From Crocinitomicaceae bacterium (lineage in GTDB: Bacteria > Bacteroidota > Bacteroidia > Flavobacteriales_D > Crocinitomicaceae): a stretch of DNA of 64,000 nucleotides. The notes under the pieces are model-generated. The model searched no databases, had not been told where the DNA came from, and was given only the letters and a program-made list of their open reading frames with translations. This document shows positions 1 to 64,000 of this stretch, in pieces. The stretch covers positions 1 to 64,000 of the forward strand of contig JAQXBM010000032.1 in assembly GCA_029252405.1 (NCBI GenBank), written 5' to 3'. The position numbers were made by a program, and so were the translations under genes. Positions within the stretch are counted from its first letter, which is position 1. Each line of letters opens with the position of its first letter.

Positions 1-1
1 T

Positions 2-625
2 CTGGAACCCAGTCAAGGAGGTTCTGTTAGCATTCTACTAACTGCCTATTTGGAAAATTTAAAGCTAAAGGGAAAGTTAGATCCTGACATCGTATTCAAA
101 ACATATTCCAGCGCCGGCCCAAAGCCTGGAAACTTATTCTTCGCATATGATTTTGAGGCAATCACTCAAGATGGATGGGCATTCAATGTTGTAAACACAG
201 CTGACTGGGTTCCAGAAGGTCCATTTTCAATTCAAACAACTGAAGATTTTAATGCGTCAAATCCTTTCAAACTAGTAAAGGGTGGACTAAAAACACTCCC
301 ATTTAAAGAAAGAATAGTTTTATCCAAAATCTATAAAAATCTTGAAAACCCGCCCAAAAAAGCAAATAAAGCTTACCAGAAATACTTGGGAAAAATGATA
401 GGAAACCATATTCAAGAAGCACTTCCTGGATTTGAAATGCCGGAGCTTTATAACTCCAATAATTATGTTAGAACAGGAACACAAGTTATTCTTCACGCCA
501 ACGATGAATATTATAAGTTATTTCCTGAGAATCCAGAAATGATATGGAACCATCATATGTATGAGGCCTATTACTTTCTCTTAAACGGCACGGTAATTAG
601 CATGGACAAAATAAAATCGAATTAA
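2..625 (+). CDS. Class 3 lipase-like protein, 5' truncated by window edge
   Basis: The reading frame is open to the left edge, so the protein starts outside the window; the TTG at 50 is not a convincing start. The first visible residues, LEPSQGGSVSILLTAYLENL, resemble the nucleophile elbow of class 3 (fungal-type) lipases, normally GHSxGG followed by a helix. The stretch TYSSAGPKPGN and the later GWAFNVVNTADWVPE fit the same family. In the elbow, Gly-His is replaced by Glu-Pro, while the Ser of SQGG is kept, so activity is uncertain. The predicted role is hydrolysis of an ester bond in lipids. The next gene begins 3 nt after the stop, so the two are probably co-transcribed. The family call is from motif recognition only. 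Confidence 0.6.
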   Translation: MEPSQGGSVSILLTAYLENLKLKGKLDPDIVFKTYSSAGPKPGNLFFAYDFEAITQDGWAFNVVNTADWVPEGPFSIQTTEDFNASNPFKLVKGGLKTLPFKERIVLSKIYKNLENPPKKANKAYQKYLGKMIGNHIQEALPGFEMPELYNSNNYVRTGTQVILHANDEYYKLFPENPEMIWNHHMYEAYYFLLNGTVISMDKIKSN

Positions 626-627
626 TT

Positions 628-1254
628 ATGAAATATATTATGCTAATATTAAGCTTTACTAGTCTGAGCAGCTTTTCACAGACTAATTTTTATTTAGGCG
701 GATCTGCCTCTTACTTATTAAATGGAAAGATTCAATTTAAAGAAGGTTTAGTTGATGTTGGAGACAAACTTGGAGCAGATGCTTCTTTTGGCTTTATAAC
801 GGATAACAATTTTGGGTTTGAGCTAAACTATTCGGGAGCTTATAACTGTGATCTTGAATTTAGAAGTTATTCATTCACAGGCCATGAAGATTTTTTTACT
901 TCAGTAGATATTCACAGTATTTCTGTGAATTATTTGCAATACTTTGAAAACGACACACCTTTCACACCTTTTATATCAGTAGGAACTGGAACTTCCGTTT
1001 TTGACATTAAAAAAGATGATGTTGATGATGCAGTAAGATTTGCTTTGAATTTTGGTGGTGGAACAACAATTGAGATTAACAGATTTATCTCAGCAAGAAT
1101 TAGGGCTAGGTACTTTGCCCCGCTAATTTTTAAAGGAAGTGGTATTCATGCAGGAATAAGTACTGGAGGGACATACCTTGGTCTTTCTATTGATGCTTCA
1201 GCGCCTCTCGCACAATTAAACCTTGATGCAGGCTTCATTTTTAAGCTGAATTAG
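628..1254 (+). CDS. Small outer-membrane beta-barrel protein
   Basis: 208 residues. An N-terminal signal peptide (MKYIMLILSFTSLSSFSQ) is followed by alternating polar/hydrophobic strands rich in Gly and aromatics (FYLGGSASYLL, GFGLELNY-like strands, FGGGTTIEINRFISARIRARYFAP). It ends in GFIFKLN, as expected for an OmpA/OmpW-size eight-stranded porin-like barrel. Its specific function cannot be told. It starts 3 nt after the lipase-like gene, and a decayed gene with a similar barrel C-terminus follows, suggesting a local tandem family of outer-membrane proteins. Confidence 0.6.
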   Translation: MKYIMLILSFTSLSSFSQTNFYLGGSASYLLNGKIQFKEGLVDVGDKLGADASFGFITDNNFGFELNYSGAYNCDLEFRSYSFTGHEDFFTSVDIHSISVNYLQYFENDTPFTPFISVGTGTSVFDIKKDDVDDAVRFALNFGGGTTIEINRFISARIRARYFAPLIFKGSGIHAGISTGGTYLGLSIDASAPLAQLNLDAGFIFKLN

Positions 1255-1259
1255 GTTGC

Positions 1260-1558
1260 ATGCGGGCTTTTCTTATAATGTTCTTCTTAAGTGGTATTCA
1301 ATCGTATTGTTTGGGATTGCAAGACACAATAAGATTAAAAAATAGAGATCAGGTTCTGGCGGCAGTAGGATTGTAAATTATGTGCCAATTGGAATTAACT
1401 ATTTAGGTTTAAAAAAATTATACTTAAGTGTTGATTTCGGACCAGCATATATTGTTCAACTAGCACCAAATGGAAAGACAATACCTGAGTTCCAATCAAA
1501 TTACCCTAGGCATTTATTTTATATTTATGGAGGATTTAAAGTAGGTTTTGTTTTTTAA
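1260..1558 (+). pseudogene. Decayed outer-membrane beta-barrel gene
   Basis: An ATG at 1260 opens a signal-peptide-like sequence (MRAFLIMFFLSGIQSYCLG), which stops at TAA 1374-1376. A second frame from about 1346 to TAA 1556-1558 encodes a typical barrel C-terminus: VNYVPIGINYLG, LYLSVDFGPAYIVQL and a final GGFKVGFVF. The two halves are in different frames, and together they are far too short for a barrel, so the middle has been deleted and the frame lost. The join lies near 1345. Function is not inferable beyond outer-membrane protein. Confidence 0.6.
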
Positions 1559-1599
1559 ATAAGAACTTGCAAGAACAAGGAAGTCGTTTAAAAAATACA

Positions 1600-1672
1600 A
1601 TTGAAACGTGCTACAGCACTTTGTAAAATGCATTAAAACACATTTTAAAAGCAACGTTAGCTACAACCTATA
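1600..1672 (+). repeat. Intergenic hairpin plus CGTTA, attC-like (site A)
   Basis: A short palindrome GTGCT-AC-AGCAC is followed by the hairpin TAAAATG / CATTTTA with an A-rich loop containing ATTAAAAC. Eight bases later comes ACGTTAGC. The same loop and trailing CGTTA recur at site B (4312-4360). The attC interpretation is inference only; no opposite-end simple site pairing with GTTAGCT is evident. Confidence 0.35.
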
Positions 1673-1681
1673 AAAAATATG

Positions 1682-1711
1682 TTGCAAAAGGTTCAAATTT
1701 GCATATATTTG
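1682..1711 (+). promoter_or_regulatory. Bacteroidota sigma-A promoter of the doxX-gpx-ohrR operon
   Basis: TTG at 1682-1684, a 19-bp spacer and TATATTTG at 1704-1711 match the Bacteroidota consensus TTG-N17-23-TAnnTTTG. The predicted transcription start is about 1716-1719, inside the operator palindrome. Confidence 0.7.
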
Positions 1712-1712
1712 T

Positions 1713-1724
1713 ATCGTGCACGAT
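1713..1724. promoter_or_regulatory. Operator palindrome ATCGTGCACGAT, probable OhrR-type site
   Basis: This is a perfect 12-bp palindrome directly after the -7 element and over the predicted start point. A MarR/OhrR-family regulator is encoded two genes downstream, so autoregulation is the simplest reading. The binding itself is inferred. Confidence 0.55.
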
Positions 1725-1739
1725 TTAAACTTGCGCGAT

Positions 1740-2177
1740 ATGTTTAACATTCAACAAAGAACAACTTTACTTCAAAACATTTTCAGAGTCATATTGGGTG
1801 CTTTTATGCTCTATGCAGGAATTGGACATTTAACATTTTTGCGAACAGAGTTCCAAGCTCAAGTGCCAACTTGGATTGCTACAAGCAAAGACTTGAGGGA
1901 CATCATTGTTCTCGCGTCTGGCGCAGTAGAAGTAGCATTTGGAATTTTGTTGATCCTAGGTGGTAAACTAAAAGTTAAAACAGGAATTGCCTTGACTGTT
2001 TTTTATGTTCTAATCTTCCCGGGCAACATCAACCAATATGTAAATCAAATAGACGCATTTGGTCTGAAGACGGACAACCAAAGACTAATCAGGTTGTTTT
2101 TTCAGCCTGTATTAATCCTATGGGCACTGTGGTCAACAGGAGCAGTTATATTCTTAAAAAACAAATTAAAAAAATAA
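1740..2177 (+). CDS. DoxX-family integral membrane protein
   Basis: 145 residues from ATG 1740. An upstream GTG at 1716 is in frame but lies inside the operator, so the ATG is preferred. Four hydrophobic segments are visible (about residues 12-32, 58-77, 82-100 and 118-137). The pattern GHLTFLRTEFQAQVP and the segment with a buried Glu (GAVEVAFGILLILGG) are typical of DoxX/DoxD membrane proteins. These are often linked to redox or electrophile stress. It is the first gene of a three-gene operon with glutathione peroxidase (2-nt gap) and an OhrR-like regulator, which supports a stress role. The exact biochemical activity is unknown. Confidence 0.75.
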   Translation: MFNIQQRTTLLQNIFRVILGAFMLYAGIGHLTFLRTEFQAQVPTWIATSKDLRDIIVLASGAVEVAFGILLILGGKLKVKTGIALTVFYVLIFPGNINQYVNQIDAFGLKTDNQRLIRLFFQPVLILWALWSTGAVIFLKNKLKK

Positions 2178-2179
2178 GT

Positions 2180-2662
2180 ATGGAGACATCTATTTATGAT
2201 TTCACGGCCAATAAACTAAACGGTCAAAAAACAGATTTAAATGAATTTGAAGGTAAAACGATTATTGTAGTCAATACCGCTAGCAAGTGTGGACTTACAC
2301 CTCAATACGAAGGATTAGAAGGACTTTACAGCAAGTATAAAGATGAAGGATTGATTGTCTTAGGCTTTCCTTGCAATCAATTCGGAAATCAAGAAAAAGG
2401 AACATCAGATGATATTCAAGAATTTTGTCAAGTAAACTATGGCGTGAGTTTTCCAGTGTTTGAAAAAATTGATGTGAATGGCAAGGATGCACATCCTCTT
2501 TTTAAATATTTAAAATCTAAACTCTCTGGAGGCTTGTTTGGAAGAGCTATAAAATGGAATTTCACCAAGTTTTTAATTGACAAAAACGGAAAGCCTGTTA
2601 AGCGCTTTGCTCCTACAACCAAACCAGAAAAAATGGAAGCTTACGTGAAGGAAATTCTTTAA
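2180..2662 (+). CDS. Glutathione peroxidase family protein
   Basis: 160 residues from ATG 2180; the open frame extends upstream into doxX, but this start follows the doxX stop by 2 nt. It contains the family signatures NTASKCGLTPQY (peroxidatic Cys, no selenocysteine), GFPCNQFGNQE (second Cys and Gln) and WNFTKFLID (active-site Trp and Asn). The length is normal for the monomeric bacterial type, which reduces hydroperoxides, usually with thioredoxin as donor. Acts in the cytoplasm (no signal peptide). It sits between doxX and the ohrR-like regulator, consistent with an organic-peroxide response. Confidence 0.9.
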   Translation: METSIYDFTANKLNGQKTDLNEFEGKTIIVVNTASKCGLTPQYEGLEGLYSKYKDEGLIVLGFPCNQFGNQEKGTSDDIQEFCQVNYGVSFPVFEKIDVNGKDAHPLFKYLKSKLSGGLFGRAIKWNFTKFLIDKNGKPVKRFAPTTKPEKMEAYVKEIL

Positions 2663-2663
2663 G

Positions 2664-3122
2664 ATGGCAGAAAAAGCTACACAACTTAAATTGGAAAATC
2701 AGATATGTTTTCCTTTGTACGCTGTATCTAGGTTAGTAACTCAGCAATACAAACCATTACTCGATGAGTTGGGTGTAACGTATCCTCAATACTTGGTTTT
2801 ATTGGTGCTTTGGGAAAAAGAAGAAATTCCTGTAAAAGAAATAGCACAGAAACTATTTTTGGAGACCAATACCTTAACACCGCTTCTAAAAAGAATGCAA
2901 AGTAATGGAATTATAGAACGAAAACGTTCAAAAACAGATGAAAGAGTAGTTATTATCTCATTAACTCCAATAGGAAAGGGGTTTAAAAATAAAGCGATTG
3001 AAATACCTAATAAACTCGTTCAGAAATTAGATTGCTTTTCTACAGAAGAAGATGTCTTTGTGATGAAACGAATATTAGATAAAATTCTTAATAACGCCGA
3101 AAATAATGAAACCTGTGGCTGA
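2664..3122 (+). CDS. ohrR: MarR-family redox regulator, OhrR type
   Basis: 152 residues. The N-terminal helix carries LENQICFPLYAVSR, with the single conserved sensor Cys of OhrR (LENQLCFxLY in the family). It is followed by TYPQYLVLLVLWE and a winged-helix DNA-binding domain (EIAQKLFLETNTLTPLLKRM, then the wing RSKTDERVVIISLT). OhrR repressors lose DNA binding when the Cys is oxidised by organic hydroperoxides. It follows gpx by one base, so it is the last gene of the operon, presumably binding the palindrome at 1713-1724. Whether it senses hydroperoxides or another oxidant is not shown by sequence. Confidence 0.82.
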   Translation: MAEKATQLKLENQICFPLYAVSRLVTQQYKPLLDELGVTYPQYLVLLVLWEKEEIPVKEIAQKLFLETNTLTPLLKRMQSNGIIERKRSKTDERVVIISLTPIGKGFKNKAIEIPNKLVQKLDCFSTEEDVFVMKRILDKILNNAENNETCG

Positions 3123-3195
3123 CATTGTTTATGGGCAATAGCGCGTTTAGTGATATTTTGTAACGTAAAACTATAAATCAAAGGTCTGTGCTATC

Positions 3196-3250
3196 TGACA
3201 GTTTAGTGGGGTGAAATCCGCTACTATTTATACGCAAACCGTTAGCATTA
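3196..3250 (+). repeat. Intergenic hairpin plus CGTTAGC, attC-like (site C)
   Basis: Arms TAGTGG and CCGCTA (one G-T mismatch) enclose the loop GGTGAAAT; about 15 bases later comes CCGTTAGC. A TAACG word at 3162-3166 upstream could pair with this CGTTA. The layout matches sites A and B, although the sequence differs. Function is inferred only from architecture. Confidence 0.3.
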
Positions 3251-3309
3251 ATTAACATCGGAGAAATTGAGTTAGGACAATTATTCGCTAAAAATCGAGT
3301 TCAGATAAT

Positions 3310-3750
3310 ATGAAAAAATCAAAAGTCATACTACTCGTCTTTCTTGCACTGCTTGTGACATCGAGTTGCAAAAAAGAAACTATTGAAAACCGAGATAAAT
3401 TAATACTTGGGAAATGGGATTGTATTGATTACTCTGATACTTTATCAAACGTCCTCAAAGGAAAGCCTCCTGTTTTCATCTCTCATTTATATGAAAGTGG
3501 TTATAGCATTAAAAGAAACAATTTTATGTGGGTTCGAGATTTAGATGAAAATAAGGATATGTTTACGAATAAAGATGTGGATTGTGAATGGTTACTAAGT
3601 GATGATCATTTACAATTGTCATTAATTTTCCCTGATAATAATATTGAAAAATATGAAATAATTGAATTGACTCGAAAGAAAATGATTCTAAAAGGGAAAG
3701 AAGGTTTTTGGGCTCAAACCGAGTCAACATATGTCTTTGAAAAAAAATAA
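3310..3750 (+). CDS. Lipocalin-like lipoprotein
   Basis: 146 residues. A type II signal peptide ends with the lipobox VTSSC, so the mature protein would be lipid-anchored at Cys20. The body starts with LILGKWDCIDYSD and ends with a strand-rich segment (YEIIELTRKKMILKG), resembling the small lipocalin-like lipoproteins common in Bacteroidota. Ligand and role are unknown. It stands alone between two attC-like spacers, as a cassette-like single gene. Confidence 0.6.
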   Translation: MKKSKVILLVFLALLVTSSCKKETIENRDKLILGKWDCIDYSDTLSNVLKGKPPVFISHLYESGYSIKRNNFMWVRDLDENKDMFTNKDVDCEWLLSDDHLQLSLIFPDNNIEKYEIIELTRKKMILKGKEGFWAQTESTYVFEKK

Positions 3751-3837
3751 AAATACTAATATCATCTACGAATCATGAGGGTTTTCGCTTCGTGAAATCA
3801 CTTTTTTATTTGTAAAACTATTCGTAACTGCAAAAAA

Positions 3838-3880
3838 CAATCTTGGAAGCGATCTGTACGTATCGCAGCCCCATCCCATT
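3838..3880. repeat. Intergenic inverted repeat GCGAT / ATCGC
   Basis: GCGAT-CTGTACGT-ATCGC lies at about 3850-3867 in the spacer between two small lipoprotein genes. A second weak complementarity (GATTTCAC against GTGAAATC-like bases near 3790-3805) precedes it. It has no CGTTA and is not clearly part of the A/B/C family. Confidence 0.25.
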
Positions 3881-3905
3881 ACCACACATTTGAAAACTTG
3901 AAAAA

Positions 3906-4292
3906 ATGAGATTGACAAAAATTTACATTCTTCTACTGATTATAATTACGACATGGCTTTCTGCATGTAAAGATTGTGGATACAACTATACCTACGAAAT
4001 TCAAAACGGAACGAATTCAAATGTGAAAATATTTTGGACTCAAATGTTCTATTCTCCTGACTCATTAACTTTAGAGCCCGGCGAAACCAAAGAGTTTTTC
4101 ACTATTGGGCATGGAATTGAACCCTGTCATGAGATCGCAATTTTCAGGGATGTTGACTATGATCTTGAATCATTTAAAGTCGTAAAGATGGACTCTGTAA
4201 ATGTTGAGTCCAATTCGAATTATCTTTCTAATGACTCATGGGAATTCATTGATGGGTCATATCAAGCAACGATAACTGAGTCAGAATTTTAA
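3906..4292 (+). CDS. Small lipoprotein of unknown function
   Basis: 128 residues. The signal peptide ends in a lipobox (WLSAC), with the acylated Cys at residue 21 followed by KDCGYNYTYEIQNG. The mature part looks like a single beta-sandwich (NVKIFWTQMFY, LTLEPGETKEFFTIGHG), similar in feel to invasin or adhesin-type Ig folds, but no family is recognised. It has three Cys in the mature protein. Flanked by structured spacers on both sides. Confidence 0.55.
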   Translation: MRLTKIYILLLIIITTWLSACKDCGYNYTYEIQNGTNSNVKIFWTQMFYSPDSLTLEPGETKEFFTIGHGIEPCHEIAIFRDVDYDLESFKVVKMDSVNVESNSNYLSNDSWEFIDGSYQATITESEF

Positions 4293-4311
4293 AAGAAAAA
4301 CTTGTGGTATC

Positions 4312-4360
4312 AAAACCTAAACTGCATTAAAACGCAGTTTAGCCTCCCGTTATGTGCAAT
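4312..4360 (+). repeat. Perfect hairpin with ATTAAAAC loop plus CCGTTATG, attC-like (site B)
   Basis: The perfect arms CTAAACTGC and GCAGTTTAG enclose the loop ATTAAAAC, followed five bases later by CCGTTATG. The loop is identical to that in site A. It lies directly between two small + strand genes. Confidence 0.4.
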
Positions 4361-4381
4361 GGAGAATGCACTAGAATTACA

Positions 4382-4654
4382 ATGAGAACAATCATTAGCA
4401 TATTAATTACTTTATCAATGCCTTTAATAAGTGTTAGTCAATGTGACACTACTTACAATCAAAATGTGAAGCGTTCAATTACAGAGGAGTATTGATTTTA
4501 CAATTATAATGATGAGCTCTGGCAAGCGCGATGTTTTAAGAACTCAAGACTTTGGGACGGTAGGGTTTATGAGTAGGATGCGGATGGGAATTTGGAGAAA
4601 ATTAAGGTATTTAAAAATGGATTTTATCATTCGGATGAACAACTTCCTGAATAA
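4382..4654 (+). pseudogene. Small secreted protein gene with two in-frame stops
   Basis: From ATG 4382 one frame runs for 90 codons to TAA 4652-4654 and is broken only by TGA at 4493-4495 (codon 38) and TAG at 4574-4576 (codon 65). It begins with a signal peptide (MRTIISILITLSMPLISVSQ). The later part, RLWDGRVYE-stop-DADGN followed by KVFKNGFYHSDEQLPE, resembles the MORN-like/YwqK-type repeats common in Bacteroidota. No indel is needed, so inactivation by point mutations looks recent. Confidence 0.65.
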
Positions 4655-4803
4655 TACAACAAATAATAGCGCCTAAACTCCACCGCAAATTTATTTTCAA
4701 CGAATTCAATTAACTTTAAGGATGCGGTGATAGTATAGCTCAAAACCATAGGCTAATCACCAACCATTTGATTATGCGCATCGTTAAGTATCAAACTAAT
4801 CTA
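4655..4803. other. Spacer with inverted repeat GGTGAT / ATCACC
   Basis: GGTGAT at about 4725 pairs with ATCACC at about 4755, enclosing a loop with CTCAAAACCA. This is reminiscent of the A-rich loops of sites A and B, but no CGTTA follows. No promoter is clear. Confidence 0.3.
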
Positions 4804-5601
4804 ATGAAAAACCTTCTTTTTTGTTTGCTTCTTTCACCAACATGGCTTCAGGCACAAACCTACGTCCCTTTCATTTCAACAACGGATTCCTCTGACACTT
4901 GGATGGACATGAACAGCTGTCAAGATTTCAGTTGTTTCTTCAGCTACACCAATCGCTATGCTATAGAGGGTGACACAACTATTGGAAGCTTTCAATATTC
5001 CAAAGTTTACATTAAATACAAGTATGAAGAGGGCACTGTTACGAGTCAATGGTGTAATGAATCAGTCAGTTATGGTGAGTACTACTATGGTGCTATCAGA
5101 GAAAGTGGAAAACAGGTTTTTTTGATTCAAGGCGGAGCTCCTGACTCATCTGAATATTTGGCTTACGATTTTAATTTGTCCATAGGGGATACGCTTCCAT
5201 CTCCTGATGGTAATCCTTTTGCTGACCCGGACGGAAGGATTATTAGCGTAATCGATTCAGTATTGGTTTTTGGAAATTATCGAAAAAGGTATGTGGTAGA
5301 CAATTACAAATACCTTATTGAGGGAATCGGATCATCAACCGGACTTTTTAATGCTTTAGTCTACAACCAGAGCGAGTGCTATAATGGAATGCGTTGTTAT
5401 GCAGAATATCAAAGTCCTGATCATTTTCTTCAGGACTGTAATATGAATCTCAATGTTGATTCAATCGAAGGGTCAGCTGAGCCTCCAGTTTTGGTGAAAA
5501 TAATTGATTACATGGGTAGAGAAACTTCAGCCATACCAAACACTCCGTTGATTTACATTTACAGCGATGGAACAACAAAAAAGGTATTCCATTTTGAATA
5601 A
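4804..5601 (+). CDS. Secreted protein with short T9SS-like C-terminus
   Basis: 265 residues from ATG 4804. The open frame begins at 4768, but the later ATG gives a clean signal peptide (MKNLLFCLLLSPTWLQAQ). The middle is a beta-rich domain found in many Bacteroidota secreted proteins (GDTTIGSFQYSKVYIKY, YLAYDFNLSIGDTLPSP, YLIEGIGSSTGLFN). The end, VKIIDYMGRETSAIPNTPLIYIYSDGTTKKVFHF (key residues DxxGRE, PNT, IYxYSDGTTKKV), resembles a compact type IX secretion sorting motif. Function beyond export is unknown. Confidence 0.65.
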   Translation: MKNLLFCLLLSPTWLQAQTYVPFISTTDSSDTWMDMNSCQDFSCFFSYTNRYAIEGDTTIGSFQYSKVYIKYKYEEGTVTSQWCNESVSYGEYYYGAIRESGKQVFLIQGGAPDSSEYLAYDFNLSIGDTLPSPDGNPFADPDGRIISVIDSVLVFGNYRKRYVVDNYKYLIEGIGSSTGLFNALVYNQSECYNGMRCYAEYQSPDHFLQDCNMNLNVDSIEGSAEPPVLVKIIDYMGRETSAIPNTPLIYIYSDGTTKKVFHFE

Positions 5602-5912
5602 AAATACCTATAAGATCATCTCATCATTCAAGCCTTTTATTCCCTAAATGCAGGAGTCAGCTCGAAAAACGAAGTGAACTTTAGCACTCTCCATGAATCA
5701 TAAATAACTACTGCCCTCTAAAGCTTGAAAAATCGCTCCTCCTGCGCTGAGCGACTCTATTGCTCAACTATGATTCTGAAGCTAAATATGACAATACGAA
5801 CTCGTGTGGAATGTGGATGCTGCTCATTTCGGAAATACTTTTCTCTATTTGCTGGATGTCAATGAGTCTTAGAGAAGCTCTGTTTTTTATAATAAGGGAC
5901 AAATTAGTCAAG
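5602..5912. other. Intergenic region without a recognised gene
   Basis: 311 bp between convergent genes. An open stretch on the + strand from 5751 to TAG 5922-5924 encodes about 57 codons with a hydrophobic middle, but it has no good start and runs into the hydrolase gene on the other strand. No clear terminator or promoter was identified. Confidence 0.4.
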
Positions 5913-6752
5913 TTAGATAGTTAGCGGCATTATATTGTTGTCGTGCGCTCGCAGAAACACAAGTACATGAGTGTTAAATTCCTCAGGCTGCTCTACGTTA
6001 ACTACGTGCCCGCAGTTTTTTATGACGTGCAATTGAGCGCACGCATGCCCTGAAATGATTTTTTTAATCGATGGAAGAAATAGATGATCTTGTTCTCCCA
6101 TAACATATAGTGTCGGAATTTTCAAGTCGTTTAATCGAAAGAATCTCAATAAGGGATTTAGTTGTGAAGTCAATTTAAACCATCGAAGAAATTCTTTTTG
6201 ATAAAGCTTCTTGGCTTCCTTTACAAATAAAAGACGCGATTCTTTGTGGTTCTCTTTGGGCATGATGATAAACGCGAATAATTTGTACAAAATCATATAG
6301 GGCACCACCGACTTAAACAAACGACCTAATCCCATGAGCACTTTTGAACGTGTGTCTAGCTTTAGAATTGCTCCCCCCATGACCATACTTTCGACCATCT
6401 CAGGATTTCTTTCGGCTAAATCGCGGATTAAGATTGTACCCAATGAAATACCAATAAAGTGCGTTTTTTTGATTTCAAGATGCTTTAATACTTCGAGTAT
6501 GTCATTTGTTACAGCTTCGAATGTATATTTCTTTTCATTTGATGAAGATTTGCTGTTTCCGTGTCCGCGAAGATCAAGCAATAGAATGTTAAATTCGTTT
6601 TTGAATGCTCGAATTTGCCGGAACCATATAGAACTACTTCCACCGGCACCGTGAACAAATGTCACCCACTTTTTAGCTTTTTCATTTCGATATATAGAAT
6701 AACTTATCATATTACTTCTACAGGTGAATGTTCCTTCTTTTACCAAAGTCAC
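5913..6752 (-). CDS. Alpha/beta-fold hydrolase
   Basis: 279 residues. The oxyanion-hole motif WVTFVHGAGGSSSIWFRQ lies near residue 35, strand/loop LLLDLRGHGNSKS near 57 and the nucleophile elbow THFIGISLGTILIRDLA near 97-113 (Ser of GxSxG). An acid Asp is suggested in PTLYVMGEQDHLF, and the catalytic His in NCGHVVNVEQPEEFN. The substrate is unknown; esterases, haloperoxidase-like and peptidase-like members share this pattern. There is no signal peptide, so it is cytoplasmic. It stands alone between convergent and divergent neighbours. An alternative start at the Met of MISYSIYRN would lose 14 residues. Confidence 0.8.
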   Translation of the reverse strand: MTLVKEGTFTCRSNMISYSIYRNEKAKKWVTFVHGAGGSSSIWFRQIRAFKNEFNILLLDLRGHGNSKSSSNEKKYTFEAVTNDILEVLKHLEIKKTHFIGISLGTILIRDLAERNPEMVESMVMGGAILKLDTRSKVLMGLGRLFKSVVPYMILYKLFAFIIMPKENHKESRLLFVKEAKKLYQKEFLRWFKLTSQLNPLLRFFRLNDLKIPTLYVMGEQDHLFLPSIKKIISGHACAQLHVIKNCGHVVNVEQPEEFNTHVLVFLRAHDNNIMPLTI

Positions 6753-7007
6753 TCATGATTAAATAAAATGCCTGATCGAGTAGGAGTTAAATTGTAAGAG
6801 TTTCTCAAACGGTCCAACTTAGAATCATCTCGAGTTGAACATGCGGAGTGTAGCAGTACATCATACGCCATGCTGACTTGTATTTCATAAATCCGATATT
6901 TGAAGAAAATCTCTTCCTAATTTATTAACTAAACATTAGTAGAAATCTCCCCATTTCGTAGCTGAGAGATGTTATGATCAACTAATCTCTCCTGAAATAG
7001 AACATAG
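6753..7007. other. Intergenic region, nothing recognised
   Basis: About 255 bp upstream of the hydrolase gene and downstream of the rhodopsin terminator. It contains no open frame of note and no strong palindrome. Confidence 0.4.
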
Positions 7008-7033
7008 AAAAGCCTCTTGTGATAGAGGCTTTT
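7008..7033 (-). terminator. Terminator of the proteorhodopsin gene
   Basis: Arms AAAAGCCTCT and AGAGGCTTTT enclose a six-base loop, starting 19 bp beyond the rhodopsin stop codon. On the minus strand the hairpin ends in TTTTC, so rho-independent termination is plausible. Confidence 0.65.
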
Positions 7034-7051
7034 CTGTTCAAAGTTCAAAGT

Positions 7052-7786
7052 TTATGCTTTCGAATTGGAAGTGGCAGTTACTGCTAAACCATAAACAACA
7101 AGTCCAAAACCAATTTTATTGATTGCATCACCAATGTTGTAGATAACATCCATATTTAATCCACTAAACCAACCTTCGTACCATCCTGGTGTTCCAGCCA
7201 TATAACCAAGAGGGTAAATTGCCCATCCGGCTAACACAAACCAGCAAAGTGTTTTGTGAGCGCGCAATACGGCTCCACCAGCTTGTTCTGCTAATTTTTT
7301 CGCTTCTCCCATCCAAATGATGTAGACGATTGCGAAGTAAGCAATACCAGAGATTAATCCCCACACCCATGCTTGGCTTCTGTAAACTGCCTCGCCGAAG
7401 TAGCCTGTGACTAACATTACAACAGAGAGGAAAATTAATTTCCACATTAAAGATTTTTTAGCCCCTGCAGCTTTCAGAATTAAGTAGAATTCAACACACA
7501 TCAGTGGTACTGTAAGTATCCAATCTACATATCTGAAGAATGTGGGTGATTCTTCGTGTGCCGCCCAATAGTCGCGCATGTACCAATAGTGCACGGCGGC
7601 GATAAATGTAATCAATCCAGAAACTAGAATTGATGTTCTCCACTTTTTGTCGAAAGTATTTAAGGATAAAAAGAAAAATGCGGCGGCGGCCATCATAGCC
7701 ATGCATCCTACAAAGAACGTGAAGCCCACATAGTCGTCTGTTGCCATTTTACTAACATCGGCAAGCATAATAGTTAAAGATTCCAT
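7052..7786 (-). CDS. Proteorhodopsin, light-driven proton pump
   Basis: 244 residues with seven membrane helices. Helix C reads RYVDWILTVPLMCVEFYLIL. Asp88 (proton acceptor), Thr92 and Glu99 (donor) give the DTE pattern of outward proton pumps, not the NDQ pattern of sodium pumps. Position 96, equivalent to spectral-tuning residue 105 of the green SAR86 pigment, is Met, as in green-absorbing flavobacterial pigments. His66 matches the conserved His partner of the acceptor, and Lys224 in GDAINKIGFG binds retinal. The protein acts in the inner membrane to add to proton motive force in light. It is divergent from blh, which supplies the retinal. Carotenoid precursor genes (crtE, crtB, crtI, crtY) are not in this window. 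Confidence 0.96.
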   Translation of the reverse strand: MESLTIMLADVSKMATDDYVGFTFFVGCMAMMAAAAFFFLSLNTFDKKWRTSILVSGLITFIAAVHYWYMRDYWAAHEESPTFFRYVDWILTVPLMCVEFYLILKAAGAKKSLMWKLIFLSVVMLVTGYFGEAVYRSQAWVWGLISGIAYFAIVYIIWMGEAKKLAEQAGGAVLRAHKTLCWFVLAGWAIYPLGYMAGTPGWYEGWFSGLNMDVIYNIGDAINKIGFGLVVYGLAVTATSNSKA

Positions 7787-7893
7787 AAGTTGTATTTTTT
7801 TTGTTTAACATTTATGGTTTAAAGCTAAACATTTTTTGTTTAAAAAAAGTGAAAAAAAGTTAAACAAAAAGAGATTTTGTGTATGTTTGATAT
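7787..7893. promoter_or_regulatory. Divergent control region between proteorhodopsin and blh with TTTGTTTAA repeats
   Basis: TTTGTTTAAC (7800-7809) and its inverted copy GTTAAACAAA (7859-7868) flank a third copy, TTTGTTTAAA (7835-7844). Additional GTTTAA/TAAAC words lie between them. On the minus strand TAGCTTTA (7820-7827) could be the -7 element of the rhodopsin gene. On the plus strand TATGTTTG (7882-7889) matches TAnnTTTG but lies only 4 bp before the blh GTG. The repeats could be operators; no known consensus is matched. Confidence 0.5.
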
Positions 7894-8766
7894 GTGAAGT
7901 CCTCGGTTTTTAATTTAATATCAACAGTATTTTTGCTCTGGCTAACCATTCAGATTAGGTCAGATTACGAAGTATATTTGGCCTACTTTTTTGTTTTAAC
8001 TGTTGGTATAATGCACGGAGCAAATGATGTTGCCTTGATATCGATGATTGCCAGCAAAGCCGACAAATCGCTGCATAAATATTTGATATTCTACGTAAGT
8101 TTGATCATACTAACGACTGTTGCTTTTATTGTGATGCCAATTGGAGCACTTTTCGTGTTTATTGGTTTCAGTTGTTATCATTTTGGAGAACAGCATTTTA
8201 ACGATAAAGTAAAGGAAAACAACTACTGGGCGAAGCTACTTTACACATCTTATGGCGCATTAATTTTTGGTCTACTGTTTTCATTGAATACTGAGGGAAC
8301 TTCAACGATTATCAATGAACTGACAGGCGTCACATTCTCAGCGACTCATTTCCAGAGCTTCCTTATAATAGCGGCTGCATTGACAGCGATTTCTGTTTAT
8401 ATCAATTTGAAAAATTTTGAAAGTGGAATCAACTATTTTCAGGAGTTCTTTCTGATTTTGTTGATGAGTATATTATTCGAGTTAGCCTCTTTGTTGTGGG
8501 CATTTGCTATTTATTTCGTCATCTGGCATTCAATACCATCGCTGAAGGATCAAGTTGTTGTTTTGTATGGTAAGATGAATAGATCCAGTTTCTTAAAGTA
8601 TATGAAGTCATCAATTTTAAATTGGGTCATCTCAATTACTGGACTTATTATAGTTTATTATGTTTCAACGTTTCTGAAAATTAGTTTTATCACCCTGTTT
8701 TTTGCATTTCTCGCAGCCATAACTATTCCGCATGTGATTGTAATGTTCCATTTGAATAAGAAATGA
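7894..8766 (+). CDS. blh: Beta-carotene 15,15'-dioxygenase, Brp/Blh family
   Basis: 290 residues and strongly hydrophobic, with about seven to eight membrane segments. The Brp/Blh signatures are visible: GIMHGANDVALI near residue 38 (first His of the iron centre), CYHFGEQHF near 92, WHSIPSLKDQ near 210 and PHVIVMFHL at the end. The enzyme cleaves beta-carotene into two retinal molecules, the chromophore of the divergent proteorhodopsin. The GTG at 7894 is the first usable start after an in-frame TGA at 7888-7890. With a TAnnTTTG element just upstream, the mRNA may be leaderless or very short-leadered. Confidence 0.93.
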   Translation: MKSSVFNLISTVFLLWLTIQIRSDYEVYLAYFFVLTVGIMHGANDVALISMIASKADKSLHKYLIFYVSLIILTTVAFIVMPIGALFVFIGFSCYHFGEQHFNDKVKENNYWAKLLYTSYGALIFGLLFSLNTEGTSTIINELTGVTFSATHFQSFLIIAAALTAISVYINLKNFESGINYFQEFFLILLMSILFELASLLWAFAIYFVIWHSIPSLKDQVVVLYGKMNRSSFLKYMKSSILNWVISITGLIIVYYVSTFLKISFITLFFAFLAAITIPHVIVMFHLNKK

Positions 8767-8853
8767 TTGATTTTGCAGTCGTTTGGTGCTGATCAAATTA
8801 AACTCAACTTTAAAATCAACCTTGTTAAAGAGCCGCGGGTTGTGTAGCTTTAA

Positions 8854-9357
8854 CGGTTACATCGATTCAAGAAAACTACAGCATTGAAAACAGTTAACAT
8901 CAAGAAAGGCGAAATACTGCAGCACAAGGGCGGATTAAATTCCAAGATTTATATTGTGAAATAGGGACTGCTGCGAAGCTACACCATCGACGATGAAGGG
9001 AAAGAACACATTTACGTGTTTGCTCCGGAAAAGTGGACGATGAGCGATAGCGCGCAACCCGATGAACCCAACGAGCTATTTATTGATGCCTTGGAAGATT
9101 CGGTCGTTACTGTTTTAGATAAGAACCTCTATGAAGATGATTTTGATAGAAAAGCAATCATAAAACGGCTTGGAGTACTTCAAAAAAGAATCATTATGCT
9201 GATGAGTGCTTCTGCCATAAAACGCTACGAACATTTTGTTGAAACCTACCCCAATATTGTTCAAAGAGTGCCGCAAAGAATGATCGCCTCTTATCTCGGA
9301 GTAACACCTGAAACCCTCAGCGCAGCGAAAAAGAATGCGCTCAAGAAAAGCAAATAG
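8854..9357 (+). pseudogene. Crp/Fnr-family regulator remnant with in-frame amber stop
   Basis: A single frame from about 8854 to TAG 9355-9357 encodes a cyclic-nucleotide-binding-like fold. It reads LKTVNIKKGEILQHKGGLNSK, then IYIVK, TAG at 8962-8964, and GLLRSYTIDDEGKEHIYVFAPEKW, and ends in a helix-turn-helix (QRMIASYLGVTPETLSAAKK). Only the 9016-9357 part is free of stops. About 20 N-terminal residues expected in the family, with a start codon, are also missing. The amber sits where relatives have Lys or Gln, so a single substitution explains it. It lies upstream of the pirin and FMN reductase genes, which share an operator-like palindrome and may have been its targets. Confidence 0.7.
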
Positions 9358-9362
9358 TCGAT

Positions 9363-9381
9363 TTCTTATGAAATCATAATG
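9363..9381. promoter_or_regulatory. Shared 19-bp operator-like element, copy 1 (pirin)
   Basis: TTCTTATGAAATCATAATG, containing the palindrome TTATGA-AA-TCATAA, lies 66 bp (start to start) before the pirin ATG. An identical copy lies at 10315-10333. Confidence 0.65.
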
Positions 9382-9428
9382 CACAGCCTTCATACCTTAT
9401 TGATCTTTGTCATAGATGTACAACTGAG

Positions 9429-10295
9429 ATGAAAGAACATAAGATTATAGATAAGATAGTTTCCGCGAAGTCGGTGAAAATGGGGTCGGATTTATTGAAA
9501 CAACTGCTTCCTTATGAGGCAATAGATCAAATCGATCCTTTTTTACTCATTCAGCACGGAGCCGGACAATTAAAGGGGAATACACATCCTAAAAATGTGG
9601 GCGTAGGTCCTCATCCGCACAGAGGATTTTCACCAGTAACGTTTGTATTTAAGGGCAGCGTACACCACAGAGATTCCGCCTACAACAGCGGTGTAGTAGA
9701 TGCAGGAGGTACGCAGTGGATGCATGCAGGAAGTGGCATAATTCATAGCGAAAGACCTGGAAAAGAGTTCGCAGAGAGCGGCGGAGAAAATGAGTTTATT
9801 CAGTTTTGGGTGAATTCACCAGCCAAGAACAAGATGGATGCTCCGAGCTACCAAGCGATTTGGAAAGAAGAAACTCCAGTAGTTACCAAAGATGCAGCTG
9901 AGATAGCTGTTGTGGCAGGCGATTTCGAGGGGACAGTTGGACCTGCAAATACCTTAACACCACAAACCCTCCTGCGAATCAACGCGGAAAAAGGAGTGGA
10001 TTTTTCATTTGAGATTCCACAAGAATTTAATTGCTTGATTTATCTGCTTGACGGTGAACTTGAAATCAACGATCAACAAGTGCGCGCAGAGCAAATGATT
10101 TACTTTGAACGCAAAGGAGAGGTCATTCGCATAAAGGCTGCTGAGAATGCACGCGCCATGCTTTTGTCTGGAGAACCAATCGGTGAGTCAGTTTCTTCTT
10201 ATGGACCCTTCGTGATGAATACTCAAACGGAAATTATGGAAGCGCTGAGAGATAGTCAAGCAGGCAAGATGGGTGTACTTATTGAGCAATTCTAA
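9429..10295 (+). CDS. Pirin family protein
   Basis: 288 residues of bicupin type. The N-terminal cupin has the metal-binding motif HPHRGFSPVTFVF (two His) and HHRDSAYNSGVVDAGGTQWMHAGSGIIHSE, with the later His and Glu ligands. The C-terminal cupin follows (ELEINDQQVRAEQMIYF). Bacterial pirins bind iron or another metal, and some have quercetin 2,3-dioxygenase activity; their physiological role is often redox or electrophile stress. Cytoplasmic. It is preceded by the 19-bp element shared with the FMN reductase gene downstream. Normal length, no defects seen. Confidence 0.92.
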   Translation: MKEHKIIDKIVSAKSVKMGSDLLKQLLPYEAIDQIDPFLLIQHGAGQLKGNTHPKNVGVGPHPHRGFSPVTFVFKGSVHHRDSAYNSGVVDAGGTQWMHAGSGIIHSERPGKEFAESGGENEFIQFWVNSPAKNKMDAPSYQAIWKEETPVVTKDAAEIAVVAGDFEGTVGPANTLTPQTLLRINAEKGVDFSFEIPQEFNCLIYLLDGELEINDQQVRAEQMIYFERKGEVIRIKAAENARAMLLSGEPIGESVSSYGPFVMNTQTEIMEALRDSQAGKMGVLIEQF

Positions 10296-10314
10296 TTCAG
10301 GAAGGAAGAATCAC

Positions 10315-10333
10315 TTCTTATGAAATCATAATG
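10315..10333. promoter_or_regulatory. Shared 19-bp operator-like element, copy 2 (FMN reductase)
   Basis: Identical to 9363-9381, and 67 bp before the ATG at 10382. A TACGTTGT element at 10360-10367 may be the -7 box. Confidence 0.65.
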
Positions 10334-10381
10334 TTATTAACCACTGAACGAAAGAAATTTACGTTGTAAAACAGAAAAATT

Positions 10382-10936
10382 ATGCCGAAAAATATTATCG
10401 CCTTTGGAGCTTCAAACAGCAAACAATCCATTAACCAGCAATTCGCGCAATTTGCGGCGAGCGAACTAGAGAATGTAGAAACCGTAATTCTTGACTTGAA
10501 CAACTTTGAGTTGCCTTTGTATTCTATTGATTTAGAAAAGGAGTCGGGAATTCCGAGCAACGCAACCAGGTTTTCGGAGTTCATCAAAAATTCCGATGGT
10601 GTGATCATCTCGCTTGCAGAACACAACGGTTTACACACATCCGTTTTTAAGAACCTCTGGGATTGGTTGTCGAGAATTCCATCAGAAAAACCCATGAACA
10701 TCTGGGATAACAAAGCAATGTTCTTGTTGTCAACCAGTCCAAGCAAACGACCAAGTAGCAACGTGAGAAGGGTGTCGAAAGAATTGTTTCCACATTTCGG
10801 AGCAAACATTGTCGCTGATTTTCACTTGCCTTCATTCAATCACTTTTTCAAAGATGGAGAGATTAGTGAACCAGAGCAGAAGGAGTTATTCAATCAGGAA
10901 AAAATCAAATTTCAAACATATTTAAACAACAACTAG
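10382..10936 (+). CDS. NADPH-dependent FMN reductase family protein
   Basis: 184 residues with a flavodoxin-like fold. The phosphate-binding loop FGASNSKQSINQQFA is at residues 8-22, VILDLNNFELPLYSIDLE near 37-54, and the flavin/dimer motif GVIISLAEHNGLHTSVFKNLWDW near 79-101. These proteins reduce FMN, quinones, azo compounds or chromate with NAD(P)H in the cytoplasm. It shares an upstream element with pirin and runs directly into the next membrane-protein gene (1-nt gap), so it likely belongs to an electrophile or oxidative-stress group. Substrate is unknown. Confidence 0.88.
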   Translation: MPKNIIAFGASNSKQSINQQFAQFAASELENVETVILDLNNFELPLYSIDLEKESGIPSNATRFSEFIKNSDGVIISLAEHNGLHTSVFKNLWDWLSRIPSEKPMNIWDNKAMFLLSTSPSKRPSSNVRRVSKELFPHFGANIVADFHLPSFNHFFKDGEISEPEQKELFNQEKIKFQTYLNNN

Positions 10937-10937
10937 C

Positions 10938-11388
10938 ATGAAAAACCTATCAGTATTGGTGAAGGTATCGGCCGTTTTATGGATCATTTGGGGGGCTCGT
11001 GCACATTCTTGCAGGAGTGCTGACGATGAAAGGAATACTCACCAAAGACATTTCTGCGTCCGTGGCTGGAATTTCAGGTGCAATTGAACCAAGTACATTA
11101 AAAGCTGATTATCCAGATGCATCAGAAGCAATCATTGGACAACATGGATTCAACCTATTTTGGATCGGAGTAGTCACGCTTAATTCCGGATTCTTCGTTT
11201 GGAAAGGAAACAAAAATGCAATTTTCTTAGCGGCCATTACTGGTGGCTTGGCAGATTTGGGGTACTTCCTATTTATGGATTTAGGAGGATATGTGAATTT
11301 CATGCCGGGAACATTAATGACAATCGTTTCGGCACTCGCGATAATTGCGAGTTTCTACTATTATTTCAAACAACGCAGTTTGAATTAA
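10938..11388 (+). pseudogene. Small integral membrane protein, frameshifted at a G6 run
   Basis: ATG at 10938 directly follows the FMN reductase stop and encodes MKNLSVLVKVSAVLWIIWG. The frame then breaks at GGGGGG, 10990-10995. With five Gs the sequence would continue LVHILAGVLTMKGILTKD and run on to TAA 11386-11388 as a 149-residue protein with four membrane helices. The downstream part alone is open from GTG 10999. This may be a true mutation, a phase-variable homopolymer or a sequencing error. The family resembles small DoxX-neighbour membrane proteins, but no function is assigned. Confidence 0.7.
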
Positions 11389-11412
11389 TTTTGGAAGAGC
11401 CCAAAAGAAAAA

Positions 11413-11440
11413 AACGGAATCGAGTCTCCTCGGTTCCGTT
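11413..11440 (+). terminator. Rho-independent terminator after the FMN reductase/membrane protein operon
   Basis: The stem AACGGAA-t-CGAG pairs with CTCG-g-TTCCGTT and is followed by CCTTTTCTCT. It lies 25 bp after the stop at 11388. Confidence 0.75.
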
Positions 11441-11458
11441 CCTTTTCTCTCCATAATA

Positions 11459-11671
11459 TTGATTCTAATTGCTTGTTCCGAAGGATCAAATCACGAAGAA
11501 AGTAGTGAACATGATCAAAACAAACACATTGAAGAACATCTTGAGGGTGCAAAGTATAAACACAAAATTGCCATTGATCAAGTGGTTTCGGAATTGAAAG
11601 CAGCTGGGTACACCAGTTTTGATGTAAATGTGAATTTGTTGGAGTATCAATATATTATTAGAGCGAAATAA
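11459..11671 (+). CDS. Small putative lipoprotein without a clear start codon
   Basis: From TTG 11459 the frame encodes 70 residues beginning ILIACSEGSNHEE, a lipobox-like LIAC followed by an acidic/His-rich linker and a compact domain (IAIDQVVSELKAAGYTSFDVN). In-frame codons upstream add a hydrophobic stretch, SVPFLFSIILILIAC, which would complete a lipoprotein signal peptide. There is no ATG, GTG or TTG in that stretch, and it overlaps the terminator stem. The gene has probably lost its start region or uses a rare start; it may be inactive. Confidence 0.4.
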   Translation: MILIACSEGSNHEESSEHDQNKHIEEHLEGAKYKHKIAIDQVVSELKAAGYTSFDVNVNLLEYQYIIRAK

Positions 11672-11734
11672 GTCCCTTATCTAAATACGGAGTGTTCTAA
11701 ATGAGTACATTGGTGTTCCAAAAATGAGAATCCT

Positions 11735-13126
11735 ATGGGCCTATTTGACTTTTTAAAGAACAAGAAAATCGATCCTGCGAAAGCGGAGAACACAAAGCCA
11801 AGCGAACCAAAGAAGCAGAGCGCAAAGCCAGCAGAATCAAGAAGTGATTTGTTTGTCTCCATAAATAAGTACAGCGAATACATCGTTCAGTATATTGGAA
11901 TGCAGTCTCAAGGGAATTATGCGCCGATATCTGCGTATGAAAAATCGAATGGAGAAATTATTGGCTTTCTCTACGTTTTTGGCGAAGATGCCTCGTATTC
12001 TCTCTCGTCTGAACAAGCTATCGATGGTATGGAAAAGCAATTCGGCGAACAGATGAAAAGTGGAGAAATTCTCTCTTACGTTATTCTTTATCATTCTCAA
12101 TTTGACGATAACGAAAACCATACTATAGCAAATAGTGACGAAGAACTCAAGGCGATATCTGTGATTTATAATTTTGCTGATGGGCAGGAAGGTAAAATTG
12201 GATTGCCGTATAAATTTGAGGGCGATCAGGTCGAGTATAAAGGCTTTAACAAAATTTCTCCTCAAGAGAATGACATCATATTTAATACGAAGACAGTTCA
12301 GGGCAAGGACTATTTTCAGCATCGAGAAACGATAGTTCCTCCAAGTTCAGAAAACGAAATCGGGATCACGATTAAAAAGTCGAATACACTCGGATTAGGC
12401 AATACTTGGAGCGGTATTTTTGGCTTCGAAACATTTGGGAAGCCCAATGGAGGGGATATTCTAAATCAATACTTCGCAGCTGCAATAGTAAAAGAGCCAG
12501 TTATCAAAAGAGGGGATGTCTCTGTTTCAGAAATTGACTTCAAAGACGTCCTATTCAAGGCAATAACTCTCAGAGAAAATCCAATTTCGCTTTTACCAGA
12601 GGTGAAAACTTCTTACCAATTGAGTTTCGAAACAAAAGATATAACGGAATGGGAAAACGTGAACAATCTCGAAGCGATTGTTTCAGGGAAAGGGAGAGAC
12701 ACTTTTGGTCTCTGGTATTTCGCCACGGATTATGCAGAAAACAGAGAGAGATATTTGACGCAAAAGAATCTGAATGTAAACATCAGCGGAATAGCCTTCG
12801 TGTTGGATATTCATACGAATGATGAACCGGAAGGCGAAGTGAAGTATAGCAATGATTTCACAATGTATATGCCAAATAACGATTTGCCAAACTATGGCTG
12901 TTTCGATTTTATTGGTGAGTTGATCAGCTTTTCTGAAAGTAGAGTGCTTGAAAACGATGAGATAGAAGGTTATCTAATAAACGTCAAGCTCATCACGAAT
13001 GAAGAGGACAAAGGTTTCTTTACAATAGACATCTTTGTAGCAAAAGAAAACATGCGATTCTCGGAACTTGTTGTGGGAATGAAACTGACCGGAATGTTCC
13101 AAATGCAGGGGCGCATTGTTGATTAA
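11735..13126 (+). CDS. Unrecognised 463-residue cytoplasmic protein
   Basis: No signal peptide or membrane segment is present. The N-terminus MGLFDFLKNKK is followed by a Lys/Pro/Glu-rich linker to about residue 35. Then comes a mixed alpha/beta domain (YAPISAYEKSNGEIIGFLYVFGEDASYSLS, residues 62-91), and later domains with IIFNTKTVQGKDYF and LGLGNTWSGIFGFETFG. A final OB-like segment (CFDFIGELISFSESRVLENDEIEGYLINVKL) is followed by VGMKLTGMFQMQGRI. The start MGLFDFLKNK is typical of Bacteroidota cytosolic proteins of unknown function. It stands alone. No function is offered. Confidence 0.6.
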   Translation: MGLFDFLKNKKIDPAKAENTKPSEPKKQSAKPAESRSDLFVSINKYSEYIVQYIGMQSQGNYAPISAYEKSNGEIIGFLYVFGEDASYSLSSEQAIDGMEKQFGEQMKSGEILSYVILYHSQFDDNENHTIANSDEELKAISVIYNFADGQEGKIGLPYKFEGDQVEYKGFNKISPQENDIIFNTKTVQGKDYFQHRETIVPPSSENEIGITIKKSNTLGLGNTWSGIFGFETFGKPNGGDILNQYFAAAIVKEPVIKRGDVSVSEIDFKDVLFKAITLRENPISLLPEVKTSYQLSFETKDITEWENVNNLEAIVSGKGRDTFGLWYFATDYAENRERYLTQKNLNVNISGIAFVLDIHTNDEPEGEVKYSNDFTMYMPNNDLPNYGCFDFIGELISFSESRVLENDEIEGYLINVKLITNEEDKGFFTIDIFVAKENMRFSELVVGMKLTGMFQMQGRIVD

Positions 13127-13454
13127 ACATTCGGCAGTGTCGTAGGCGATTAGTGAAACCCTCTATCAAAAAGTACTAATTCATTCCAAACGGTCAGGGT
13201 ACTTCAATTCTTTAGTAATGAAGAACTAAATTCATCCGTTATGTTTAATAAGCTGATGATGCATTCTAATCAGACTGCTGACTGATGATCGAGTTGATTA
13301 ACTTCGCTACATTCGCGAGTTTTAATAACAAGAAAATAACAGTAATAATTTCATAGCTGTACCAACCGATTGAATTCGAGAAACGTTTGGATGTCAAGAT
13401 GAATGAAATAAAACCTTGTTTTTTTCGTCTTTAGTTGAAAATTGAATAGAATAC
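13127..13454. other. Intergenic region, nothing firm
   Basis: 328 bp between two + strand genes. AT-rich, with no open frame longer than a few dozen codons. The last 60 bases (TTGTTTTTTTCGTCTTTAGTTG) presumably contain the promoter for the lipoprotein at 13455, but no exact TAnnTTTG is present. Confidence 0.4.
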
Positions 13455-14219
13455 ATGAAAAAATTACTCATCATCACCCTTGCGATCTTTTCGCTTTACG
13501 CTTGTACGAAGAAGGAACTTACTCCACACGGAAGTTTCGGACTCCAGGCGTACCTCGATATGAAATCGACAGGTGAAACGGAGAACTTAATCGCTTGTGC
13601 CGGCGGAACATCAACGACCTTTGTTGGGGATGCAGAAAATCCCATTTCGGTTTTCTTTTATGTTGAGGAAGGGGCAACAAATTTCCAATACTTTGAAACG
13701 AATTCTGTCAATATCGATCCAAGCGATTACAATTTGTATTATCCAAAGGAGTACGAAATGACGGTGTTATTCAAAGGAATCATGCGAAAATTCAATCATC
13801 CTGCTCTATCTGATGAGCGTTGGGGGATTGTGACTTATGAGTTAGATGGAAAAGTGCACATGTGTAACCCAATTCGCATAAAAGCGGCTGCTGAACCTAC
13901 TGAAGATATCACGGCAATTGTAAACATCATGGAAACGGGAGTCCATCCTGAATTCGATTGGTCATTTGAGAGTGAACCCAACAATGTCATTTACTTCAGC
14001 ATTGTTTCCGATCAGGACGATAACTTGATTAGTGGAACATACACAACAGATAAATTCTGGACCTTCTATGATTTATCAAACGTGGTATTGAATGTCACTC
14101 CGAATCCTTATCCAGCTCCAGAATTATCCCCTGATAGCGAATACAATTACGCCCTAATGGGAGTTTCAGACGATAACTGGATTCACACCTTTGCTTCGAA
14201 GTCGTTTCGCACGAACTAG
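13455..14219 (+). CDS. Secreted lipoprotein of unknown function
   Basis: 254 residues. The signal peptide MKKLLIITLAIFSLYAC is of type II, with the lipidated Cys at 17. The mature protein starts TKKELTPHGSFGLQAYLDMKSTGE. A patterned stretch (IACAGGTSTTFVGDAENPISVFFYVEEGATNFQYFET) suggests a beta-sandwich. The second half (NSPNPYPAPELSPDSEYNYALMGVSDDNWIHTFASKSF-like, residues about 215-254) looks like a fibronectin/Ig-type end. Expected at the cell envelope. No family is recognised. Confidence 0.55.
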   Translation: MKKLLIITLAIFSLYACTKKELTPHGSFGLQAYLDMKSTGETENLIACAGGTSTTFVGDAENPISVFFYVEEGATNFQYFETNSVNIDPSDYNLYYPKEYEMTVLFKGIMRKFNHPALSDERWGIVTYELDGKVHMCNPIRIKAAAEPTEDITAIVNIMETGVHPEFDWSFESEPNNVIYFSIVSDQDDNLISGTYTTDKFWTFYDLSNVVLNVTPNPYPAPELSPDSEYNYALMGVSDDNWIHTFASKSFRTN

Positions 14220-14289
14220 ATCTTCTAGAATAACCATATCCCAACGATTTATTTTTGATTGATTCATAAACGTGAACTCTCAACGCGAG

Positions 14290-14400
14290 ATCGCGCCTAT
14301 TTTCAAGACAAGTTGCAGCGAGTTAGATGACGGGCACCATTCGTTAGCGCGCAGCGATCCACGAAATGGTCGTCATATTCGAGTGGAAATGCAGTTGAGA
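14290..14400. repeat. GC-rich imperfect palindrome in AT-rich spacer
   Basis: GATGACGGGCACCATTCGT (14326-14344) pairs imperfectly with ACGAAATGGTCGTCAT (14361-14376) around a GC-rich loop, TAGCGCGCAGCGATCC. Composition is clearly more GC-rich than the surroundings, suggesting an inserted or structured element. Confidence 0.45.
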
Positions 14401-14423
14401 AAATCAGCGCAAGGGCGTTTTTG

Positions 14424-14453
14424 AACACTTTTTTCGACCGTAAAAAAAGTGTT
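14424..14453 (+). terminator. Hairpin AACACTTTTTT / AAAAAAGTGTT
   Basis: A perfect 11-bp stem with an eight-base loop lies in the convergent spacer. It could serve as a structural stop for the + strand lipoprotein gene, though it is about 200 bp beyond its end. Confidence 0.4.
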
Positions 14454-14544
14454 GAAGAATAAATGAACCAAATGACTCAACCAACTAACATTAATTGCTC
14501 TATAAGCAAGTCACCAAATAGGAAGAAATAAGATTACAAAAAAA

Positions 14545-14572
14545 GCGGCCTGGATCTCTACCTCCAAGCCGC
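14545..14572 (-). terminator. Terminator of sppA
   Basis: The stem GCGGCCTGGA pairs with TCCAAGCCGC (one mismatch). On the minus strand it is followed by a T-run (the A-run at 14537-14544), 22 bp past the sppA stop. Confidence 0.8.
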
Positions 14573-14593
14573 CTACGAATCTGTGTGCTAAAT

Positions 14594-16393
14594 TTACTTT
14601 AGGTTTAGAGTAAAAGGCAGACGCATTTGAATGCCTTGCAACGATTCGATTTCTTTAATCTGATTGTAGTAATTCAACAATTCTTCTGGAAGCTCAATGC
14701 TCGAAATAGAAGCGCTCTCCTGATTACCTTCCATTTGCTCCAACAACTCACCCAATTTATCTTCTTTGGCAATCGGGTAGTAAAGAACTTTGATGTCTTT
14801 CTTCTTAATTTTCGCTTGCTTCGCAGCATAAGCAATGGCGTCTTTCATTCCGCCAAGTTCATCAACAAGACCGATTTCTTTGGCGTCAACTCCGGTCCAA
14901 ACGCGACCACGAGCAATTTCCTGAACACGCTCCATCGTCATTCCGCGACCTTTGGCAACAACGTCCTTGAACTGAACATAGATTTCATCAACGCTTTCTT
15001 GAATGATCGTCATTTCTTCCTCAGTCAATTTGCGGTTCGTCGTCATTACAGCGTGCTTGTTCGTCTGCACGCGATCGAAAGTCACACCCAACTTGTTCTC
15101 CAACATTTTCCCTGTGTACGGAACCATTCCAAACACTCCAATCGATCCTGTGATCGTAGTTGGTTCAGCAAAAATGTACGAAGCGGGAGCAGAAACGTAG
15201 TATCCCCCTGAAGCCGCAACGTCTCCCATCGAAACCACAACTTTCTTCGTTTTGTTAGTGAGTTGTACCTCTCTCCAAATTTCATCACTTGCCAAGGCAC
15301 TTCCTCCTGGACTGTTTACTCTAAATACAATCGTTTTGATTGATTCGTTATTTCTCGCTTCGCGGAAAAGTTTGCAGATTCGTTTAGATGTCAATCCGTC
15401 ACCATCTCTAGCTACTGCCCCTTCAGCAAGAATCACTGCAACATTTGGTTCATTTTCGTTTGTCAAAATTTGATTCTGGTGGAAACGTTTCTTCGCGTAT
15501 TTCTCAAAAGCGAACAATTCAACATCTTCTCCTTTTTTAGTTCCCGCTTTCTTAGCGAGTAAAGTCAAGATTTCGTCCTTGTATTTTGCTCCGTCAATCA
15601 ATTTGTGCATTACGGCTTCTTTCACTGATTTCACTTCGGCATTTTCTGCCAATTCATCCAGTCTTTCTGAAGTTAAACCACGATCGCTGGCAATGTCTTC
15701 GCGAATGTCTGACCACATACTTGTAATGTATCGTTCCATTTGCAAACGTGATGAATCGCTCATTTCCTCTCTGAAGAATGGCTCAACAGCACTTTTGAAA
15801 TCGTTACCGCTTCCGCGGATGATCTGCATTTCAACTTCCAATTTATCGAAAGTATTTTTGAAGAAGCTCAACTCTCCACCCAATCCAAGGAACTCCATAT
15901 TCGATCCAGGGAATCCATAATTTGTATTGGCAGCTGACGCGATGTAGTATTGTTTCAATGATACAACCTCACCAGAATTGTAGGCAATCACAAACTTTCC
16001 TGATTTTTCAAAATCGTTGATCGCATTTCTGATTTCACGTGCAGTGGCATATCCGCAAGAAGCTCCTTCTAATTCAAGATAAACCCCCTTAATTTTATCG
16101 TCGTCCTTTGCTGTCTCGAAACCGTGCAAGATATCGGCAAGCCCAATGGATTTGTCAATACTTAAAGTCGAGCTGTTAAATGTCGTTTGACCTTTTTCAG
16201 CAATTCGCGAATCCAAAGACATGTGAAGAACAGAGTTTGACTCTACTTTCATCGGTTCTGGTTCGAAGCTGCTAATGATGCCTGAGATCACGATCAACCA
16301 GATGATTAATCCAATGATTGAAACGATGAGTGCCGCCCAGAAACTTGGCCAGAAAATGCGTCCGAATCTGATTTTTTGAGGGGTTGTAGACAT
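14594..16393 (-). CDS. sppA: Signal peptide peptidase SppA, 67K type
   Basis: 599 residues, a normal length for the tandem-domain form. One N-terminal membrane anchor (residues about 15-42) places both ClpP-fold domains in the periplasm. In the N-terminal domain Lys200 (NDFKSAVEPFF) matches the general-base Lys of E. coli SppA. In the C-terminal domain Ser395 (GDVAASGGYYVSAPA) is the nucleophile, preceded by VNSPGGSALASDEIW and followed by TTITGSIGVFG. SppA digests cleaved signal peptides in the inner membrane. It is a single gene with its own terminator. Nothing is missing. Confidence 0.95.
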   Translation of the reverse strand: MSTTPQKIRFGRIFWPSFWAALIVSIIGLIIWLIVISGIISSFEPEPMKVESNSVLHMSLDSRIAEKGQTTFNSSTLSIDKSIGLADILHGFETAKDDDKIKGVYLELEGASCGYATAREIRNAINDFEKSGKFVIAYNSGEVVSLKQYYIASAANTNYGFPGSNMEFLGLGGELSFFKNTFDKLEVEMQIIRGSGNDFKSAVEPFFREEMSDSSRLQMERYITSMWSDIREDIASDRGLTSERLDELAENAEVKSVKEAVMHKLIDGAKYKDEILTLLAKKAGTKKGEDVELFAFEKYAKKRFHQNQILTNENEPNVAVILAEGAVARDGDGLTSKRICKLFREARNNESIKTIVFRVNSPGGSALASDEIWREVQLTNKTKKVVVSMGDVAASGGYYVSAPASYIFAEPTTITGSIGVFGMVPYTGKMLENKLGVTFDRVQTNKHAVMTTNRKLTEEEMTIIQESVDEIYVQFKDVVAKGRGMTMERVQEIARGRVWTGVDAKEIGLVDELGGMKDAIAYAAKQAKIKKKDIKVLYYPIAKEDKLGELLEQMEGNQESASISSIELPEELLNYYNQIKEIESLQGIQMRLPFTLNLK

Positions 16394-16593
16394 AGAAGTG
16401 TATTAAATCAATAGTACTATAAAGCTAAAGTAGCGACAAGGTGGGGTAACAAAGAATGAATTAGGATGGATGGTTTTTTCTGTGTGGAGAATGGAAACAG
16501 CATTATATGAGTTGATTCCATCAATCTTCATTGATTCTCAGGAAATCTTGGAAAAAGTGCGTAACTTGCAGCTGAACTATTAAGAACTATAAA

Positions 16594-18966
16594 ATGAAAT
16601 TATTAACTACTCTGATTGCCATAATTGGCTTGAGCTTTCTCTCCGCTGCTCAACAAAAATATTCCAAAGTCAAGATTTTAACGGATTCTCATGGACTTGC
16701 CCAATTGGCAGCTTTGGGCGTCGCTGTAGATCACGGAATCTCCAAAAAGAACACTTTTTTCATCAGCGATTTCTCTGAATACGAAATCGAAATCATGGAA
16801 ACGAATGGATTCGAATACGAAATCCTCGTTGATGACGTGAAAGCTTACTACGCAGCTCATAGCCAAGATCCGTTGGTTTCGACAAAGAATGTAACGTGTG
16901 ATCAAGGCTCTGGTGGTGGAGGACAGAATATCCCTGTGCCAGTAAACCACTTTGAAAACAGCACTTACGCTGGATTCTACAAGTACCAAGACATGTTGGA
17001 TGCTTTGGATGATATGGTAGCGCAGTACCCAAACTTGATTTCTGCACGAGCGCCAATATCAAATTTCCAAACGCACGAAGGTCGACCAATTTACCACGTG
17101 AAGATTTCGGATAACCCGAATACTGAAGAAGCGCCAACAGAACCAAATGTTTTGTACTCGGCGATTCACCACGCACGTGAGCCACTTTCAATGACGCAAA
17201 CGATTTTCTACATGTGGTACTTGTTGGAAAACTACGCAACGAATGACGAAGTAAAGTTTTTGGTAGACAACACACAGATGTTCTTTGTGCCGTGTATCAA
17301 CCCTGATGGATACCTTGAAAATGAAGCAGAGGATCCAAGTGGATTCGGAATGCACCGTAAGAACAAAGCGCCAGTTGGATCAACAAACCCTGGAGTGGAT
17401 TTGAACAGAAACTATTCATACGGTTGGGGAACAACGGGTGTTAGTTTTAATCAGAATAACGATACTTACCCAGGTTCTGGACCATTTTCTGAGCCAGAAA
17501 CACAAGCAATGAAATGGTTGTGTGAAACGCACGGTTTCAAACTAGCATCCAACGCACATACCTATGGAGATTTGATATTGCACCCGGTTGGAACGACTGA
17601 CGCAGAGTTTGCAGATCACCACGATTTCTTTCAGGAGTATACCAACCACATGGCAATCTATAACGGCTATGAGGCTACAAAGAGCTCTGGATTGTATCCT
17701 GCCTCAGGAGATTCAGATGATTACATGTACAAAGAAGACATTGGAGTAGGGATCAAGGACACGATTTTTGCCATGACTCCGGAAGTAGGTGATGCTTTTT
17801 GGCCTTCACAAGCGGGAATTGTTCCAACGTGTTTAGAAATGATTCATCCAAACATGGTAATGTCGCATTTAGCGCATAAGTATTACATAACAACGGACGA
17901 GGATCCTGGAACGATTTCGACAATGACGGGAGATTTCTTGCACGATGTTAAGCGACTTGGTTTCCAAGATGGAACAGTAACTGTCTCAGCTGAGCCATTG
18001 TTGAATATTCAATCGGTTGGAGCAGCAATCCCGTATACCTTAGCGCATCGTCAAGAAGCAACAAATACAATTTCGTATGTGTTGGATCCAGCGATCAACT
18101 TTGGAGACGAAGTGAAATACGTTTTAACGACGGATTATGGCGGATGGGTGCAACGCGATACGATCACGAAGACCTTTGGAGCAATGACCTTGCAATATTC
18201 TGAAGATGCTTCAAGTACGGCGAACTGGACAGGGACATGGTCAACGACGAACCAAGAGTTTGTATCACCATCAACAAGTTTTACAGACAGCCCGAATACA
18301 AACTACCAGAATAACTCATCGCGCGAGTACGAATTCAATCAAGATATCGATTTAACGAACGCAACAGCGGCAGGAGTTAGCTTCCACGCGAAATGGGAAA
18401 TTGAATCAAATTACGACTACTGTCAGTTCCAAGTTTCTATCGATGGAGGTTCATCATGGATTGGACAATGTGGAAATTACACAGTGCTTGGAACGGATGC
18501 GAACGGAAGTGTTCAACCAGACAACGAGCCTGTGTACGAAGGATTCCAAACAAATTGGGTTGAGGAAGAAATTAGCTTAAGCGATTATTTAGGACAGGTG
18601 ATTCGCGTTCGTTTCATCATGGAAGCCGATGGGGGTGTTCGTGAGGACGGATTCTACTTCGATGATTTCCAAGTAAGTTTCAACGCTGATACTTCAAGCA
18701 ATAGCATTGATGAATATGCATTCGACATAAAAACAATCCCAAATCCAGCGAACAACCAAGCATTCATTAGCTTGTCGAAAGTTGTAGCAGATGGAGCAGT
18801 GAAGATCTACAATCAATCTGGACAGTTGATTTACGAAAGAGACATCAACGAACAAACGAATAAAGTAACGTTAAACACTGCTGAGTTCGCTCAGGGAGTT
18901 TACCTTGTATTTGTTGAAGAGAATGGCGTAGCCGTGAAGCCAGTGAAGCTGGTAGTGGTTCACTAG
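16594..18966 (+). CDS. Secreted zinc carboxypeptidase (M14) with T9SS tail
   Basis: 790 residues. The signal peptide (about 1-20) is followed by a pro-region, then an M14 catalytic domain. Zinc ligands are His193 and Glu196 in IHHAREPL and His322 in SNAHTYGD; substrate-binding NRNY is at 271-274 and catalytic Glu397 in AMTPEVGD. A beta-rich domain with SNYDYCQFQVSIDGGSSW (about residues 605-625) follows, then a type A sorting domain (KTIPNPANNQAFIS through GVYLVFVEENG and VKLVV). It should be secreted by T9SS and cut C-terminal residues or amide bonds from peptides outside the cell. Monocistronic, with its own terminator. Confidence 0.92.
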   Translation: MKLLTTLIAIIGLSFLSAAQQKYSKVKILTDSHGLAQLAALGVAVDHGISKKNTFFISDFSEYEIEIMETNGFEYEILVDDVKAYYAAHSQDPLVSTKNVTCDQGSGGGGQNIPVPVNHFENSTYAGFYKYQDMLDALDDMVAQYPNLISARAPISNFQTHEGRPIYHVKISDNPNTEEAPTEPNVLYSAIHHAREPLSMTQTIFYMWYLLENYATNDEVKFLVDNTQMFFVPCINPDGYLENEAEDPSGFGMHRKNKAPVGSTNPGVDLNRNYSYGWGTTGVSFNQNNDTYPGSGPFSEPETQAMKWLCETHGFKLASNAHTYGDLILHPVGTTDAEFADHHDFFQEYTNHMAIYNGYEATKSSGLYPASGDSDDYMYKEDIGVGIKDTIFAMTPEVGDAFWPSQAGIVPTCLEMIHPNMVMSHLAHKYYITTDEDPGTISTMTGDFLHDVKRLGFQDGTVTVSAEPLLNIQSVGAAIPYTLAHRQEATNTISYVLDPAINFGDEVKYVLTTDYGGWVQRDTITKTFGAMTLQYSEDASSTANWTGTWSTTNQEFVSPSTSFTDSPNTNYQNNSSREYEFNQDIDLTNATAAGVSFHAKWEIESNYDYCQFQVSIDGGSSWIGQCGNYTVLGTDANGSVQPDNEPVYEGFQTNWVEEEISLSDYLGQVIRVRFIMEADGGVREDGFYFDDFQVSFNADTSSNSIDEYAFDIKTIPNPANNQAFISLSKVVADGAVKIYNQSGQLIYERDINEQTNKVTLNTAEFAQGVYLVFVEENGVAVKPVKLVVVH

Positions 18967-18984
18967 ATAATTATTGAAATATTG

Positions 18985-19016
18985 AAAAGGCTGCATTGAA
19001 AGATGTGGCCTTTTTT
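18985..19016 (+). terminator. Terminator of the M14 carboxypeptidase gene
   Basis: AAAAGGC..CAT pairs with ATG..GCCTTTT, followed by TTTT, starting about 20 bp after the stop codon. Confidence 0.75.
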
Positions 19017-19238
19017 GATACCTAGATCTTTGTCTATTAGGACGTGCATTTTTTATGTAAAGACGAAAGCAAATTGAAATGCGTCAATGTGAGAGATAGC
19101 ATGCAGCGAATGCGGAATGATCATTGAACACATCGAGTTTGAAGAAGTTTGAGGAATGAAGTAAAAAAACACTAGCACTTTTTCTTCGAAAGCAATGCTT
19201 TCTCTCTCTCTCTTGGGGCGATACCAAAAAAGTGGAAA

Positions 19239-19829
19239 TCATCCATGCATCGTCTCACTCTTCCCATACTTCTCCATCAACCCAGCTTCATACTCCAAAA
19301 AGTCATTCCAACGTTGCTCAACGTCGACATCACCTCCGTATTTTCGGGCAAACCCTAAGAAAGTCGTGTAATGTCTCGCTTCGCTTTCCATCAAACTACG
19401 GTAGAATTCAGCCAAGTCTGGATCGGCAATCTCTTCAGACAAAATTCGAAAGCGCTCGCAACTTCGAGCTTCAATCATCGCAGCAAACAACATTCGATTC
19501 ACAAATTGACTGTCTCTAGATCCGCCAGGGAAGTTTGATCCAATCCAGGAAAGCAAATCGCCTACGTACATATCTTTGCGCTCACGTCCCAATTGGAATC
19601 CACGCTCCTTGATTTTCTCGTGAACCATTCCAAAATGTTCCATTTCTTCCTGAACGATTTCTATCATTGCATCCACAACGTCCGGATACTCGGGATGCTT
19701 AACGATTACAGTAATCGCATTGCTTGCTGCTTTTTGTTCGCAGTAAGCGTGATCCGTCAGGATTTCAGAGATATTCTTTTCTACAATGTTCACCCATCTA
19801 GGGTCCGTTGGAAGTTTTAATCCGAGCAT
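19239..19829 (-). CDS. miaE: tRNA-(ms2io6A)-hydroxylase MiaE
   Basis: 196 residues, with a ferritin-like four-helix bundle. Diiron ligand motifs are DHAYCEQKAAS (Glu), EEMEHFGMVHE (ExxH), EARSCERFRIL (Glu) and ESEARHYTTFLG (ExxH). The enzyme hydroxylates the isopentenyl group of modified adenosine-37 in tRNAs reading U-starting codons, using O2. Cytoplasmic. It is encoded alone between convergent and divergent genes; no miaA or miaB is in the window. Confidence 0.93.
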   Translation of the reverse strand: MLGLKLPTDPRWVNIVEKNISEILTDHAYCEQKAASNAITVIVKHPEYPDVVDAMIEIVQEEMEHFGMVHEKIKERGFQLGRERKDMYVGDLLSWIGSNFPGGSRDSQFVNRMLFAAMIEARSCERFRILSEEIADPDLAEFYRSLMESEARHYTTFLGFARKYGGDVDVEQRWNDFLEYEAGLMEKYGKSETMHG

Positions 19830-19949
19830 TTGAAAACTTTTAATACAAAGTTAATCTAAGTTGAGAGGAATTCCCTGCTCGCTTTTCGATATTTTTGTAA
19901 CCTGAGTTCGATTCTATCATTTGCTCAGGTTTTAAATAATTGGAAATTC

Positions 19950-21584
19950 ATGAAATATCTTTTCGCACTTAGCTTCTTATTCTCAATCACTACCTTAAGC
20001 GCTCAACAAAAGGAATCACCGAAATTGGTCGTTGGAATTGTAGTAGATCAAATGTGTTACGAATACTTGTACCGCTACTACGATAAGTTCGGGAAGGGTG
20101 GATTGCGCACTTTAATGGATGATGGAACGAACTGTAGAAATGTGCGCTACAATTACATTCCAACTTACACTGGGCCGGGGCACGCTTCCATTTACACGGG
20201 AACGACGCCAAGTAACCACGGAATAGTGGGGAACGATTGGTACAGCAGAGAAGATAAGGCAGAAGTAAACTGTGTGGAAGATACGACAGTCATGTCGGTT
20301 GGGGCAAATACTCCTTACGGATTGTATTCTCCATCTCGTTTGAAAGCAAATACGATTACAGATCAACTTAAATTGACGTATCCAAAAGCGAAAGTTGTTT
20401 CCATGTCGATTAAGAACAGAGGAGCAATTCTTCCTGGTGGTCACATGAGCGATGGTTCTTACTGGTATGATTACAATTCTGGAAAATTCATTACAAGTAC
20501 TTTCTTTAAAGACGAAATGCCGAGTTGGGTTGATCAATTCAACAATAAAAAATATGTCGATTCTTACTTGAAGCAAACATGGGAGCCACTCATGGATTTA
20601 TCGACTTACACGGAAAGTGGTCCAGATGATTCTCCATACGAGCACCTACTTCCTGGAAAAACGACCCCAACTTTTCCGTATGATTTGAAAGCAATGACCA
20701 ACGATTCATTGCACTACGGTTTGTTCGTTTATACGCCTTTCTCAAATACTTATTTGACAGATTTCGCCATTGAAGCGATCAAAAGTGAGAACATGGGGCA
20801 AGACGATCAAACGGATATGTTGTGTATCAGCTATTCTACTCCTGATATCATCGGACATGCTTTTGGACCTTACTCGATGGAGATCGAAGACACATACCTT
20901 CGTTTGGATTTGGAGATTAAGAAATTGATCAAGGAAATTAAAAGCCAAGTTGGAAAAGACTTCGTTCTCTTTTTGACTGCTGATCATGCTGTAGTGCCTG
21001 TTCCACAATTTTTAACTGACCATAAATTGCCGGGAGGATATTTCTTCATTGATGATCATTTGGCTGATTTGAAAACGAAGTTGACAGCGAAATTCGGAGA
21101 TAGCTTAGTGGAGCATCAAGACAATTTGAACATCTACTTGGATCATAATGCGATCAAAGCAAAAGGAATTGATTTGATTGAAGCGCAGAATTTCGTTTCT
21201 GCAGAAGTTCAGTCGTGGGATGGCGTGAAACGATCATTCACTGCCACTCAATTGTACGATGCCTCGACAGATGCTGAATGGATGGACATGGTACGCAAGG
21301 GAGTTCATCACGAAGAAAGCGGAGATGTTGTTTTTATTCTTGAGCCTGGTTATTTGCCGAAATCATCGAATTACGAAGGGCATGATAAAGGAACGAGTCA
21401 CGGTTCGGCATTCAGTTACGATACACATGTTCCTTTGTTGTGGTACGGAAAGAAAATTCCGAATCAAGAGTTGTTTGATGATATGGAAATCACTTCAATC
21501 GCCGCGACTTTGACGCACATGTTGTTCTTGCAACGACCGAATGCGCTTACTGGACTTCCGATTCTTCCGCTGCTGAATCGATAA
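19950..21584 (+). CDS. pafA: PafA-type alkaline phosphatase
   Basis: 544 residues with signal peptide MKYLFALSFLFSITTLSAQ. Features of the PafA subgroup are visible: Asp33 (VGIVVDQM) as metal ligand, Thr74 nucleophile in TYTGPGHASIYTG, Asn95 (GIVGNDWY), and the Lys155-x-Arg157 pair in MSIKNRGAILPGGH that replaces the single Arg of E. coli PhoA. Further metal ligands are in SYSTPDIIGHAFGP, FLTADHAVVP and GTSHGSAFSYDTHVP. It hydrolyses phosphomonoesters, calcium-dependent in Bacteroidota, in the periplasm or outside. Its 3' end overlaps tilS tail to tail by 38 bp. Confidence 0.93.
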   Translation: MKYLFALSFLFSITTLSAQQKESPKLVVGIVVDQMCYEYLYRYYDKFGKGGLRTLMDDGTNCRNVRYNYIPTYTGPGHASIYTGTTPSNHGIVGNDWYSREDKAEVNCVEDTTVMSVGANTPYGLYSPSRLKANTITDQLKLTYPKAKVVSMSIKNRGAILPGGHMSDGSYWYDYNSGKFITSTFFKDEMPSWVDQFNNKKYVDSYLKQTWEPLMDLSTYTESGPDDSPYEHLLPGKTTPTFPYDLKAMTNDSLHYGLFVYTPFSNTYLTDFAIEAIKSENMGQDDQTDMLCISYSTPDIIGHAFGPYSMEIEDTYLRLDLEIKKLIKEIKSQVGKDFVLFLTADHAVVPVPQFLTDHKLPGGYFFIDDHLADLKTKLTAKFGDSLVEHQDNLNIYLDHNAIKAKGIDLIEAQNFVSAEVQSWDGVKRSFTATQLYDASTDAEWMDMVRKGVHHEESGDVVFILEPGYLPKSSNYEGHDKGTSHGSAFSYDTHVPLLWYGKKIPNQELFDDMEITSIAATLTHMLFLQRPNALTGLPILPLLNR

Positions 21585-22821
21585 TTGAGCAACGAAGGAT
21601 TTTCTTGGTATTTGCATCTGCAATTGCATTTCGGCTAATTTTCAAACCCACACACCAAAGAATGGAGTCAGTGTCGTAAACGACCAATTGATCACGCTTT
21701 GCATCCGCTGTTATTTTTGAGTCTTTGATGATATCAGATACCAATTGACTTCCGTTCATGCCGATGGGAGAGATGCGATCGCCAACTTCCCACGTTCGAA
21801 GTTGTAGTTTCCCATTGATTTTTGAAGCGTCGAAATAAGCCTGATGTTTGTCAAAACTGATTGGAAGAGAATCCACCTCCTGAACGAGCAATTGAACTGA
21901 TTGATGTTCTTTTTCCAGAAATGTAAATTGATCTTCATCACGAACAACAGATTCGAACAGAGCATCATTGAATTCAAGTCGTTTTCCCCTTTTTGTGAGA
22001 CTGTTTAGACGAGGAACGTAGCTCGCTGGAATCTTCAATTGACGAAATAACTCAACCTGTTCGAATTCATTCAAATCATTAAAACTCGAAAAGGGCAATG
22101 CAGCTGACTCAATAATCGACGCCACAATTGGATGAACAGTTTGTTCCAATTCCAACTGCGTTTGTTGAAATGCATCAATCAACAATAATACGGAAGAGTC
22201 GAAATCTACGATTTCCGATTTCACAAAAGGGATAAACTCATTTCGCAATCGGTTTCGTGTGTAGTTATTACTTTGATTCGATTGATCTTCGCGCCACTGG
22301 AGATTATTGTTTTGAGCGTACTTCAGAATCTCAGCTTTCGAAAAGTCGAGGAGAGGACGAACAATTCCATCGTGTTCTTGTTTCATACAAGCAAGACCTA
22401 CAATTCCTGATTTGCGAGCTAAATTCATTAGGAAGGTTTCCACTTGGTCGTCTTGGTGATGTGCTAGCGCAATGCAATTAGCGGAATCTTCTTCGAGAAT
22501 TTCATCGAACCAAGAATAGCGGACCTTACGCGCTTCATCCTGCAGGTTACCTCCGTTTTCCAGCGTCTTTTTTAAATCGACGGTTCGAATTTCACAGGGG
22601 ACGCCTAACTCAAAACAGACAGTTTGAACCAATTCAGCATCCCGGATGGACTCTTCACCTCGAAGTTGATAGTTGACATGAATGACCGTCAGGTTGACTT
22701 TCAGATTGTTGAGCAAGTGTAAAAGTACCATCGAGTCAACGCCTCCGCTGCAAGCGAGAAAAACAGTTTTACTTCTTAAATTTTGCCAGATCGAGCGTGT
22801 ATGTTCCGAGAGCTTAAGCAT
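21547..22821 (-). CDS. tilS: tRNA(Ile)-lysidine synthase
   Basis: 424 residues. The PP-loop motif FLACSGGVDSMVLLHLL (SGGVDS at 25-30) binds ATP; LAHHQDDQVETFLMNLARKSGIVGLACM and RNRLRNEFIPF are TilS signatures. The C-terminal substrate-binding domain (WEVGDRISPIGMNGSQLVSDIIKDSKI) is intact. TilS converts cytidine-34 of tRNA-Ile(CAU) to lysidine so that AUA is read as isoleucine; essential in most bacteria. It overlaps the end of pabB by 8 nt at its start (same operon) and the end of pafA at its 3' end. Confidence 0.95.
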   Translation of the reverse strand: MLKLSEHTRSIWQNLRSKTVFLACSGGVDSMVLLHLLNNLKVNLTVIHVNYQLRGEESIRDAELVQTVCFELGVPCEIRTVDLKKTLENGGNLQDEARKVRYSWFDEILEEDSANCIALAHHQDDQVETFLMNLARKSGIVGLACMKQEHDGIVRPLLDFSKAEILKYAQNNNLQWREDQSNQSNNYTRNRLRNEFIPFVKSEIVDFDSSVLLLIDAFQQTQLELEQTVHPIVASIIESAALPFSSFNDLNEFEQVELFRQLKIPASYVPRLNSLTKRGKRLEFNDALFESVVRDEDQFTFLEKEHQSVQLLVQEVDSLPISFDKHQAYFDASKINGKLQLRTWEVGDRISPIGMNGSQLVSDIIKDSKITADAKRDQLVVYDTDSILWCVGLKISRNAIADANTKKILRCSIIDSAAEESEVQ

Positions 22822-24016
22822 TCATCCCGTCTAAAATACCCTTCACTTTTACGTTGCACTCATCGTATTCTAATTCAGGATCTGATTTGATGGTAATCGC
22901 CCCACCAACTGCGCACGAAAGGTATTTGGTCTCATGATTGTAAACCAGCGTTCGAATAACTACGTTAAAATCAAAATCGCCATTAGGTCTAATATATCCG
23001 ATCGAACCAGAATAAATTCCACGCTGGAAGCATTCGTGCTCTTCGATCAATTTAATCGCGCTAATTTTTGGAGCACCAGTCATTGATCCCATGGGGAAGG
23101 TCGCACGCAAAATATCTGTGAAAGAAGTTTCTGGCGCAATGTCGCATCCGATGCGCGAAATCATTTGGTGCACCGTTTCGAAGGTGTAAATGCCGAATAA
23201 CTCTTCGACTTCTACCGAATTCGGCAATGCTATTTTTGACAGGTCGTTTCGAACAAGGTCAACGATCATTACGTTTTCTGAGCGTTCCTTAGGATCGTTC
23301 AGAAGTGATTCCTTCAGTACTTCGTCCTCGTCCTTTGTCTTTCCACGCTTCTTCGTTCCTTTAATCGGCTCTGAGATCAGATGATTATTGTGTCGGTTCA
23401 AATAGCGTTCTGGACTTCCACAGAAAATGGTGAAATGATCAATGAAAAAGAAAGATGAATAAGGCGCCCGTGTTAGATGGTTCAATTTGAAATAGGCATC
23501 CAATTTGTGCTGAATCTCTGCATTCTCAGCGAAAAACTCCTGACAGTAATTTACTTCGTAAATGTCGCCTTGCTGAATCGAGTTTTGCAGCAATTTGACA
23601 TTCTTCAAATATTCCTCTTTGGTAATTCTTGGAGTCAACTTATGCGGAAACTCTTGGAAATTCTCATCAATTTCTTCCTGCATGAAGTGATCAATGAATT
23701 GCAACGCTTCCAGATCTCTTGTTCCTTGAACGAAGTCCAAATTTTCATTTTCCAGATCAACCATGTATTTCGGAACCCAAGCATAGCCCAACGGAAAGTT
23801 GAGATAGTTCGGATTATTTGAAGTTAAATCTTCAATGTTATTTTTTAAATCGTAGCTAAGGTTAACCAATAAATGTTTTCCCTCATGCTCATCGATGAAG
23901 TCCTGTAATTGTTCAAGTGGTTTTTCGCCCTCAATTTTCAACATTGGTCCCTCGCCAAATGCGAGTCTGCCAATTCCGTTGTTACTGTTGAAGTAGGCGA
24001 CAGGAAATTTATACAT
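22814..24016 (-). CDS. pabB: Aminodeoxychorismate synthase component I
   Basis: 400 residues of the chorismate-binding family. The catalytic domain occupies about residues 125-395, with GSPERYLNRHNNHLISEPIKGTKKRG (PIKGT: here Lys follows Ile, as in PabB proteins rather than the Ala of anthranilate synthases), RSENVMIVDLVRNDLSKI, FPMGSMTGAPKISAIKLIEEHE and GAITIKSDPELEYDECNVK. The enzyme makes 4-amino-4-deoxychorismate for folate synthesis, with a glutaminase partner (not here). It is first in an operon with tilS, stop overlapping the tilS start by 8 nt. Confidence 0.88.
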   Translation of the reverse strand: MYKFPVAYFNSNNGIGRLAFGEGPMLKIEGEKPLEQLQDFIDEHEGKHLLVNLSYDLKNNIEDLTSNNPNYLNFPLGYAWVPKYMVDLENENLDFVQGTRDLEALQFIDHFMQEEIDENFQEFPHKLTPRITKEEYLKNVKLLQNSIQQGDIYEVNYCQEFFAENAEIQHKLDAYFKLNHLTRAPYSSFFFIDHFTIFCGSPERYLNRHNNHLISEPIKGTKKRGKTKDEDEVLKESLLNDPKERSENVMIVDLVRNDLSKIALPNSVEVEELFGIYTFETVHQMISRIGCDIAPETSFTDILRATFPMGSMTGAPKISAIKLIEEHECFQRGIYSGSIGYIRPNGDFDFNVVIRTLVYNHETKYLSCAVGGAITIKSDPELEYDECNVKVKGILDGMNA

Positions 24017-24338
24017 GAAACAAATTTACATGCATAATTAAATAATAGGCTTGAAAATCAGGGAATTTTTGTCATTGAACCATTTTTTGATCAAAATGAC
24101 GCAAAAAGCGCTTGTTTTTGACTCAAAACCGTCAAAAATGAGGGTAAAATTTACTTTTTTTTGATTTTTTTCAAAATTAGCCGAGTCGTAATTATTTATA
24201 GACGAATGCCAATTTTTTATCGTTGAGGGGGTGTAAACCACTGCTAAACAGGGCCTTTTAAGTATGTAAGTTATATGCAAGCATAGCAACCATGCCGACA
24301 CTAAAACGTTTTAGTAATGAAACCCTAAAACCAATGTT
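24017..24338. other. Divergent intergenic region between pabB and the PKD-repeat protein
   Basis: 322 bp, very AT-rich near the pabB side. A perfect palindrome TTTTGATCAAAA lies at 24085-24096. Close to the adhesin gene the sequence becomes mixed, with ACTAAAACGTTTTAGT (24299-24314), another perfect 16-bp palindrome, about 25 bp before the ATG. Either could be an operator; neither matches a motif I know. Confidence 0.45.
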
Positions 24339-27300
24339 ATGAAAACGAACACATTGACTTGGGTGATTTCTATGCTTCTCCTGTTGCCGAATATTTGCAA
24401 AGCACAAGACATTCACCAGCAGCTTGAAAACTTCTTTTCGAATCACAGTCTACGAATATTCGAAACTGATTTGGGGCTTACCCCAAATGACTACAAACAT
24501 TTAAATCGCGTTGATAGAATCGATGATAACTACAACGTTTTTTTTCACTCCGTTCACGACAGATTAGAGCGAGGAGACTCTTTATCTCAGTCGGATTTAC
24601 AGATTGAATATGACGCGCTAGTTGGCTCAACCAAAACAGAGCTGAAACAAATGCCAGATCAACCATTCATGGGCTCACCAAAACTACTAGATGGCCCATG
24701 TGTTAACATGGATTTTGAAACCGGCGATTTGACGGGATGGGACTTAACCCGCGGGAACGTGGATGGTTCAGCACCCTACAGCTTCGTCAACGAATTTGTG
24801 GTTGGACCGGGACCGTATCATCAAATTTTTGGTGGTGGCGTAGATCCAATTACAGGTGTTCCACGCGTGAATCCTTTGAACGGAAACTTTTCGGTTCGAC
24901 TCGGTAATGGCGTTGGAGTTGGTGCTCGTGCCGCTCGGATGAAACAAACATTCTTGGTTGATGCAACTAACTACATGTTCACCTACAGTTACGCTGTGAT
25001 CTTCGAATCACCAGCAGGACATGGCTTGAATCAGCTTCCTTACTTTACTGTGCGCGTTTTTGATGAATTCGGAAATAACGCTCCTTGTGGAGACTACTCA
25101 GTAATTGCCGATGCCGTAAACGCACCAAACTTTCAAACCATCATTTCAGGAGGTGAAACGGTTCTTTATCAAGATTGGCAAACAGTATTCGCAAATTTGA
25201 GCGGATATATTGGTCAGAATGTAACGATTGAGTTTACCACGGGTGACTGTTCCTTAACAGGACATTATGGTTATGCCTATGTTGATGCGTCGTGTGGAAC
25301 CTCACAGTTGATAGCTTCTCAAAATACGATATGTACAGGTGAAGCCACTATTTTGACTGCTCCCGCTGGAGCCGCGGGTTATCTTTGGAGCACTGGTGCG
25401 ACATCGCAATCGATTTCTGTTACAGCCGGCGGAACTTATACGTGTACGTTAACTCCAACACAAGGTGGTGCCTGTTCTATCGATTTGGATATTACCATAG
25501 CGGAGTATCCGACACCAACGGCTGATTTTAGCGGTTTGACGGAAATTTGCGAAGGCGAGACGATAACATTTACCGATCTTTCTACCATACCTGCACCTGG
25601 GTCCATTGTCAATTATCGATGGGATTTCGGTGATGGGATCATCACCCCAATAGGAAATGGAGCGATAGGAGCAGTCCCTCAAACAACAGGAACTTATCAA
25701 CTGGCAAATCATACTTTCACAACGGCAGGAGTCTACAATGTTGAACTCTGGGTGCAATCCGCAGATGGATGTGAAGATTCAATTACCATCCCCATTACGG
25801 TAAATGCATTGCCTGTTGTGGATGCTGGACCAGATCAAACGGTTTGTGATGGTGTCGCCGTAACCTTGAATGGAGCAGGTGCTGTAAATTATGCCTGGGA
25901 CAATGGCGTCACCGACGGCCTTAGTTTTGTTCAAGCAGTTGGCACAGTAACTTATACGGTAACTGGTACGGATGGAAATGGTTGTTCGAATACAGATCAA
26001 GTTGATGTAACAGTGAATCCGCTTCCAATAGTTGATGCGGGACCAGATCAAACTTTGTGTGACGGAGACATGACCGCCTTGAATGGCGCTGGCGCTTTGA
26101 ATTACGCTTGGGACAACGGGGTGGTAGATGGAATTCAATTTACTCCTCCACTGGGAACACTCACGTACACAGTAATTGGAACTGATGGAAACGGTTGTTC
26201 GAATACCGATCAAGTGGATATCACCGTTAATCCTTTGCCAAATGTCAATGCTGGATTGGATCAAACTGTCTGTGAAGGAACTTCGGTTACGTTGAACGGA
26301 TCAGGAGCGAGCGTTTATGTCTGGGACAACGGAGTTACTAATGGAGTGTCATTCATTCCACCAGTCGGCACTCAAACGTATTCAGTTGAAGGTACAGATC
26401 TGAATGGTTGTATAAACACGGATCAAGTGGATGTAACCGTAAACCCATTGCCCATTGTTAATGCCGGACCGGATCAAACGGTTTGTGATGGTGTCGCCGT
26501 AACCTTGAATGGAGCGGGAGCTGTAAATTATGCATGGGACAATGGAGTCACAGATGGAGTGAGTTTTGTCCAAGCCGTTGGAACGGTAACGTACACAGTG
26601 ACTGGTATAGACGGAAATGCTTGTTCAAATACGGATCAAGTTGATGTAACTGTAAACCCACTTCCAATAGTTGATGCAGGAGCAGATCAAACCATATGTG
26701 ATGGTGCCTCTGTAACATTGAACGGGGCCGGTGCATTGAACTACGCTTGGGATAACGGCGTTGTTGATGGAGTTCAATTTACTCCTCCAGTGGGAACACT
26801 CACGTATACAGTTATTGGAACTGATGGTAACGGTTGTTCGAACACCGATCAAGTAGATGTAACAGTAAATCCTTTGCCAAATGTAAATGCAGGACTGGAT
26901 CAAACCGTCTGCGAAGGAACTGCGGTTACGCTGAATGGAGCAGGAGCAAATGTATATGTCTGGGACAACGGCGTTGTTGACGGAGTTTCATTCGTTCCAC
27001 CAGTTGGAACACAAACGTACTCAGTCGAAGGAACAGATGTGAACGGTTGTTTAAATAACGATCAAGTGGACATCACAGTGAATCCCTTGCCAAATGTCAA
27101 TGCTGGACCCGATCAAGCGGTCTGTGACGGTGTTGCCGTAACCTTGAACGGAGCAGGTGCTCTAAATTATGTTTGGAACAATGGTGTTACAAATGGCGTA
27201 AGTTTTATTCAGATTGTCGGTACAATTACCTACACAGTAACTGGCACTGACGCAAATGGATGTGTGAATACTGATCAAGTTGATGTAACGGTCAATCCGC

Positions 27301-28262
27301 TTCCAGAGGTTGATGCAGGAAGTGATCAAGCGGTATGTGATGGGACACCGATCACATTATTTGCCGCTGGTACGCAGAATTTGAATTGGAACAATGGAGT
27401 GATTAATGGAGTTCCCTTCAATCAAGGAGTTGTGACAGTCACTTACACCGTTTTTGATTCATTCGCAACTGGATGTTCAGCTTCCGATCAAGTAACAGTA
27501 ACGGTTAATCCAAATCCGAATGTGAGAGCAGATGACGTTATCATTTGTGCTGGTGATGGTGCGATTTTATCGGGTGAGGGCGCAGACTTTTATTCGTGGT
27601 CCGATGGCGTTGTTGATGGAGTGGAATTCTTCCCAACAGTTAGTGGGATGTACACAGTAACAGGTACAAACAACTTCGGGTGTACATCCACAGGAACAGC
27701 AATGGTAACCGTGTTGGAATTACCGATTGCCGATTTCAATATTCTTGATTTCAACTTAACAACAGTCACGCCAGGTACGGGATTCGACAATTTGAGTTCT
27801 GGAGCGGTTGCCTACGAATGGAACTTCGGTGATGGCTCGGGAATCAGCAATGAGTTTGAACCCTATCACGAATTTCCATCAGCTGGACCTGGATCATATG
27901 AAATTGTACTCACAGCATTTTCGGCAGATGGCTGCATGGATGAAAGGGTGAAATATGTCTATGTCACTCAGGATTACACGATTTATGTTCCGAATGCATT
28001 CACGCCAGACGCAAACGGCGTGAACGAAACCTTCAAACCGGTGTTGGAAGGATTTGAGGAGGATGACTACACGCTATACATTTTCAATCGCTGGGGAGAA
28101 CTGGTCTTTGAATCGCACGACATGAACGTAGGTTGGGATGGGAAATATTCTCAATTGAAGGAAAAGGTTCAGGACGGCGTGTTCACATGGAAAATTGAAG
28201 CAGGAATCAAAAACTCTTCGGATTCAAAAATATTTGTTGGACACGTGTCCATTCTTAAATAA
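24339..28262 (+). CDS. Giant repeat-containing surface protein with T9SS type B sorting domain
   Basis: 1307 residues with signal peptide (about 1-22). An N-terminal MAM/concanavalin-like domain (DFETGDLTGWDLTRGN, then SLTGHYGYAYVDASCG) comes first, then an Ig-like segment and a PKD domain (ADFSGLTEICEGETI, VNYRWDFGDG). Eight 71-residue repeats follow (residues about 489-1056), each of the form NPLPxVxAGPDQTVCDG...LNGAGA..YxWDNGV..G..F...VGTxTYTV.GTD.NGC.NTDQVDVTV, plus a divergent ninth and another PKD domain (AYEWNFGDGSG). It ends in the gliding-motility-associated type B sorting domain (VPNAFTPDANGVNETFKP, YIFNRWGELVFES, WDGKY). It is expected on the cell surface or released, as an adhesin or SprB-like motility protein. 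Confidence 0.88.
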   Translation: MKTNTLTWVISMLLLLPNICKAQDIHQQLENFFSNHSLRIFETDLGLTPNDYKHLNRVDRIDDNYNVFFHSVHDRLERGDSLSQSDLQIEYDALVGSTKTELKQMPDQPFMGSPKLLDGPCVNMDFETGDLTGWDLTRGNVDGSAPYSFVNEFVVGPGPYHQIFGGGVDPITGVPRVNPLNGNFSVRLGNGVGVGARAARMKQTFLVDATNYMFTYSYAVIFESPAGHGLNQLPYFTVRVFDEFGNNAPCGDYSVIADAVNAPNFQTIISGGETVLYQDWQTVFANLSGYIGQNVTIEFTTGDCSLTGHYGYAYVDASCGTSQLIASQNTICTGEATILTAPAGAAGYLWSTGATSQSISVTAGGTYTCTLTPTQGGACSIDLDITIAEYPTPTADFSGLTEICEGETITFTDLSTIPAPGSIVNYRWDFGDGIITPIGNGAIGAVPQTTGTYQLANHTFTTAGVYNVELWVQSADGCEDSITIPITVNALPVVDAGPDQTVCDGVAVTLNGAGAVNYAWDNGVTDGLSFVQAVGTVTYTVTGTDGNGCSNTDQVDVTVNPLPIVDAGPDQTLCDGDMTALNGAGALNYAWDNGVVDGIQFTPPLGTLTYTVIGTDGNGCSNTDQVDITVNPLPNVNAGLDQTVCEGTSVTLNGSGASVYVWDNGVTNGVSFIPPVGTQTYSVEGTDLNGCINTDQVDVTVNPLPIVNAGPDQTVCDGVAVTLNGAGAVNYAWDNGVTDGVSFVQAVGTVTYTVTGIDGNACSNTDQVDVTVNPLPIVDAGADQTICDGASVTLNGAGALNYAWDNGVVDGVQFTPPVGTLTYTVIGTDGNGCSNTDQVDVTVNPLPNVNAGLDQTVCEGTAVTLNGAGANVYVWDNGVVDGVSFVPPVGTQTYSVEGTDVNGCLNNDQVDITVNPLPNVNAGPDQAVCDGVAVTLNGAGALNYVWNNGVTNGVSFIQIVGTITYTVTGTDANGCVNTDQVDVTVNPLPEVDAGSDQAVCDGTPITLFAAGTQNLNWNNGVINGVPFNQGVVTVTYTVFDSFATGCSASDQVTVTVNPNPNVRADDVIICAGDGAILSGEGADFYSWSDGVVDGVEFFPTVSGMYTVTGTNNFGCTSTGTAMVTVLELPIADFNILDFNLTTVTPGTGFDNLSSGAVAYEWNFGDGSGISNEFEPYHEFPSAGPGSYEIVLTAFSADGCMDERVKYVYVTQDYTIYVPNAFTPDANGVNETFKPVLEGFEEDDYTLYIFNRWGELVFESHDMNVGWDGKYSQLKEKVQDGVFTWKIEAGIKNSSDSKIFVGHVSILK
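25803..27506 (+). repeat. Eight tandem 213-bp repeats with a three-unit higher-order period
   Basis: Unit starts are at 25803, 26016, 26229, 26442, 26655, 26868, 27081 and 27294; 8 x 213 = 1704 bp exactly. Units 1, 4 and 7 resemble each other most (VAVTLNGAGA), as do 2 and 5 (QFTPPxGTLTYTVIGTDGNG) and 3 and 6 (LDQTVCEGT, PPVGTQTYSVEGTD), giving a 639-bp superrepeat. A divergent ninth unit starts at 27507. Confidence 0.95.
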
Positions 28263-28280
28263 GCTAAACCCCAAAACTAA

Positions 28281-28316
28281 ACGGGTGCTGAACATAGTAT
28301 TCAGCACCCGTTTTAA
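28281..28316 (+). terminator. Strong terminator of the repeat surface-protein gene
   Basis: A perfect 12-bp stem, ACGGGTGCTGAA / TTCAGCACCCGT, followed by TTTAATTT, starts 19 bp after the stop. Confidence 0.9.
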
Positions 28317-28352
28317 TTTCCTTTAGTTCGAACGCAATCGAAAGTGATTTCA

Positions 28353-28898
28353 TTAACTATTTGTCATCTCATCGACAACAGCATCACTTAGTTTCCCTTT
28401 TTGAACAAGGTCGTTCAAGTTCGCAATGAAGCTTGCCATTTCTTTTGGGTCTGGAGCAACAATTGCCGTGCTAAAAAGCGATTTCTTTTTTCCGTTGATC
28501 ATCATGAAAGCAAACATCATTGTTTTTCCCATCATGGGTTGCTCTTGGTTGGTGATTGATTCAATATCAGCAAATGGAATCACCTTTCCACGAAGGTGAA
28601 GCTCGTGCTTCTTAGTATTAAAGGTAATTTTCGGATCTGAGTTAACAACGAGTTTGATCACAAAAGCGATCACCGCAACTGCAATTACAAGTGCAGATCC
28701 CCAAATCAACCAGGGCGCCATGGCCAAGCCAATGTTCCCGCCAATTATTCCAATTACGAATCCGCCAATCAGCATTAAAACGCCAAGCCCGAGAATAACG
28801 AGCAGCATTTTGAGGGATCCTTTTTTCTTTTCTTCGATTAAAACTCCGTATTCAGTATTGAACGCAGTAAGTGAGTCATTTGAGTAGTATTGTTCCAT
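28353..28898 (-). CDS. Membrane protein with two TM helices, function unknown
   Basis: 181 residues. After a soluble N-terminal 27 residues, two hydrophobic helices (about 31-55 and 62-87) lead to a cytoplasmic C-terminal domain (ITFNTKKHELHLRGKVIPFADIESI, then SLFSTAIVAPDPKEMASFIANLNDLV). This resembles the PH-like part of small Bacteroidota membrane proteins. No catalytic motif. It lies 38 bp before the RND operon's last gene on the same strand, so it could be the distal gene of that operon. Function unknown. Confidence 0.55.
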   Translation of the reverse strand: MEQYYSNDSLTAFNTEYGVLIEEKKKGSLKMLLVILGLGVLMLIGGFVIGIIGGNIGLAMAPWLIWGSALVIAVAVIAFVIKLVVNSDPKITFNTKKHELHLRGKVIPFADIESITNQEQPMMGKTMMFAFMMINGKKKSLFSTAIVAPDPKEMASFIANLNDLVQKGKLSDAVVDEMTNS

Positions 28899-28935
28899 TG
28901 GTATTGTGTTAGAACTTAAATGTAAGAAATCTCAA

Positions 28936-30267
28936 TTACTTCGAATACGTCAATCCCAATTTTCCTGTCAATTTGTGGATTTCCAAATACGTATCCAAGC
29001 GGTTGAACAGGTTCTCGTAATGTTGGATCATCGTTGTTTCATAGCTGCTTTGAAACGTCATTAAATCGATGGAATTCAGTGCTCCCGTTTTAAATCGTTT
29101 CTCCGCCAATTCATATGCCTGAGTCGCGTAATCCAAGTTTTGCTGGGAGATGGACACCAGTTGATTTCGAGCATCGTACAATTCAACCAAATTACGCAGT
29201 GTATTTTCCAATGTTTGAGTGATACTCTCAATGTTCAATTCAGCAATTTCTTCTTGAATCTTTGACACTTCAACGGCACGCTTGTTCTTGAAGTTATTGA
29301 ATAAGGTATAACGGAGATTGAAATTACCGTAATACGAAAGCGTTTGGGTTGAGATATTCAAATTCGCATCGGATAAATCGCGCAATTTTGACCATCCAGG
29401 TTGAACTCCCATTTGAAAGCTGAGCGTTGGATATAAAAAGGACTTCTGCAATTCAGTCGCCGTCTTTTGAAGTTCGAGTCCAATGTATTGTCCCTTCAAA
29501 TTTGCGTTGTTCTCCAACATATCGGCGTAAGCTTGATCGAATGAAATGGGTGGAATTTCAGCCACTAATTTATCTGTGAGAATATATTCCTGACGTCCAG
29601 TGCTATCGCCATCATTCATTATCAACTGAAGGTTTCTGTACGCATTGTCCAAAGAGATTTTCTGAATCAAGTAGTTTGTGCTATCTGTCAAATATTGGTT
29701 TTCAAACTGCAGCAGCTCCAAGGAGTTTGTTGCGCTGTATTTGTCTTTCAATTCGTAATATTCCTTGCGTTTTCTTGATTGATCTAAAATCGTCTGAAAT
29801 AGGGACAACCGTTCTTTCTGAACCTGTGCTGTAAAGTAGGCTTTCAATACATCCTGAATCGTCGATTCGATCACCGTCATAGCATTGTTGGCGCTTTGTT
29901 CCTCTAATTGCTCCAATCGCTGCTTCGACATCTTTACAGCAAATCCCGTGAAAATATTGTAGTTCACATTCACCGCTGGGTTGACTCCTTGCGACAAAAT
30001 GATCCCTGGTGTAAAGGTGAACGGGTTGTTCGTATTGTCCTGAATCGTGTTGTTCTGAGAGATGGATAAATCAACGGTTGGAAATGCTCCGGCCTCAGAC
30101 CATTTATTGTTCGTCACAGAAATATCTTGTTGCTTTTCTGCAATGAGAATTTGGTAATTGTTTTCAAGAGCAATCACCACGGCGTCCGTCGCAGACAATT
30201 CAGTTTGTCCGAAACTTGCAAAGCACGCAAGGAAAACTAGACTAGTCGTTATTTGCTTCAATTTCAT
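28936..30267 (-). CDS. TolC-family outer-membrane efflux protein
   Basis: 443 residues from the ATG at 30267. The frame extends 15 codons upstream, but this start yields a proper signal peptide (MKLKQITTSLVFLACFASFGQ). Two repeated halves of long amphipathic helices are visible (LSATDAVVIALENNYQILIAEKQQ..., TLENTLRNLVELYDARNQLVSISQQNLDYATQAYELAEKRFKTGALNSIDLMTFQSSYE key residues). The protein forms the outer-membrane exit duct for the RND pump encoded just upstream, whose 3' end it overlaps by 26 nt. Confidence 0.92.
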   Translation of the reverse strand: MKLKQITTSLVFLACFASFGQTELSATDAVVIALENNYQILIAEKQQDISVTNNKWSEAGAFPTVDLSISQNNTIQDNTNNPFTFTPGIILSQGVNPAVNVNYNIFTGFAVKMSKQRLEQLEEQSANNAMTVIESTIQDVLKAYFTAQVQKERLSLFQTILDQSRKRKEYYELKDKYSATNSLELLQFENQYLTDSTNYLIQKISLDNAYRNLQLIMNDGDSTGRQEYILTDKLVAEIPPISFDQAYADMLENNANLKGQYIGLELQKTATELQKSFLYPTLSFQMGVQPGWSKLRDLSDANLNISTQTLSYYGNFNLRYTLFNNFKNKRAVEVSKIQEEIAELNIESITQTLENTLRNLVELYDARNQLVSISQQNLDYATQAYELAEKRFKTGALNSIDLMTFQSSYETTMIQHYENLFNRLDTYLEIHKLTGKLGLTYSK

Positions 30268-33200
30268 TGTCTTTTTTTGAAATACGGTATGCTGGTTCAA
30301 CTTTGGCTCCATCTTTTAGCCATCCGCCTTTCCAGACCATGTGACCAAGTCGGCGCTGAGCATTCCACAATAATATTGCTGACGGGTAGAAGAAGAGAAT
30401 GAAGATCGTTCCAAACAGAACTCCAAACGCAATCGACGTCGCCATTGGAATCAAGAATTGGGCTTGCATACTCGTTTCTGAAATAATTGGAAGTAGACCG
30501 GCAACAGTTGTGAGTGATGTCAATAAAATTGGTCTAAATCTCGAAATAGCAGCTTCGAGCGCGGCTTCCTTCGTCGTATATCCTTCTACGATCAAATCGT
30601 TATAGCGGTCGAGGAAGACAATGGCGTCGTTTATTAGTACTCCAATTAATGCAATCATCCCGAATACGGAGAGCAGTGAAACTGGAATACCTATCAATCC
30701 ATGTCCCATAATTGCTCCTGCGATCCCCGCTGGAATTACCAGCATGATAAGGAAAGCACTCGATAAACTATTGAAGTGTAAAGCAAGAATAATGAACATG
30801 ATCGCCACTCCAATTAGTGTAACAATCATCATGGAATTCACGGTCTTTTCACTTTGTTCAACTTGCCCGTAATAATTTGCCTGAACATCTGGGTAGAGTT
30901 GTTTTACCTTTGGTAAGATCGAATCGTCAATGGTTTTGTTGATGTCTGCAACGAGATCAGGATCTGTTGATTCAGCATCAACCTTAACAATTCGTTGCCC
31001 ATCTCTTCGCTTCAATGCTTCAGGTGCTCGACCTAAAGTGAATTCACAAATTTCCTTCAACGGAACGGCAACTCCTTGCATGGATTTCACTTTCATATTC
31101 TCCAAATCGGAGAGTGAGTTACGATCACTTTTCGGATAACGCACCCAAATTTTCACTTCATCCGTTCCGATAATGACGCGCTGTGCTTCCTGTCCGAAGA
31201 ATCCTTGTCGAACTTGTGTTAAGACTTCGCTCTTGGTAATCCCAATCATATCAGCCTGTGGAAGCATGGTTAAATACACTTCTTTCTTTCCGGGAGGCAT
31301 GTTGTCTTTGATGTTGATCACACCTTCGACCTTAGCTAGTTCCGCTTTGAACATGTCGCGGGCTCCTTCCAGACTTTTTTCATTTTCTGAAGTAAACCCA
31401 AGTTCAATTTCTTTTCCAAATCGGTTGAATCCTCCAACGAAGGTTTCTTGGGCTAGCTTAGCTTCAGGCGAAGTTTCGAGTCGGCGAATAATGCGATTGG
31501 TCAGCGTATCGAGCGGTGTTTTGGACTTTTCAGCATCAAAGAAAACCATTAAGCTACTGGCATGATTTCCTGCTTGACCAAGGTTCTGAGCAAATCCTAC
31601 ATTACTCGAGAAATAGGAGAGGAGCGAGTCGCCAGATTCATCAATAATCCGTTGATTTTCCTCCATCAAAATATCTGTCGCGCTGGCAATGAATTTATCG
31701 GATTTCGCTTTGTTGTCCCCAGGCATGTAAACTGCTTCAATGTTGACGAAGTCTGGTTGGATATCAGGGAAAAACGTGAATCCAATAACACGAGAACCGA
31801 GCAGTCCGAAGGTTAAAAATGTGAAGACGAGTGGGAACAAGAATCCGACAATGTACCAACGACGTTTTGTCCCAATGATGTTTTCAATGGCAGATTTGAA
31901 CCAGTTGTTTCGAATGTATTTAATTGCGCGATCGGCGGAACCTCGCACTTTTAATTCAATCGGCGATTTGGAGTATCCAGCGAGGAACACAAAAATCCCA
32001 ACAAAAATCAATGCAACTGGAAAGAGGTAAAGGGCGCCCGAGACATTTCCGGAGGGCAAAAGGAATGTCGAAAAGTACATCACCGCGACTCCAACCACCA
32101 TAAAGATTCCACCTTTTAATGAACTCCAATCATGCACTTTGCTGTGATCGTCTTTCAAGACATCATCGTGCCCAAGGTGAGCTGGAAGAATAATGAACGC
32201 CTCGAACAATGAGAACGCCAGACAGGCAATCACAACGAAAGCCATTTCCTGCATCATTTCCATCCCTTCAACAAAAAGGAGGATACTAAACGCGACAATT
32301 GTCGTTAGAACAGAGGAGAATACTGAAGGTAAAACCTCCATCGTACCATCCAAAGCTGCTTTTCGGGCCGTTTTACCTTTCTCAAAATGGGTGTAGATAT
32401 TTTCAGCAATTACAATTCCATCATCGACCAAAATTCCGACAACGAGGATCATTCCAAAGAGGGAAATCATGTTGATGGACATCCCGTAAGGCAACCCAAA
32501 AATGAACATCCCAAGGAAGGAGAAGGGAATTCCAAATGCTACCCAAGCCGAGAGTTTCAGGTTGAGGAATAATCCAAGGAAGAGCAAAACGAGAATCAAT
32601 CCCATCAGTCCATTACTGGAAAGCAGGTCGATACGGTCGTTGAGCATGCTATTGAACTCGAAGGAAATATGGAAACTGAAATCTGTTTGTTCTTCGTTGA
32701 ATTCCTCACGGTATTCGCGGAGCTGTCTGGTGATGTCCGAAATATCTTGCTCTGCGGTTTTCTCAATTTGAAATTGGACACAAGGGAATCCATTGAATCG
32801 TGCGTCTTGCGAAGATTCAGTAAATCCTACAACTACTTCGGCGACATCGCCAACGGTAATTTTTTCTCCATTTGGAGTGGTTCGGACAACAATTTCCTCG
32901 ATTTCTGCAGCAGTGGTAACGCGACTGTTCGAGCGAACGTTCATTTCCTCGACGCCACCACGAATGATTCCTGTTGTAATATCTATGTTTCGTGATCCAA
33001 CAGCCATTGAGACTTCTTGGAACGATAAATTGTAACGAAGTAAGTCTTGCTCGCTCGTGTTGATCGAAATCTCCTTTTCTGGAAAACCAGTCATCGTGAT
33101 TTGTGTTATCACTTTGGAGTTCAACAAATCACGCTCGATCTTCGTCGCCATGTCCGTTAGTTGCGTAAGATCTGTAGAATCTGATTTTGCGGAAACACCA

Positions 33201-33628
33201 ACAAAGGCTACCACGCTGGCCATCCCTCGAGATTTATTCAAGTTGACCAATGGTCGCTCGGCACCTTGTGGGAACGAGTTAATGGAATTTACCGCATTTT
33301 CAATTTCATTGAGCAGCTCCTCCATATCCGTGTCAGGATACGCTTGAATGGTGATCTGAGACATGTTCTCAACTGAAGTGGAGTTCACCTTTTCTATTCC
33401 CTCCAGACCTTTAACTGCTTGTTCAATTTTGATCGTCACACCTTCCTCCATCTCTGAAGGGGATGCGCCTGGATAGAGAACACTTACACTGATTGTATTT
33501 GGCTCGAGCTCTGGGAAGAATGACCGTTGCATCGTGAATACGGAGAACAAACCAAACATCAATACAACCGCTATGGCCGCATTTCCCCACACGGGGCGTT
33601 TTAGGAAAAATTCAATAACCTTTCTCAT
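30242..33628 (-). CDS. RND-family efflux transporter (inner-membrane pump)
   Basis: 1128 residues, slightly long for the AcrB/MexB-like superfamily because of an inserted membrane-associated segment after TM6 (residues about 500-590) and a C-terminal tail. The N-terminal helix FFLKRPVWGNAAIAVVLMFGLF, the porter domain (YPGASPSEMEEGVTIKIEQAVKGLEGIE), TM blocks with GMILVVGILVDDGIVIAENIYTHFEKGKTARKAA (TM4 Asp pair) and the second half (GMIALIGVLINDAIVFLDRYNDL) are typical. It exports drugs, lipids or other hydrophobic compounds by proton antiport. Middle gene of a three-gene operon with fusion protein (2-nt gap) and TolC. Substrate is not predictable. Confidence 0.93.
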   Translation of the reverse strand: MRKVIEFFLKRPVWGNAAIAVVLMFGLFSVFTMQRSFFPELEPNTISVSVLYPGASPSEMEEGVTIKIEQAVKGLEGIEKVNSTSVENMSQITIQAYPDTDMEELLNEIENAVNSINSFPQGAERPLVNLNKSRGMASVVAFVGVSAKSDSTDLTQLTDMATKIERDLLNSKVITQITMTGFPEKEISINTSEQDLLRYNLSFQEVSMAVGSRNIDITTGIIRGGVEEMNVRSNSRVTTAAEIEEIVVRTTPNGEKITVGDVAEVVVGFTESSQDARFNGFPCVQFQIEKTAEQDISDITRQLREYREEFNEEQTDFSFHISFEFNSMLNDRIDLLSSNGLMGLILVLLFLGLFLNLKLSAWVAFGIPFSFLGMFIFGLPYGMSINMISLFGMILVVGILVDDGIVIAENIYTHFEKGKTARKAALDGTMEVLPSVFSSVLTTIVAFSILLFVEGMEMMQEMAFVVIACLAFSLFEAFIILPAHLGHDDVLKDDHSKVHDWSSLKGGIFMVVGVAVMYFSTFLLPSGNVSGALYLFPVALIFVGIFVFLAGYSKSPIELKVRGSADRAIKYIRNNWFKSAIENIIGTKRRWYIVGFLFPLVFTFLTFGLLGSRVIGFTFFPDIQPDFVNIEAVYMPGDNKAKSDKFIASATDILMEENQRIIDESGDSLLSYFSSNVGFAQNLGQAGNHASSLMVFFDAEKSKTPLDTLTNRIIRRLETSPEAKLAQETFVGGFNRFGKEIELGFTSENEKSLEGARDMFKAELAKVEGVINIKDNMPPGKKEVYLTMLPQADMIGITKSEVLTQVRQGFFGQEAQRVIIGTDEVKIWVRYPKSDRNSLSDLENMKVKSMQGVAVPLKEICEFTLGRAPEALKRRDGQRIVKVDAESTDPDLVADINKTIDDSILPKVKQLYPDVQANYYGQVEQSEKTVNSMMIVTLIGVAIMFIILALHFNSLSSAFLIMLVIPAGIAGAIMGHGLIGIPVSLLSVFGMIALIGVLINDAIVFLDRYNDLIVEGYTTKEAALEAAISRFRPILLTSLTTVAGLLPIISETSMQAQFLIPMATSIAFGVLFGTIFILFFYPSAILLWNAQRRLGHMVWKGGWLKDGAKVEPAYRISKKDNEIEANND

Positions 33629-33630
33629 AC

Positions 33631-34752
33631 CTATCGCTTGATTCCAATGTATGTTTTCTTCGGATCAACCTTTTCCAGTTTTTCCAGAACCAACTGCTCG
33701 CCATCTTCCAAATTGGTAACGAAGAGAGAATCGGGTACTTCACCGACTTGGTGAACTTCACGCTTGATCATTTTATCTCCTTCAAGCAGGGTCACTTTTC
33801 CATTGTCCATCGCTGCACGTGGAATGGCCATTACGTTTTTCGTTTCTTCCTCAGGAATTGTCACAGTTAAAAACATTCCGTTGTAAATCTGTTTTCCTTT
33901 TTCCGCTTTGATTGAGTAGTAGACATCCACAGATTGTGTTTGCTGATTCACGACGTCTGAGATGCGAATGATTTTTCCCGTTCCAATGAACCTTCCTTTA
34001 GAATCTTTGAAATCGGCTGACTTCTGGTTCTTGAACATGTCGAGGTCTTCCATCGCGATTGGAATTTTCACTTCGAAATCACCGGTTTTAGCAATTCGAG
34101 CAATCATCATTCCAGGGCTTGCAATGGTGCCTGGTTCGGCGTTCACAGAAATCACTGTTCCGCTGAATGGAGCGTAGTACGAATATTTCTTGAGCTGTTC
34201 CTCCAAGCTTTTCAGTGTGTAGTATTCTGTTAGAATGTTTCGTCCTACGATGAACAAGCTTTCTTTTTCTGAATTCGTTGTTGGAAATTCTGGAAGTGAT
34301 TTCGCATTCGGGTTCAAGCCGTTCAGGAATTTCACCCATTTTTCTCTTTCCTGAGGAAAGTCCAATTCGATATCTGGCAATGAAGCGACGATTATTGTCG
34401 TCAACGCTGATTTTCGCGCTTTCAGGTTGTACTGCGCATCAGAATTATTCAAGCGATAAAGCAACTGTCCTTTTCGAAACTTGATTCCTGGCTTCATCGT
34501 CACAGCTCCGCGATTCAATTTGCCTTGTACCTCAAAGGAAATATTGATTTCAGCGTTCGGATTAACTTGTCCATACGATTCCATGGTCACCCTTCTCATC
34601 CTGTTTTGAACCTCTCGAATCGGAACGTAAACAGTTTTTTCTTCAGGCTTCAGTTCTTTTACCAGCTCTTTCTTGTTGTTGGCCAGTGCAAGATAAATCA
34701 CACCTGAGATAACGACGAAAATGGCGAGTAAAATAAGTTGACTTCGCTTCAT
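33631..34752 (-). CDS. RND efflux membrane fusion protein (HlyD/AcrA type)
   Basis: 373 residues. One N-terminal membrane anchor or signal (MKRSQLILLAIFVVISGVIYLALA). It has a first lipoyl half (EINISFEVQGKLNRGAVTMKPGIKFRKGQLLYRLNN), a helical hairpin (about 95-195), a second lipoyl half (SYYAPFSGTVISVNAEPGTIASPGMMIARI), and beta-barrel and membrane-proximal domains (EDLDMFKNQKSADFKDSKGRFIGTGKI, GMFLTVTIPEEETKNVMAIPRAAM). It bridges the RND pump to TolC in the periplasm. First gene of the operon; an upstream TATAC-T-GTATA palindrome may be its operator. Confidence 0.92.
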   Translation of the reverse strand: MKRSQLILLAIFVVISGVIYLALANNKKELVKELKPEEKTVYVPIREVQNRMRRVTMESYGQVNPNAEINISFEVQGKLNRGAVTMKPGIKFRKGQLLYRLNNSDAQYNLKARKSALTTIIVASLPDIELDFPQEREKWVKFLNGLNPNAKSLPEFPTTNSEKESLFIVGRNILTEYYTLKSLEEQLKKYSYYAPFSGTVISVNAEPGTIASPGMMIARIAKTGDFEVKIPIAMEDLDMFKNQKSADFKDSKGRFIGTGKIIRISDVVNQQTQSVDVYYSIKAEKGKQIYNGMFLTVTIPEEETKNVMAIPRAAMDNGKVTLLEGDKMIKREVHQVGEVPDSLFVTNLEDGEQLVLEKLEKVDPKKTYIGIKR

Positions 34753-34769
34753 AAATTTGCAATCAATTG

Positions 34770-34780
34770 TATACTGTATA
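34770..34780. promoter_or_regulatory. Palindrome TATACTGTATA upstream of the RND operon
   Basis: A perfect 11-bp palindrome lies 18 bp before the fusion-protein ATG, just downstream (minus strand) of a TACTTTTA sequence that could be the -7 element. The position suits a repressor site. Regulator unknown. Confidence 0.4.
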
Positions 34781-34834
34781 AAAGTACAAATCGAAAGGGC
34801 ATTTGGTTCACTAAAAAAGTATGAAAAGCAGAAA

Positions 34835-34920
34835 CACGTGTTGAAGCGTTTAATTATGGGATAAGTCGTTTGTGGAAAAAGATGTTGAAAACCTTAAAAC
34901 ACATGTTGATAACATTGCGT
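34835..34920. other. Cluster of DnaA-box-like words (possible oriC-like region)
   Basis: Within about 85 bp lie GTGTTGAAG (34840s), TTATGGGATAA (34854-34864), TGTGGAAAA (34871-34879), TGTTGAAAA (34883-34891) and TGTTGATAA (34904-34912), all on the same strand. TGTGGAAAA and TGTTGATAA differ by one base from TGTGGATAA, the reverse complement of the consensus DnaA box. No dnaA gene is in the window. Confidence 0.35.
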
Positions 34921-34938
34921 TAATAGTACGTACCTTTG
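34906..34938 (+). promoter_or_regulatory. Promoter of the 34975 gene
   Basis: TTG at 34906-34908, a 22-bp spacer and TACCTTTG at 34931-34938, matching TAnnTTTG; the predicted start is about 30 bp before the ATG. Confidence 0.6.
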
Positions 34939-34974
34939 GTGTTAACAAGCAGTAAGACTCTCAACCTCAGTAAC

Positions 34975-35514
34975 ATGTTTGGTTCAATTTTAAAGAAGAA
35001 AGTAAGTAGTGATAAACTCGCCAACGTGTTTATCAACGGGCTTTTTGATGCCACGCAGAACGGCTTCCCAGTTCTTGCTGAGTTTATTAATGAAGACGCT
35101 TCTTTTTCAACTCAACCGGATATCGATCCTCAAGATCATCATGAGTTCTCATTAATTGTATTGATTGGGAACATGAACTTGCTCGAAAGCACATTTGATG
35201 GAGAGCAAGCATTTGAAGTCGAGCGCCTAATTTTCGAAAAGCTATCAAAGGCATACGGAATGAGCGTATTTGAGTTTAAATCAATGGTAAAAGACTACCG
35301 TCACTTGATGAATCGTTTGAATCACCCTTCTAAAAATGTGGTTTACGCGATGTCAAAAACGATTTTCGATAAGTACACGCTCTACAATTTCCAAGACGAA
35401 TACTTTAGAAGAATGCAAGTACCGAATCCGTTGTTCTTAAAACGAATGGATGAGATGATGGAAAACTTCATTTGGGATTGGGATGCGTTTTTCAAGAAGT
35501 ACAAGGTTGATTAA
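34975..35514 (+). CDS. Unrecognised 179-residue soluble protein
   Basis: ATG 34975 is chosen because the promoter lies at 34906-34938; the in-frame GTG at 34936 would overlap the -7 box. No signal peptide. The protein is mostly helical and acidic: MFGSILKKKVSSDKLANVFINGLFDATQNGFPVLAEFINED, then HHEFSLIVLIGNMNLLESTFDGEQAFEVERLIFEKLSKAYGMS and a C-terminal part rich in aromatic residues (FQDEYFRRMQVPNPLFLKRMDEM, NFIWDWDAFFKKYKVD). I do not recognise the family. It directly follows the DnaA-box-like cluster, which makes the neighbourhood worth checking. Confidence 0.6.
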   Translation: MFGSILKKKVSSDKLANVFINGLFDATQNGFPVLAEFINEDASFSTQPDIDPQDHHEFSLIVLIGNMNLLESTFDGEQAFEVERLIFEKLSKAYGMSVFEFKSMVKDYRHLMNRLNHPSKNVVYAMSKTIFDKYTLYNFQDEYFRRMQVPNPLFLKRMDEMMENFIWDWDAFFKKYKVD

Positions 35515-35586
35515 TCAATTTCTTGTTTTTTTTCTAGCTTTCACGCTTTACACTCACATAAATACAATTATTACTTATTAAGATTG

Positions 35587-35713
35587 GACTTCGGCTCCGC
35601 TCAGCCCACGACGTTTAGAAATTTGAGTGTGCTGTTAAGTTCGTGTGTAAATTAAACGGTTGTATTGTTTATAGTTGAAATACCGAAACCGCAGGCTGAG
35701 CGGAGTCGAAGCC
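35587..35713. repeat. Inverted pair of a flavobacterial-type interspersed repeat
   Basis: GACTTCGGCTCCGCTCAGCC (35587-35606) faces GGCTGAGCGGAGTCGAAGCC (35694-35713); 18 of 20 bases are complementary, with 87 bp between. Sequences of the form TGAGCGGAGTCGAAG are, from my knowledge, common interspersed repeats in Flavobacteriia. They sit at a convergent gene end and could fold as a bidirectional stop. Confidence 0.7.
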
Positions 35714-35724
35714 ATAATTCAAAA

Positions 35725-36354
35725 CTAGTTTCTCACGTAAACCACCTTCTTAGTTTCGAAGAATTCCTCGGAATAGAAGTCAGGTAAGTCGAAGTACTGA
35801 ACAGCTTTCTTAACTGTTGCCATTTCCTCCTTTAGATCACCACCTTTTAGGTAGAGAACGCCATTTTTAAACGTGTTCTTGTTTTCCTTGAGGAATTTGC
35901 CTTTTGTCCAAAGAAGAAACTTAGGCATGGCAGTCACGGCGCGACTAACGATGAAATCGAATTGTTCCTTGATGTTTTCGGCGCGTTCATGTCTCGAGCG
36001 AACGTTTTTCAAGTCAAGTGCTTGTGCAACTTCCTTTACCACTTTGATTTTCTTTCCAATCGAATCGACCAACAAGAAATTTGTATTCGGGTAAAGAATC
36101 GCCAATGGAATTCCAGGGAATCCACCACCAGTTCCAATATCGAGGACTTTACTTCCGTCTTTGAATTCCATCACCTTTGCAATCGCCAAAGAGTGCAAAA
36201 CATGACGTTCGTAGAAGTTGTCAGTGTCTTTTCGAGAAATCACATTGATTTGGGCGTTCCATTCAGCATACAAGGCTTCTAAACGCTCAAATTGTTCCTT
36301 CTGTTTATCAGTGATATCAGGGAAATACTTTAATACGAGATCGATACCATTCAT
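35725..36354 (-). CDS. rsmG: 16S rRNA (guanine527-N7)-methyltransferase
   Basis: 209 residues. The class I methyltransferase core has VLDIGTGGGFPGIPLAILYPNTNFLLVDSIGKKIKVV (SAM-binding GxGxGxPG, Asp), RHERAENIKEQFDFIVSRAVTAMPKFLLW (RA motif) and LYLKGGDLKEE, all RsmG hallmarks. It methylates the 530 loop of 16S rRNA; loss gives low-level streptomycin resistance. Cytoplasmic. It follows the sigma factor gene by 2 nt on the same strand, and is thus the last gene of a GT2-sigma-rsmG operon. Confidence 0.95.
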   Translation of the reverse strand: MNGIDLVLKYFPDITDKQKEQFERLEALYAEWNAQINVISRKDTDNFYERHVLHSLAIAKVMEFKDGSKVLDIGTGGGFPGIPLAILYPNTNFLLVDSIGKKIKVVKEVAQALDLKNVRSRHERAENIKEQFDFIVSRAVTAMPKFLLWTKGKFLKENKNTFKNGVLYLKGGDLKEEMATVKKAVQYFDLPDFYSEEFFETKKVVYVRN

Positions 36355-36356
36355 GA

Positions 36357-36965
36357 TTAGATCGTGTCTTTCGTGTTCTCGATCATGTTTGAGAGGAAAT
36401 CACGCGCTCTAAAAAGTTGCGCTTTCACAGTTCCAAGTGGAAGTCCAAGTTCGAGTGAGATCTCTTCGTAGCTTAATTCTTCGAAGTAGCGCTTTTCAAC
36501 AAGGATCCGGTAGCGTGGCTTCAGTTTGCTTACAAGTGATCTCATGTGCATCACCTTTTGCTTCTTCATGATCGTTTCTTCTGGATCAAGCGTGTTGCTT
36601 TTTGCGTCGATGTAGATGGTTTCACCATCGTTGCTCTTGATTCCTGAATCCATTGAAGTCACTTTGATGCGTTTCTTTCGTATGAAATCGATACAGTTGT
36701 TCGAAGCAATTTTGAAGAGCCAGGTACTGAATGCGTAATTGGGTGAGTATTGTTTCAAGCGGTTGAATGCTTTTCCAAATGCTTCGATTGTCAAATCATC
36801 GGCATCATCGGTGTTTTTCACCATTTTCAGCATCATGTAGTAAATCGATTCTCGGTAACGATCCATCAATTCACCGTAAGCCATCTGATCTCCTTCAATT
36901 GCAGCTTCAACCAATTCGAGGTCCTTTTTCGCTTTGTCTGAGAGATGATCTTGATTTTTTACCAT
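36357..36965 (-). CDS. ECF-like sigma-70 family RNA polymerase sigma factor
   Basis: 202 residues. Region 2 reads AAIEGDQMAYGELMDRYRESIYYMMLKMVKNTDDADDLTIEAFGKAFNRLKQY, with YAFSTWLFKIASNNCIDFIRKKRI (about residues 25-100). A linker of about 40 residues follows, then region 4 with KLKPRYRILVEKRYFEELSYEEISLELGLPLGTVKAQLFRARDFL (about 145-190). It recruits RNA polymerase to an alternative promoter set. No anti-sigma factor gene is adjacent, so it belongs to the constitutive-type group common in Bacteroidota. It overlaps the glycosyltransferase gene by 7 nt. Confidence 0.92.
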   Translation of the reverse strand: MVKNQDHLSDKAKKDLELVEAAIEGDQMAYGELMDRYRESIYYMMLKMVKNTDDADDLTIEAFGKAFNRLKQYSPNYAFSTWLFKIASNNCIDFIRKKRIKVTSMDSGIKSNDGETIYIDAKSNTLDPEETIMKKQKVMHMRSLVSKLKPRYRILVEKRYFEELSYEEISLELGLPLGTVKAQLFRARDFLSNMIENTKDTI

Positions 36966-38101
36966 TTGTCCGCTTCTGTTTTACTCACTGTATAGAACAT
37001 TATTGGGGTCCAAATTGCATAAAAGATGTCCCACAGCGGTAACCATGCGACGAAGGTGTTTTCTTTGAGTTTCTTAAACGCTTTGCCAAAGACAATCCAT
37101 TTAACAATCAGAATGAAAACAAAAATAGCTAAGGCAATCCAAAGGTATTCGTATACTAAACACAAAGAAACGAAGGAAATCAGCATAAAAAGCAGACTAA
37201 GTGGGTAGATTCCTAACAGCAGTTTTTTAATAACCTTGTATTTGCTTGCTGTGGTGTAATGTCTGGCTTTCTGACGCGTCCATTTTTTAAGTGTTTTCGG
37301 CGCTTTTGAGAAGCAGAATGATTCTGGTTCGATGTTGATTGTATAGTTCCGATTTTTTGCGGCCTGCTGAATGAACAAGTCATCATCTCCTGAGGCTAGG
37401 GAATAGTGAGATTTAAATCCATTTACGCTTTCAAAAGTAGCTTTCGTATAGGCAAGATTTCGACCGATTCCCATATATGGAAAACGCGCCTTCGCCATGG
37501 ATAAGTAATTCATTCCGATCCAAGCTGTGTCGAAGCGCATCAATCGATTGGCAAATCCGTTGCGTTTGTAAACGGGGCCGTAACCCAAAACGATACTTTT
37601 CTCTTTCGAGAATCGCGCGGCCATACTAAACAGCCATTGATTTGAAGTGGGCTTGCAATCGGCGTCGGTGAATACTAAGTGCTCGTTTTTTGCGGCCTTA
37701 ATTCCCAAAGTCAATGGAAGTTTCTTTCCGAATTTTAAGTGCTTGTTGCGCTCAATCTCAATGATTTTCAAGTTGTGATATTGCTGTTTGTAGGCATCAA
37801 GGACATACTTGGAATCATCTATAGATTGGTGATTCACCACAATAACCTCAAAATTCGGGTAATCTTGTTCAAGAATGAATGGCAGAAATTTGTAGAGATT
37901 TTCGGACTCGTTTCTGGCAGCGATAATCACACTGAGCCCAGGAGTTTCATTTCCATTTTTCTCCTTTCTAATTCGATGAAACGCCAGCTTCCCAAATATA
38001 AAAACGACATATACGAACTGCACGAATGCAAAAAGGCAAAACGCGAAAAACACGTAGGTGATAGGTTCGTATAAATCAAAACTTGGAAGGAATTCCAGCA
38101 T
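36959..38101 (-). CDS. Membrane-bound family 2 glycosyltransferase
   Basis: 380 residues. An N-terminal TM helix (about 12-35) precedes the GT-A domain: GLSVIIAARNESENLYKFLPFILEQDYPNFEVIVV, LVFTDADCKPTSNQWL (DxD-like metal site), LASGDDDLFIQQAAK (acceptor-side acid) and KTLKKWTRQKARHY (a Q/RxxRW-like motif). Two or three TM helices close the protein (about 290-365). It transfers a sugar to a lipid or polymer at the inner face of the membrane. First gene of the operon with sigma factor and rsmG. Product is unknown. Confidence 0.88.
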   Translation of the reverse strand: MLEFLPSFDLYEPITYVFFAFCLFAFVQFVYVVFIFGKLAFHRIRKEKNGNETPGLSVIIAARNESENLYKFLPFILEQDYPNFEVIVVNHQSIDDSKYVLDAYKQQYHNLKIIEIERNKHLKFGKKLPLTLGIKAAKNEHLVFTDADCKPTSNQWLFSMAARFSKEKSIVLGYGPVYKRNGFANRLMRFDTAWIGMNYLSMAKARFPYMGIGRNLAYTKATFESVNGFKSHYSLASGDDDLFIQQAAKNRNYTINIEPESFCFSKAPKTLKKWTRQKARHYTTASKYKVIKKLLLGIYPLSLLFMLISFVSLCLVYEYLWIALAIFVFILIVKWIVFGKAFKKLKENTFVAWLPLWDIFYAIWTPIMFYTVSKTEADKW

Positions 38102-38212
38102 GCACTCTTATTTACCTACAAATATGCGTCACTTTTTAGTGTTGATGGATACGATATCGTGAGAGTTTTTAACAAACTTGTTCACGGAAGGGGAGTGGAT
38201 TGAAATGAAGGG

Positions 38213-38249
38213 ACAAAAAAAAGCGCGACACATATTAATGTACCGCACT
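38213..38249 (-). terminator. Terminator of the giant repeat protein gene at 38277-42164
   Basis: On the minus strand AGTGCGGTACAT, loop TAAT, ATGTGTCGCGCT gives a 12-bp stem (three wobble pairs) followed by eight Ts, 27 bp past the stop. Confidence 0.75.
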
Positions 38250-38276
38250 CTTTTACTGTATTAAACTTGTGCTAGT

Positions 38277-41200
38277 TTATTTTTTCACCATTCTAATGAT
38301 GCTTGTTCCGTTTGATGTTGAAACGTAAGCAAGGTAAACACCTGCTTCGAACGCATTTGCGTCAATTGCAACAGTGTTTGCTTCAACTGAAGTTTCTAAA
38401 ACGATTGATCCCTGAAGATCATAAACAACTACATTATCGATGTCTGTTAATTCTGAAAGAATTGTCCATTGATCAGAACTTGGGTTTGGATAAACGCTTA
38501 ATCCAGCGATTTCCAAATCATTAATTCCAGCGAATGGATCACCGAACATTACGTCATCGAAGTAGTATGTTTGCTCTCCAGCTGTTGCTCCGTCTGTTCC
38601 GAAGTTGAAGAAGATTGAAGCTAAGTCATACGTCCAACCCATTAAGAGTCCATCACTCAATGTCGCTGTTCCAGCAACTTCGTTGGAGAAATCGAAAATC
38701 AATGTTTCCCAATCTCCAGCAACAGATGTTGTCAATTCAGTTTCACATGTTTGTGTATTGTCGGCTGAGTTCTCAACTTTCAATCGAATCGGTGTTCCAG
38801 CAGTTGGAGACCAAACTCTAACTGAGATAAATGTTTCAGTTGCAGAGAATGCGATATCCGTTGCGAATCCAGCTGGTGTTCCGATGCTTGTTCCTGCCCA
38901 AACTTCTGCAGTAATTGGTTTTACAACCTCCATTACTGTGTTCGTTGGATTCGTTGGATCCGTTACCATTGTCGCGATGTTGTTTCCAAAATCTGTCATT
39001 GTGTAATCAACGTTTGCATCTTCGAAAGTCACTGGCATGTCAATTTGATCCAATGGGTTCACTGGTGCTCCGAACATTACGTCATCGAAGTAGTAAGTCT
39101 GAGCTCCCGCAGTTGCTCCGTCTGTTCCAAAGTTGAAGAAGATTGAAGCCATGTCGTACGTGTTCAAGATGTCCAGTGCAGGTGTTCCAGCAACTGGTGC
39201 AGCAAAATCAAATACGAGTGTTTCCCAATCTGAAGCAACAGTTGTTACAACTTCTGTTTCACAAGTAATTGTGTTGTTCGTTGCATCTTCCACTTTCAAG
39301 CGGATAGGTGTTCCAGCAGTTGGAGACCAAACGCGAACAGTCATTTGTGTTTCAGTAGCAGTGAATGGAATTGCAGTTGCCAATCCAGCTGGTGTAGAAA
39401 TCGTTGTTCCTGCCCAAGTCTGTGCACTTGCATCTTTCAATGTCTCCATCACTGTATTCGTTGGATCCGTTGGATCGGTAATCATTGTTGAAACGTTACC
39501 ACCGAAGTCAGTCATTGTGTAATCAACCAATGGATCTTCAAATGTAACTGGCAAATCAATTTGGTTCAATGGCGTTGCTGGTTGTCCAAACATTACATCA
39601 TCGAAGTAATATGTCTGTGCTCCTGCAGTTGCCCCGTCCGTTCCAAAGTTGAAGAAAATAGATACCATGTCGTAAGTGTTCAAGATATCCAATGCTGCTG
39701 TTCCCATTACTTCATTTGACAAGTCAAATGTCAATGTTTCCCATCCTGAAGCGACAGTTGTGTTCGTTTCAGTTTCACACGAGATTGTAGGATTCGTTGC
39801 GTCTTCTACTTTCAATCTAATTGGCGTTCCAGCTGTTGGAGACCAAACGCGAACTGTCATTTCAGTTTCAGTCGCTGTGAAAGGAATGGCAGATGCTAAT
39901 CCAGCAGGCGTAGAAACTGTTGTTCCAGCCCATAATTGAGCAGAAGCATCTTTCAATACTTCCATTACTGTATTTGTCGGATCAGTTGGATCTACAACCA
40001 TCGTTGCTGTATTTCCGCCGAAATCTGTCATTGTGTAATCTACCGTTGGATCTTCAAATGTAACTGGTAAGTCAATTTGAGACAATGAAACTGGTGGTTG
40101 TCCAAACATTACATCATCGAAGTAATATGTTTGAGCTCCTGCAGTTGCTCCGTCCGTTCCAAAGTTGAAGAAGATGGATGCCATGTCGTAAGTGTTCAAA
40201 ATATCCAACGCTGCCGTTCCTGCTACTTCATTCGAGAAATCGAATGTTAGTGTTTCCCATCCTGAAGCTACTGTTGTACTCGTTTCAGTCTCGCAAGATA
40301 TAGTTGGGTTCGTTGCGTCTTCTACTTTCAATCTAATTGGCGTTCCAGCTGTTGGAGACCAAACGCGAACTGTCATTTGAGTTTCAGTTGCAGAGAATGG
40401 AATCGCCGAAGCCAATCCTGCTGGAGTAGACATCGTTGTCCCAGCCCATAATTGAGCAGATGCATCTTTCAATGCTTCCATTACATTGTTCGTTGGATCC
40501 GTTGGGTCAACAATTAATGTAGCTGTGTTTCCACCAAAATCCGTCATTGTGTAATCTACAGTTGGATCTTCAAATGTAATTGGTAAATCAATTTGACTTA
40601 ATGATGTAGCGGGCGCTCCGAAATACACATCATCAAAATAATATGTTTGAGCTCCAGCAGTTGCTCCGTCCGTTCCAAAGTTGAAGAAGATAGAAGCCAT
40701 GTCGAATACCCAACCGTTTGTAATACCGAAATTCAAAGTTTGTGTTCCAGGTGCTTCGTTCGCAAAGTTAAATGTCAATGTTTCCCATGCGCCAGCAACT
40801 GTAGTATTTGTTTCTGTTTCACATGTGTGTGTTGGATCAGTTGCGTCCTCTACTTTCAATCGAATTGGTGTTCCTGAAGTTGGTGACCAAACTTTAACCG
40901 TCATCGTTGAATTCGTCATTGTTAAAGGAATGATAGATGTAAATCCAGATGGAGTAGAAATAGTTGTTCCTGCCCATGCTGCAGCCGTTACTGGCTTGAT
41001 AACCTCTTGGACAGTATTCAATGGGTTCGTAGGATCAGTAACCATTGTCGACATGTTGTCTCCAAAGTCAGTCATTGTGTAATCAACAGTTGGATCTTCG
41101 AAAGTAACAGGTAAATCAATCTGACTTAATGGTCCTGTTGGTGTTCCAAAATTTACATCGTCAAAATAGTACGTCTGTGCACCGGCTGTAGCTCCGTCTG

Positions 41201-42164
41201 TTCCAAAGTTAAAAAAGATCGATGCCATATCGTAAGTGTTCAGGATATCCAAGGCAGGTGTTCCACCAACTGGTGTTGCGAAATCAAATGTCAATGTTTC
41301 CCAAGCACTAGCGACTGTTGTCATTACTTCAGTTTCACATGAAATAGCTGCGTTAGTTGCATCCTCTACTTTCAAACGAATTGGAGTCATTGCCGTTGGA
41401 GACCAAACTCTAACAGTCATTGTTGTAGCTGTCGCTGTGAATGGAATTGCACTTGCCAATCCTGAAGGTGTTGACATCGTTGATCCAGCCCACAATTGTG
41501 CTGCAGCGCCTTTGTCGGCTTGCATAACCATATTCGCTGGGTTTGTTGGGTCCACAACCAATGTTGTTACGTTTCCACCAAAATCAGTCATTGTATAATC
41601 AACTGTTGAGGACTCAAATGTAATAGGTAAATCAATTTGAGAAAGAGTAGGAGATACTTGTGCAATATCATCAAACAAGAAAGTTGAAGTAGCACTTCCA
41701 TTTCCTAAGTTTCCGAAATCAAACATCAAAGCAATTGTATTGTATGAAGTTGGAGTTCCAACGAAATCCCAGCTAAGCTCTTCCCAAGCTCCAGTTGTTG
41801 TCGTTGTAGCATCTACTTCAGTGCTTCCACCCACACCGTCTTCCAACTTAAATTTCACAACAGTCCCAATTGGAGCTGCAGTGTAAACTTTCATTGTAAT
41901 AATAGAGTTGGTCGTAAAGTCGATGTTGCTTGCTAGTATGTATTTACTACCAGCCCAAACTTGACCTCCGTTTCTAACAATCTCGCCAACCGTGGCACTT
42001 GTGTTAATTCCTGAGGATTGGGGATTGGCTAATACTGTCGCGACTCCACCATCAAAATCAATAAAATCTGATGTGGTGATCGACATTTCAAAGTCTTCTG
42101 GAAGCGTTTGGGAAAAACCTACAAACGTTGTCAACAGAAAGGCAATAATGCTAAATGTTTTCAT
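38277..42164 (-). CDS. Giant secreted protein with six ~172-residue repeats and T9SS tail
   Basis: 1295 residues from the ATG at 42164; seven further in-frame codons exist upstream, but this start gives the signal peptide MKTFSIIAFLLTTFVGFSQ. A divergent first beta-sandwich (about 20-180) is followed by six repeats starting at the QIDLPxTFE motif. Each reads TVDYTMTDFGGN..., WAGTT, SATETxMTVRVWSPTAGTPIRLKVEDATN, CETE, WETLTFDF, DMASIFFNFGTDGATAGAQ and TYYFDDVMFG, a jelly-roll/carbohydrate-binding-like fold. A type A sorting domain (LSVYPNPSSDQWTI to GVYLAYVSTSNGTS) ends it. No catalytic domain is visible; it is most likely a surface adhesin or glycan-binding scaffold. Confidence 0.85.
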   Translation of the reverse strand: MKTFSIIAFLLTTFVGFSQTLPEDFEMSITTSDFIDFDGGVATVLANPQSSGINTSATVGEIVRNGGQVWAGSKYILASNIDFTTNSIITMKVYTAAPIGTVVKFKLEDGVGGSTEVDATTTTTGAWEELSWDFVGTPTSYNTIALMFDFGNLGNGSATSTFLFDDIAQVSPTLSQIDLPITFESSTVDYTMTDFGGNVTTLVVDPTNPANMVMQADKGAAAQLWAGSTMSTPSGLASAIPFTATATTMTVRVWSPTAMTPIRLKVEDATNAAISCETEVMTTVASAWETLTFDFATPVGGTPALDILNTYDMASIFFNFGTDGATAGAQTYYFDDVNFGTPTGPLSQIDLPVTFEDPTVDYTMTDFGDNMSTMVTDPTNPLNTVQEVIKPVTAAAWAGTTISTPSGFTSIIPLTMTNSTMTVKVWSPTSGTPIRLKVEDATDPTHTCETETNTTVAGAWETLTFNFANEAPGTQTLNFGITNGWVFDMASIFFNFGTDGATAGAQTYYFDDVYFGAPATSLSQIDLPITFEDPTVDYTMTDFGGNTATLIVDPTDPTNNVMEALKDASAQLWAGTTMSTPAGLASAIPFSATETQMTVRVWSPTAGTPIRLKVEDATNPTISCETETSTTVASGWETLTFDFSNEVAGTAALDILNTYDMASIFFNFGTDGATAGAQTYYFDDVMFGQPPVSLSQIDLPVTFEDPTVDYTMTDFGGNTATMVVDPTDPTNTVMEVLKDASAQLWAGTTVSTPAGLASAIPFTATETEMTVRVWSPTAGTPIRLKVEDATNPTISCETETNTTVASGWETLTFDLSNEVMGTAALDILNTYDMVSIFFNFGTDGATAGAQTYYFDDVMFGQPATPLNQIDLPVTFEDPLVDYTMTDFGGNVSTMITDPTDPTNTVMETLKDASAQTWAGTTISTPAGLATAIPFTATETQMTVRVWSPTAGTPIRLKVEDATNNTITCETEVVTTVASDWETLVFDFAAPVAGTPALDILNTYDMASIFFNFGTDGATAGAQTYYFDDVMFGAPVNPLDQIDMPVTFEDANVDYTMTDFGNNIATMVTDPTNPTNTVMEVVKPITAEVWAGTSIGTPAGFATDIAFSATETFISVRVWSPTAGTPIRLKVENSADNTQTCETELTTSVAGDWETLIFDFSNEVAGTATLSDGLLMGWTYDLASIFFNFGTDGATAGEQTYYFDDVMFGDPFAGINDLEIAGLSVYPNPSSDQWTILSELTDIDNVVVYDLQGSIVLETSVEANTVAIDANAFEAGVYLAYVSTSNGTSIIRMVKK
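38525..41640 (-). repeat. Six long tandem repeats (516 or 528 bp)
   Basis: The conserved QID codons lie at about 41631, 41115, 40587, 40071, 39555 and 39039. Spacings are 516, 528, 516, 516 and 516 bp. Units 2 and 6 form one subtype (KPxTAxxWAGT and a GW(V/T)xD(M/L)AS insert); units 1, 3, 4 and 5 form the other (LDILNTYDM; KDASAQxWAGT in 3-5). Confidence 0.9.
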
Positions 42165-42185
42165 AATAGTTTTGTTATTGTTCAC

Positions 42186-42493
42186 AATGTTGCATTCGGA
42201 ATTACGCCTGTTTTATTCACTCAAATCGCGTAAAGCGCAGAATTCCAAAGATGAATTGGTTGACAATATACGAATAAAATTACTTAATGTAAAAAATACT
42301 ATAAGGATAATGTTAAAAATACTATAAGTGTATTGTGACGTGTATATTTTAACAAGTTGAGCGCAATTCCATTTTCAGAACCAATTCAATTCCTCATTAC
42401 TAGAAGGATTTTGCGAATACATTGGTTGAACCGTCGAAATCAGTGACCCAACTCCAAATCAAACCGTATCTTTGCACATCAAACAAAGGATAA
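42186..42493. other. Divergent intergenic region before tgt
   Basis: About 310 bp. Repeated AAAATACTATAAG words (42293-42328: AAAAAATACTATAAGGATAATG then AAAAATACTATAAGTG) form a short direct repeat. No certain promoter; the AACCGTATCTTTGC stretch (42464-42477) contains TATCTTTG (42468-42475), a match to TAnnTTTG about 18 bp before the tgt ATG. Confidence 0.5.
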
Positions 42494-43624
42494 ATGCATT
42501 TTACATTAAAACACACTGACGAAAAGTCGAAAGCGAGAGTGGGAGAGCTGCACACGGATCATGGAGTAATCGAAACACCGATTTTCATGCCTGTTGGAAC
42601 AGCAGGAAGTGTGAAAGGAGTTCATCAGCACGAGTTAGAGGAAGATGTGAAAGCGCAAATCATTTTGGGTAATACCTACCATTTGTTTTTGCGACCAGGA
42701 TTGGATGTGCTGGAGCCAGCGGGCGGATTGCACAAGTTCATGAATTGGAACAAACCGATTTTAACAGATAGCGGCGGATACCAAGTGTATTCTCTTTCCG
42801 GAACGCGAAAGTTGGATGAAGAAGGTGTAACCTTCCAATCGCACATTGACGGAAGTAGACACCGCTTCACTCCTGAGCGTGCAATGGATATTCAGCGCTC
42901 AATTGGAGCGGATATCATTATGGCATTTGATGAATGCACGCCTTACCCATGTGAATACGATTACGCAAAACGTTCGATGCACATGACCCATCGTTGGTTG
43001 ACGCGCTGTTTTACGCAATTCAATCAGACTGAACCAAAATATGGGCACGAGCAGGCCTTGTTTCCAATTGTTCAAGGAAGTGTATACAAAGATTTGAGAA
43101 CAGAATCAGCTGAAACGATTGCTTCACACGATGCTTTTGGAAACGCCATTGGTGGATTATCAGTTGGTGAGCCTGCGGAGGAATTGTACGCAATGACTGA
43201 TCTTGTTTGTTCCATCTTACCAGAAGAGAAACCGCGTTATTTGATGGGAGTGGGAACCCCAGCGAACATTTTGGAGTGCATCGCAATGGGGGTTGATATG
43301 TTCGACTGTGTTTTGCCTTCTCGAAATGCGCGACACGGGATGCTTTTCACATCCGAAGGAATCATCAACATCAAGAATAAAAAATGGGAGAAAGATTTCT
43401 CACCACTCGACCCAAATGGAACTTCCTATGTTGACTCAACGTATAGCAAGGCATACTTGCGTCATTTGATGCGCGCGAAGGAAAATTTGGCAATTCAAAT
43501 TGCGACCATTCACAATTTATCTTTCTATTTGTGGTTAGTGAAAGAAGCGCGAGCGCAGATCGTAGATGGAACGTTTGCAGAATGGAAAAACAAAATGGTA
43601 CCAAAATTGTCTAACCGACTGTAG
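42494..43624 (+). CDS. tgt: tRNA-guanine transglycosylase, zinc cysteines absent
   Basis: 376 residues, full length. Active-site Asp92 (TDSGGYQVYSLSG), FDECTPYP (Asp146), PIVQGS, GGLSVGEP and the nucleophile Asp271 in FDCVLPSRNARHG are all present. The enzyme swaps guanine for preQ1 at position 34 of tRNAs with GUN anticodons in queuosine synthesis. The C-terminal zinc site CxCxxC is replaced: residues 309-314 read GTSYVD where E. coli has CDCYTC. His340 (ATIHNL), the fourth ligand position, remains. The next gene's GTG overlaps the stop by one base. Confidence 0.95.
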   Translation: MHFTLKHTDEKSKARVGELHTDHGVIETPIFMPVGTAGSVKGVHQHELEEDVKAQIILGNTYHLFLRPGLDVLEPAGGLHKFMNWNKPILTDSGGYQVYSLSGTRKLDEEGVTFQSHIDGSRHRFTPERAMDIQRSIGADIIMAFDECTPYPCEYDYAKRSMHMTHRWLTRCFTQFNQTEPKYGHEQALFPIVQGSVYKDLRTESAETIASHDAFGNAIGGLSVGEPAEELYAMTDLVCSILPEEKPRYLMGVGTPANILECIAMGVDMFDCVLPSRNARHGMLFTSEGIINIKNKKWEKDFSPLDPNGTSYVDSTYSKAYLRHLMRAKENLAIQIATIHNLSFYLWLVKEARAQIVDGTFAEWKNKMVPKLSNRL

Positions 43625-44700
43625 TGTTTACAATAATTGATCGATATATCATTGGGAAGTTTTTGAAGACTTTCTTTTTCATGACAGCCATTATCATGGT
43701 GCTGACGATGGTATTCGATCTCGCCGATAAACTCAACGACTTTATACAAGCCGGCGCTAGCGCGAACGAAATCATCTTCGAGTACTTCTTCAATTTTATG
43801 TTGTTGTACGCGAACATGTTTTCTTCACTGATCATTTTCATTTCAGTAATCTGGTTCACCTCGCGAATGGCGCAGGACACGGAGATTATTCCAATTTGGA
43901 ATAGTGGAAGAACCTTTGGGCGTTTTGTTCGACCTTATATGATTGCTGCGACAATATTGATGTTACTCGCCCTAGCCCTGAATCACTTCATCGTTCCAAG
44001 AGCAAATAAAGTTCGATTGGCTTTCGAAGAAGAGTATTATTGGCAGAACATGCAAGTCGATGATTACCACGCTGAATTTCCAGGAGAACAAGTCGTATAC
44101 TTTTCAAACTATACTTCTGAATCTGGAATTGTGAATGATTTTGTTGTTGAACAATGGAATGAACAGGGTGAAATTGTTTCAATTCTTAAAGCGAAAACCG
44201 CGAAAAATGAGCCTGGATCAAACACTTGGAAGATCAGTAGTTTTTTCGAGCGGAAAGTAGGAGAGCCTCAAGATGAAATAATTGTCGGAACAACTAAGGA
44301 CACGACTTTTTCATTCTCCATTGATGAAATGGCCACGCGCGCAAATGTTGCTGAAGCGATGTCGTATTTTGAGCTAAAAGAATTCATCCAAAGAGAGAAA
44401 GACAAAGGCTCGAAACGAGTGCCCACCTACGAAGTAGTTCTGTACGAACGAACCTCATTGCCGTTTTCAACATACATCTTAACGATCATTGGAATCGCTG
44501 TGGCGAGCCGCAAAAAACGTGGAGGAATTGGAATCAATATCGCGATTGGAATCGGAATTATTTTCATTTATATTTTCGCGATGAAAGTGACAAGTGTTGC
44601 CGCTATGAACGTCGGTTTCCCTTCTTATATCGCAGTTTGGGTTCCGAATGTGCTCTTCGGTGTTATTGCCTATTTACTGTATCGAAACGTTCAGCGCTAA
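43624..44700 (+). CDS. LptF/LptG-family LPS export permease
   Basis: 358 residues. Three TM helices at the N-terminal side (about 13-35, 45-75, 96-118) are followed by a periplasmic jellyroll (about 130-260) and three TM helices at the C-terminus. IIDRYIIGKFLKTFFF at the start, FISVIWFTSRMAQDTEIIPI (coupling helix) and LPFSTYILTIIGIAVASRKKRGGIG are family signatures. With LptB and its partner permease it extracts lipopolysaccharide from the inner membrane. GTG start overlapping the tgt stop (TAGTG), so translation is coupled. Whether it is LptF or LptG is not resolved. Confidence 0.9.
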   Translation: MFTIIDRYIIGKFLKTFFFMTAIIMVLTMVFDLADKLNDFIQAGASANEIIFEYFFNFMLLYANMFSSLIIFISVIWFTSRMAQDTEIIPIWNSGRTFGRFVRPYMIAATILMLLALALNHFIVPRANKVRLAFEEEYYWQNMQVDDYHAEFPGEQVVYFSNYTSESGIVNDFVVEQWNEQGEIVSILKAKTAKNEPGSNTWKISSFFERKVGEPQDEIIVGTTKDTTFSFSIDEMATRANVAEAMSYFELKEFIQREKDKGSKRVPTYEVVLYERTSLPFSTYILTIIGIAVASRKKRGGIGINIAIGIGIIFIYIFAMKVTSVAAMNVGFPSYIAVWVPNVLFGVIAYLLYRNVQR

Positions 44701-44712
44701 ATTGATTTTTCA

Positions 44713-46479
44713 ATGAGTCCACTCGAATTTTATACTTCTCAAAAAGAGAAATTTCAGGAGCAACGATCTTCAGTGATCCACCAACAGCGTTTGTTTCGCA
44801 TGGTTCGATTGACGGTTTTTCTATTGATCGCGGGAACGGTTTATTTCTTTTGGGGCGATTGGGGGCTAATTGCGCTTACCGTATTTCTTGGATCTATCCT
44901 TTTTACATTTTTGGTTTTCCGATCGAGCGATTTAAGTGGAAAACGAAAGTACCTTGAATCCTTGATCGCGATCAATGAAACCGAAATTGAAGTTCTAGGA
45001 GGTAGGTGGCATCACCTCGATGAAGGGGATGATTTCAAGCAGGATGACCATGACTTCAGTCAAGATTTGGATTTGTTCGGTCGAGCATCGTTCTTCCAAT
45101 ATTTGAATCGTACAGTTTTAAAGCGCGGTAGAGATAAAGTGGCGCAGAGGCTCGCTTCAAATCATTGCGAAAACATCGAACAGAAGCAGGAAGCAATTAA
45201 AGAATTAGGTCAAAAAGTCGAGTGGCGGCAAGATTTTTCGGCCCATGGAAGTTTGATCAAATCGAAAATTTCGGAGGCTTCAATCATTTCATGGTTTGCT
45301 GAATACAAAACCTTCACAGATCGATTTTCACCGTTAATTGTGATTGTGATCAGCTTGATTTCGCTAGTGGCGATCGCTCTCTACTCATTTAGTTTGATAC
45401 CTGGAACTTATCTCCTCGGATGGTTTTTCGTGGGAGGAGGAATTATTGCTCGATACTTAAAGAACATCGGACAACTTGTAAATCATACGGGGCAGATTCA
45501 AGAGACCTTTGAACGCTATCATGTGCTGTTAGATCGAATAGAATCGGAAGAATTCAAGTCGGAGCAACTAGCGAATTGGCAATCAAAAATCCATCAGAAA
45601 GACAAAAATGCTTCGCAAATTTTTAAGGAGTTTTCGAAATTGTTGAATGCACTCGACCAGCGAAATAACATCATCGTTTCGATTCCAGCTAACGGTTTTT
45701 TTCTTCGTGATCTATGGATTTCTTATAAGATCGAAAAGTGGATTTCACAAAATGCGTCCAAAGTTGAGGAGTGGTTCACGGTAGTTTCAGATTTCGATGC
45801 ACTGAACTCTTTTGGGAATTATGCATACAATCAGCGGGCCTATGTCTACCCAGAACTAATTGGTGAAGGCAAGCAAGTTGAAGCGACGCAATTGGGGCAT
45901 CCCCTCTTAAAAAGTGACGGAAGAGTAGACAATGATTTCACCATGTCAAATAAAGAATTCTTTATCGTTACAGGAGCGAACATGGCAGGGAAAAGTACCT
46001 TCCTTCGGACCGTTGGATTAAGCATCGTTTTGGCTAATAACGGACTGCCAGTTTGTGCAAAATCGTTTGCGTATTCTCCAATGAAATTGATTTCGAGCAT
46101 GCGCACAACAGACTCGCTCAGTGATAATGAATCCTACTTCTTCTCTGAACTCAAACGTTTGAAGTACATCATCGATACGATTGAAACGGAAGAGCATTTT
46201 ATCATTCTTGATGAAATTTTGAAAGGAACGAATAGCAAAGACAAAGCGAAAGGATCTCAACAGTTTGTGGAAAAATTAGTCCGAACGGGAAGCACAGGAA
46301 TCATCGCCACGCATGATTTAAGTCTCTGTGAATTGGAGGCTCAATTAGATCAAGTAAAAAACTATTACTTCGATGCTGAAATCGTGAACGATGAATTGTA
46401 TTTCGATTACCGACTGAAATTGGGTGTTTGCCAGAACATGAACGCTTCGTTCTTATTGAAAAAAATGGGAATTGTTTAA
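44713..46479 (+). CDS. Membrane-anchored MutS-family ATPase
   Basis: 588 residues. It has TM hairpins near 30-68 and 205-245, then a MutS clamp-like helical region and the MutS ATPase domain: Walker A GANMAGKST (421-429), SMRTTDSLSDNESYFFSELKRL (Q-loop/signature), FIILDEILKGTNSKDKAKG (Walker B) and IIATHDLSLCELE (switch His). It lacks the mismatch-recognition domain of MutS and the KOW of MutS2. Family members of this size with TM segments are common in Bacteroidota; their role is unknown and mismatch repair is unlikely. 12 bp after the LptF/G gene, so likely the same operon. Confidence 0.85.
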   Translation: MSPLEFYTSQKEKFQEQRSSVIHQQRLFRMVRLTVFLLIAGTVYFFWGDWGLIALTVFLGSILFTFLVFRSSDLSGKRKYLESLIAINETEIEVLGGRWHHLDEGDDFKQDDHDFSQDLDLFGRASFFQYLNRTVLKRGRDKVAQRLASNHCENIEQKQEAIKELGQKVEWRQDFSAHGSLIKSKISEASIISWFAEYKTFTDRFSPLIVIVISLISLVAIALYSFSLIPGTYLLGWFFVGGGIIARYLKNIGQLVNHTGQIQETFERYHVLLDRIESEEFKSEQLANWQSKIHQKDKNASQIFKEFSKLLNALDQRNNIIVSIPANGFFLRDLWISYKIEKWISQNASKVEEWFTVVSDFDALNSFGNYAYNQRAYVYPELIGEGKQVEATQLGHPLLKSDGRVDNDFTMSNKEFFIVTGANMAGKSTFLRTVGLSIVLANNGLPVCAKSFAYSPMKLISSMRTTDSLSDNESYFFSELKRLKYIIDTIETEEHFIILDEILKGTNSKDKAKGSQQFVEKLVRTGSTGIIATHDLSLCELEAQLDQVKNYYFDAEIVNDELYFDYRLKLGVCQNMNASFLLKKMGIV

Positions 46480-46587
46480 ATCTCAAGTCTAATTCGATTG
46501 AATATTTCAGAAGCTCCGAACCGGATTAGGGTAATTTCCGTCTCATTATAAGATAGTGTTAAGCTGGGAAATCAGTATTTTTATCCA

Positions 46588-48708
46588 ATGCGATCGATAC
46601 TATTTATCTGTCTTTTATTCGGATTTCATTCTTTCTCACAAAAAACAGGAGATCAGGTTAAAATCAATTCGTGGAAGGAAATGGCTGTGGATAAATCCCT
46701 TTCTGCTGAAGAGAGAGCCACGGCATATTTGTCCATCATTCATAAAGCGAAGAATCAACCTGATACTGTCTTAATTGACGCTTACAAGCGTTTGACGAAG
46801 CTCGCTCGCTCGCAAGAACAATACTCAGATGCCATTACCTATTGCGATACCGTACTTGAGAGATTCCCAAAAATGGAATTCGTCGAGGCGCGGAATATTC
46901 AAATTGATCGAGCTAAGATTTACACAGATAATGGCGACAGCGAAAAAACCATGTCAGAGTACTTTCGAATTCTTCGTGATTTTGAGGAGAATGGTTACAA
47001 GCTCGAAAGCGCGAAATTACACAGTAGAATAGCCATTGTTTTCAAGAATTCGGATCGACTCGATAACGCCTTTGATCACTTGGAGGATGCCATTCGATTG
47101 TCACGAGAGGTTAATAATAATGAGCAGGAAGCTGCCTCTTTGATGACGCTTGGGAATTGCTACAAGGCAAAGAAAGATTTCGATACAGCCGAGGAGAAAT
47201 ACCTTGAAAGTATAGCAATTGCCAAGGAGAATAATTTGCAAAGAACATTGGCTGGGAACTACAACGGAATGGGGAGCCTGATGCGTCAACGTGGACGTTT
47301 GGATGAATCCATGGAGTATTACAAAAAGGCGATCGTGATTAATACTGAAGCCAAGAACGATAAATGGCTCAGCTATAACTACAACAATATTGGGAACATC
47401 CTCAAAGATCAAGATCGACCGAATGAAGCGCTCACATATTTCAAGAATAGCCTAGAAATGAAGGAGCGTATGAGCGACGATCGCGGCAAAGTGATGACGT
47501 ACCTGAACCTTTCTGATTGTTATTCGCTCATGGGCGATTACAGCAATGCGTTTCAGTATCGAAAGATGTATATCGAGTTGAATGACTCATTGATGGCAGT
47601 TGATCAGGCAAAAGAGACGCAAAAATTGGCTGCCGAGTATCAATCCGAAAAGCGTGAAGCGCAGATTGCACAGTTGAGTATTCAGGATGAGCTTAACAAG
47701 CAAAAGATTGAATCCAATGAGGAACGAATTCGCTATCAGAATTTCCTGGGTTGGTTGATTGGAATTGCGGCAGTACTCTTTTTAGCGGTCGCGATTATTT
47801 TATGGTACTCGGCGCAAAATCGAAAGCGGATTAATGAGCAGTTGGAGGAGAAAAACACGCAAATCCGACTCAAAAACGAACAACTCGATTACCAGCACAA
47901 AGAGATTAAATCGAGTATTAACTACGCCAAACGAATTCAATCCATCATTCTTCCTTCCCAGTTGAAAATGGACGAGTATTTCTCCAAATACAGCATTCTC
48001 TTTATGCCCAAAGACATCGTTTCAGGAGATTTTTACCTCTTCGAACCAGTTAACAACGGAGCGTATTTTGGAGTCGTGGATTGCACTGGTCATGGCGTTC
48101 CTGGAGCAATGATGAGCTTGGTGGGATCGTCTTATTTCAGTAAAGCAATCAAGGAAAAGAACTTACAATCTCCTGCTTCCGTTTTGGATTTTATCAACCA
48201 AGAATTTCCAAAGGCGCTAACGACCAACGACGTCACAATCACCGATGGAATGGACCTCGCATTGTGCTTCGTGAATTCGGAAAGAACGATGCTGAGTTTT
48301 GCTGGTGCTCATCGAAATTGTTGGGTAATGAACACTACTGATAAATGGCGCGAGCGCGAAATCAGGGAGGAATTGGACCAACGTTTTGACGACCAGAATG
48401 TGGTGCTACTTGAGTTGAAAGGAAACCGACAGGGAATTGGAAAATCGCAGACAAGTACGCCGTTTGATGATGTCGAAATACCTGTTTACGCGGGAGATCG
48501 AATTGTACTATTTACTGATGGTTATGTCGATCAATTTGGAGGGGAAGCGAACAAGAAATTCAGAAATAGTCAATTGAGAAGAATATTGATTGATAACATG
48601 CATTTGAGCGCTAAGGAAATTGAAAGCGTGCTGGTGGATACGATTAATCACTGGCGCCAGGAGGAAGAGCAGATTGATGATATTTGCGTGATGGTGGTTG
48701 ATATTTAG
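46588..48708 (+). CDS. TPR sensor protein with SpoIIE-type phosphatase domain
   Basis: 706 residues. Signal peptide (1-18), periplasmic tetratricopeptide repeats from about 45 to 330 (LMTLGNCYKAKKDFDTAEEKY, YNNIGNILKDQDRPNEALTYF), a coiled coil (about 340-385), one TM helix (387-408), a second coiled coil and a cytoplasmic PP2C/SpoIIE domain (about 445-706). The metal motifs are VSGDFY (479-483), DCTGHGVPGAMMS (498-510) and LFTDGYVDQFGG. It probably dephosphorylates an anti-sigma antagonist or similar partner in response to a periplasmic signal. Single gene; the partner is not in the window. Confidence 0.9.
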   Translation: MRSILFICLLFGFHSFSQKTGDQVKINSWKEMAVDKSLSAEERATAYLSIIHKAKNQPDTVLIDAYKRLTKLARSQEQYSDAITYCDTVLERFPKMEFVEARNIQIDRAKIYTDNGDSEKTMSEYFRILRDFEENGYKLESAKLHSRIAIVFKNSDRLDNAFDHLEDAIRLSREVNNNEQEAASLMTLGNCYKAKKDFDTAEEKYLESIAIAKENNLQRTLAGNYNGMGSLMRQRGRLDESMEYYKKAIVINTEAKNDKWLSYNYNNIGNILKDQDRPNEALTYFKNSLEMKERMSDDRGKVMTYLNLSDCYSLMGDYSNAFQYRKMYIELNDSLMAVDQAKETQKLAAEYQSEKREAQIAQLSIQDELNKQKIESNEERIRYQNFLGWLIGIAAVLFLAVAIILWYSAQNRKRINEQLEEKNTQIRLKNEQLDYQHKEIKSSINYAKRIQSIILPSQLKMDEYFSKYSILFMPKDIVSGDFYLFEPVNNGAYFGVVDCTGHGVPGAMMSLVGSSYFSKAIKEKNLQSPASVLDFINQEFPKALTTNDVTITDGMDLALCFVNSERTMLSFAGAHRNCWVMNTTDKWREREIREELDQRFDDQNVVLLELKGNRQGIGKSQTSTPFDDVEIPVYAGDRIVLFTDGYVDQFGGEANKKFRNSQLRRILIDNMHLSAKEIESVLVDTINHWRQEEEQIDDICVMVVDI

Positions 48709-48719
48709 GGATAGTTGTC

Positions 48720-49211
48720 ATGAATATTATCGTTTACATATCACTTGTTTTTACCACTCTAATTTTTAGCTGCTCAAATGGGAAACATGCAACGGACAAA
48801 AGCAGTGAGCTATTGTATATCGCAACCAGTGACAGCTTGAATAAATATTTGGACGTTTCAAGTGTTAAAGCAATAATAGAAGAAGACAGCACCATCCTCG
48901 ATTATACCACTTTGGATTACAGTTCATTCAGAAGCAAGTATTCTCTTGGCATCCAGGAAATGGATCAAATGGCAGAGACTTTTACAGTGACCTATCAAAT
49001 TGCGAGTGCTTTTAAATCTTTAGAGGATAACATGCAATTATTTGAATTTGAAGAGTTTGAAAGCTTAAGAATCTTGGATTCCACAGATTACAGTTTTAAT
49101 AAAGTTATGCCAATTGACACTTCCATAATTATCGAGGGAGATACCAGCAATTCTAATCTTATCAGGATTCTGATGGAAGCATATGACACGGAAAGAGATA
49201 GCTTAAAATAG
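48720..49211 (+). CDS. Small lipoprotein, function unknown
   Basis: 163 residues. Type II signal peptide with lipobox LIFSC (Cys18), followed by SNGKHATDKSSELLYIATSDSLNKYLDVSSVKAI. The rest is acidic and helical. No family recognised. It starts 11 bp after the SpoIIE protein stop, so it may be its co-transcribed envelope partner. Confidence 0.5.
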   Translation: MNIIVYISLVFTTLIFSCSNGKHATDKSSELLYIATSDSLNKYLDVSSVKAIIEEDSTILDYTTLDYSSFRSKYSLGIQEMDQMAETFTVTYQIASAFKSLEDNMQLFEFEEFESLRILDSTDYSFNKVMPIDTSIIIEGDTSNSNLIRILMEAYDTERDSLK

Positions 49212-49286
49212 ATGCTTAGGCATCATGCTGTAAAAACGCTATATTCGATTGAGGTAAAATGAGCTAGATACCAGTCATTATTTTCA

Positions 49287-49808
49287 ATGAAAAGTACTTT
49301 CGTCATACTAATCATAGCACTGCTCCTTGCGAGCTGTGGATCAAAACAAGGTAATTATTATTTCGACTGTGATCAAATTGATCATTATTCCATTGAAATA
49401 GACGAAGACGTGTTATTTGGCAGGATGATAGATTCAGCGGCCTTATCAGAAAACGAGCTATTACAACAGGCGGTAATCATCGGAGAAACCCCAACTTCTA
49501 TCAACGATACATTTATTCTTGAAGATTTTGGAGCAATTGGCTTTGAGAAGAACACAATTCATGGAGGTAAGTTGCAAGAAATCAAAGAGATATTCAAAGA
49601 AAAGAATCACAAGGAAAGATTAGTGACTTCATGTGTTGCCATTTATAGAGACGTCTTTGTTTTTCGAAAGAACGGGAAGATTGTAGGGCTAGCTAAAGTC
49701 TGTTTTGGTTGTATGATGCGCCAGATTAATGGGACAGATGCTGATACTTTTCATTTTGCACAGTCTGGTGATTACGCCAAACTGGAATCAATCTTGACCG
49801 GAGAATGA
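49287..49808 (+). CDS. Small lipoprotein, function unknown
   Basis: 173 residues. Lipobox LLASC with the lipidated Cys at 17 after MKSTFVILIIALLLAS. The mature part has a Cys pair motif (CFGCMMRQING, near residue 148), which could bind metal or form a disulfide, and a strand-rich domain (FVFRKNGKIVGLAKVCFGC) common in small Bacteroidota lipoproteins. It lies 75 bp downstream of another lipoprotein gene. No function assigned. Confidence 0.5.
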   Translation: MKSTFVILIIALLLASCGSKQGNYYFDCDQIDHYSIEIDEDVLFGRMIDSAALSENELLQQAVIIGETPTSINDTFILEDFGAIGFEKNTIHGGKLQEIKEIFKEKNHKERLVTSCVAIYRDVFVFRKNGKIVGLAKVCFGCMMRQINGTDADTFHFAQSGDYAKLESILTGE

Positions 49809-49933
49809 GCAAGCTAAATATCACCTTATTTACTTCAAAAATTCCATTTCCGTTGAGAAAGTTATGCTTAACTTTAAATCAATAACAGGACGGTGATCCA
49901 AACCTAAATCGACACGTCAATATTGATACCAAA

Positions 49934-50497
49934 ATGGAAATCTTAATCATAACTGGACCTCCTTATTCTGGAAAAGGAACGCAATGCGAGATCATTCATA
50001 AACAGCTTGGTTTTGAGCATATTTCGACAGGGGATAGATGCCGCTTCGAGAAGGAAAACAAAACTGACATTGGTAAAATCATGGCCGATTACGAGGAAAA
50101 AGGCGATTTGGTGCCAGATTCCCTGATGAAAGATTTGTTCAGTCAGATTTTAGACGAAAATATATCCAACAAGGGAATTATTTTGGACGGTTACCCCAGA
50201 ACTTCTCCTCAAGTGGATGATCTGCTCGAATTGGTGGAACAAAAGGAGCTGGAAATCGGGAAGGTATTGAATATTGAAGTGCCGAATTCGGAGCTATTGA
50301 TTAGAGCGAAGAAGAGAGCAGAAACATCAGATCGAAAAGATGATAAAGATCCTAAAATTCATTTGAAGCGCATCGCAGTATTTGAAGAAGCAACGCGCCC
50401 AGCGATTGAATACATGAAAACAAAACTCGCGGTTAAAACCTTTGACGGACTCGGTTCCATTAAGGAAATTACCGAACGAATCGGTGCGAGTTTGTAG
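49934..50497 (+). CDS. Adenylate kinase-like nucleoside monophosphate kinase
   Basis: 187 residues. P-loop IITGPPYSGKGTQCEII (Tyr where most adenylate kinases have Gly-Ala), FEHISTGDRCRFEKENKT (NMP-binding: usually ISTGDMLR), NKGIILDGYPRTSPQVDDL (LDGYPRT; usual LDGFPRT) and a short lid with RAKKRAETSDRKDDKDPKIHLKRIAVFEEATRPAIEYM. It transfers phosphate between ATP and AMP or a related monophosphate. The changes suggest an accessory paralogue rather than the housekeeping adk. It precedes the symporter gene by 10 bp, possibly co-transcribed. Confidence 0.85.
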   Translation: MEILIITGPPYSGKGTQCEIIHKQLGFEHISTGDRCRFEKENKTDIGKIMADYEEKGDLVPDSLMKDLFSQILDENISNKGIILDGYPRTSPQVDDLLELVEQKELEIGKVLNIEVPNSELLIRAKKRAETSDRKDDKDPKIHLKRIAVFEEATRPAIEYMKTKLAVKTFDGLGSIKEITERIGASL

Positions 50498-50506
50498 AAA
50501 TAGCAG

Positions 50507-51847
50507 ATGATAGAATTTAGACCACTCAATAATTTAGCCGTTCACCTAGAGCGATTAACCAAAGGACGTCTTTGGTTGAAAGTGATTATTGGTTTAGTGC
50601 TTGGAGCAGGACTAGGATTAATCATTAACCCGTCTGCAGGATTTCTATCTGAAGTGGCTAGTTTGCGCCTCGCCGATTGGTTGGATCTCCCCGGACAAAT
50701 CTTCATGCGATTGGTGCAGATGATTATGATTCCCTTGATCTTTACATCCATCATCACAGGGATTGTCAGCAATACTTCAGAGAACCTCAAAACCTTCGGT
50801 CTTCGATTATTACTATACTTTGTATTCACCACAGCTGTTGCCATCCTTATTGGAGTGATCGTAACGCTCATTTTGAAGCCTGGACAATACATTTTCGCGC
50901 TTGGTGGATTTCCGAACAGCGGTGAAAGTCCCATCGAACCAACCGAACAAACAAACCTCATTGAGGATTTGCCAAATACGATTTCAAACTTAATCCCCAA
51001 CAATCCGCTGGAATCCATTTTAACAGGGGAGATGCTCGGCGTCGTGATTTTCACAATTATCATTGGTGTCGCCATTACTCAGTTGAAAGTAGAAACCGCA
51101 AGACCGATCGTTCGTTTTTCTGAAGCCGTTCAAAAAATATGCATGATCATCGTTTCATGGGCGATGAGGTTAGTGCCCTACGCTGTTTTTGGATTGATTG
51201 CCGCTTTGATGTCGCGCACTGGAGTGGAAGTTTTCCTTGGATTGGGATATTACATGTTGGTCGTAATCCTCGGATTGCTCATCTTAATGGCGTTTTACTT
51301 AATCATGGTGTACGCGTTCACTAGGAAGAAGCCGATTTCATTCATTAAAGCAATCAAAGAACCTCAATTACTCGCTTTCTCAACGGCAAGTTCGGCCGCA
51401 GTAATGCCATTGTCGATGAAAACGGCAGATGAAAAATTAGGGGTTCCTTCCAATATCAGCGATTTCGCGATTCCGATCGGAGCAACGATCAACATGGATG
51501 GGACGGCATTATTTCAGTGTGTAACGACCTTATTTATGGCGCAGGCCTATGGAATCGAGTTGTCGATTTTGAACTTGTTGTTGATCACATTTACGGTTGT
51601 AGCCGCTTCAATTGGTACTCCAGCTATTCCTGGCGGGGGAGTGATCATTTTGGCTTCGGTACTTCAAAGTTCTGGAATTCCCGTCGATGGGTTGATTGTA
51701 ATTATTGGAATTGATCGAATTTTGGGAATGTTCAGAACAGCTGTAAACGTCACAGGTGATCTGACTGCTTGTTTGATATTTGGCAAGTTTTATGGCTCCA
51801 AACCTTCGGATGAAGACCTTGTTGAAGTTGAATCGCCAGCAGGCTAG
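50507..51847 (+). CDS. Dicarboxylate/amino acid:cation symporter (DAACS family)
   Basis: 446 residues of the GltP/DctA fold. Helical hairpin 1 contains FSTASSAAVMPLSMKTADEKLG (serine-rich motif), TM7 the NMDGTALFQCVTTLFMAQ (NMDGT sodium site) and hairpin 2 GTPAIPGGGVIILASVLQSSGIP; TM8 has GIDRILGMFRTAVNVTGD (Arg/Asp/Asn substrate contacts: DRxxxMxRTxxNVxGD). It takes up glutamate, aspartate or C4-dicarboxylates with Na+ or H+ at the inner membrane. Its stop shares the palindrome CTAG with the convergent neighbour's stop. Confidence 0.93.
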   Translation: MIEFRPLNNLAVHLERLTKGRLWLKVIIGLVLGAGLGLIINPSAGFLSEVASLRLADWLDLPGQIFMRLVQMIMIPLIFTSIITGIVSNTSENLKTFGLRLLLYFVFTTAVAILIGVIVTLILKPGQYIFALGGFPNSGESPIEPTEQTNLIEDLPNTISNLIPNNPLESILTGEMLGVVIFTIIIGVAITQLKVETARPIVRFSEAVQKICMIIVSWAMRLVPYAVFGLIAALMSRTGVEVFLGLGYYMLVVILGLLILMAFYLIMVYAFTRKKPISFIKAIKEPQLLAFSTASSAAVMPLSMKTADEKLGVPSNISDFAIPIGATINMDGTALFQCVTTLFMAQAYGIELSILNLLLITFTVVAASIGTPAIPGGGVIILASVLQSSGIPVDGLIVIIGIDRILGMFRTAVNVTGDLTACLIFGKFYGSKPSDEDLVEVESPAG

Positions 51848-53073
51848 TCTCCAAATCGAGGGTTCACAACACTGTTGTAAATCGATCCGAATGTATAACT
51901 GAATCCAGTATTCGCCCAAAAACGATATCCCGTTTGAAGTTGTCGTTGACTAAGTAAAATATCTTCTTCACTCGCATCACCAAGAGGCAAGGAAATTTGA
52001 TCGTGGATCAAGGCTAAATTCCCTGAAATTCTCCACGAAAACCCTTTGAATAAACGAAGGTTGAGTCCTAGTCGGAAATTCACGCGGTTAATATCGACGT
52101 TGTGGAAATAGTGCGAACCTGTCACCGATCCATTAATCGATCCCCATTTCTCCTGGAATTCTGCGGCAATTCCTAAATCCTGAAACAAGAGCGTTTCTTC
52201 CGTTCTATTGTAGATTGTTTCCTCGTGATATTCATTGTGCCTTACTCCAACTTTATACACCACTCGAATTTGTCGTTGAGTCGATTCTGAATACGGGAAG
52301 AAGTTGTATTCGATGGCTGGAGTTGCCGTAAGGTTTACTTGATAATTATTGAAGATGGATGAAAAGGAACTTGTAAATAATCCAAGGGAGAAGTGATCTG
52401 AAATACTGCGAACTGCACTCACGTCAATCCAAGTAGATTTTTGGATATTGACAACTGTCGTGTCTTCAAAGTAGTAGTTTCCTCTTCGGTAATTGGTCCA
52501 CAAACCAGATTCGATCTTCCACTTTTCAGTAACGCGATCGATATTGAATCCACCGCTGACACCAAAGTTGTCGTACTGCTTTTCGCCGCTAAAGTTTCCG
52601 TTTGCATTGACACGGAAAACCCAGTTGTTCCATTTGTCCTCAGCGAGTTCAGTTGCTTCGGCGTCGCCCCCAAGATACGTCAGTGAAATTTGATCTTCGT
52701 ACCCTTTTTTGATCATGTACTTAACCAGACCTAATTCCATTGTTCTGATTTGCTTTCTGCGTATTTCGTCACGGGTGTTGTTCATGTCAGTTGACATCGT
52801 GAGCGTATCATTGATGCCTTTTAGTTCATTCTGACCGAAAAAGAAAAAGGTGTACATGTCACCACCGCTTCCAGTATTTTGACTGAGCAATTGAACGTGG
52901 ACATCAGCTAACAGACGATCTCGAACATAGCTCAAACTAGTCATTTCTTGCTTGATGAAGTCTTCGTCGCACCACTTACAATCGATGAACACCTTTAGTT
53001 GGTTTTCACCATCCTGAGCGACGGAAGAAAATGAACACAAGATAAAGAGTAGAATGAGGGGCGAAGTTTTCAT
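51844..53073 (-). CDS. Outer-membrane beta-barrel protein (DUF-like), function unknown
   Basis: 409 residues from the ATG at 53073; the frame begins at 53106, but this start gives the signal peptide MKTSPLILLFILCSFSSVAQ. The N-terminal domain (KVFIDCKWCDEDFIKQEMTSLSYVRDRLLADVHVQL) has a Cys pair and resembles a periplasmic ligand-binding or POTRA-like module. The C-terminal two-thirds is beta-strand-rich with aromatic girdles (KIESGLWTNYRRGNYYFED, FFPYSESTQRQIRVVYKVG, TGYRFWANTGFSYTFGSIYNS) and ends NPRFGD. Likely an outer-membrane channel or receptor; no named family is recognised. Confidence 0.6.
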   Translation of the reverse strand: MKTSPLILLFILCSFSSVAQDGENQLKVFIDCKWCDEDFIKQEMTSLSYVRDRLLADVHVQLLSQNTGSGGDMYTFFFFGQNELKGINDTLTMSTDMNNTRDEIRRKQIRTMELGLVKYMIKKGYEDQISLTYLGGDAEATELAEDKWNNWVFRVNANGNFSGEKQYDNFGVSGGFNIDRVTEKWKIESGLWTNYRRGNYYFEDTTVVNIQKSTWIDVSAVRSISDHFSLGLFTSSFSSIFNNYQVNLTATPAIEYNFFPYSESTQRQIRVVYKVGVRHNEYHEETIYNRTEETLLFQDLGIAAEFQEKWGSINGSVTGSHYFHNVDINRVNFRLGLNLRLFKGFSWRISGNLALIHDQISLPLGDASEEDILLSQRQLQTGYRFWANTGFSYTFGSIYNSVVNPRFGD

Positions 53074-53250
53074 AAGGCGTCTTTGGTATGTACAATATGA
53101 ACGCAAAGAAACCCAATTCGTAACACCCTATCTGCCAATTTTCTGTTAAAAAGGGTAAATCTTTGTTAAGGTACACTTGTTAAGAAATCCAATTGTCGCT
53201 GTTAATTTTTGTCTCAGACATTGTTATATGAAATTAAATGTTTAATGTTA

Positions 53251-53264
53251 ACCGAACGTTCAGT
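53251..53264. promoter_or_regulatory. TetR-type operator ACCGAACGTTCAGT
   Basis: A near-palindrome (AC.GAAC/GTTC.GT) whose central GAACGTTC is perfect, ten bases before the TetR ATG. The ACCGAACG...CGGT form is typical of TetR/AcrR operators, so autoregulation is likely. Confidence 0.65.
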
Positions 53265-53274
53265 CAAAAAAAAC

Positions 53275-53853
53275 ATGCCAAGAACATCAAAGCAATTCGA
53301 AACAATCAGGTCAGAAAGGAAAGAAGCGATTCTTCAGGCTGCATTGCACGTTTTTGCGGAGGAAGGTTATCATTCCGCATCAATAAGTAAAGTGAGCAAA
53401 GCGGCAGGAGTTTCCAAAGGTTTGATGTATAATTACTTTGAGAGCAAAGAGGAACTACTTAAGATCTTGATTGGATCTCTTTTGGATGAAGAAAACGCAC
53501 GAGCGGTCGAGGTGCTTCGGAAGCCCATGAACGACGATACACTTATCGAGCTGATCAAACTGACGTCCGAAATAATGAAGAAGAAACCGCTCCAGTGGAA
53601 GCTCTATTTCAACATGATCAATCAACCCGAAGTAATGGAGATTGTCAAAGAAAGGTATTCATCGGAATATGCCTTGGGAATGCAGAAGCTTCTCGAATAT
53701 TTTAAAGAAAAGGGCGCGGAAGACCCACTTAGCGAACTGCAGTATTTCTCAAGTACAATTTTAGGATTGAAGGTCTCCTACCTTTTGGATCCGGTCAATT
53801 TCCCAATTGACGAAGTGGAAAAACGAATCATCAGAACATTTATTAAAGAATGA
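53275..53853 (+). CDS. TetR/AcrR-family transcriptional regulator
   Basis: 192 residues from ATG 53275. The open frame reaches back to a TTG at 53209, and another ATG lies at 53245, but both would place the operator inside the coding region. The N-terminal helix-turn-helix reads RKEAILQAALHVFAEEGYHSASISKVSKAAGVSKGLMYNYFESKEELLKILI; the C-terminal ligand domain is less conserved (KPLQWKLYFNMINQPEVMEI). It probably represses the ABC exporter genes that follow immediately (ATG one base after its stop). Confidence 0.92.
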   Translation: MPRTSKQFETIRSERKEAILQAALHVFAEEGYHSASISKVSKAAGVSKGLMYNYFESKEELLKILIGSLLDEENARAVEVLRKPMNDDTLIELIKLTSEIMKKKPLQWKLYFNMINQPEVMEIVKERYSSEYALGMQKLLEYFKEKGAEDPLSELQYFSSTILGLKVSYLLDPVNFPIDEVEKRIIRTFIKE

Positions 53854-53854
53854 T

Positions 53855-54730
53855 ATGACAGCAATTGAAGTTAATAATCTGAACAAGCACTACGGTGACT
53901 TTCACGCAATCAAAAACGTGTCAATCGAAGTGGAACAAGGGGAGATTTACGGTTTTGTTGGACCGAATGGTTCTGGGAAATCGACGCTCATACGGAGCAT
54001 TCTGGGATTATTGAAAACGACCTCTGGTTCTGCTAGCATTTTAGGGATGGATGCCTTGAAAAATGGAGCGGAAGTCCGTGAATTGATCGGGTACCTTCCT
54101 TCAGAGGTTCATTATTACGATGAAATGTCCTCCCGGGAATTGTTGGAGTATTCGGCGCGCTTCTACAAAAACGCAGATTTATCGAAAATTGATTCCTTGG
54201 CCGAGTATTTTCAATTGGACTTGAACAAGAAAATCACCGACCTCTCATTCGGGAATAAGAAGAAGTGCTCCATAATTCAGAGCGTGCTTCACCAGCCCAA
54301 ATTATTGATTTTGGATGAGCCGACATCAGGTTTAGACCCGCTTATGCAAAATCGATTCTTTGATTTAATCGAGGAGGAGAACAAAAAAGGAACAACCGTA
54401 TTTTTTAGCTCGCATATTCTCTCGGAAATTCAGCGAATGTGCGATCGAGCTGCGGTGATTCGCGAAGGATCCATTTCAGCCATTGAGGATATTCAAGTGC
54501 TACTCGAGAAACAAATGAAAAAGGTGAGGGTTGTCTTTGCAACTGTGCCTGAAGATAAAACACTTCCTATAGGTTCTCAACACGAGAAATGGAACGACTC
54601 GAAACTGTCCTTTGAATTCGTTGGACCTGTCGGCGTGCTAATTGATTGGTTGTCCAAGCAGGATTTACATGATGCTGTGCTTGTGGAGCCTGATCTTGAG
54701 TCAATATTTATGAACTACTACCAACAATAA
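53855..54730 (+). CDS. ABC transporter ATP-binding protein (ABC-2 exporter)
   Basis: 291 residues from ATG 53855, one base after the tetR stop; the longer open frame would overlap tetR. Walker A GPNGSGKST, Q-loop, signature LSFGNKKKC, Walker B LLILDEPTSGLDP and switch His SHILSE are in order. The C-terminal part (LPIGSQHEKWNDSKLSFEFVGP) is typical of drug or Nod-type ABC-2 ATPases. It energises the permease encoded next. Substrate unknown. Confidence 0.94.
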   Translation: MTAIEVNNLNKHYGDFHAIKNVSIEVEQGEIYGFVGPNGSGKSTLIRSILGLLKTTSGSASILGMDALKNGAEVRELIGYLPSEVHYYDEMSSRELLEYSARFYKNADLSKIDSLAEYFQLDLNKKITDLSFGNKKKCSIIQSVLHQPKLLILDEPTSGLDPLMQNRFFDLIEEENKKGTTVFFSSHILSEIQRMCDRAAVIREGSISAIEDIQVLLEKQMKKVRVVFATVPEDKTLPIGSQHEKWNDSKLSFEFVGPVGVLIDWLSKQDLHDAVLVEPDLESIFMNYYQQ

Positions 54731-54740
54731 ACGGATTGCG

Positions 54741-55544
54741 ATGAATAAGAATTTGTACCTCAAAGAATTGAAGCGAAACAGAAAGAACTTAATGATCTGG
54801 TCCGCAATTGTGATTGGTTTTACACTGATGGTAACGGCGATTTTCCCTTACATGGCAGAAATGGGCGATAACATTACCGTTTTGATGGATAGTATTCCAG
54901 CGGAGTTGGGAAAAGCTCTTGGAGTAGATGCTGACACTTGGTCGAGTATCCTTGGATTCTACAGCACCTATTACAGTATTTATATCATTTTATTGGTGAG
55001 TATTTATACCGCATCGACGGGAGCAACCATTATCTCCAAGGAAGAAAAGGAAGGAACGTCTGAATTCTTGCTAACTAAACCTGTTTCGAGACAAACGATT
55101 GTTTTCAGCAAGTTAATGTCTTTGTTTACCTTGAGTTTAATCATTTTTGCGATCCAGACAATTACTGCGCTGATTTCCATAAACGCCTTTGCCACATCCT
55201 CCGTGAATTGGGGTGTTTTCACCCAAATGCACCTTTCTGGACTGATAATCATTCTGTTTTTTACTGCGGCAGGAGTGTTAATCTCGATGTTCGTGACACC
55301 GAAAAAGAACTTTATGGGGATTGTAGTTGGAATGACATTCGGAACGTACTTCTTGAATGCTATTGGGAAATCGGCGGAAGCAGTTGAGTGGATTTCATAC
55401 ATTTCTCCGTTCAGATATTTGGAGATTACGAAAGATCCAACGGTATCCTTCAATTATGTTGGAGCACTAATTTTACTCGTAATCGCTGGTGGAATGTTGT
55501 ATTTGGTGAATAGAGTTTACATGAAAAAGGATATTGCTGGGTGA
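54741..55544 (+). CDS. ABC-2 type permease
   Basis: 267 residues with six membrane helices (about 18-38, 70-95, 108-150 containing two, 165-190, 240-260). Cytoplasmic loop SKEEKEGTSEFLLTKPVSRQTIVFSKL carries the EExxG..E.L...PVSR motif of ABC-2 permeases. It pairs with the ATPase 10 bp upstream to form an exporter under TetR control. An ABC-2 of this shape (YhaP/NatB-like) may export antibiotics, ions or lipids; the substrate is not predictable. Confidence 0.88.
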   Translation: MNKNLYLKELKRNRKNLMIWSAIVIGFTLMVTAIFPYMAEMGDNITVLMDSIPAELGKALGVDADTWSSILGFYSTYYSIYIILLVSIYTASTGATIISKEEKEGTSEFLLTKPVSRQTIVFSKLMSLFTLSLIIFAIQTITALISINAFATSSVNWGVFTQMHLSGLIIILFFTAAGVLISMFVTPKKNFMGIVVGMTFGTYFLNAIGKSAEAVEWISYISPFRYLEITKDPTVSFNYVGALILLVIAGGMLYLVNRVYMKKDIAG

Positions 55545-55548
55545 TGCC

Positions 55549-57681
55549 TTAATCCTCAACCCACATCAACTTTTCGCGGGTAACTTTCATGCGCATAAAA
55601 CCAAAAGCAACAGTAATATTGTCGCCAGATACTTCTTCAACAATGCCTATCTGTTTGGTTGAAATCAACTTTACGCGTGAATTCAGTTTGATCTTGTGAC
55701 GCTGGAACTTGTCCTGCTCAATCTTGGCTTTCTTGCGCTTCGCACTTGGTTTTGAAGCTTCTTTGCGTTCCTTTTCTTTTTTGCTGAGGATAGCCGCGTC
55801 AATTTTGGTACGTTCCACAGCTAAATATTTCTTCACTTCGGAGAGCAACTTGTCGTTAACGGTCTTTTTGCGCGATTTCACGTTGTAGCGATCAATGAAC
55901 ATTTTCATCTTCTTTCCAAAGGCGACGAGTTTGTTATTGGCATCCGCCTGAGTGCGCATTCGCTTTAACTTTTCATCGTAGACGGCTTTTCTATCTTCGT
56001 ACTTGTTCAGAGCTTCTTGTGCGTCCTCTTGTGCTTGGATGTGCTCTTTGTTCAGTCGTTCGAGGTAGGTTTTCTCTTTCTGAAGATCATTCAGCAAGCG
56101 ATCCATTTTCACTTTCTTATCGTCGAGTTTACTCTTTGCATCTTCGATGATTTCCTGTGGAATACCATTGATTGTAGCCACCTCGAATGTAAATGAGCTA
56201 CCAGGTTGTCCAACGGAGAAGCGATAGGTCGGTTCAAGTGTTTCAGAGTTGAAAAGCATGCAACCATTCACGGCATTTTTCAATCGATCTGCTTTCAGTT
56301 TGATGTTCGCATAATGTGTGGTAATCACGCCAAAACACTTTCTGTTGTAGAACGATTCGAAAATGGACTCTGCCAAAGCTCCGCCCAAATCTGGATCTGA
56401 ACCCGTTCCGAACTCATCCAATAAAAGTAGGGTGTTTTTGTTGGCGGCATCGAGGAAAGTCTTCATTCGTTTCAAGCGATACGAGTACGTACTCAGTTCA
56501 TTCGCAATCGATTGATTATCTCCGATATCACTCAAAATTGTATTGAAAAAGCACATTTTACTGTTTTCCTCAACAGGAACGAGCAATCCTGATTGCAGCA
56601 TAATCTGCAACAATCCAACTGTTTTCAATGTGATACTTTTTCCTCCTGCGTTCGGTCCTGAAATAACCAGCATGCGCGAAAACTTATCCATTTTAACGGA
56701 TTGTGGATGCGTCTTTTTCTTTTGAGCTCGGTTCGCTTTCCAAAGGATTGGATGGTAAGCAGAAATCAATTCCAATTCGTGGTTTTCTTGAATCGACGGT
56801 AAGTTTGCATCTAGATCAGTGGCCAATCGGCATTTCGCATTGATGAAATCTAATTCTGTCAATACAAACTGATAAGAGCTAATCAACTCCGAATGAACTT
56901 GAATCTCTTTTTTGAGTTCTTGAAGGATGCGGAAAATTTCCTTTCGCTCATCATCCATCAACATTTCCAATTCATTGTTGAGTGGAATGTTCACTTGAGG
57001 CTCAATGTACGTCAGACTACCAGTTTTACTCGATCCAACAACCGACCCAGGGATTTTGCGCTTGTGCTGCGACAATATAGTAAGTACACGTCTGTCATTT
57101 ACAAAGGATTCTTTGGTCTCGCCAAGAATGTTTTCCTTCATCAATTTCCGTGCTTCTTTATCAAAATTTCGATTGATCTGTTTCTTCAACGACCGCATAG
57201 ACGATCGAATAGAAGCTAAGACATCCGAAGCATCGTCCTTTACATTACCGTGTTTATCGAAGACCTTTTCAATTGCTTCGATAATTTCTTTCGTAAAGTA
57301 GGAGTGCGACACCAACTTACTCAGCAATGGGTATTCTTCCTCACGTTTGTCAAAAAAGTAGATCAAACTGTTGACGAGGTCGGAGGCCAATAAAATCCGC
57401 ATGAATCCTTCCAGCTGAATCGCTGCATTTTTAATCGGAAGCATTTTGATCTCCGTCAGTAGTTCCTCGAATTCTATCCGGGGAAACGTTTCTCCTTCGT
57501 CGCGGATGGCCTTCAGTTCGGCCAATTCATACAGTGCTTTTTCAATCTCAGATCGATTCGAAGAAGGGGAGAGATTCGCCAAACGTTCTCGCGCAGTTTC
57601 ACCCACAGCGAATTCAACCAACCATTCCTGGAGGGTCGTAAATTCTAAATCTTGGAGCGTTTGTCCGTCTGCTGCGTTCAT
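55549..57681 (-). CDS. mutS2: MutS2-type ATPase without Smr domain
   Basis: 710 residues from the ATG at 57681. MutS2 core: FTTLQEWLVEFAVGETARERL at the N-terminus, clamp and lever helices, ATPase with GPNAGGKSITLKTVGLLQIMLQSG (Walker A), DIGDNQSIANELSTYSYRLKRM, LLLLDEFGTGSDPDLGGALAESI (Walker B) and VITTHYANIK, a long coiled coil (about 500-620), a Lys-rich linker and a KOW-like end (RVKLISTKQIGIVEEVSGDNITVAFGFMRMKVTREKL). The C-terminal Smr nuclease domain of typical MutS2 is absent; the protein stops after KOW. Suggested roles are ribosome rescue or anti-recombination. It converges with the ABC permease (4-bp gap). Confidence 0.92.
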   Translation of the reverse strand: MNAADGQTLQDLEFTTLQEWLVEFAVGETARERLANLSPSSNRSEIEKALYELAELKAIRDEGETFPRIEFEELLTEIKMLPIKNAAIQLEGFMRILLASDLVNSLIYFFDKREEEYPLLSKLVSHSYFTKEIIEAIEKVFDKHGNVKDDASDVLASIRSSMRSLKKQINRNFDKEARKLMKENILGETKESFVNDRRVLTILSQHKRKIPGSVVGSSKTGSLTYIEPQVNIPLNNELEMLMDDERKEIFRILQELKKEIQVHSELISSYQFVLTELDFINAKCRLATDLDANLPSIQENHELELISAYHPILWKANRAQKKKTHPQSVKMDKFSRMLVISGPNAGGKSITLKTVGLLQIMLQSGLLVPVEENSKMCFFNTILSDIGDNQSIANELSTYSYRLKRMKTFLDAANKNTLLLLDEFGTGSDPDLGGALAESIFESFYNRKCFGVITTHYANIKLKADRLKNAVNGCMLFNSETLEPTYRFSVGQPGSSFTFEVATINGIPQEIIEDAKSKLDDKKVKMDRLLNDLQKEKTYLERLNKEHIQAQEDAQEALNKYEDRKAVYDEKLKRMRTQADANNKLVAFGKKMKMFIDRYNVKSRKKTVNDKLLSEVKKYLAVERTKIDAAILSKKEKERKEASKPSAKRKKAKIEQDKFQRHKIKLNSRVKLISTKQIGIVEEVSGDNITVAFGFMRMKVTREKLMWVED

Positions 57682-57745
57682 TACTTTTGAATCAATCAGC
57701 TGCAAAAGTACGAAAAGGGTTGTGTCCTAAAGGAAATGTTGGAGT

Positions 57746-58588
57746 TTACCAATCGAAAACGGTAATTAAGGGATTATGATCTGAAATTCGGGATCGCTTT
57801 TTCTTGAATAAGCAACGCGGCTCTTTGATGCGTGAAACGCGAAAGCGAATTCCGTTGGCGCGATGTAGGAAAATGAAATCGATCCACTTCGGACTGCCCG
57901 ATGCGTTGGTTAAATCGTGATCGTTGAAGTTCGCAGTACCCAGTTCTTTGTTGACGGGTACAATGTTATCGATGTTGAGCTTGTCGGAAAGATAATTGTA
58001 CAATGTGTCGCCGTATCGAATATTGAAATCACCCGCGAAAACTGATGTCGTTTCCTCACCTGGTTCTGACATGGAAGCCAATTGATCGATTTGGCTACAA
58101 CGAATTTTCGCTCCTTCATGCCCTCCGCCTGCTTGCAAATGCGTTCCGTAAACTTTAAATGATTTCTCGGCATGTTTTATCTTCACAGCAATAGCTCCTT
58201 TCTTCGCCAGTTTATCTGCCTTCATCGCTCTCTTGTAATAAATGAATTGTTGTGATTCAATGCTGTCCTTAGATAGAATCAGATTTCCTGAAGGTACTCC
58301 CCAAAAAGTTCTACGACCCATTTTTGTGTGATACGGATATGAATCAGATAAGGTCTTGATCAATTTTCTGCGCGATCTTTTGTGGAATACCTCTTGAAGA
58401 ACGACAACATCCGCATCCATTTTCAAAATACTGGCTGCTATGCTATCCACGCGATCAAGTTGTCCATCTTTCAATATACTTGGTCGAAGAAATACGTTCC
58501 AAGAAACAACTTTTAACGAGTCAGATGATTGAGCAAAGGAGAAATTATTGGCTAACAATAAGATAATGAGTACAGTAAGAATTTTCAT
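57746..58588 (-). CDS. Secreted endonuclease/exonuclease/phosphatase-family hydrolase, sphingomyelinase-like
   Basis: 280 residues with signal peptide MKILTVLIILLLANNFSFAQ. EEP-fold motifs are visible: VVSWNVFLRPS (Asn), DVVVLQEVFHKRSR (Glu metal ligand), VYGTHLQAGGG (catalytic His), FAGDFNIRYGD (Asp, Asn) and SRISDHNPLITVF (SDH). The combination of THLQAGGG and SDHNPL with a secretion signal resembles bacterial neutral sphingomyelinases and related phosphodiesterases more than DNA-repair nucleases. It would act outside the cell on a phospholipid or nucleic acid. Confidence 0.85.
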   Translation of the reverse strand: MKILTVLIILLLANNFSFAQSSDSLKVVSWNVFLRPSILKDGQLDRVDSIAASILKMDADVVVLQEVFHKRSRRKLIKTLSDSYPYHTKMGRRTFWGVPSGNLILSKDSIESQQFIYYKRAMKADKLAKKGAIAVKIKHAEKSFKVYGTHLQAGGGHEGAKIRCSQIDQLASMSEPGEETTSVFAGDFNIRYGDTLYNYLSDKLNIDNIVPVNKELGTANFNDHDLTNASGSPKWIDFIFLHRANGIRFRVSRIKEPRCLFKKKRSRISDHNPLITVFDW

Positions 58589-58801
58589 GAAAAAGGCGAG
58601 TCATTTTGGTATCGATCATTAAGTATACGCAAATTGAGTATACCTCGCAACTAGGACTTCAAGAATGATTCTAAATAGTGTCAAATTTTTCACGGATTTC
58701 ATCAGAATTGATTCTTGATTTGACTGTTCTAGCTTGTGTTCCACTAGTCGATTCCTTAACTTTACGACAACTAGAACTTTTAAGAACTATAAAAATTACT
58801 T

Positions 58802-61219
58802 ATGAAACATCTCTTACCGATGTTGGTCGCATTATTTGCGTCTATTTCCTTTTATGGAACATCTCAAAAAAACCACTTCGATGACAAGCCTTATGTAGAA
58901 GGCGAAATGTTGATTCAAATCATTGACAACGCGAGCATCAAGGCGATACTTCATCGCGCACCAGCAGAGTACAAATTGGAATACGTTGAGGAATTATCTA
59001 GCATTATGCGCGTTTCCTTAGTGTCGTTTAATCACACTGCAGTTTCTCACGAAGGCATGCAATACTGGCTTTACTCACAGCCTGAAGTATCTATTGCTGA
59101 CTACAATTACTACGTAGACATGCGTTCTACAATGCCTGGTGATCCAAGTATTACCCAGCAATGGCACCACAACAACACTGGACAAACTGGAGGTACAGCA
59201 GATGCTGATATCGATTCAGATTTAGCATGGGATATCACAACAGGAGGAACAACAGCTACTGGAGATGATATCGTTGTATGTCTTGTTGAAGGTGGAGGTG
59301 GAAACCTCGATCACCAAGATTTGGATCCAAACCGTTGGGTGAATACTGGTGAAATTCCAAATAACAATATTGACGATGACGGAAACGGATACATTGATGA
59401 TTACAATGGATGGAATACAGGTAACAACTCAGATGATTACGGAAACAGCGGTCACGGAACTAACTGTTTAGGAATGATCGGAGCGAAAGGAGACAACAAC
59501 ATTGCTGTTGCTGGAGCTAACTGGGACGTGAAATTGATGGTTATGAACATGGGAGGTAACTTGTCACAAGCAAATGTTGTGGCTGCTTACAATTACCCAT
59601 TAGTAATGCGTCAGATGTGGAACAACTCTGGAGGAAGTGAAGGTGCATTCGTTGTAGCGACAAGTGCTTCTTGGGGAATTGACGGAGCAAATCCAAATTC
59701 ATACCCAATCTGGTGTCAGTTTTACGATACTTTGGGATACTACGGAATCTTAAACGTTGGAGCAACAACTAACCAAAATTTAGATGTTGATACTGCGGGT
59801 GACATGCCAACAGCGTGTAACAGTGATTACATGATTGGAGTAGGTCGTACAGACGACAACGATAACACGGCAGGAGGATACGGAGATCAAACAATTGAGT
59901 TTGGTGCACCAGGAATCGATGTTGTAACGACAAGTGGAACATCAAACGGTTCTTCTGGAACAACAACAACTACAGGAACATCCTTCGCTTGTCCACTGAC
60001 AGCAGGAGTGATCGGGTTAGCCTATTCGATCCCATGTTCGGATTTCATGACAACAGTTGCTGCAAATCCACAAGCTGCTGCTGATTTAGTTCTTCAAGCA
60101 ATGTTGGATGGAACAGATGCCAAACCACAATTGTCTAGTAAGTTTATCACTGGTGGGCGTTTGAATTCTCGCAACACATTGGATGAATTAATGGCGATCG
60201 TATGTTCAGGGACACTTTGTTTAGGACCAAGTGGCGTTTCTTCAGGATCAATTACTGATAACTCTGCAAGTGTGTCATTCACGCCTGCAAGTGCTGCAAC
60301 ATCAACGAATTTCTACTGGAGAGAAGTTGGAGCAGCGACTTGGACAGCAATTAACGGTGCTACTTCTCCAATCAGCTTATCATCTTTGACGAACTGTACA
60401 GATTACGAATTCTACTTCCAGTCAATTTGTGCAGGAGACATGAGTAATCCAACTTCAACGCAAACATTCACAACAACTGGATGTGGACAATGTGTTGATC
60501 TTCCTTACTGTGCTGCTGGTGCAACTGATGGAGGAGATGAGTGGATTGAAACGTTTGCCTTAGGAACATTTACGAACACTTCAGGAAACGACGGTGGATA
60601 CTTGTTCTCAACGTCAACCCCAATAGCACTTCAAACGGACAACACCTACAACGTAACAGTAACTCCAGAGTGGGGTGGAACATTGTACGATGAGTACTCA
60701 AGAGTTTGGATCGATTTGAACCAGAACGGAACATTCGAAACGGAAGAGTTATTATACGATCAAGGAACTGCAACGCAAGCTCCAGCTACTGGATCATTGA
60801 CAATTCCTGCAGGGACTGCTGTTGGTTCGACTAGATTGCGTGTTCAATTGGCTTACCAAGGTACAGGACAAACTGCACTTCCAAGTGTATGTGGAGACTT
60901 TACTTGGGGTGAGGTTGAAGATTACTGTGTAGATATTACATCTGGAACGAGTGGAGCTGGACTTGATGCATTGAAAGATGGAACAGTTTCAGTTTATCCA
61001 AATCCAACGAATGGAGAAGTAAACTTCTTAGTTTCGAGTCCTTCAGTTCGTACAATCACGATTGTTGATCTTGTTGGAAAAGTAATTGAAACGAAAACAG
61101 TGAACAGTGAATTGACACAATTCAACTTGAGCACTTACTCAAACGGAACATATTTCTACCGATTGATCGATGAGAATGGATCAACATTGGTAACTGAGAA
61201 ATTGGTTCGTGTGAACTAA
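58802..61219 (+). CDS. Secreted subtilase (S8) with GEVEDY and T9SS domains; catalytic Asp replaced by Glu
   Basis: 805 residues. Signal peptide (1-21), pro-domain (to about 110) and an S8 catalytic domain. His218 (NSGHGTNCLG) and Ser394 (TGTSFACPLTAGV) of the triad are present. The expected Asp motif (V.DTG) reads CLVEGGGGNLDHQDL, with Glu163 at the Asp position. A fibronectin-like domain (about 475-560), a GEVEDY beta-domain (YDEYSRVWIDLNQNGTFE, WGEVEDYCV, to about 715) and a type A sorting domain (VSVYPNPTNGEVNFLV) follow. It should be secreted and perhaps cell-bound. Whether Glu supports proteolysis must be tested. Confidence 0.88.
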   Translation: MKHLLPMLVALFASISFYGTSQKNHFDDKPYVEGEMLIQIIDNASIKAILHRAPAEYKLEYVEELSSIMRVSLVSFNHTAVSHEGMQYWLYSQPEVSIADYNYYVDMRSTMPGDPSITQQWHHNNTGQTGGTADADIDSDLAWDITTGGTTATGDDIVVCLVEGGGGNLDHQDLDPNRWVNTGEIPNNNIDDDGNGYIDDYNGWNTGNNSDDYGNSGHGTNCLGMIGAKGDNNIAVAGANWDVKLMVMNMGGNLSQANVVAAYNYPLVMRQMWNNSGGSEGAFVVATSASWGIDGANPNSYPIWCQFYDTLGYYGILNVGATTNQNLDVDTAGDMPTACNSDYMIGVGRTDDNDNTAGGYGDQTIEFGAPGIDVVTTSGTSNGSSGTTTTTGTSFACPLTAGVIGLAYSIPCSDFMTTVAANPQAAADLVLQAMLDGTDAKPQLSSKFITGGRLNSRNTLDELMAIVCSGTLCLGPSGVSSGSITDNSASVSFTPASAATSTNFYWREVGAATWTAINGATSPISLSSLTNCTDYEFYFQSICAGDMSNPTSTQTFTTTGCGQCVDLPYCAAGATDGGDEWIETFALGTFTNTSGNDGGYLFSTSTPIALQTDNTYNVTVTPEWGGTLYDEYSRVWIDLNQNGTFETEELLYDQGTATQAPATGSLTIPAGTAVGSTRLRVQLAYQGTGQTALPSVCGDFTWGEVEDYCVDITSGTSGAGLDALKDGTVSVYPNPTNGEVNFLVSSPSVRTITIVDLVGKVIETKTVNSELTQFNLSTYSNGTYFYRLIDENGSTLVTEKLVRVN

Positions 61220-61240
61220 TTGAAATAAACATTGGTTTAA

Positions 61241-61290
61241 GATCCCGATCTTAATCTATCACGAGATAGATATGAGGTCGGGATTTTTTT
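61241..61290 (+). terminator. Terminator of the subtilase gene
   Basis: The stem GATCCCGATCT / AGGTCGGGAT (inner arms ATCTATC / GATAGAT) is followed by seven Ts, 22 bp after the stop. Confidence 0.85.
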
Positions 61291-61333
61291 ATTCATTATC
61301 TTGGCAGCGATAACTACAGATTAGAATGAACTT

Positions 61334-61870
61334 ATGAACAAGATTAGAATTTTTGGCTTGACGGCATTGGCTTTCGTCGCATTGACATCTTTTGCAATCA
61401 AAATTGATTTAGATAAAAAATCACTGCTCAACAATAGAATTGAGTTGAAAGTTCCGGCGGAATTTAACATCATGTCTGAAGAGATGATGAAGATCAAATA
61501 TCCTTCTGAAAATCGTCCTAAGTTGGTTTATTCAAGCGAAACAGGAGGGATTAATGTCGCGCTTACCTTATCGACAAGTGAGGCTGATCAAGAGTCAATC
61601 CCAACGTATTTAGCTGATTTCAAAAGGGCCTTCAAGAATGCTTATCCTTCTGCAGATTGGAAGGGGAGTGGTGTTAAGACAATCAATGACCGAAAGGTCG
61701 GATATATTGAGTTGGTGACGCCAGCATTGGATACAGAGATTTACAACTTAATGTTCTTTACAGATCTTGACGGTCAACTTCTGATCTGTTCGTTCAATTG
61801 CGTCAAAAAGAATATCGCTGAATGGAAACCAACCGCTAAGGAAATAATGAATTCCCTTAAGGTAAAATAA
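61334..61870 (+). CDS. Secreted protein of unknown function
   Basis: 178 residues with signal peptide MNKIRIFGLTALAFVALTSFA. The mature part looks like a PsbP/DUF1795-type fold: LKVPAEFNIMSEEMMKIKYPSENRPKLVYSSETGGINVALTLS, ESIPTYLADFKRAFKNAYPSADW, and IYNLMFFTDLDGQLLICSFNC with a closing helix EWKPTAKEIMNSLK. Such proteins are periplasmic or lipid-free envelope proteins; role unknown. It lies 49 bp before xth. Confidence 0.6.
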   Translation: MNKIRIFGLTALAFVALTSFAIKIDLDKKSLLNNRIELKVPAEFNIMSEEMMKIKYPSENRPKLVYSSETGGINVALTLSTSEADQESIPTYLADFKRAFKNAYPSADWKGSGVKTINDRKVGYIELVTPALDTEIYNLMFFTDLDGQLLICSFNCVKKNIAEWKPTAKEIMNSLKVK

Positions 61871-61919
61871 CGGTCCTTTTATTCAGTTTTTCAATTAATC
61901 ATTTTTCAATCATAATAAC

Positions 61920-62696
61920 ATGCACATAGTATCATTCAACGTAAACGGAGTTCGAGCAATATCGAAGAAAACCTTTCCAGAGGACATGAAAAAATTGTCC
62001 CCAGATGTACTGTGCTTGCAAGAGACGAAAGCGACAGTGGAACAAGTAAAAGAGACCATTGGAGATTTGAATGGGTATCACGTTTATGCTAACGAAGCGG
62101 ATAAAAAAGGATATTCAGGTACGGCGATTCTTTCTAAGGTTGAGCCAATTTCTGTTTCGTACGATATGGGAATTGCAGAGCACGACACTGAAGGACGAGT
62201 AATCGCTGCTGAGTTTGATGATTATTACTTGGTAACAGTGTACACACCAAACTCAGGAAATGATCTTCGCAGGTTGGATTACCGTCAGAAGTGGGATGCA
62301 GATTTCCTCAACTACTTGAAAGATCTCGAAGCGAAGAAACCGGTATTAGTGTGTGGTGATTTAAACGTGGCGCATAAATCAATTGATTTGGCCCGACCGA
62401 AACCGAATTACAACAAGAGTGCAGGTCACATGCAAGAAGAAATTGACGGCATGGACAATTACACTTCCAAAGGATTTGTTGATACCTTCCGACTGAAAAA
62501 CGACGATGAAGTCAAGTATTCTTGGTGGAGTTATCGAGGTGGAGCACGAGACAGAAACGTTGGCTGGAGGATTGATTACTTTTTGGCGTCAGAATCTATT
62601 GCTTCTAAGATCAGCAAAGCTGAAATCCATAATGACATTATGGGGTCGGATCATTGTCCGGTTAGTGTGACCATTACTTCGGATATTTTACAATAG
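61920..62696 (+). CDS. xth: Exodeoxyribonuclease III
   Basis: 258 residues of the EEP fold. Motifs: SFNVNGVRAISKK (Asn), DVLCLQETKA (Glu), YTPNSGNDLRRLDYRQKWD, VLVCGDLNVAHKSIDLARP (Asp, Asn), GFVDTFR, YSWWSYRGGARDRNVGWRIDYF (DNA-binding) and IMGSDHCPV (catalytic Asp-His). It cuts abasic sites and trims 3' ends in base excision repair. No signal peptide, so cytoplasmic. Its 3' end overlaps the broken lipoprotein gene on the other strand by 23 bp. Confidence 0.95.
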   Translation: MHIVSFNVNGVRAISKKTFPEDMKKLSPDVLCLQETKATVEQVKETIGDLNGYHVYANEADKKGYSGTAILSKVEPISVSYDMGIAEHDTEGRVIAAEFDDYYLVTVYTPNSGNDLRRLDYRQKWDADFLNYLKDLEAKKPVLVCGDLNVAHKSIDLARPKPNYNKSAGHMQEEIDGMDNYTSKGFVDTFRLKNDDEVKYSWWSYRGGARDRNVGWRIDYFLASESIASKISKAEIHNDIMGSDHCPVSVTITSDILQ

Positions 62697-63363
62697 TCTT
62701 CCCATACATTGCTTTGATCATAACGCGATCTATCCCGAAACCAATGATGATCCCTTCATCGTAACGATCGCCTAACTTCAAGCCCATGTGCTCATCTTTG
62801 ACGACGAATAGTTTACTGGGGTTTACAGTTTTCGTTTTTTTATTCCCATCGGCGTCAACAATAACTACTTCAATTTTGCTCTTCGAATCGTCTTTCAGGA
62901 ATCGGAGAATTCTCCCAGACTCATAAGCATAATTGTTAATGACAACTTCATCTCAAACTGAGAACATAGTCGCATCGAGATTTTTCGTTTGGATCTGTTC
63001 TAAGTATTCTTCAGAATAACTCGCTTGCGCAGAACTATCCTTTGGTTCAATGATATCAGCGTTAACTACCACTTTTGTCTTGAGGCCAAAAACATAATAG
63101 GTTCTTTTAATATTGACTTCTACATTGTTGTACTGTTCTTCACCTTGCAGAGGACGGGAAAGAATCATGTTTTTACGCGCTTTTGAGATCAACGCGTCTT
63201 TTTACAGTCCGCCAATACCAGCGACAACATTTGCTTGAGAAACGCCAACGGCAATTTCCTTATGAATGACCGGTCCGTTAGTAACGTTACTCGATATCGT
63301 TCCACTGTGAAATGCACAGGAACTTAGGAACAGAATAGTGCTGAGGTAGATAATAGTTTTCAT
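62674..63363 (-). pseudogene. Lipoprotein gene interrupted by two in-frame stops
   Basis: From the ATG at 63363 one frame runs 229 codons to TAA (62674-62676), broken only by TAA at 63202-63204 and TGA at 62953-62955. The first segment is a lipoprotein signal (MKTIIYLSTILFLSSC), then NVTNGPVIHKEIAVGVSQANVVAGIGGL; the middle (KNMILSRPLQGEEQYNNVEVNIKRTYYVFGLKTKVVVNADIIEP) and the last segment (ESGRILRFLKDDSKSKIEVVIVDADGNKKT, GIDRVMIKAMYGKT) keep a consistent beta-rich composition. No indel is needed. The family is unknown. Confidence 0.72.
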
Positions 63364-63404
63364 ACGAAGTTGGCCGCAATAATTACACCAAAAAATCAGG
63401 CCTT

Positions 63405-63638
63405 TTATAGCTTAGCATGGGCCCCATCGCAAAATGGTGCATTTCCTGATGCTTTACATCCGCACCATGCCACAGTCTTCTTTTCAGAAACTTGTTCGAT
63501 GACAGGAGCCATGTCTGATCCTTTGTGAGATCCATCGCAATAAGGCTGATTCGACGAATGTCCGCATGAACACCATGCATAATTCCCAGGTTCGATTTCC
63601 ATTACAAAGGGCGCTTTTTGAGCTACTTTCTTATCCAT
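63405..63638 (-). CDS. Double-CDGSH iron-sulfur protein
   Basis: 77 residues with two CDGSH-type motifs: WCSCGHSSNQPYCDGSHKG (about 23-41) and WCGCKASGNAPFCDGAHAKL (second motif with Ala for Ser). Each Cys-x-Cys...Cys-x3-His set binds a [2Fe-2S] cluster. Such small proteins are thought to carry electrons or clusters in the cytoplasm. Start ATG is preceded by an AT-rich spacer; single gene. The identity is clear, the role is not. Confidence 0.92.
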   Translation of the reverse strand: MDKKVAQKAPFVMEIEPGNYAWCSCGHSSNQPYCDGSHKGSDMAPVIEQVSEKKTVAWCGCKASGNAPFCDGAHAKL

Positions 63639-63720
63639 ATAATGTTTGTTTAGTTACCAAGGTAAGTAAAAGTTTTCGAAGCTCCTAGTTTGAAAAAGAG
63701 AAGATGGAACAATTGGAAAC

Positions 63721-63750
63721 AAAAAACGCCCAACCATAAGGCTGAGCGTT
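63721..63750 (-). terminator. Terminator of the lysine-rich protein gene
   Basis: Imperfect stem AACGCCCAACC / GGCTGAGCGTT followed on the minus strand by a T-run, 22 bp past the stop. Confidence 0.65.
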
Positions 63751-63771
63751 CAAAATATTCTTTAAAAAGAA

Positions 63772-63990
63772 TTAAGCTTCTTTCTTCTTAGCTGAACAGC
63801 AAGATGACTTCTCACCGCAAGACTTTTTCTTAGCGTCTGCTTTTTTCTTCTTTTTCTTTTTCTTCTTTTTGTCGTCGTCGTTCTTAGTGATTTCAGTTTG
63901 CGTATCACTTGAGTTCGTCGCTGCGTATGCAGTCGTTCCAATTGCTCCTACGAACAATAACAATGAAGCTGCGAATAATATCTTTTTCAT
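63772..63990 (-). CDS. Tiny secreted protein with polylysine tract and Cys-rich tail
   Basis: 72 residues from the ATG at 63990 (three more in-frame codons lie upstream). A signal peptide (MKKILFAASLLLFVGAIGTTAYA) precedes a Thr/Ser/Asp-rich linker, an uninterrupted run of ten Lys after DDD, and a Cys-rich end (KKKSCGEKSSCCSAKKKEA, three Cys). The charge pattern suggests binding to an anionic surface or polymer, or metal binding by the Cys tail. No family is recognised. The polylysine run is encoded by AAG/AAA repeats. Confidence 0.6.
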   Translation of the reverse strand: MKKILFAASLLLFVGAIGTTAYAATNSSDTQTEITKNDDDKKKKKKKKKKADAKKKSCGEKSSCCSAKKKEA

Positions 63991-64000
63991 ATTTATCAAT

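Follow-up and report, generated by a model that had tools for sequence, protein, structure and literature searches.

A duplicated 19-bp palindrome as the probable operator of an adjacent, interrupted Crp/Fnr-type regulator in a Crocinitomicaceae bacterium, and a regulator-operator-target layout in Bacteroidota

The 19-bp element TTCTTATGAAATCATAATG, which stands before a pirin gene and an FMN reductase gene of a Crocinitomicaceae bacterium, is, judging from the sequence, very probably the operator of the adjacent Crp/Fnr-type regulator (8884-9357) and would serve the class II activation of both genes. The window, that is, the whole stretch of DNA that was analysed, comprises 64,000 nucleotides (contig JAQXBM010000032.1), and all coordinates refer to it. 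More broadly, the analysis revealed a regulator-operator-target layout whose specificity rule can be read from sequence. Because regulator genes of this class have an operator just past their own stop codon, the adjacent gene is very probably the cognate regulator.

Exact copies of the element occupy positions 9363-9381 and 10315-10333, both on the + strand, as was reported in the preliminary description; no third match with up to 3 mismatches was found in the whole window (0.06 expected), and a two-copy outcome occurred in 0 of 100 dinucleotide shuffles of the window. The inner part, TTATGA-AA-TCATAA, had been described as a palindrome, which is correct except for the two central bases, and the -41.5 geometry of both copies speaks for its function. 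The 14-mer core TTATG-AAAT-CATAA has 5/5 matching arm pairs, 5-bp arms, a 4-bp spacer and TT...AA ends, which is the symmetry of Crp/Fnr-type sites. It lies at 9366-9379 in the first copy (flanks TTC and TG, centre 9372.5) and at 10318-10331 in the second (centre 10324.5). The sequence identity of the two copies stops at the flanks.

The first base of the element precedes the ATG of each gene by 66 and 67 bp, respectively, and both gene assignments made earlier were confirmed with Pfam: a pirin family protein (9429-10295, + strand, PF02678/PF05726, Pirin/Pirin_C) and an NADPH-dependent FMN reductase family protein (10382-10936, + strand, PF03358, FMN_red). Putative -7 boxes were found at the expected place in both promoters, namely GATCTTTG at 9402-9409 (+) for pirin and GAAATTTA at 10354-10361 (+) for FMN reductase, with one and two mismatches to the Bacteroidota sigma-A consensus TAnnTTTG, respectively. 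The second box is the weaker one, with TTTA instead of TTTG; TTTA boxes were likewise found in the relatives L147, L148, L389 and L394. For CRP and FNR, a site centred at -41.5 is in the class II activator position. In both window promoters, the -7 box ends, with the G in the case of pirin, exactly 36.5 nt from the palindrome centre. Since this box spans -12 to -5 (PMC9723704), such spacing puts the centre at -41.5, the predicted class II position. The exact coincidence of this geometry in both copies supports the earlier proposal of one regulator for both genes.

Directly downstream, a gene of a DoxX-like membrane protein (10938-11388, + strand) consists of two open frames one base apart, with the frameshift in a G run around 10991-10996. 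Possibly, it is the third gene of the group. Its frameshift adds a second lesion to this cluster of genes and may have arisen in assembly. A 68% identical protein is encoded near a related regulator (L392).

A search of the whole 4.28-Mb genome, suggested in the preliminary description, was run, and the exact 14-mer occurs only at the two places in the window. When up to 2 mismatches were allowed, 88 matches were obtained versus 61 for a reversed control pattern. The pattern TTATGN4CATAA is present at 5 places in the genome versus 6 for its reversed-pattern control, i.e., without excess, and therefore no further regulon targets are claimed; among these 5 places, only the two window copies are followed by a promoter box with the required spacing.

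The regulator gene (8884-9357, + strand) starts with TTG, contains one in-frame TAG (8962-8964, +), seen in the translation and counted once in a profile search of the genome, and encodes the recognition helix TPETLSAAKKN. Its attribution to the Crp/Fnr family in the preliminary description proved right: the match to PF00027 (cNMP_binding), read across the TAG, reaches 31.6 bits at a cut-off of 27.5. The product matches the profile of its relatives at model positions 24-192, and this profile aligns with FNR through the recognition helix. Thus, the cyclic nucleotide-binding domain and the C-terminal helix-turn-helix are both there, and the reading frame is interrupted. In the part downstream of the TAG, identity to the best relatives reaches 67%.

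The same gene had also been called decayed. This is true with regard to the single in-frame TAG, the only lesion seen in the regulator, and does not hold as a statement of broad decay. After the TAG, the frame departs from its relatives at 2 of 48 conserved columns, and the 31 relatives themselves depart at 0-6 of 48-50. The start codon is of a kind common in the subfamily: the codon aligned with the window TTG is ATG, TTG or GTG in 18 of 19 genes, window included (20 of 32 loci entered this comparison, one of them without a match there), and the idea of a lost N-terminus, based on the lack of an ATG, was rejected. Apparent TTG or GTG starts with stop codons just upstream were noted in L382, L383, L384, L387 and L389 as well as at window position 8884, and therefore such regulators may be annotated short or missed. 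The near-intact conserved columns together with two perfect operators indicate either a recent lesion or an assembly error, so the interrupted gene is either a very recent pseudogene, whose operators have not eroded, or an artefact of assembly. As a consequence of the interruption, the circuit may be dead in this genome. There is also a substantial, if tentative, possibility that the operators are real and the regulon is fully alive, with both the TAG and the frameshift of the DoxX-like gene introduced by sequencing or assembly. The presence of only one lesion in a gene that is otherwise well preserved (changes at 2 of 48 conserved columns), the location of the second lesion in a run of G and the perfect state of both operators agree with sequencing or assembly errors, but nonsense codons arise by real mutation, too. 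Just upstream of the regulator, in window 7052-8766, a bacteriorhodopsin-like gene (PF01036, - strand) is divergent to a beta-carotene dioxygenase gene (PF15461, + strand), a pair that unites a light-driven pump with a retinal-making enzyme.

The layout was studied with 231 distinct regulator genes, of which 146 form set 1 (genus, family and flanks of pirin loci) and 85 form set 2 (40 genomes across the class); a few places with the weakest profile matches were left out of the collection. In most related regulator genes inspected, the DNA past the stop codon contains a palindrome of like structure with other letters. In set 1, inverted repeats are enriched between -5 and +50 of the stop codon and with even spacers only (62% vs 31% in shuffles for spacer 2 and 61% vs 34% for spacer 4). 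Two control regions were close to shuffles, with values inside the gene of 32% vs 23% for spacer 4 and 30% vs 19% for spacer 9. A palindrome TTnnn-N4-nnnAA, in which 4 or all 5 of the arm pairs match, is present in 102/146 genes of set 1 and in 51/85 of set 2, which is the replicate, as the criterion was fixed after viewing set 1. The G of a TTTG is located exactly 36.5 nt from the centre of 68 of these 102 palindromes and of 28 of the 51; other distances are rare, and five further palindromes of set 2 have TTTG at 37.5 nt. Conversely, when the first A..TTTG box was taken as an anchor, the palindrome was centred at -41.5 in 63/113 (set 1) and 26/55 (set 2) cases, and shifting the anchor by 1-8 nt left 0-2 and 0-6 palindromes, respectively.

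A strict test, in which the site had to lie within 140 bp past the stop and to be centred at -41.5 or -42.5 relative to an A..TTTG box, was passed by 100 of the 231 regulator genes. The other 131 fail, so the layout is common, not universal. Passing genes were distributed by the orientation of the neighbour as follows: codirectional 97/203, opposed 2/21 and unassigned 1/7. Other open reading frames of the same loci (945 frames of at least 150 aa, called mechanically, so that some are not real genes) yielded one pass, and this one, L045, is a copy of the regulator L149, hence the background is 0/944. Autoregulation through the regulator's own promoter was rejected as a general feature (1/226 pass). 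The first window site belongs to the layout, being an operator within 140 bp past the stop, at the -41.5/-42.5 position and before a codirectional target. A second codirectional operator with a promoter box is found in the window alone among the 100 units, within the flanks covered; at the locus L313, a second site is oriented oppositely and has one mismatched arm pair.

The genes downstream of the operators (n=98) include 11 SRPBCC/polyketide-cyclase-like, 10 DinB_2, 4 YceI, 4 DUF4345, 4 CMD and 4 DJ-1/PfpI genes, which would seem to have small stress or detoxification functions. Regulators with an EFLS[A/H/N/S] helix (L065, L067, L068, L069, L071, L077 and L082) are followed after the stop by two direct copies of about TTAANCTACCTTA, some 20-25 nt apart, in place of the single palindrome at -41.5; perhaps, these paired copies represent another operator layout.

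The letters of the operators follow the recognition helix. This was established on 102 sites having a palindrome and TTTG at 36.5 or 37.5 nt. When helix position 3 is E and position 7, which we take to be the residue aligned with CRP 185, is R, 49 of 50 cases have TTG in one or both half-sites; with E at position 3 and a residue other than R at position 7, TTG is absent in 13 of 14 (Fisher 1.5e-11). Set 2 taken alone gave 13/13 and 3/3, respectively. With one vote given to each combination of 50%-identity cluster and helix class, the counts were 26/1 vs 8/22 (p 5e-8); some of the "other" helices (the TNFSK and YxxSR groups) have G at base 3 and weigh against the rule in its simple form. Other helices have operators of their own: VxxSR is combined with TTAAC, TTATC or TTTAC, QxxSR with TTACC, TTAAC or TTCAC, TxxSK mostly with TTGGT and YxxSR with TTGCC. 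The window helix TPETLSA, without R at position 7, goes with a TTA half-site, as the rule expects. Bases 4 and 5 of its half-site (TTATG) occur in no other case of those seen and A at position 7 in no other helix, so the match at bases 4 and 5 is left without support from parallels. A separate case is L076, whose helix SRETLSRIRNQ has R at position 2, presumably as in E. coli CRP, and whose site GTGACAATTGTCAC has a GTGAC half-site like that of CRP.

From 79 candidate places, 31 genes were taken as closer relatives of the window regulator. They are 47-67% identical to it in the part downstream of the TAG and overlap set 1 (L146-L151; L400-L402 are identical with L195, L218 and L213). An operator of the layout type was found in 27 of the 31, with a TTG half-site in 7/7 that have R at helix position 7 and in 0/20 without it. 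A tree of 32 rows implies about four changes each of helix and operator and one independent pair on well-supported branches, and this subset is therefore not significant by itself. The flanks TTC and TG of the 19-mer are both present in 18 of the 27 operators, which suggests that the 19-bp identity corresponds approximately to the length of the conserved element. The targets recur as well: FMN reductase is downstream in 5 of the 31, namely together with pirin in L147, L148 and L149 and further in L379 and L391, and the operators are of the kind that each helix predicts. For example, the helix TPEALSK of L149 is combined with TTAACCTATATTAA and the helix TPEALSR of L146 with TTGATGTACATCAA.

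Conservation of the exact element before pirin in relatives had been expected. A scan of 114 pirin loci with up to 2 mismatches gave, taken literally, a negative answer: the exact TTATGANNTCATAA is upstream of pirin in 0 of the 113 loci besides the window, 4 of which are further pirin-like genes from the genome of the window. Taken alone, this result looked like a refutation. However, where relatives combine an intact regulator with the same target gene, the position is occupied by a different operator, of the kind that their different helix would lead one to expect, and a change of operators along with the regulator would explain why the exact TTATGANNTCATAA is missing upstream of pirin elsewhere. 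In L085, another genome, the exact TTATGANNTCATAA (TTATGAGTTCATAA) is situated about 1.2 kb past a pirin start.

The preliminary description had left room for another protein using the site, and this is the weaker branch. According to it, the adjacent gene has a stop, so a Crp/Fnr paralogue of the same genome binds the orphaned sites. Indeed, both window operators are still perfect, and 8 other PF00027 matches reported in the search of the genome are without a stop, the nearest being 46% and 39% identical. Against this, the regulator profile matches 8 genes of the genome, the window gene among them. Of the other seven, three possess perfect operators at -41.5 with letters of their own (TTGATCTAAATCAA, TTGACAAATGTCAA and TTTACCTATGTAAA), two have imperfect operators and two none, and TTATG is in none of them. 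We find an orphan regulon of this type unlikely.

Explanations without a DNA-binding protein deserve still less credit. The location right after stop codons and the inverted repeat with a 4-nt loop are compatible with an RNA element, the terminator hairpin of the preceding gene, but the hairpin of the 19-mer has an energy of only -1.6 kcal/mol (-5.7 and -3.6 in the 48-nt contexts), the palindrome keeps a fixed position of -41.5 relative to the promoter that follows, with the above preference for codirectional over opposed neighbours, and its letters track the recognition helix of the regulator. The terminator was rejected on the grounds of energy, geometry and helix correlation as highly improbable. 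It is just as hard to believe in a short mobile or duplicated repeat devoid of a regulatory role: two identical copies near each other would fit it, but there is no other exact copy in 4.28 Mb, the identity does not continue into the flanks, both copies are at -41.5, and relatives keep the position and the flank pattern TTTC..TGC with different arms.

Returning to the operator of the adjacent regulator, the following mechanism may be proposed. The regulator would bind TTATG-N4-CATAA as a dimer, with one half-site for each recognition helix. In both promoters, that of pirin and that of FMN reductase, the dimer would be centred at -41.5 and would bring in RNA polymerase in the manner of class II activators, in response to a signal that it presumably senses. 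The operator lies between the regulator's stop codon and the first target, as in about half of the related genes with a codirectional neighbour, and the second copy would put FMN reductase under the same control. The unit in the window would be a two-target version of the layout, with an ETLSA/TTATG pair not seen elsewhere, possibly caught just after the loss of its regulator.

To our knowledge, the operators of Bacteroidota Crp/Fnr proteins mostly lack description, and the specificity of transcription factors is generally hard to predict from sequence. With the layout, genome sequences suffice to obtain regulator-operator pairs in large numbers (here 100 from 231 genes); it also names the gene that each regulator controls and offers a testable code that connects helix positions 3 and 7 with operator base 3. 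In our opinion, it is rather probable that the Crp/Fnr regulators of Bacteroidota represent a large set of self-contained units, each composed of a gene, a private operator after (and often overlapping) its stop codon and one target at -41.5, with letters readable from the helix. If so, the adjacent operator of each regulator would become a natural key to the DNA specificity of Crp/Fnr proteins in genomes generally. The literature searched, which covered only a minority of subscription journals and does not prove absence, nowhere presents such a layout as a general rule.

Among known systems, the Bacteroidota sigma-A promoter (PMC9723704) supplies the box that is downstream of the palindromes at a fixed distance; in the main text of that article, "Crp", "Fnr" and "palindrom" have 0 occurrences. 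The closest solved relative of the profile (E 1.3e-57) is the structure 3dn7, "Cyclic nucleotide binding regulatory protein", of 194 aa, with the helix TPEYLSEIRKK. The 3dn7 entry shows no operator; by the helix correlation, its operator should be of the TTAAA type. The box of E. coli FNR and DNR (TTGAT-N4-ATCAA) is, like that of the window, a 14-bp 5-4-5 inverted repeat with TT...AA ends, and TPExLSR of the relatives' profile aligns on the FNR helix TVETISR. One difference is the third base, A in the window and not G, which is consistent with A and not R at helix position 7; another is the short length of the regulators of the profile, about 160-200 aa. The regulators HcpR and HcpR2 are also of the Crp/Fnr family and adjoin their target (hcp) as here, and their motifs shift with helix residues 180 and 181; in the accessible part of that study (PMC1274295), an operator just past the regulator's stop is not described as a rule. 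Rodionov and colleagues correlated CRP residues 180 and 181 with operator bases and named 185 as the third DNA contact (PMC1274295, section 8). While the correlation in that text concerns 180 and 181, here it is the residue aligned with 185 that correlates with the third base.
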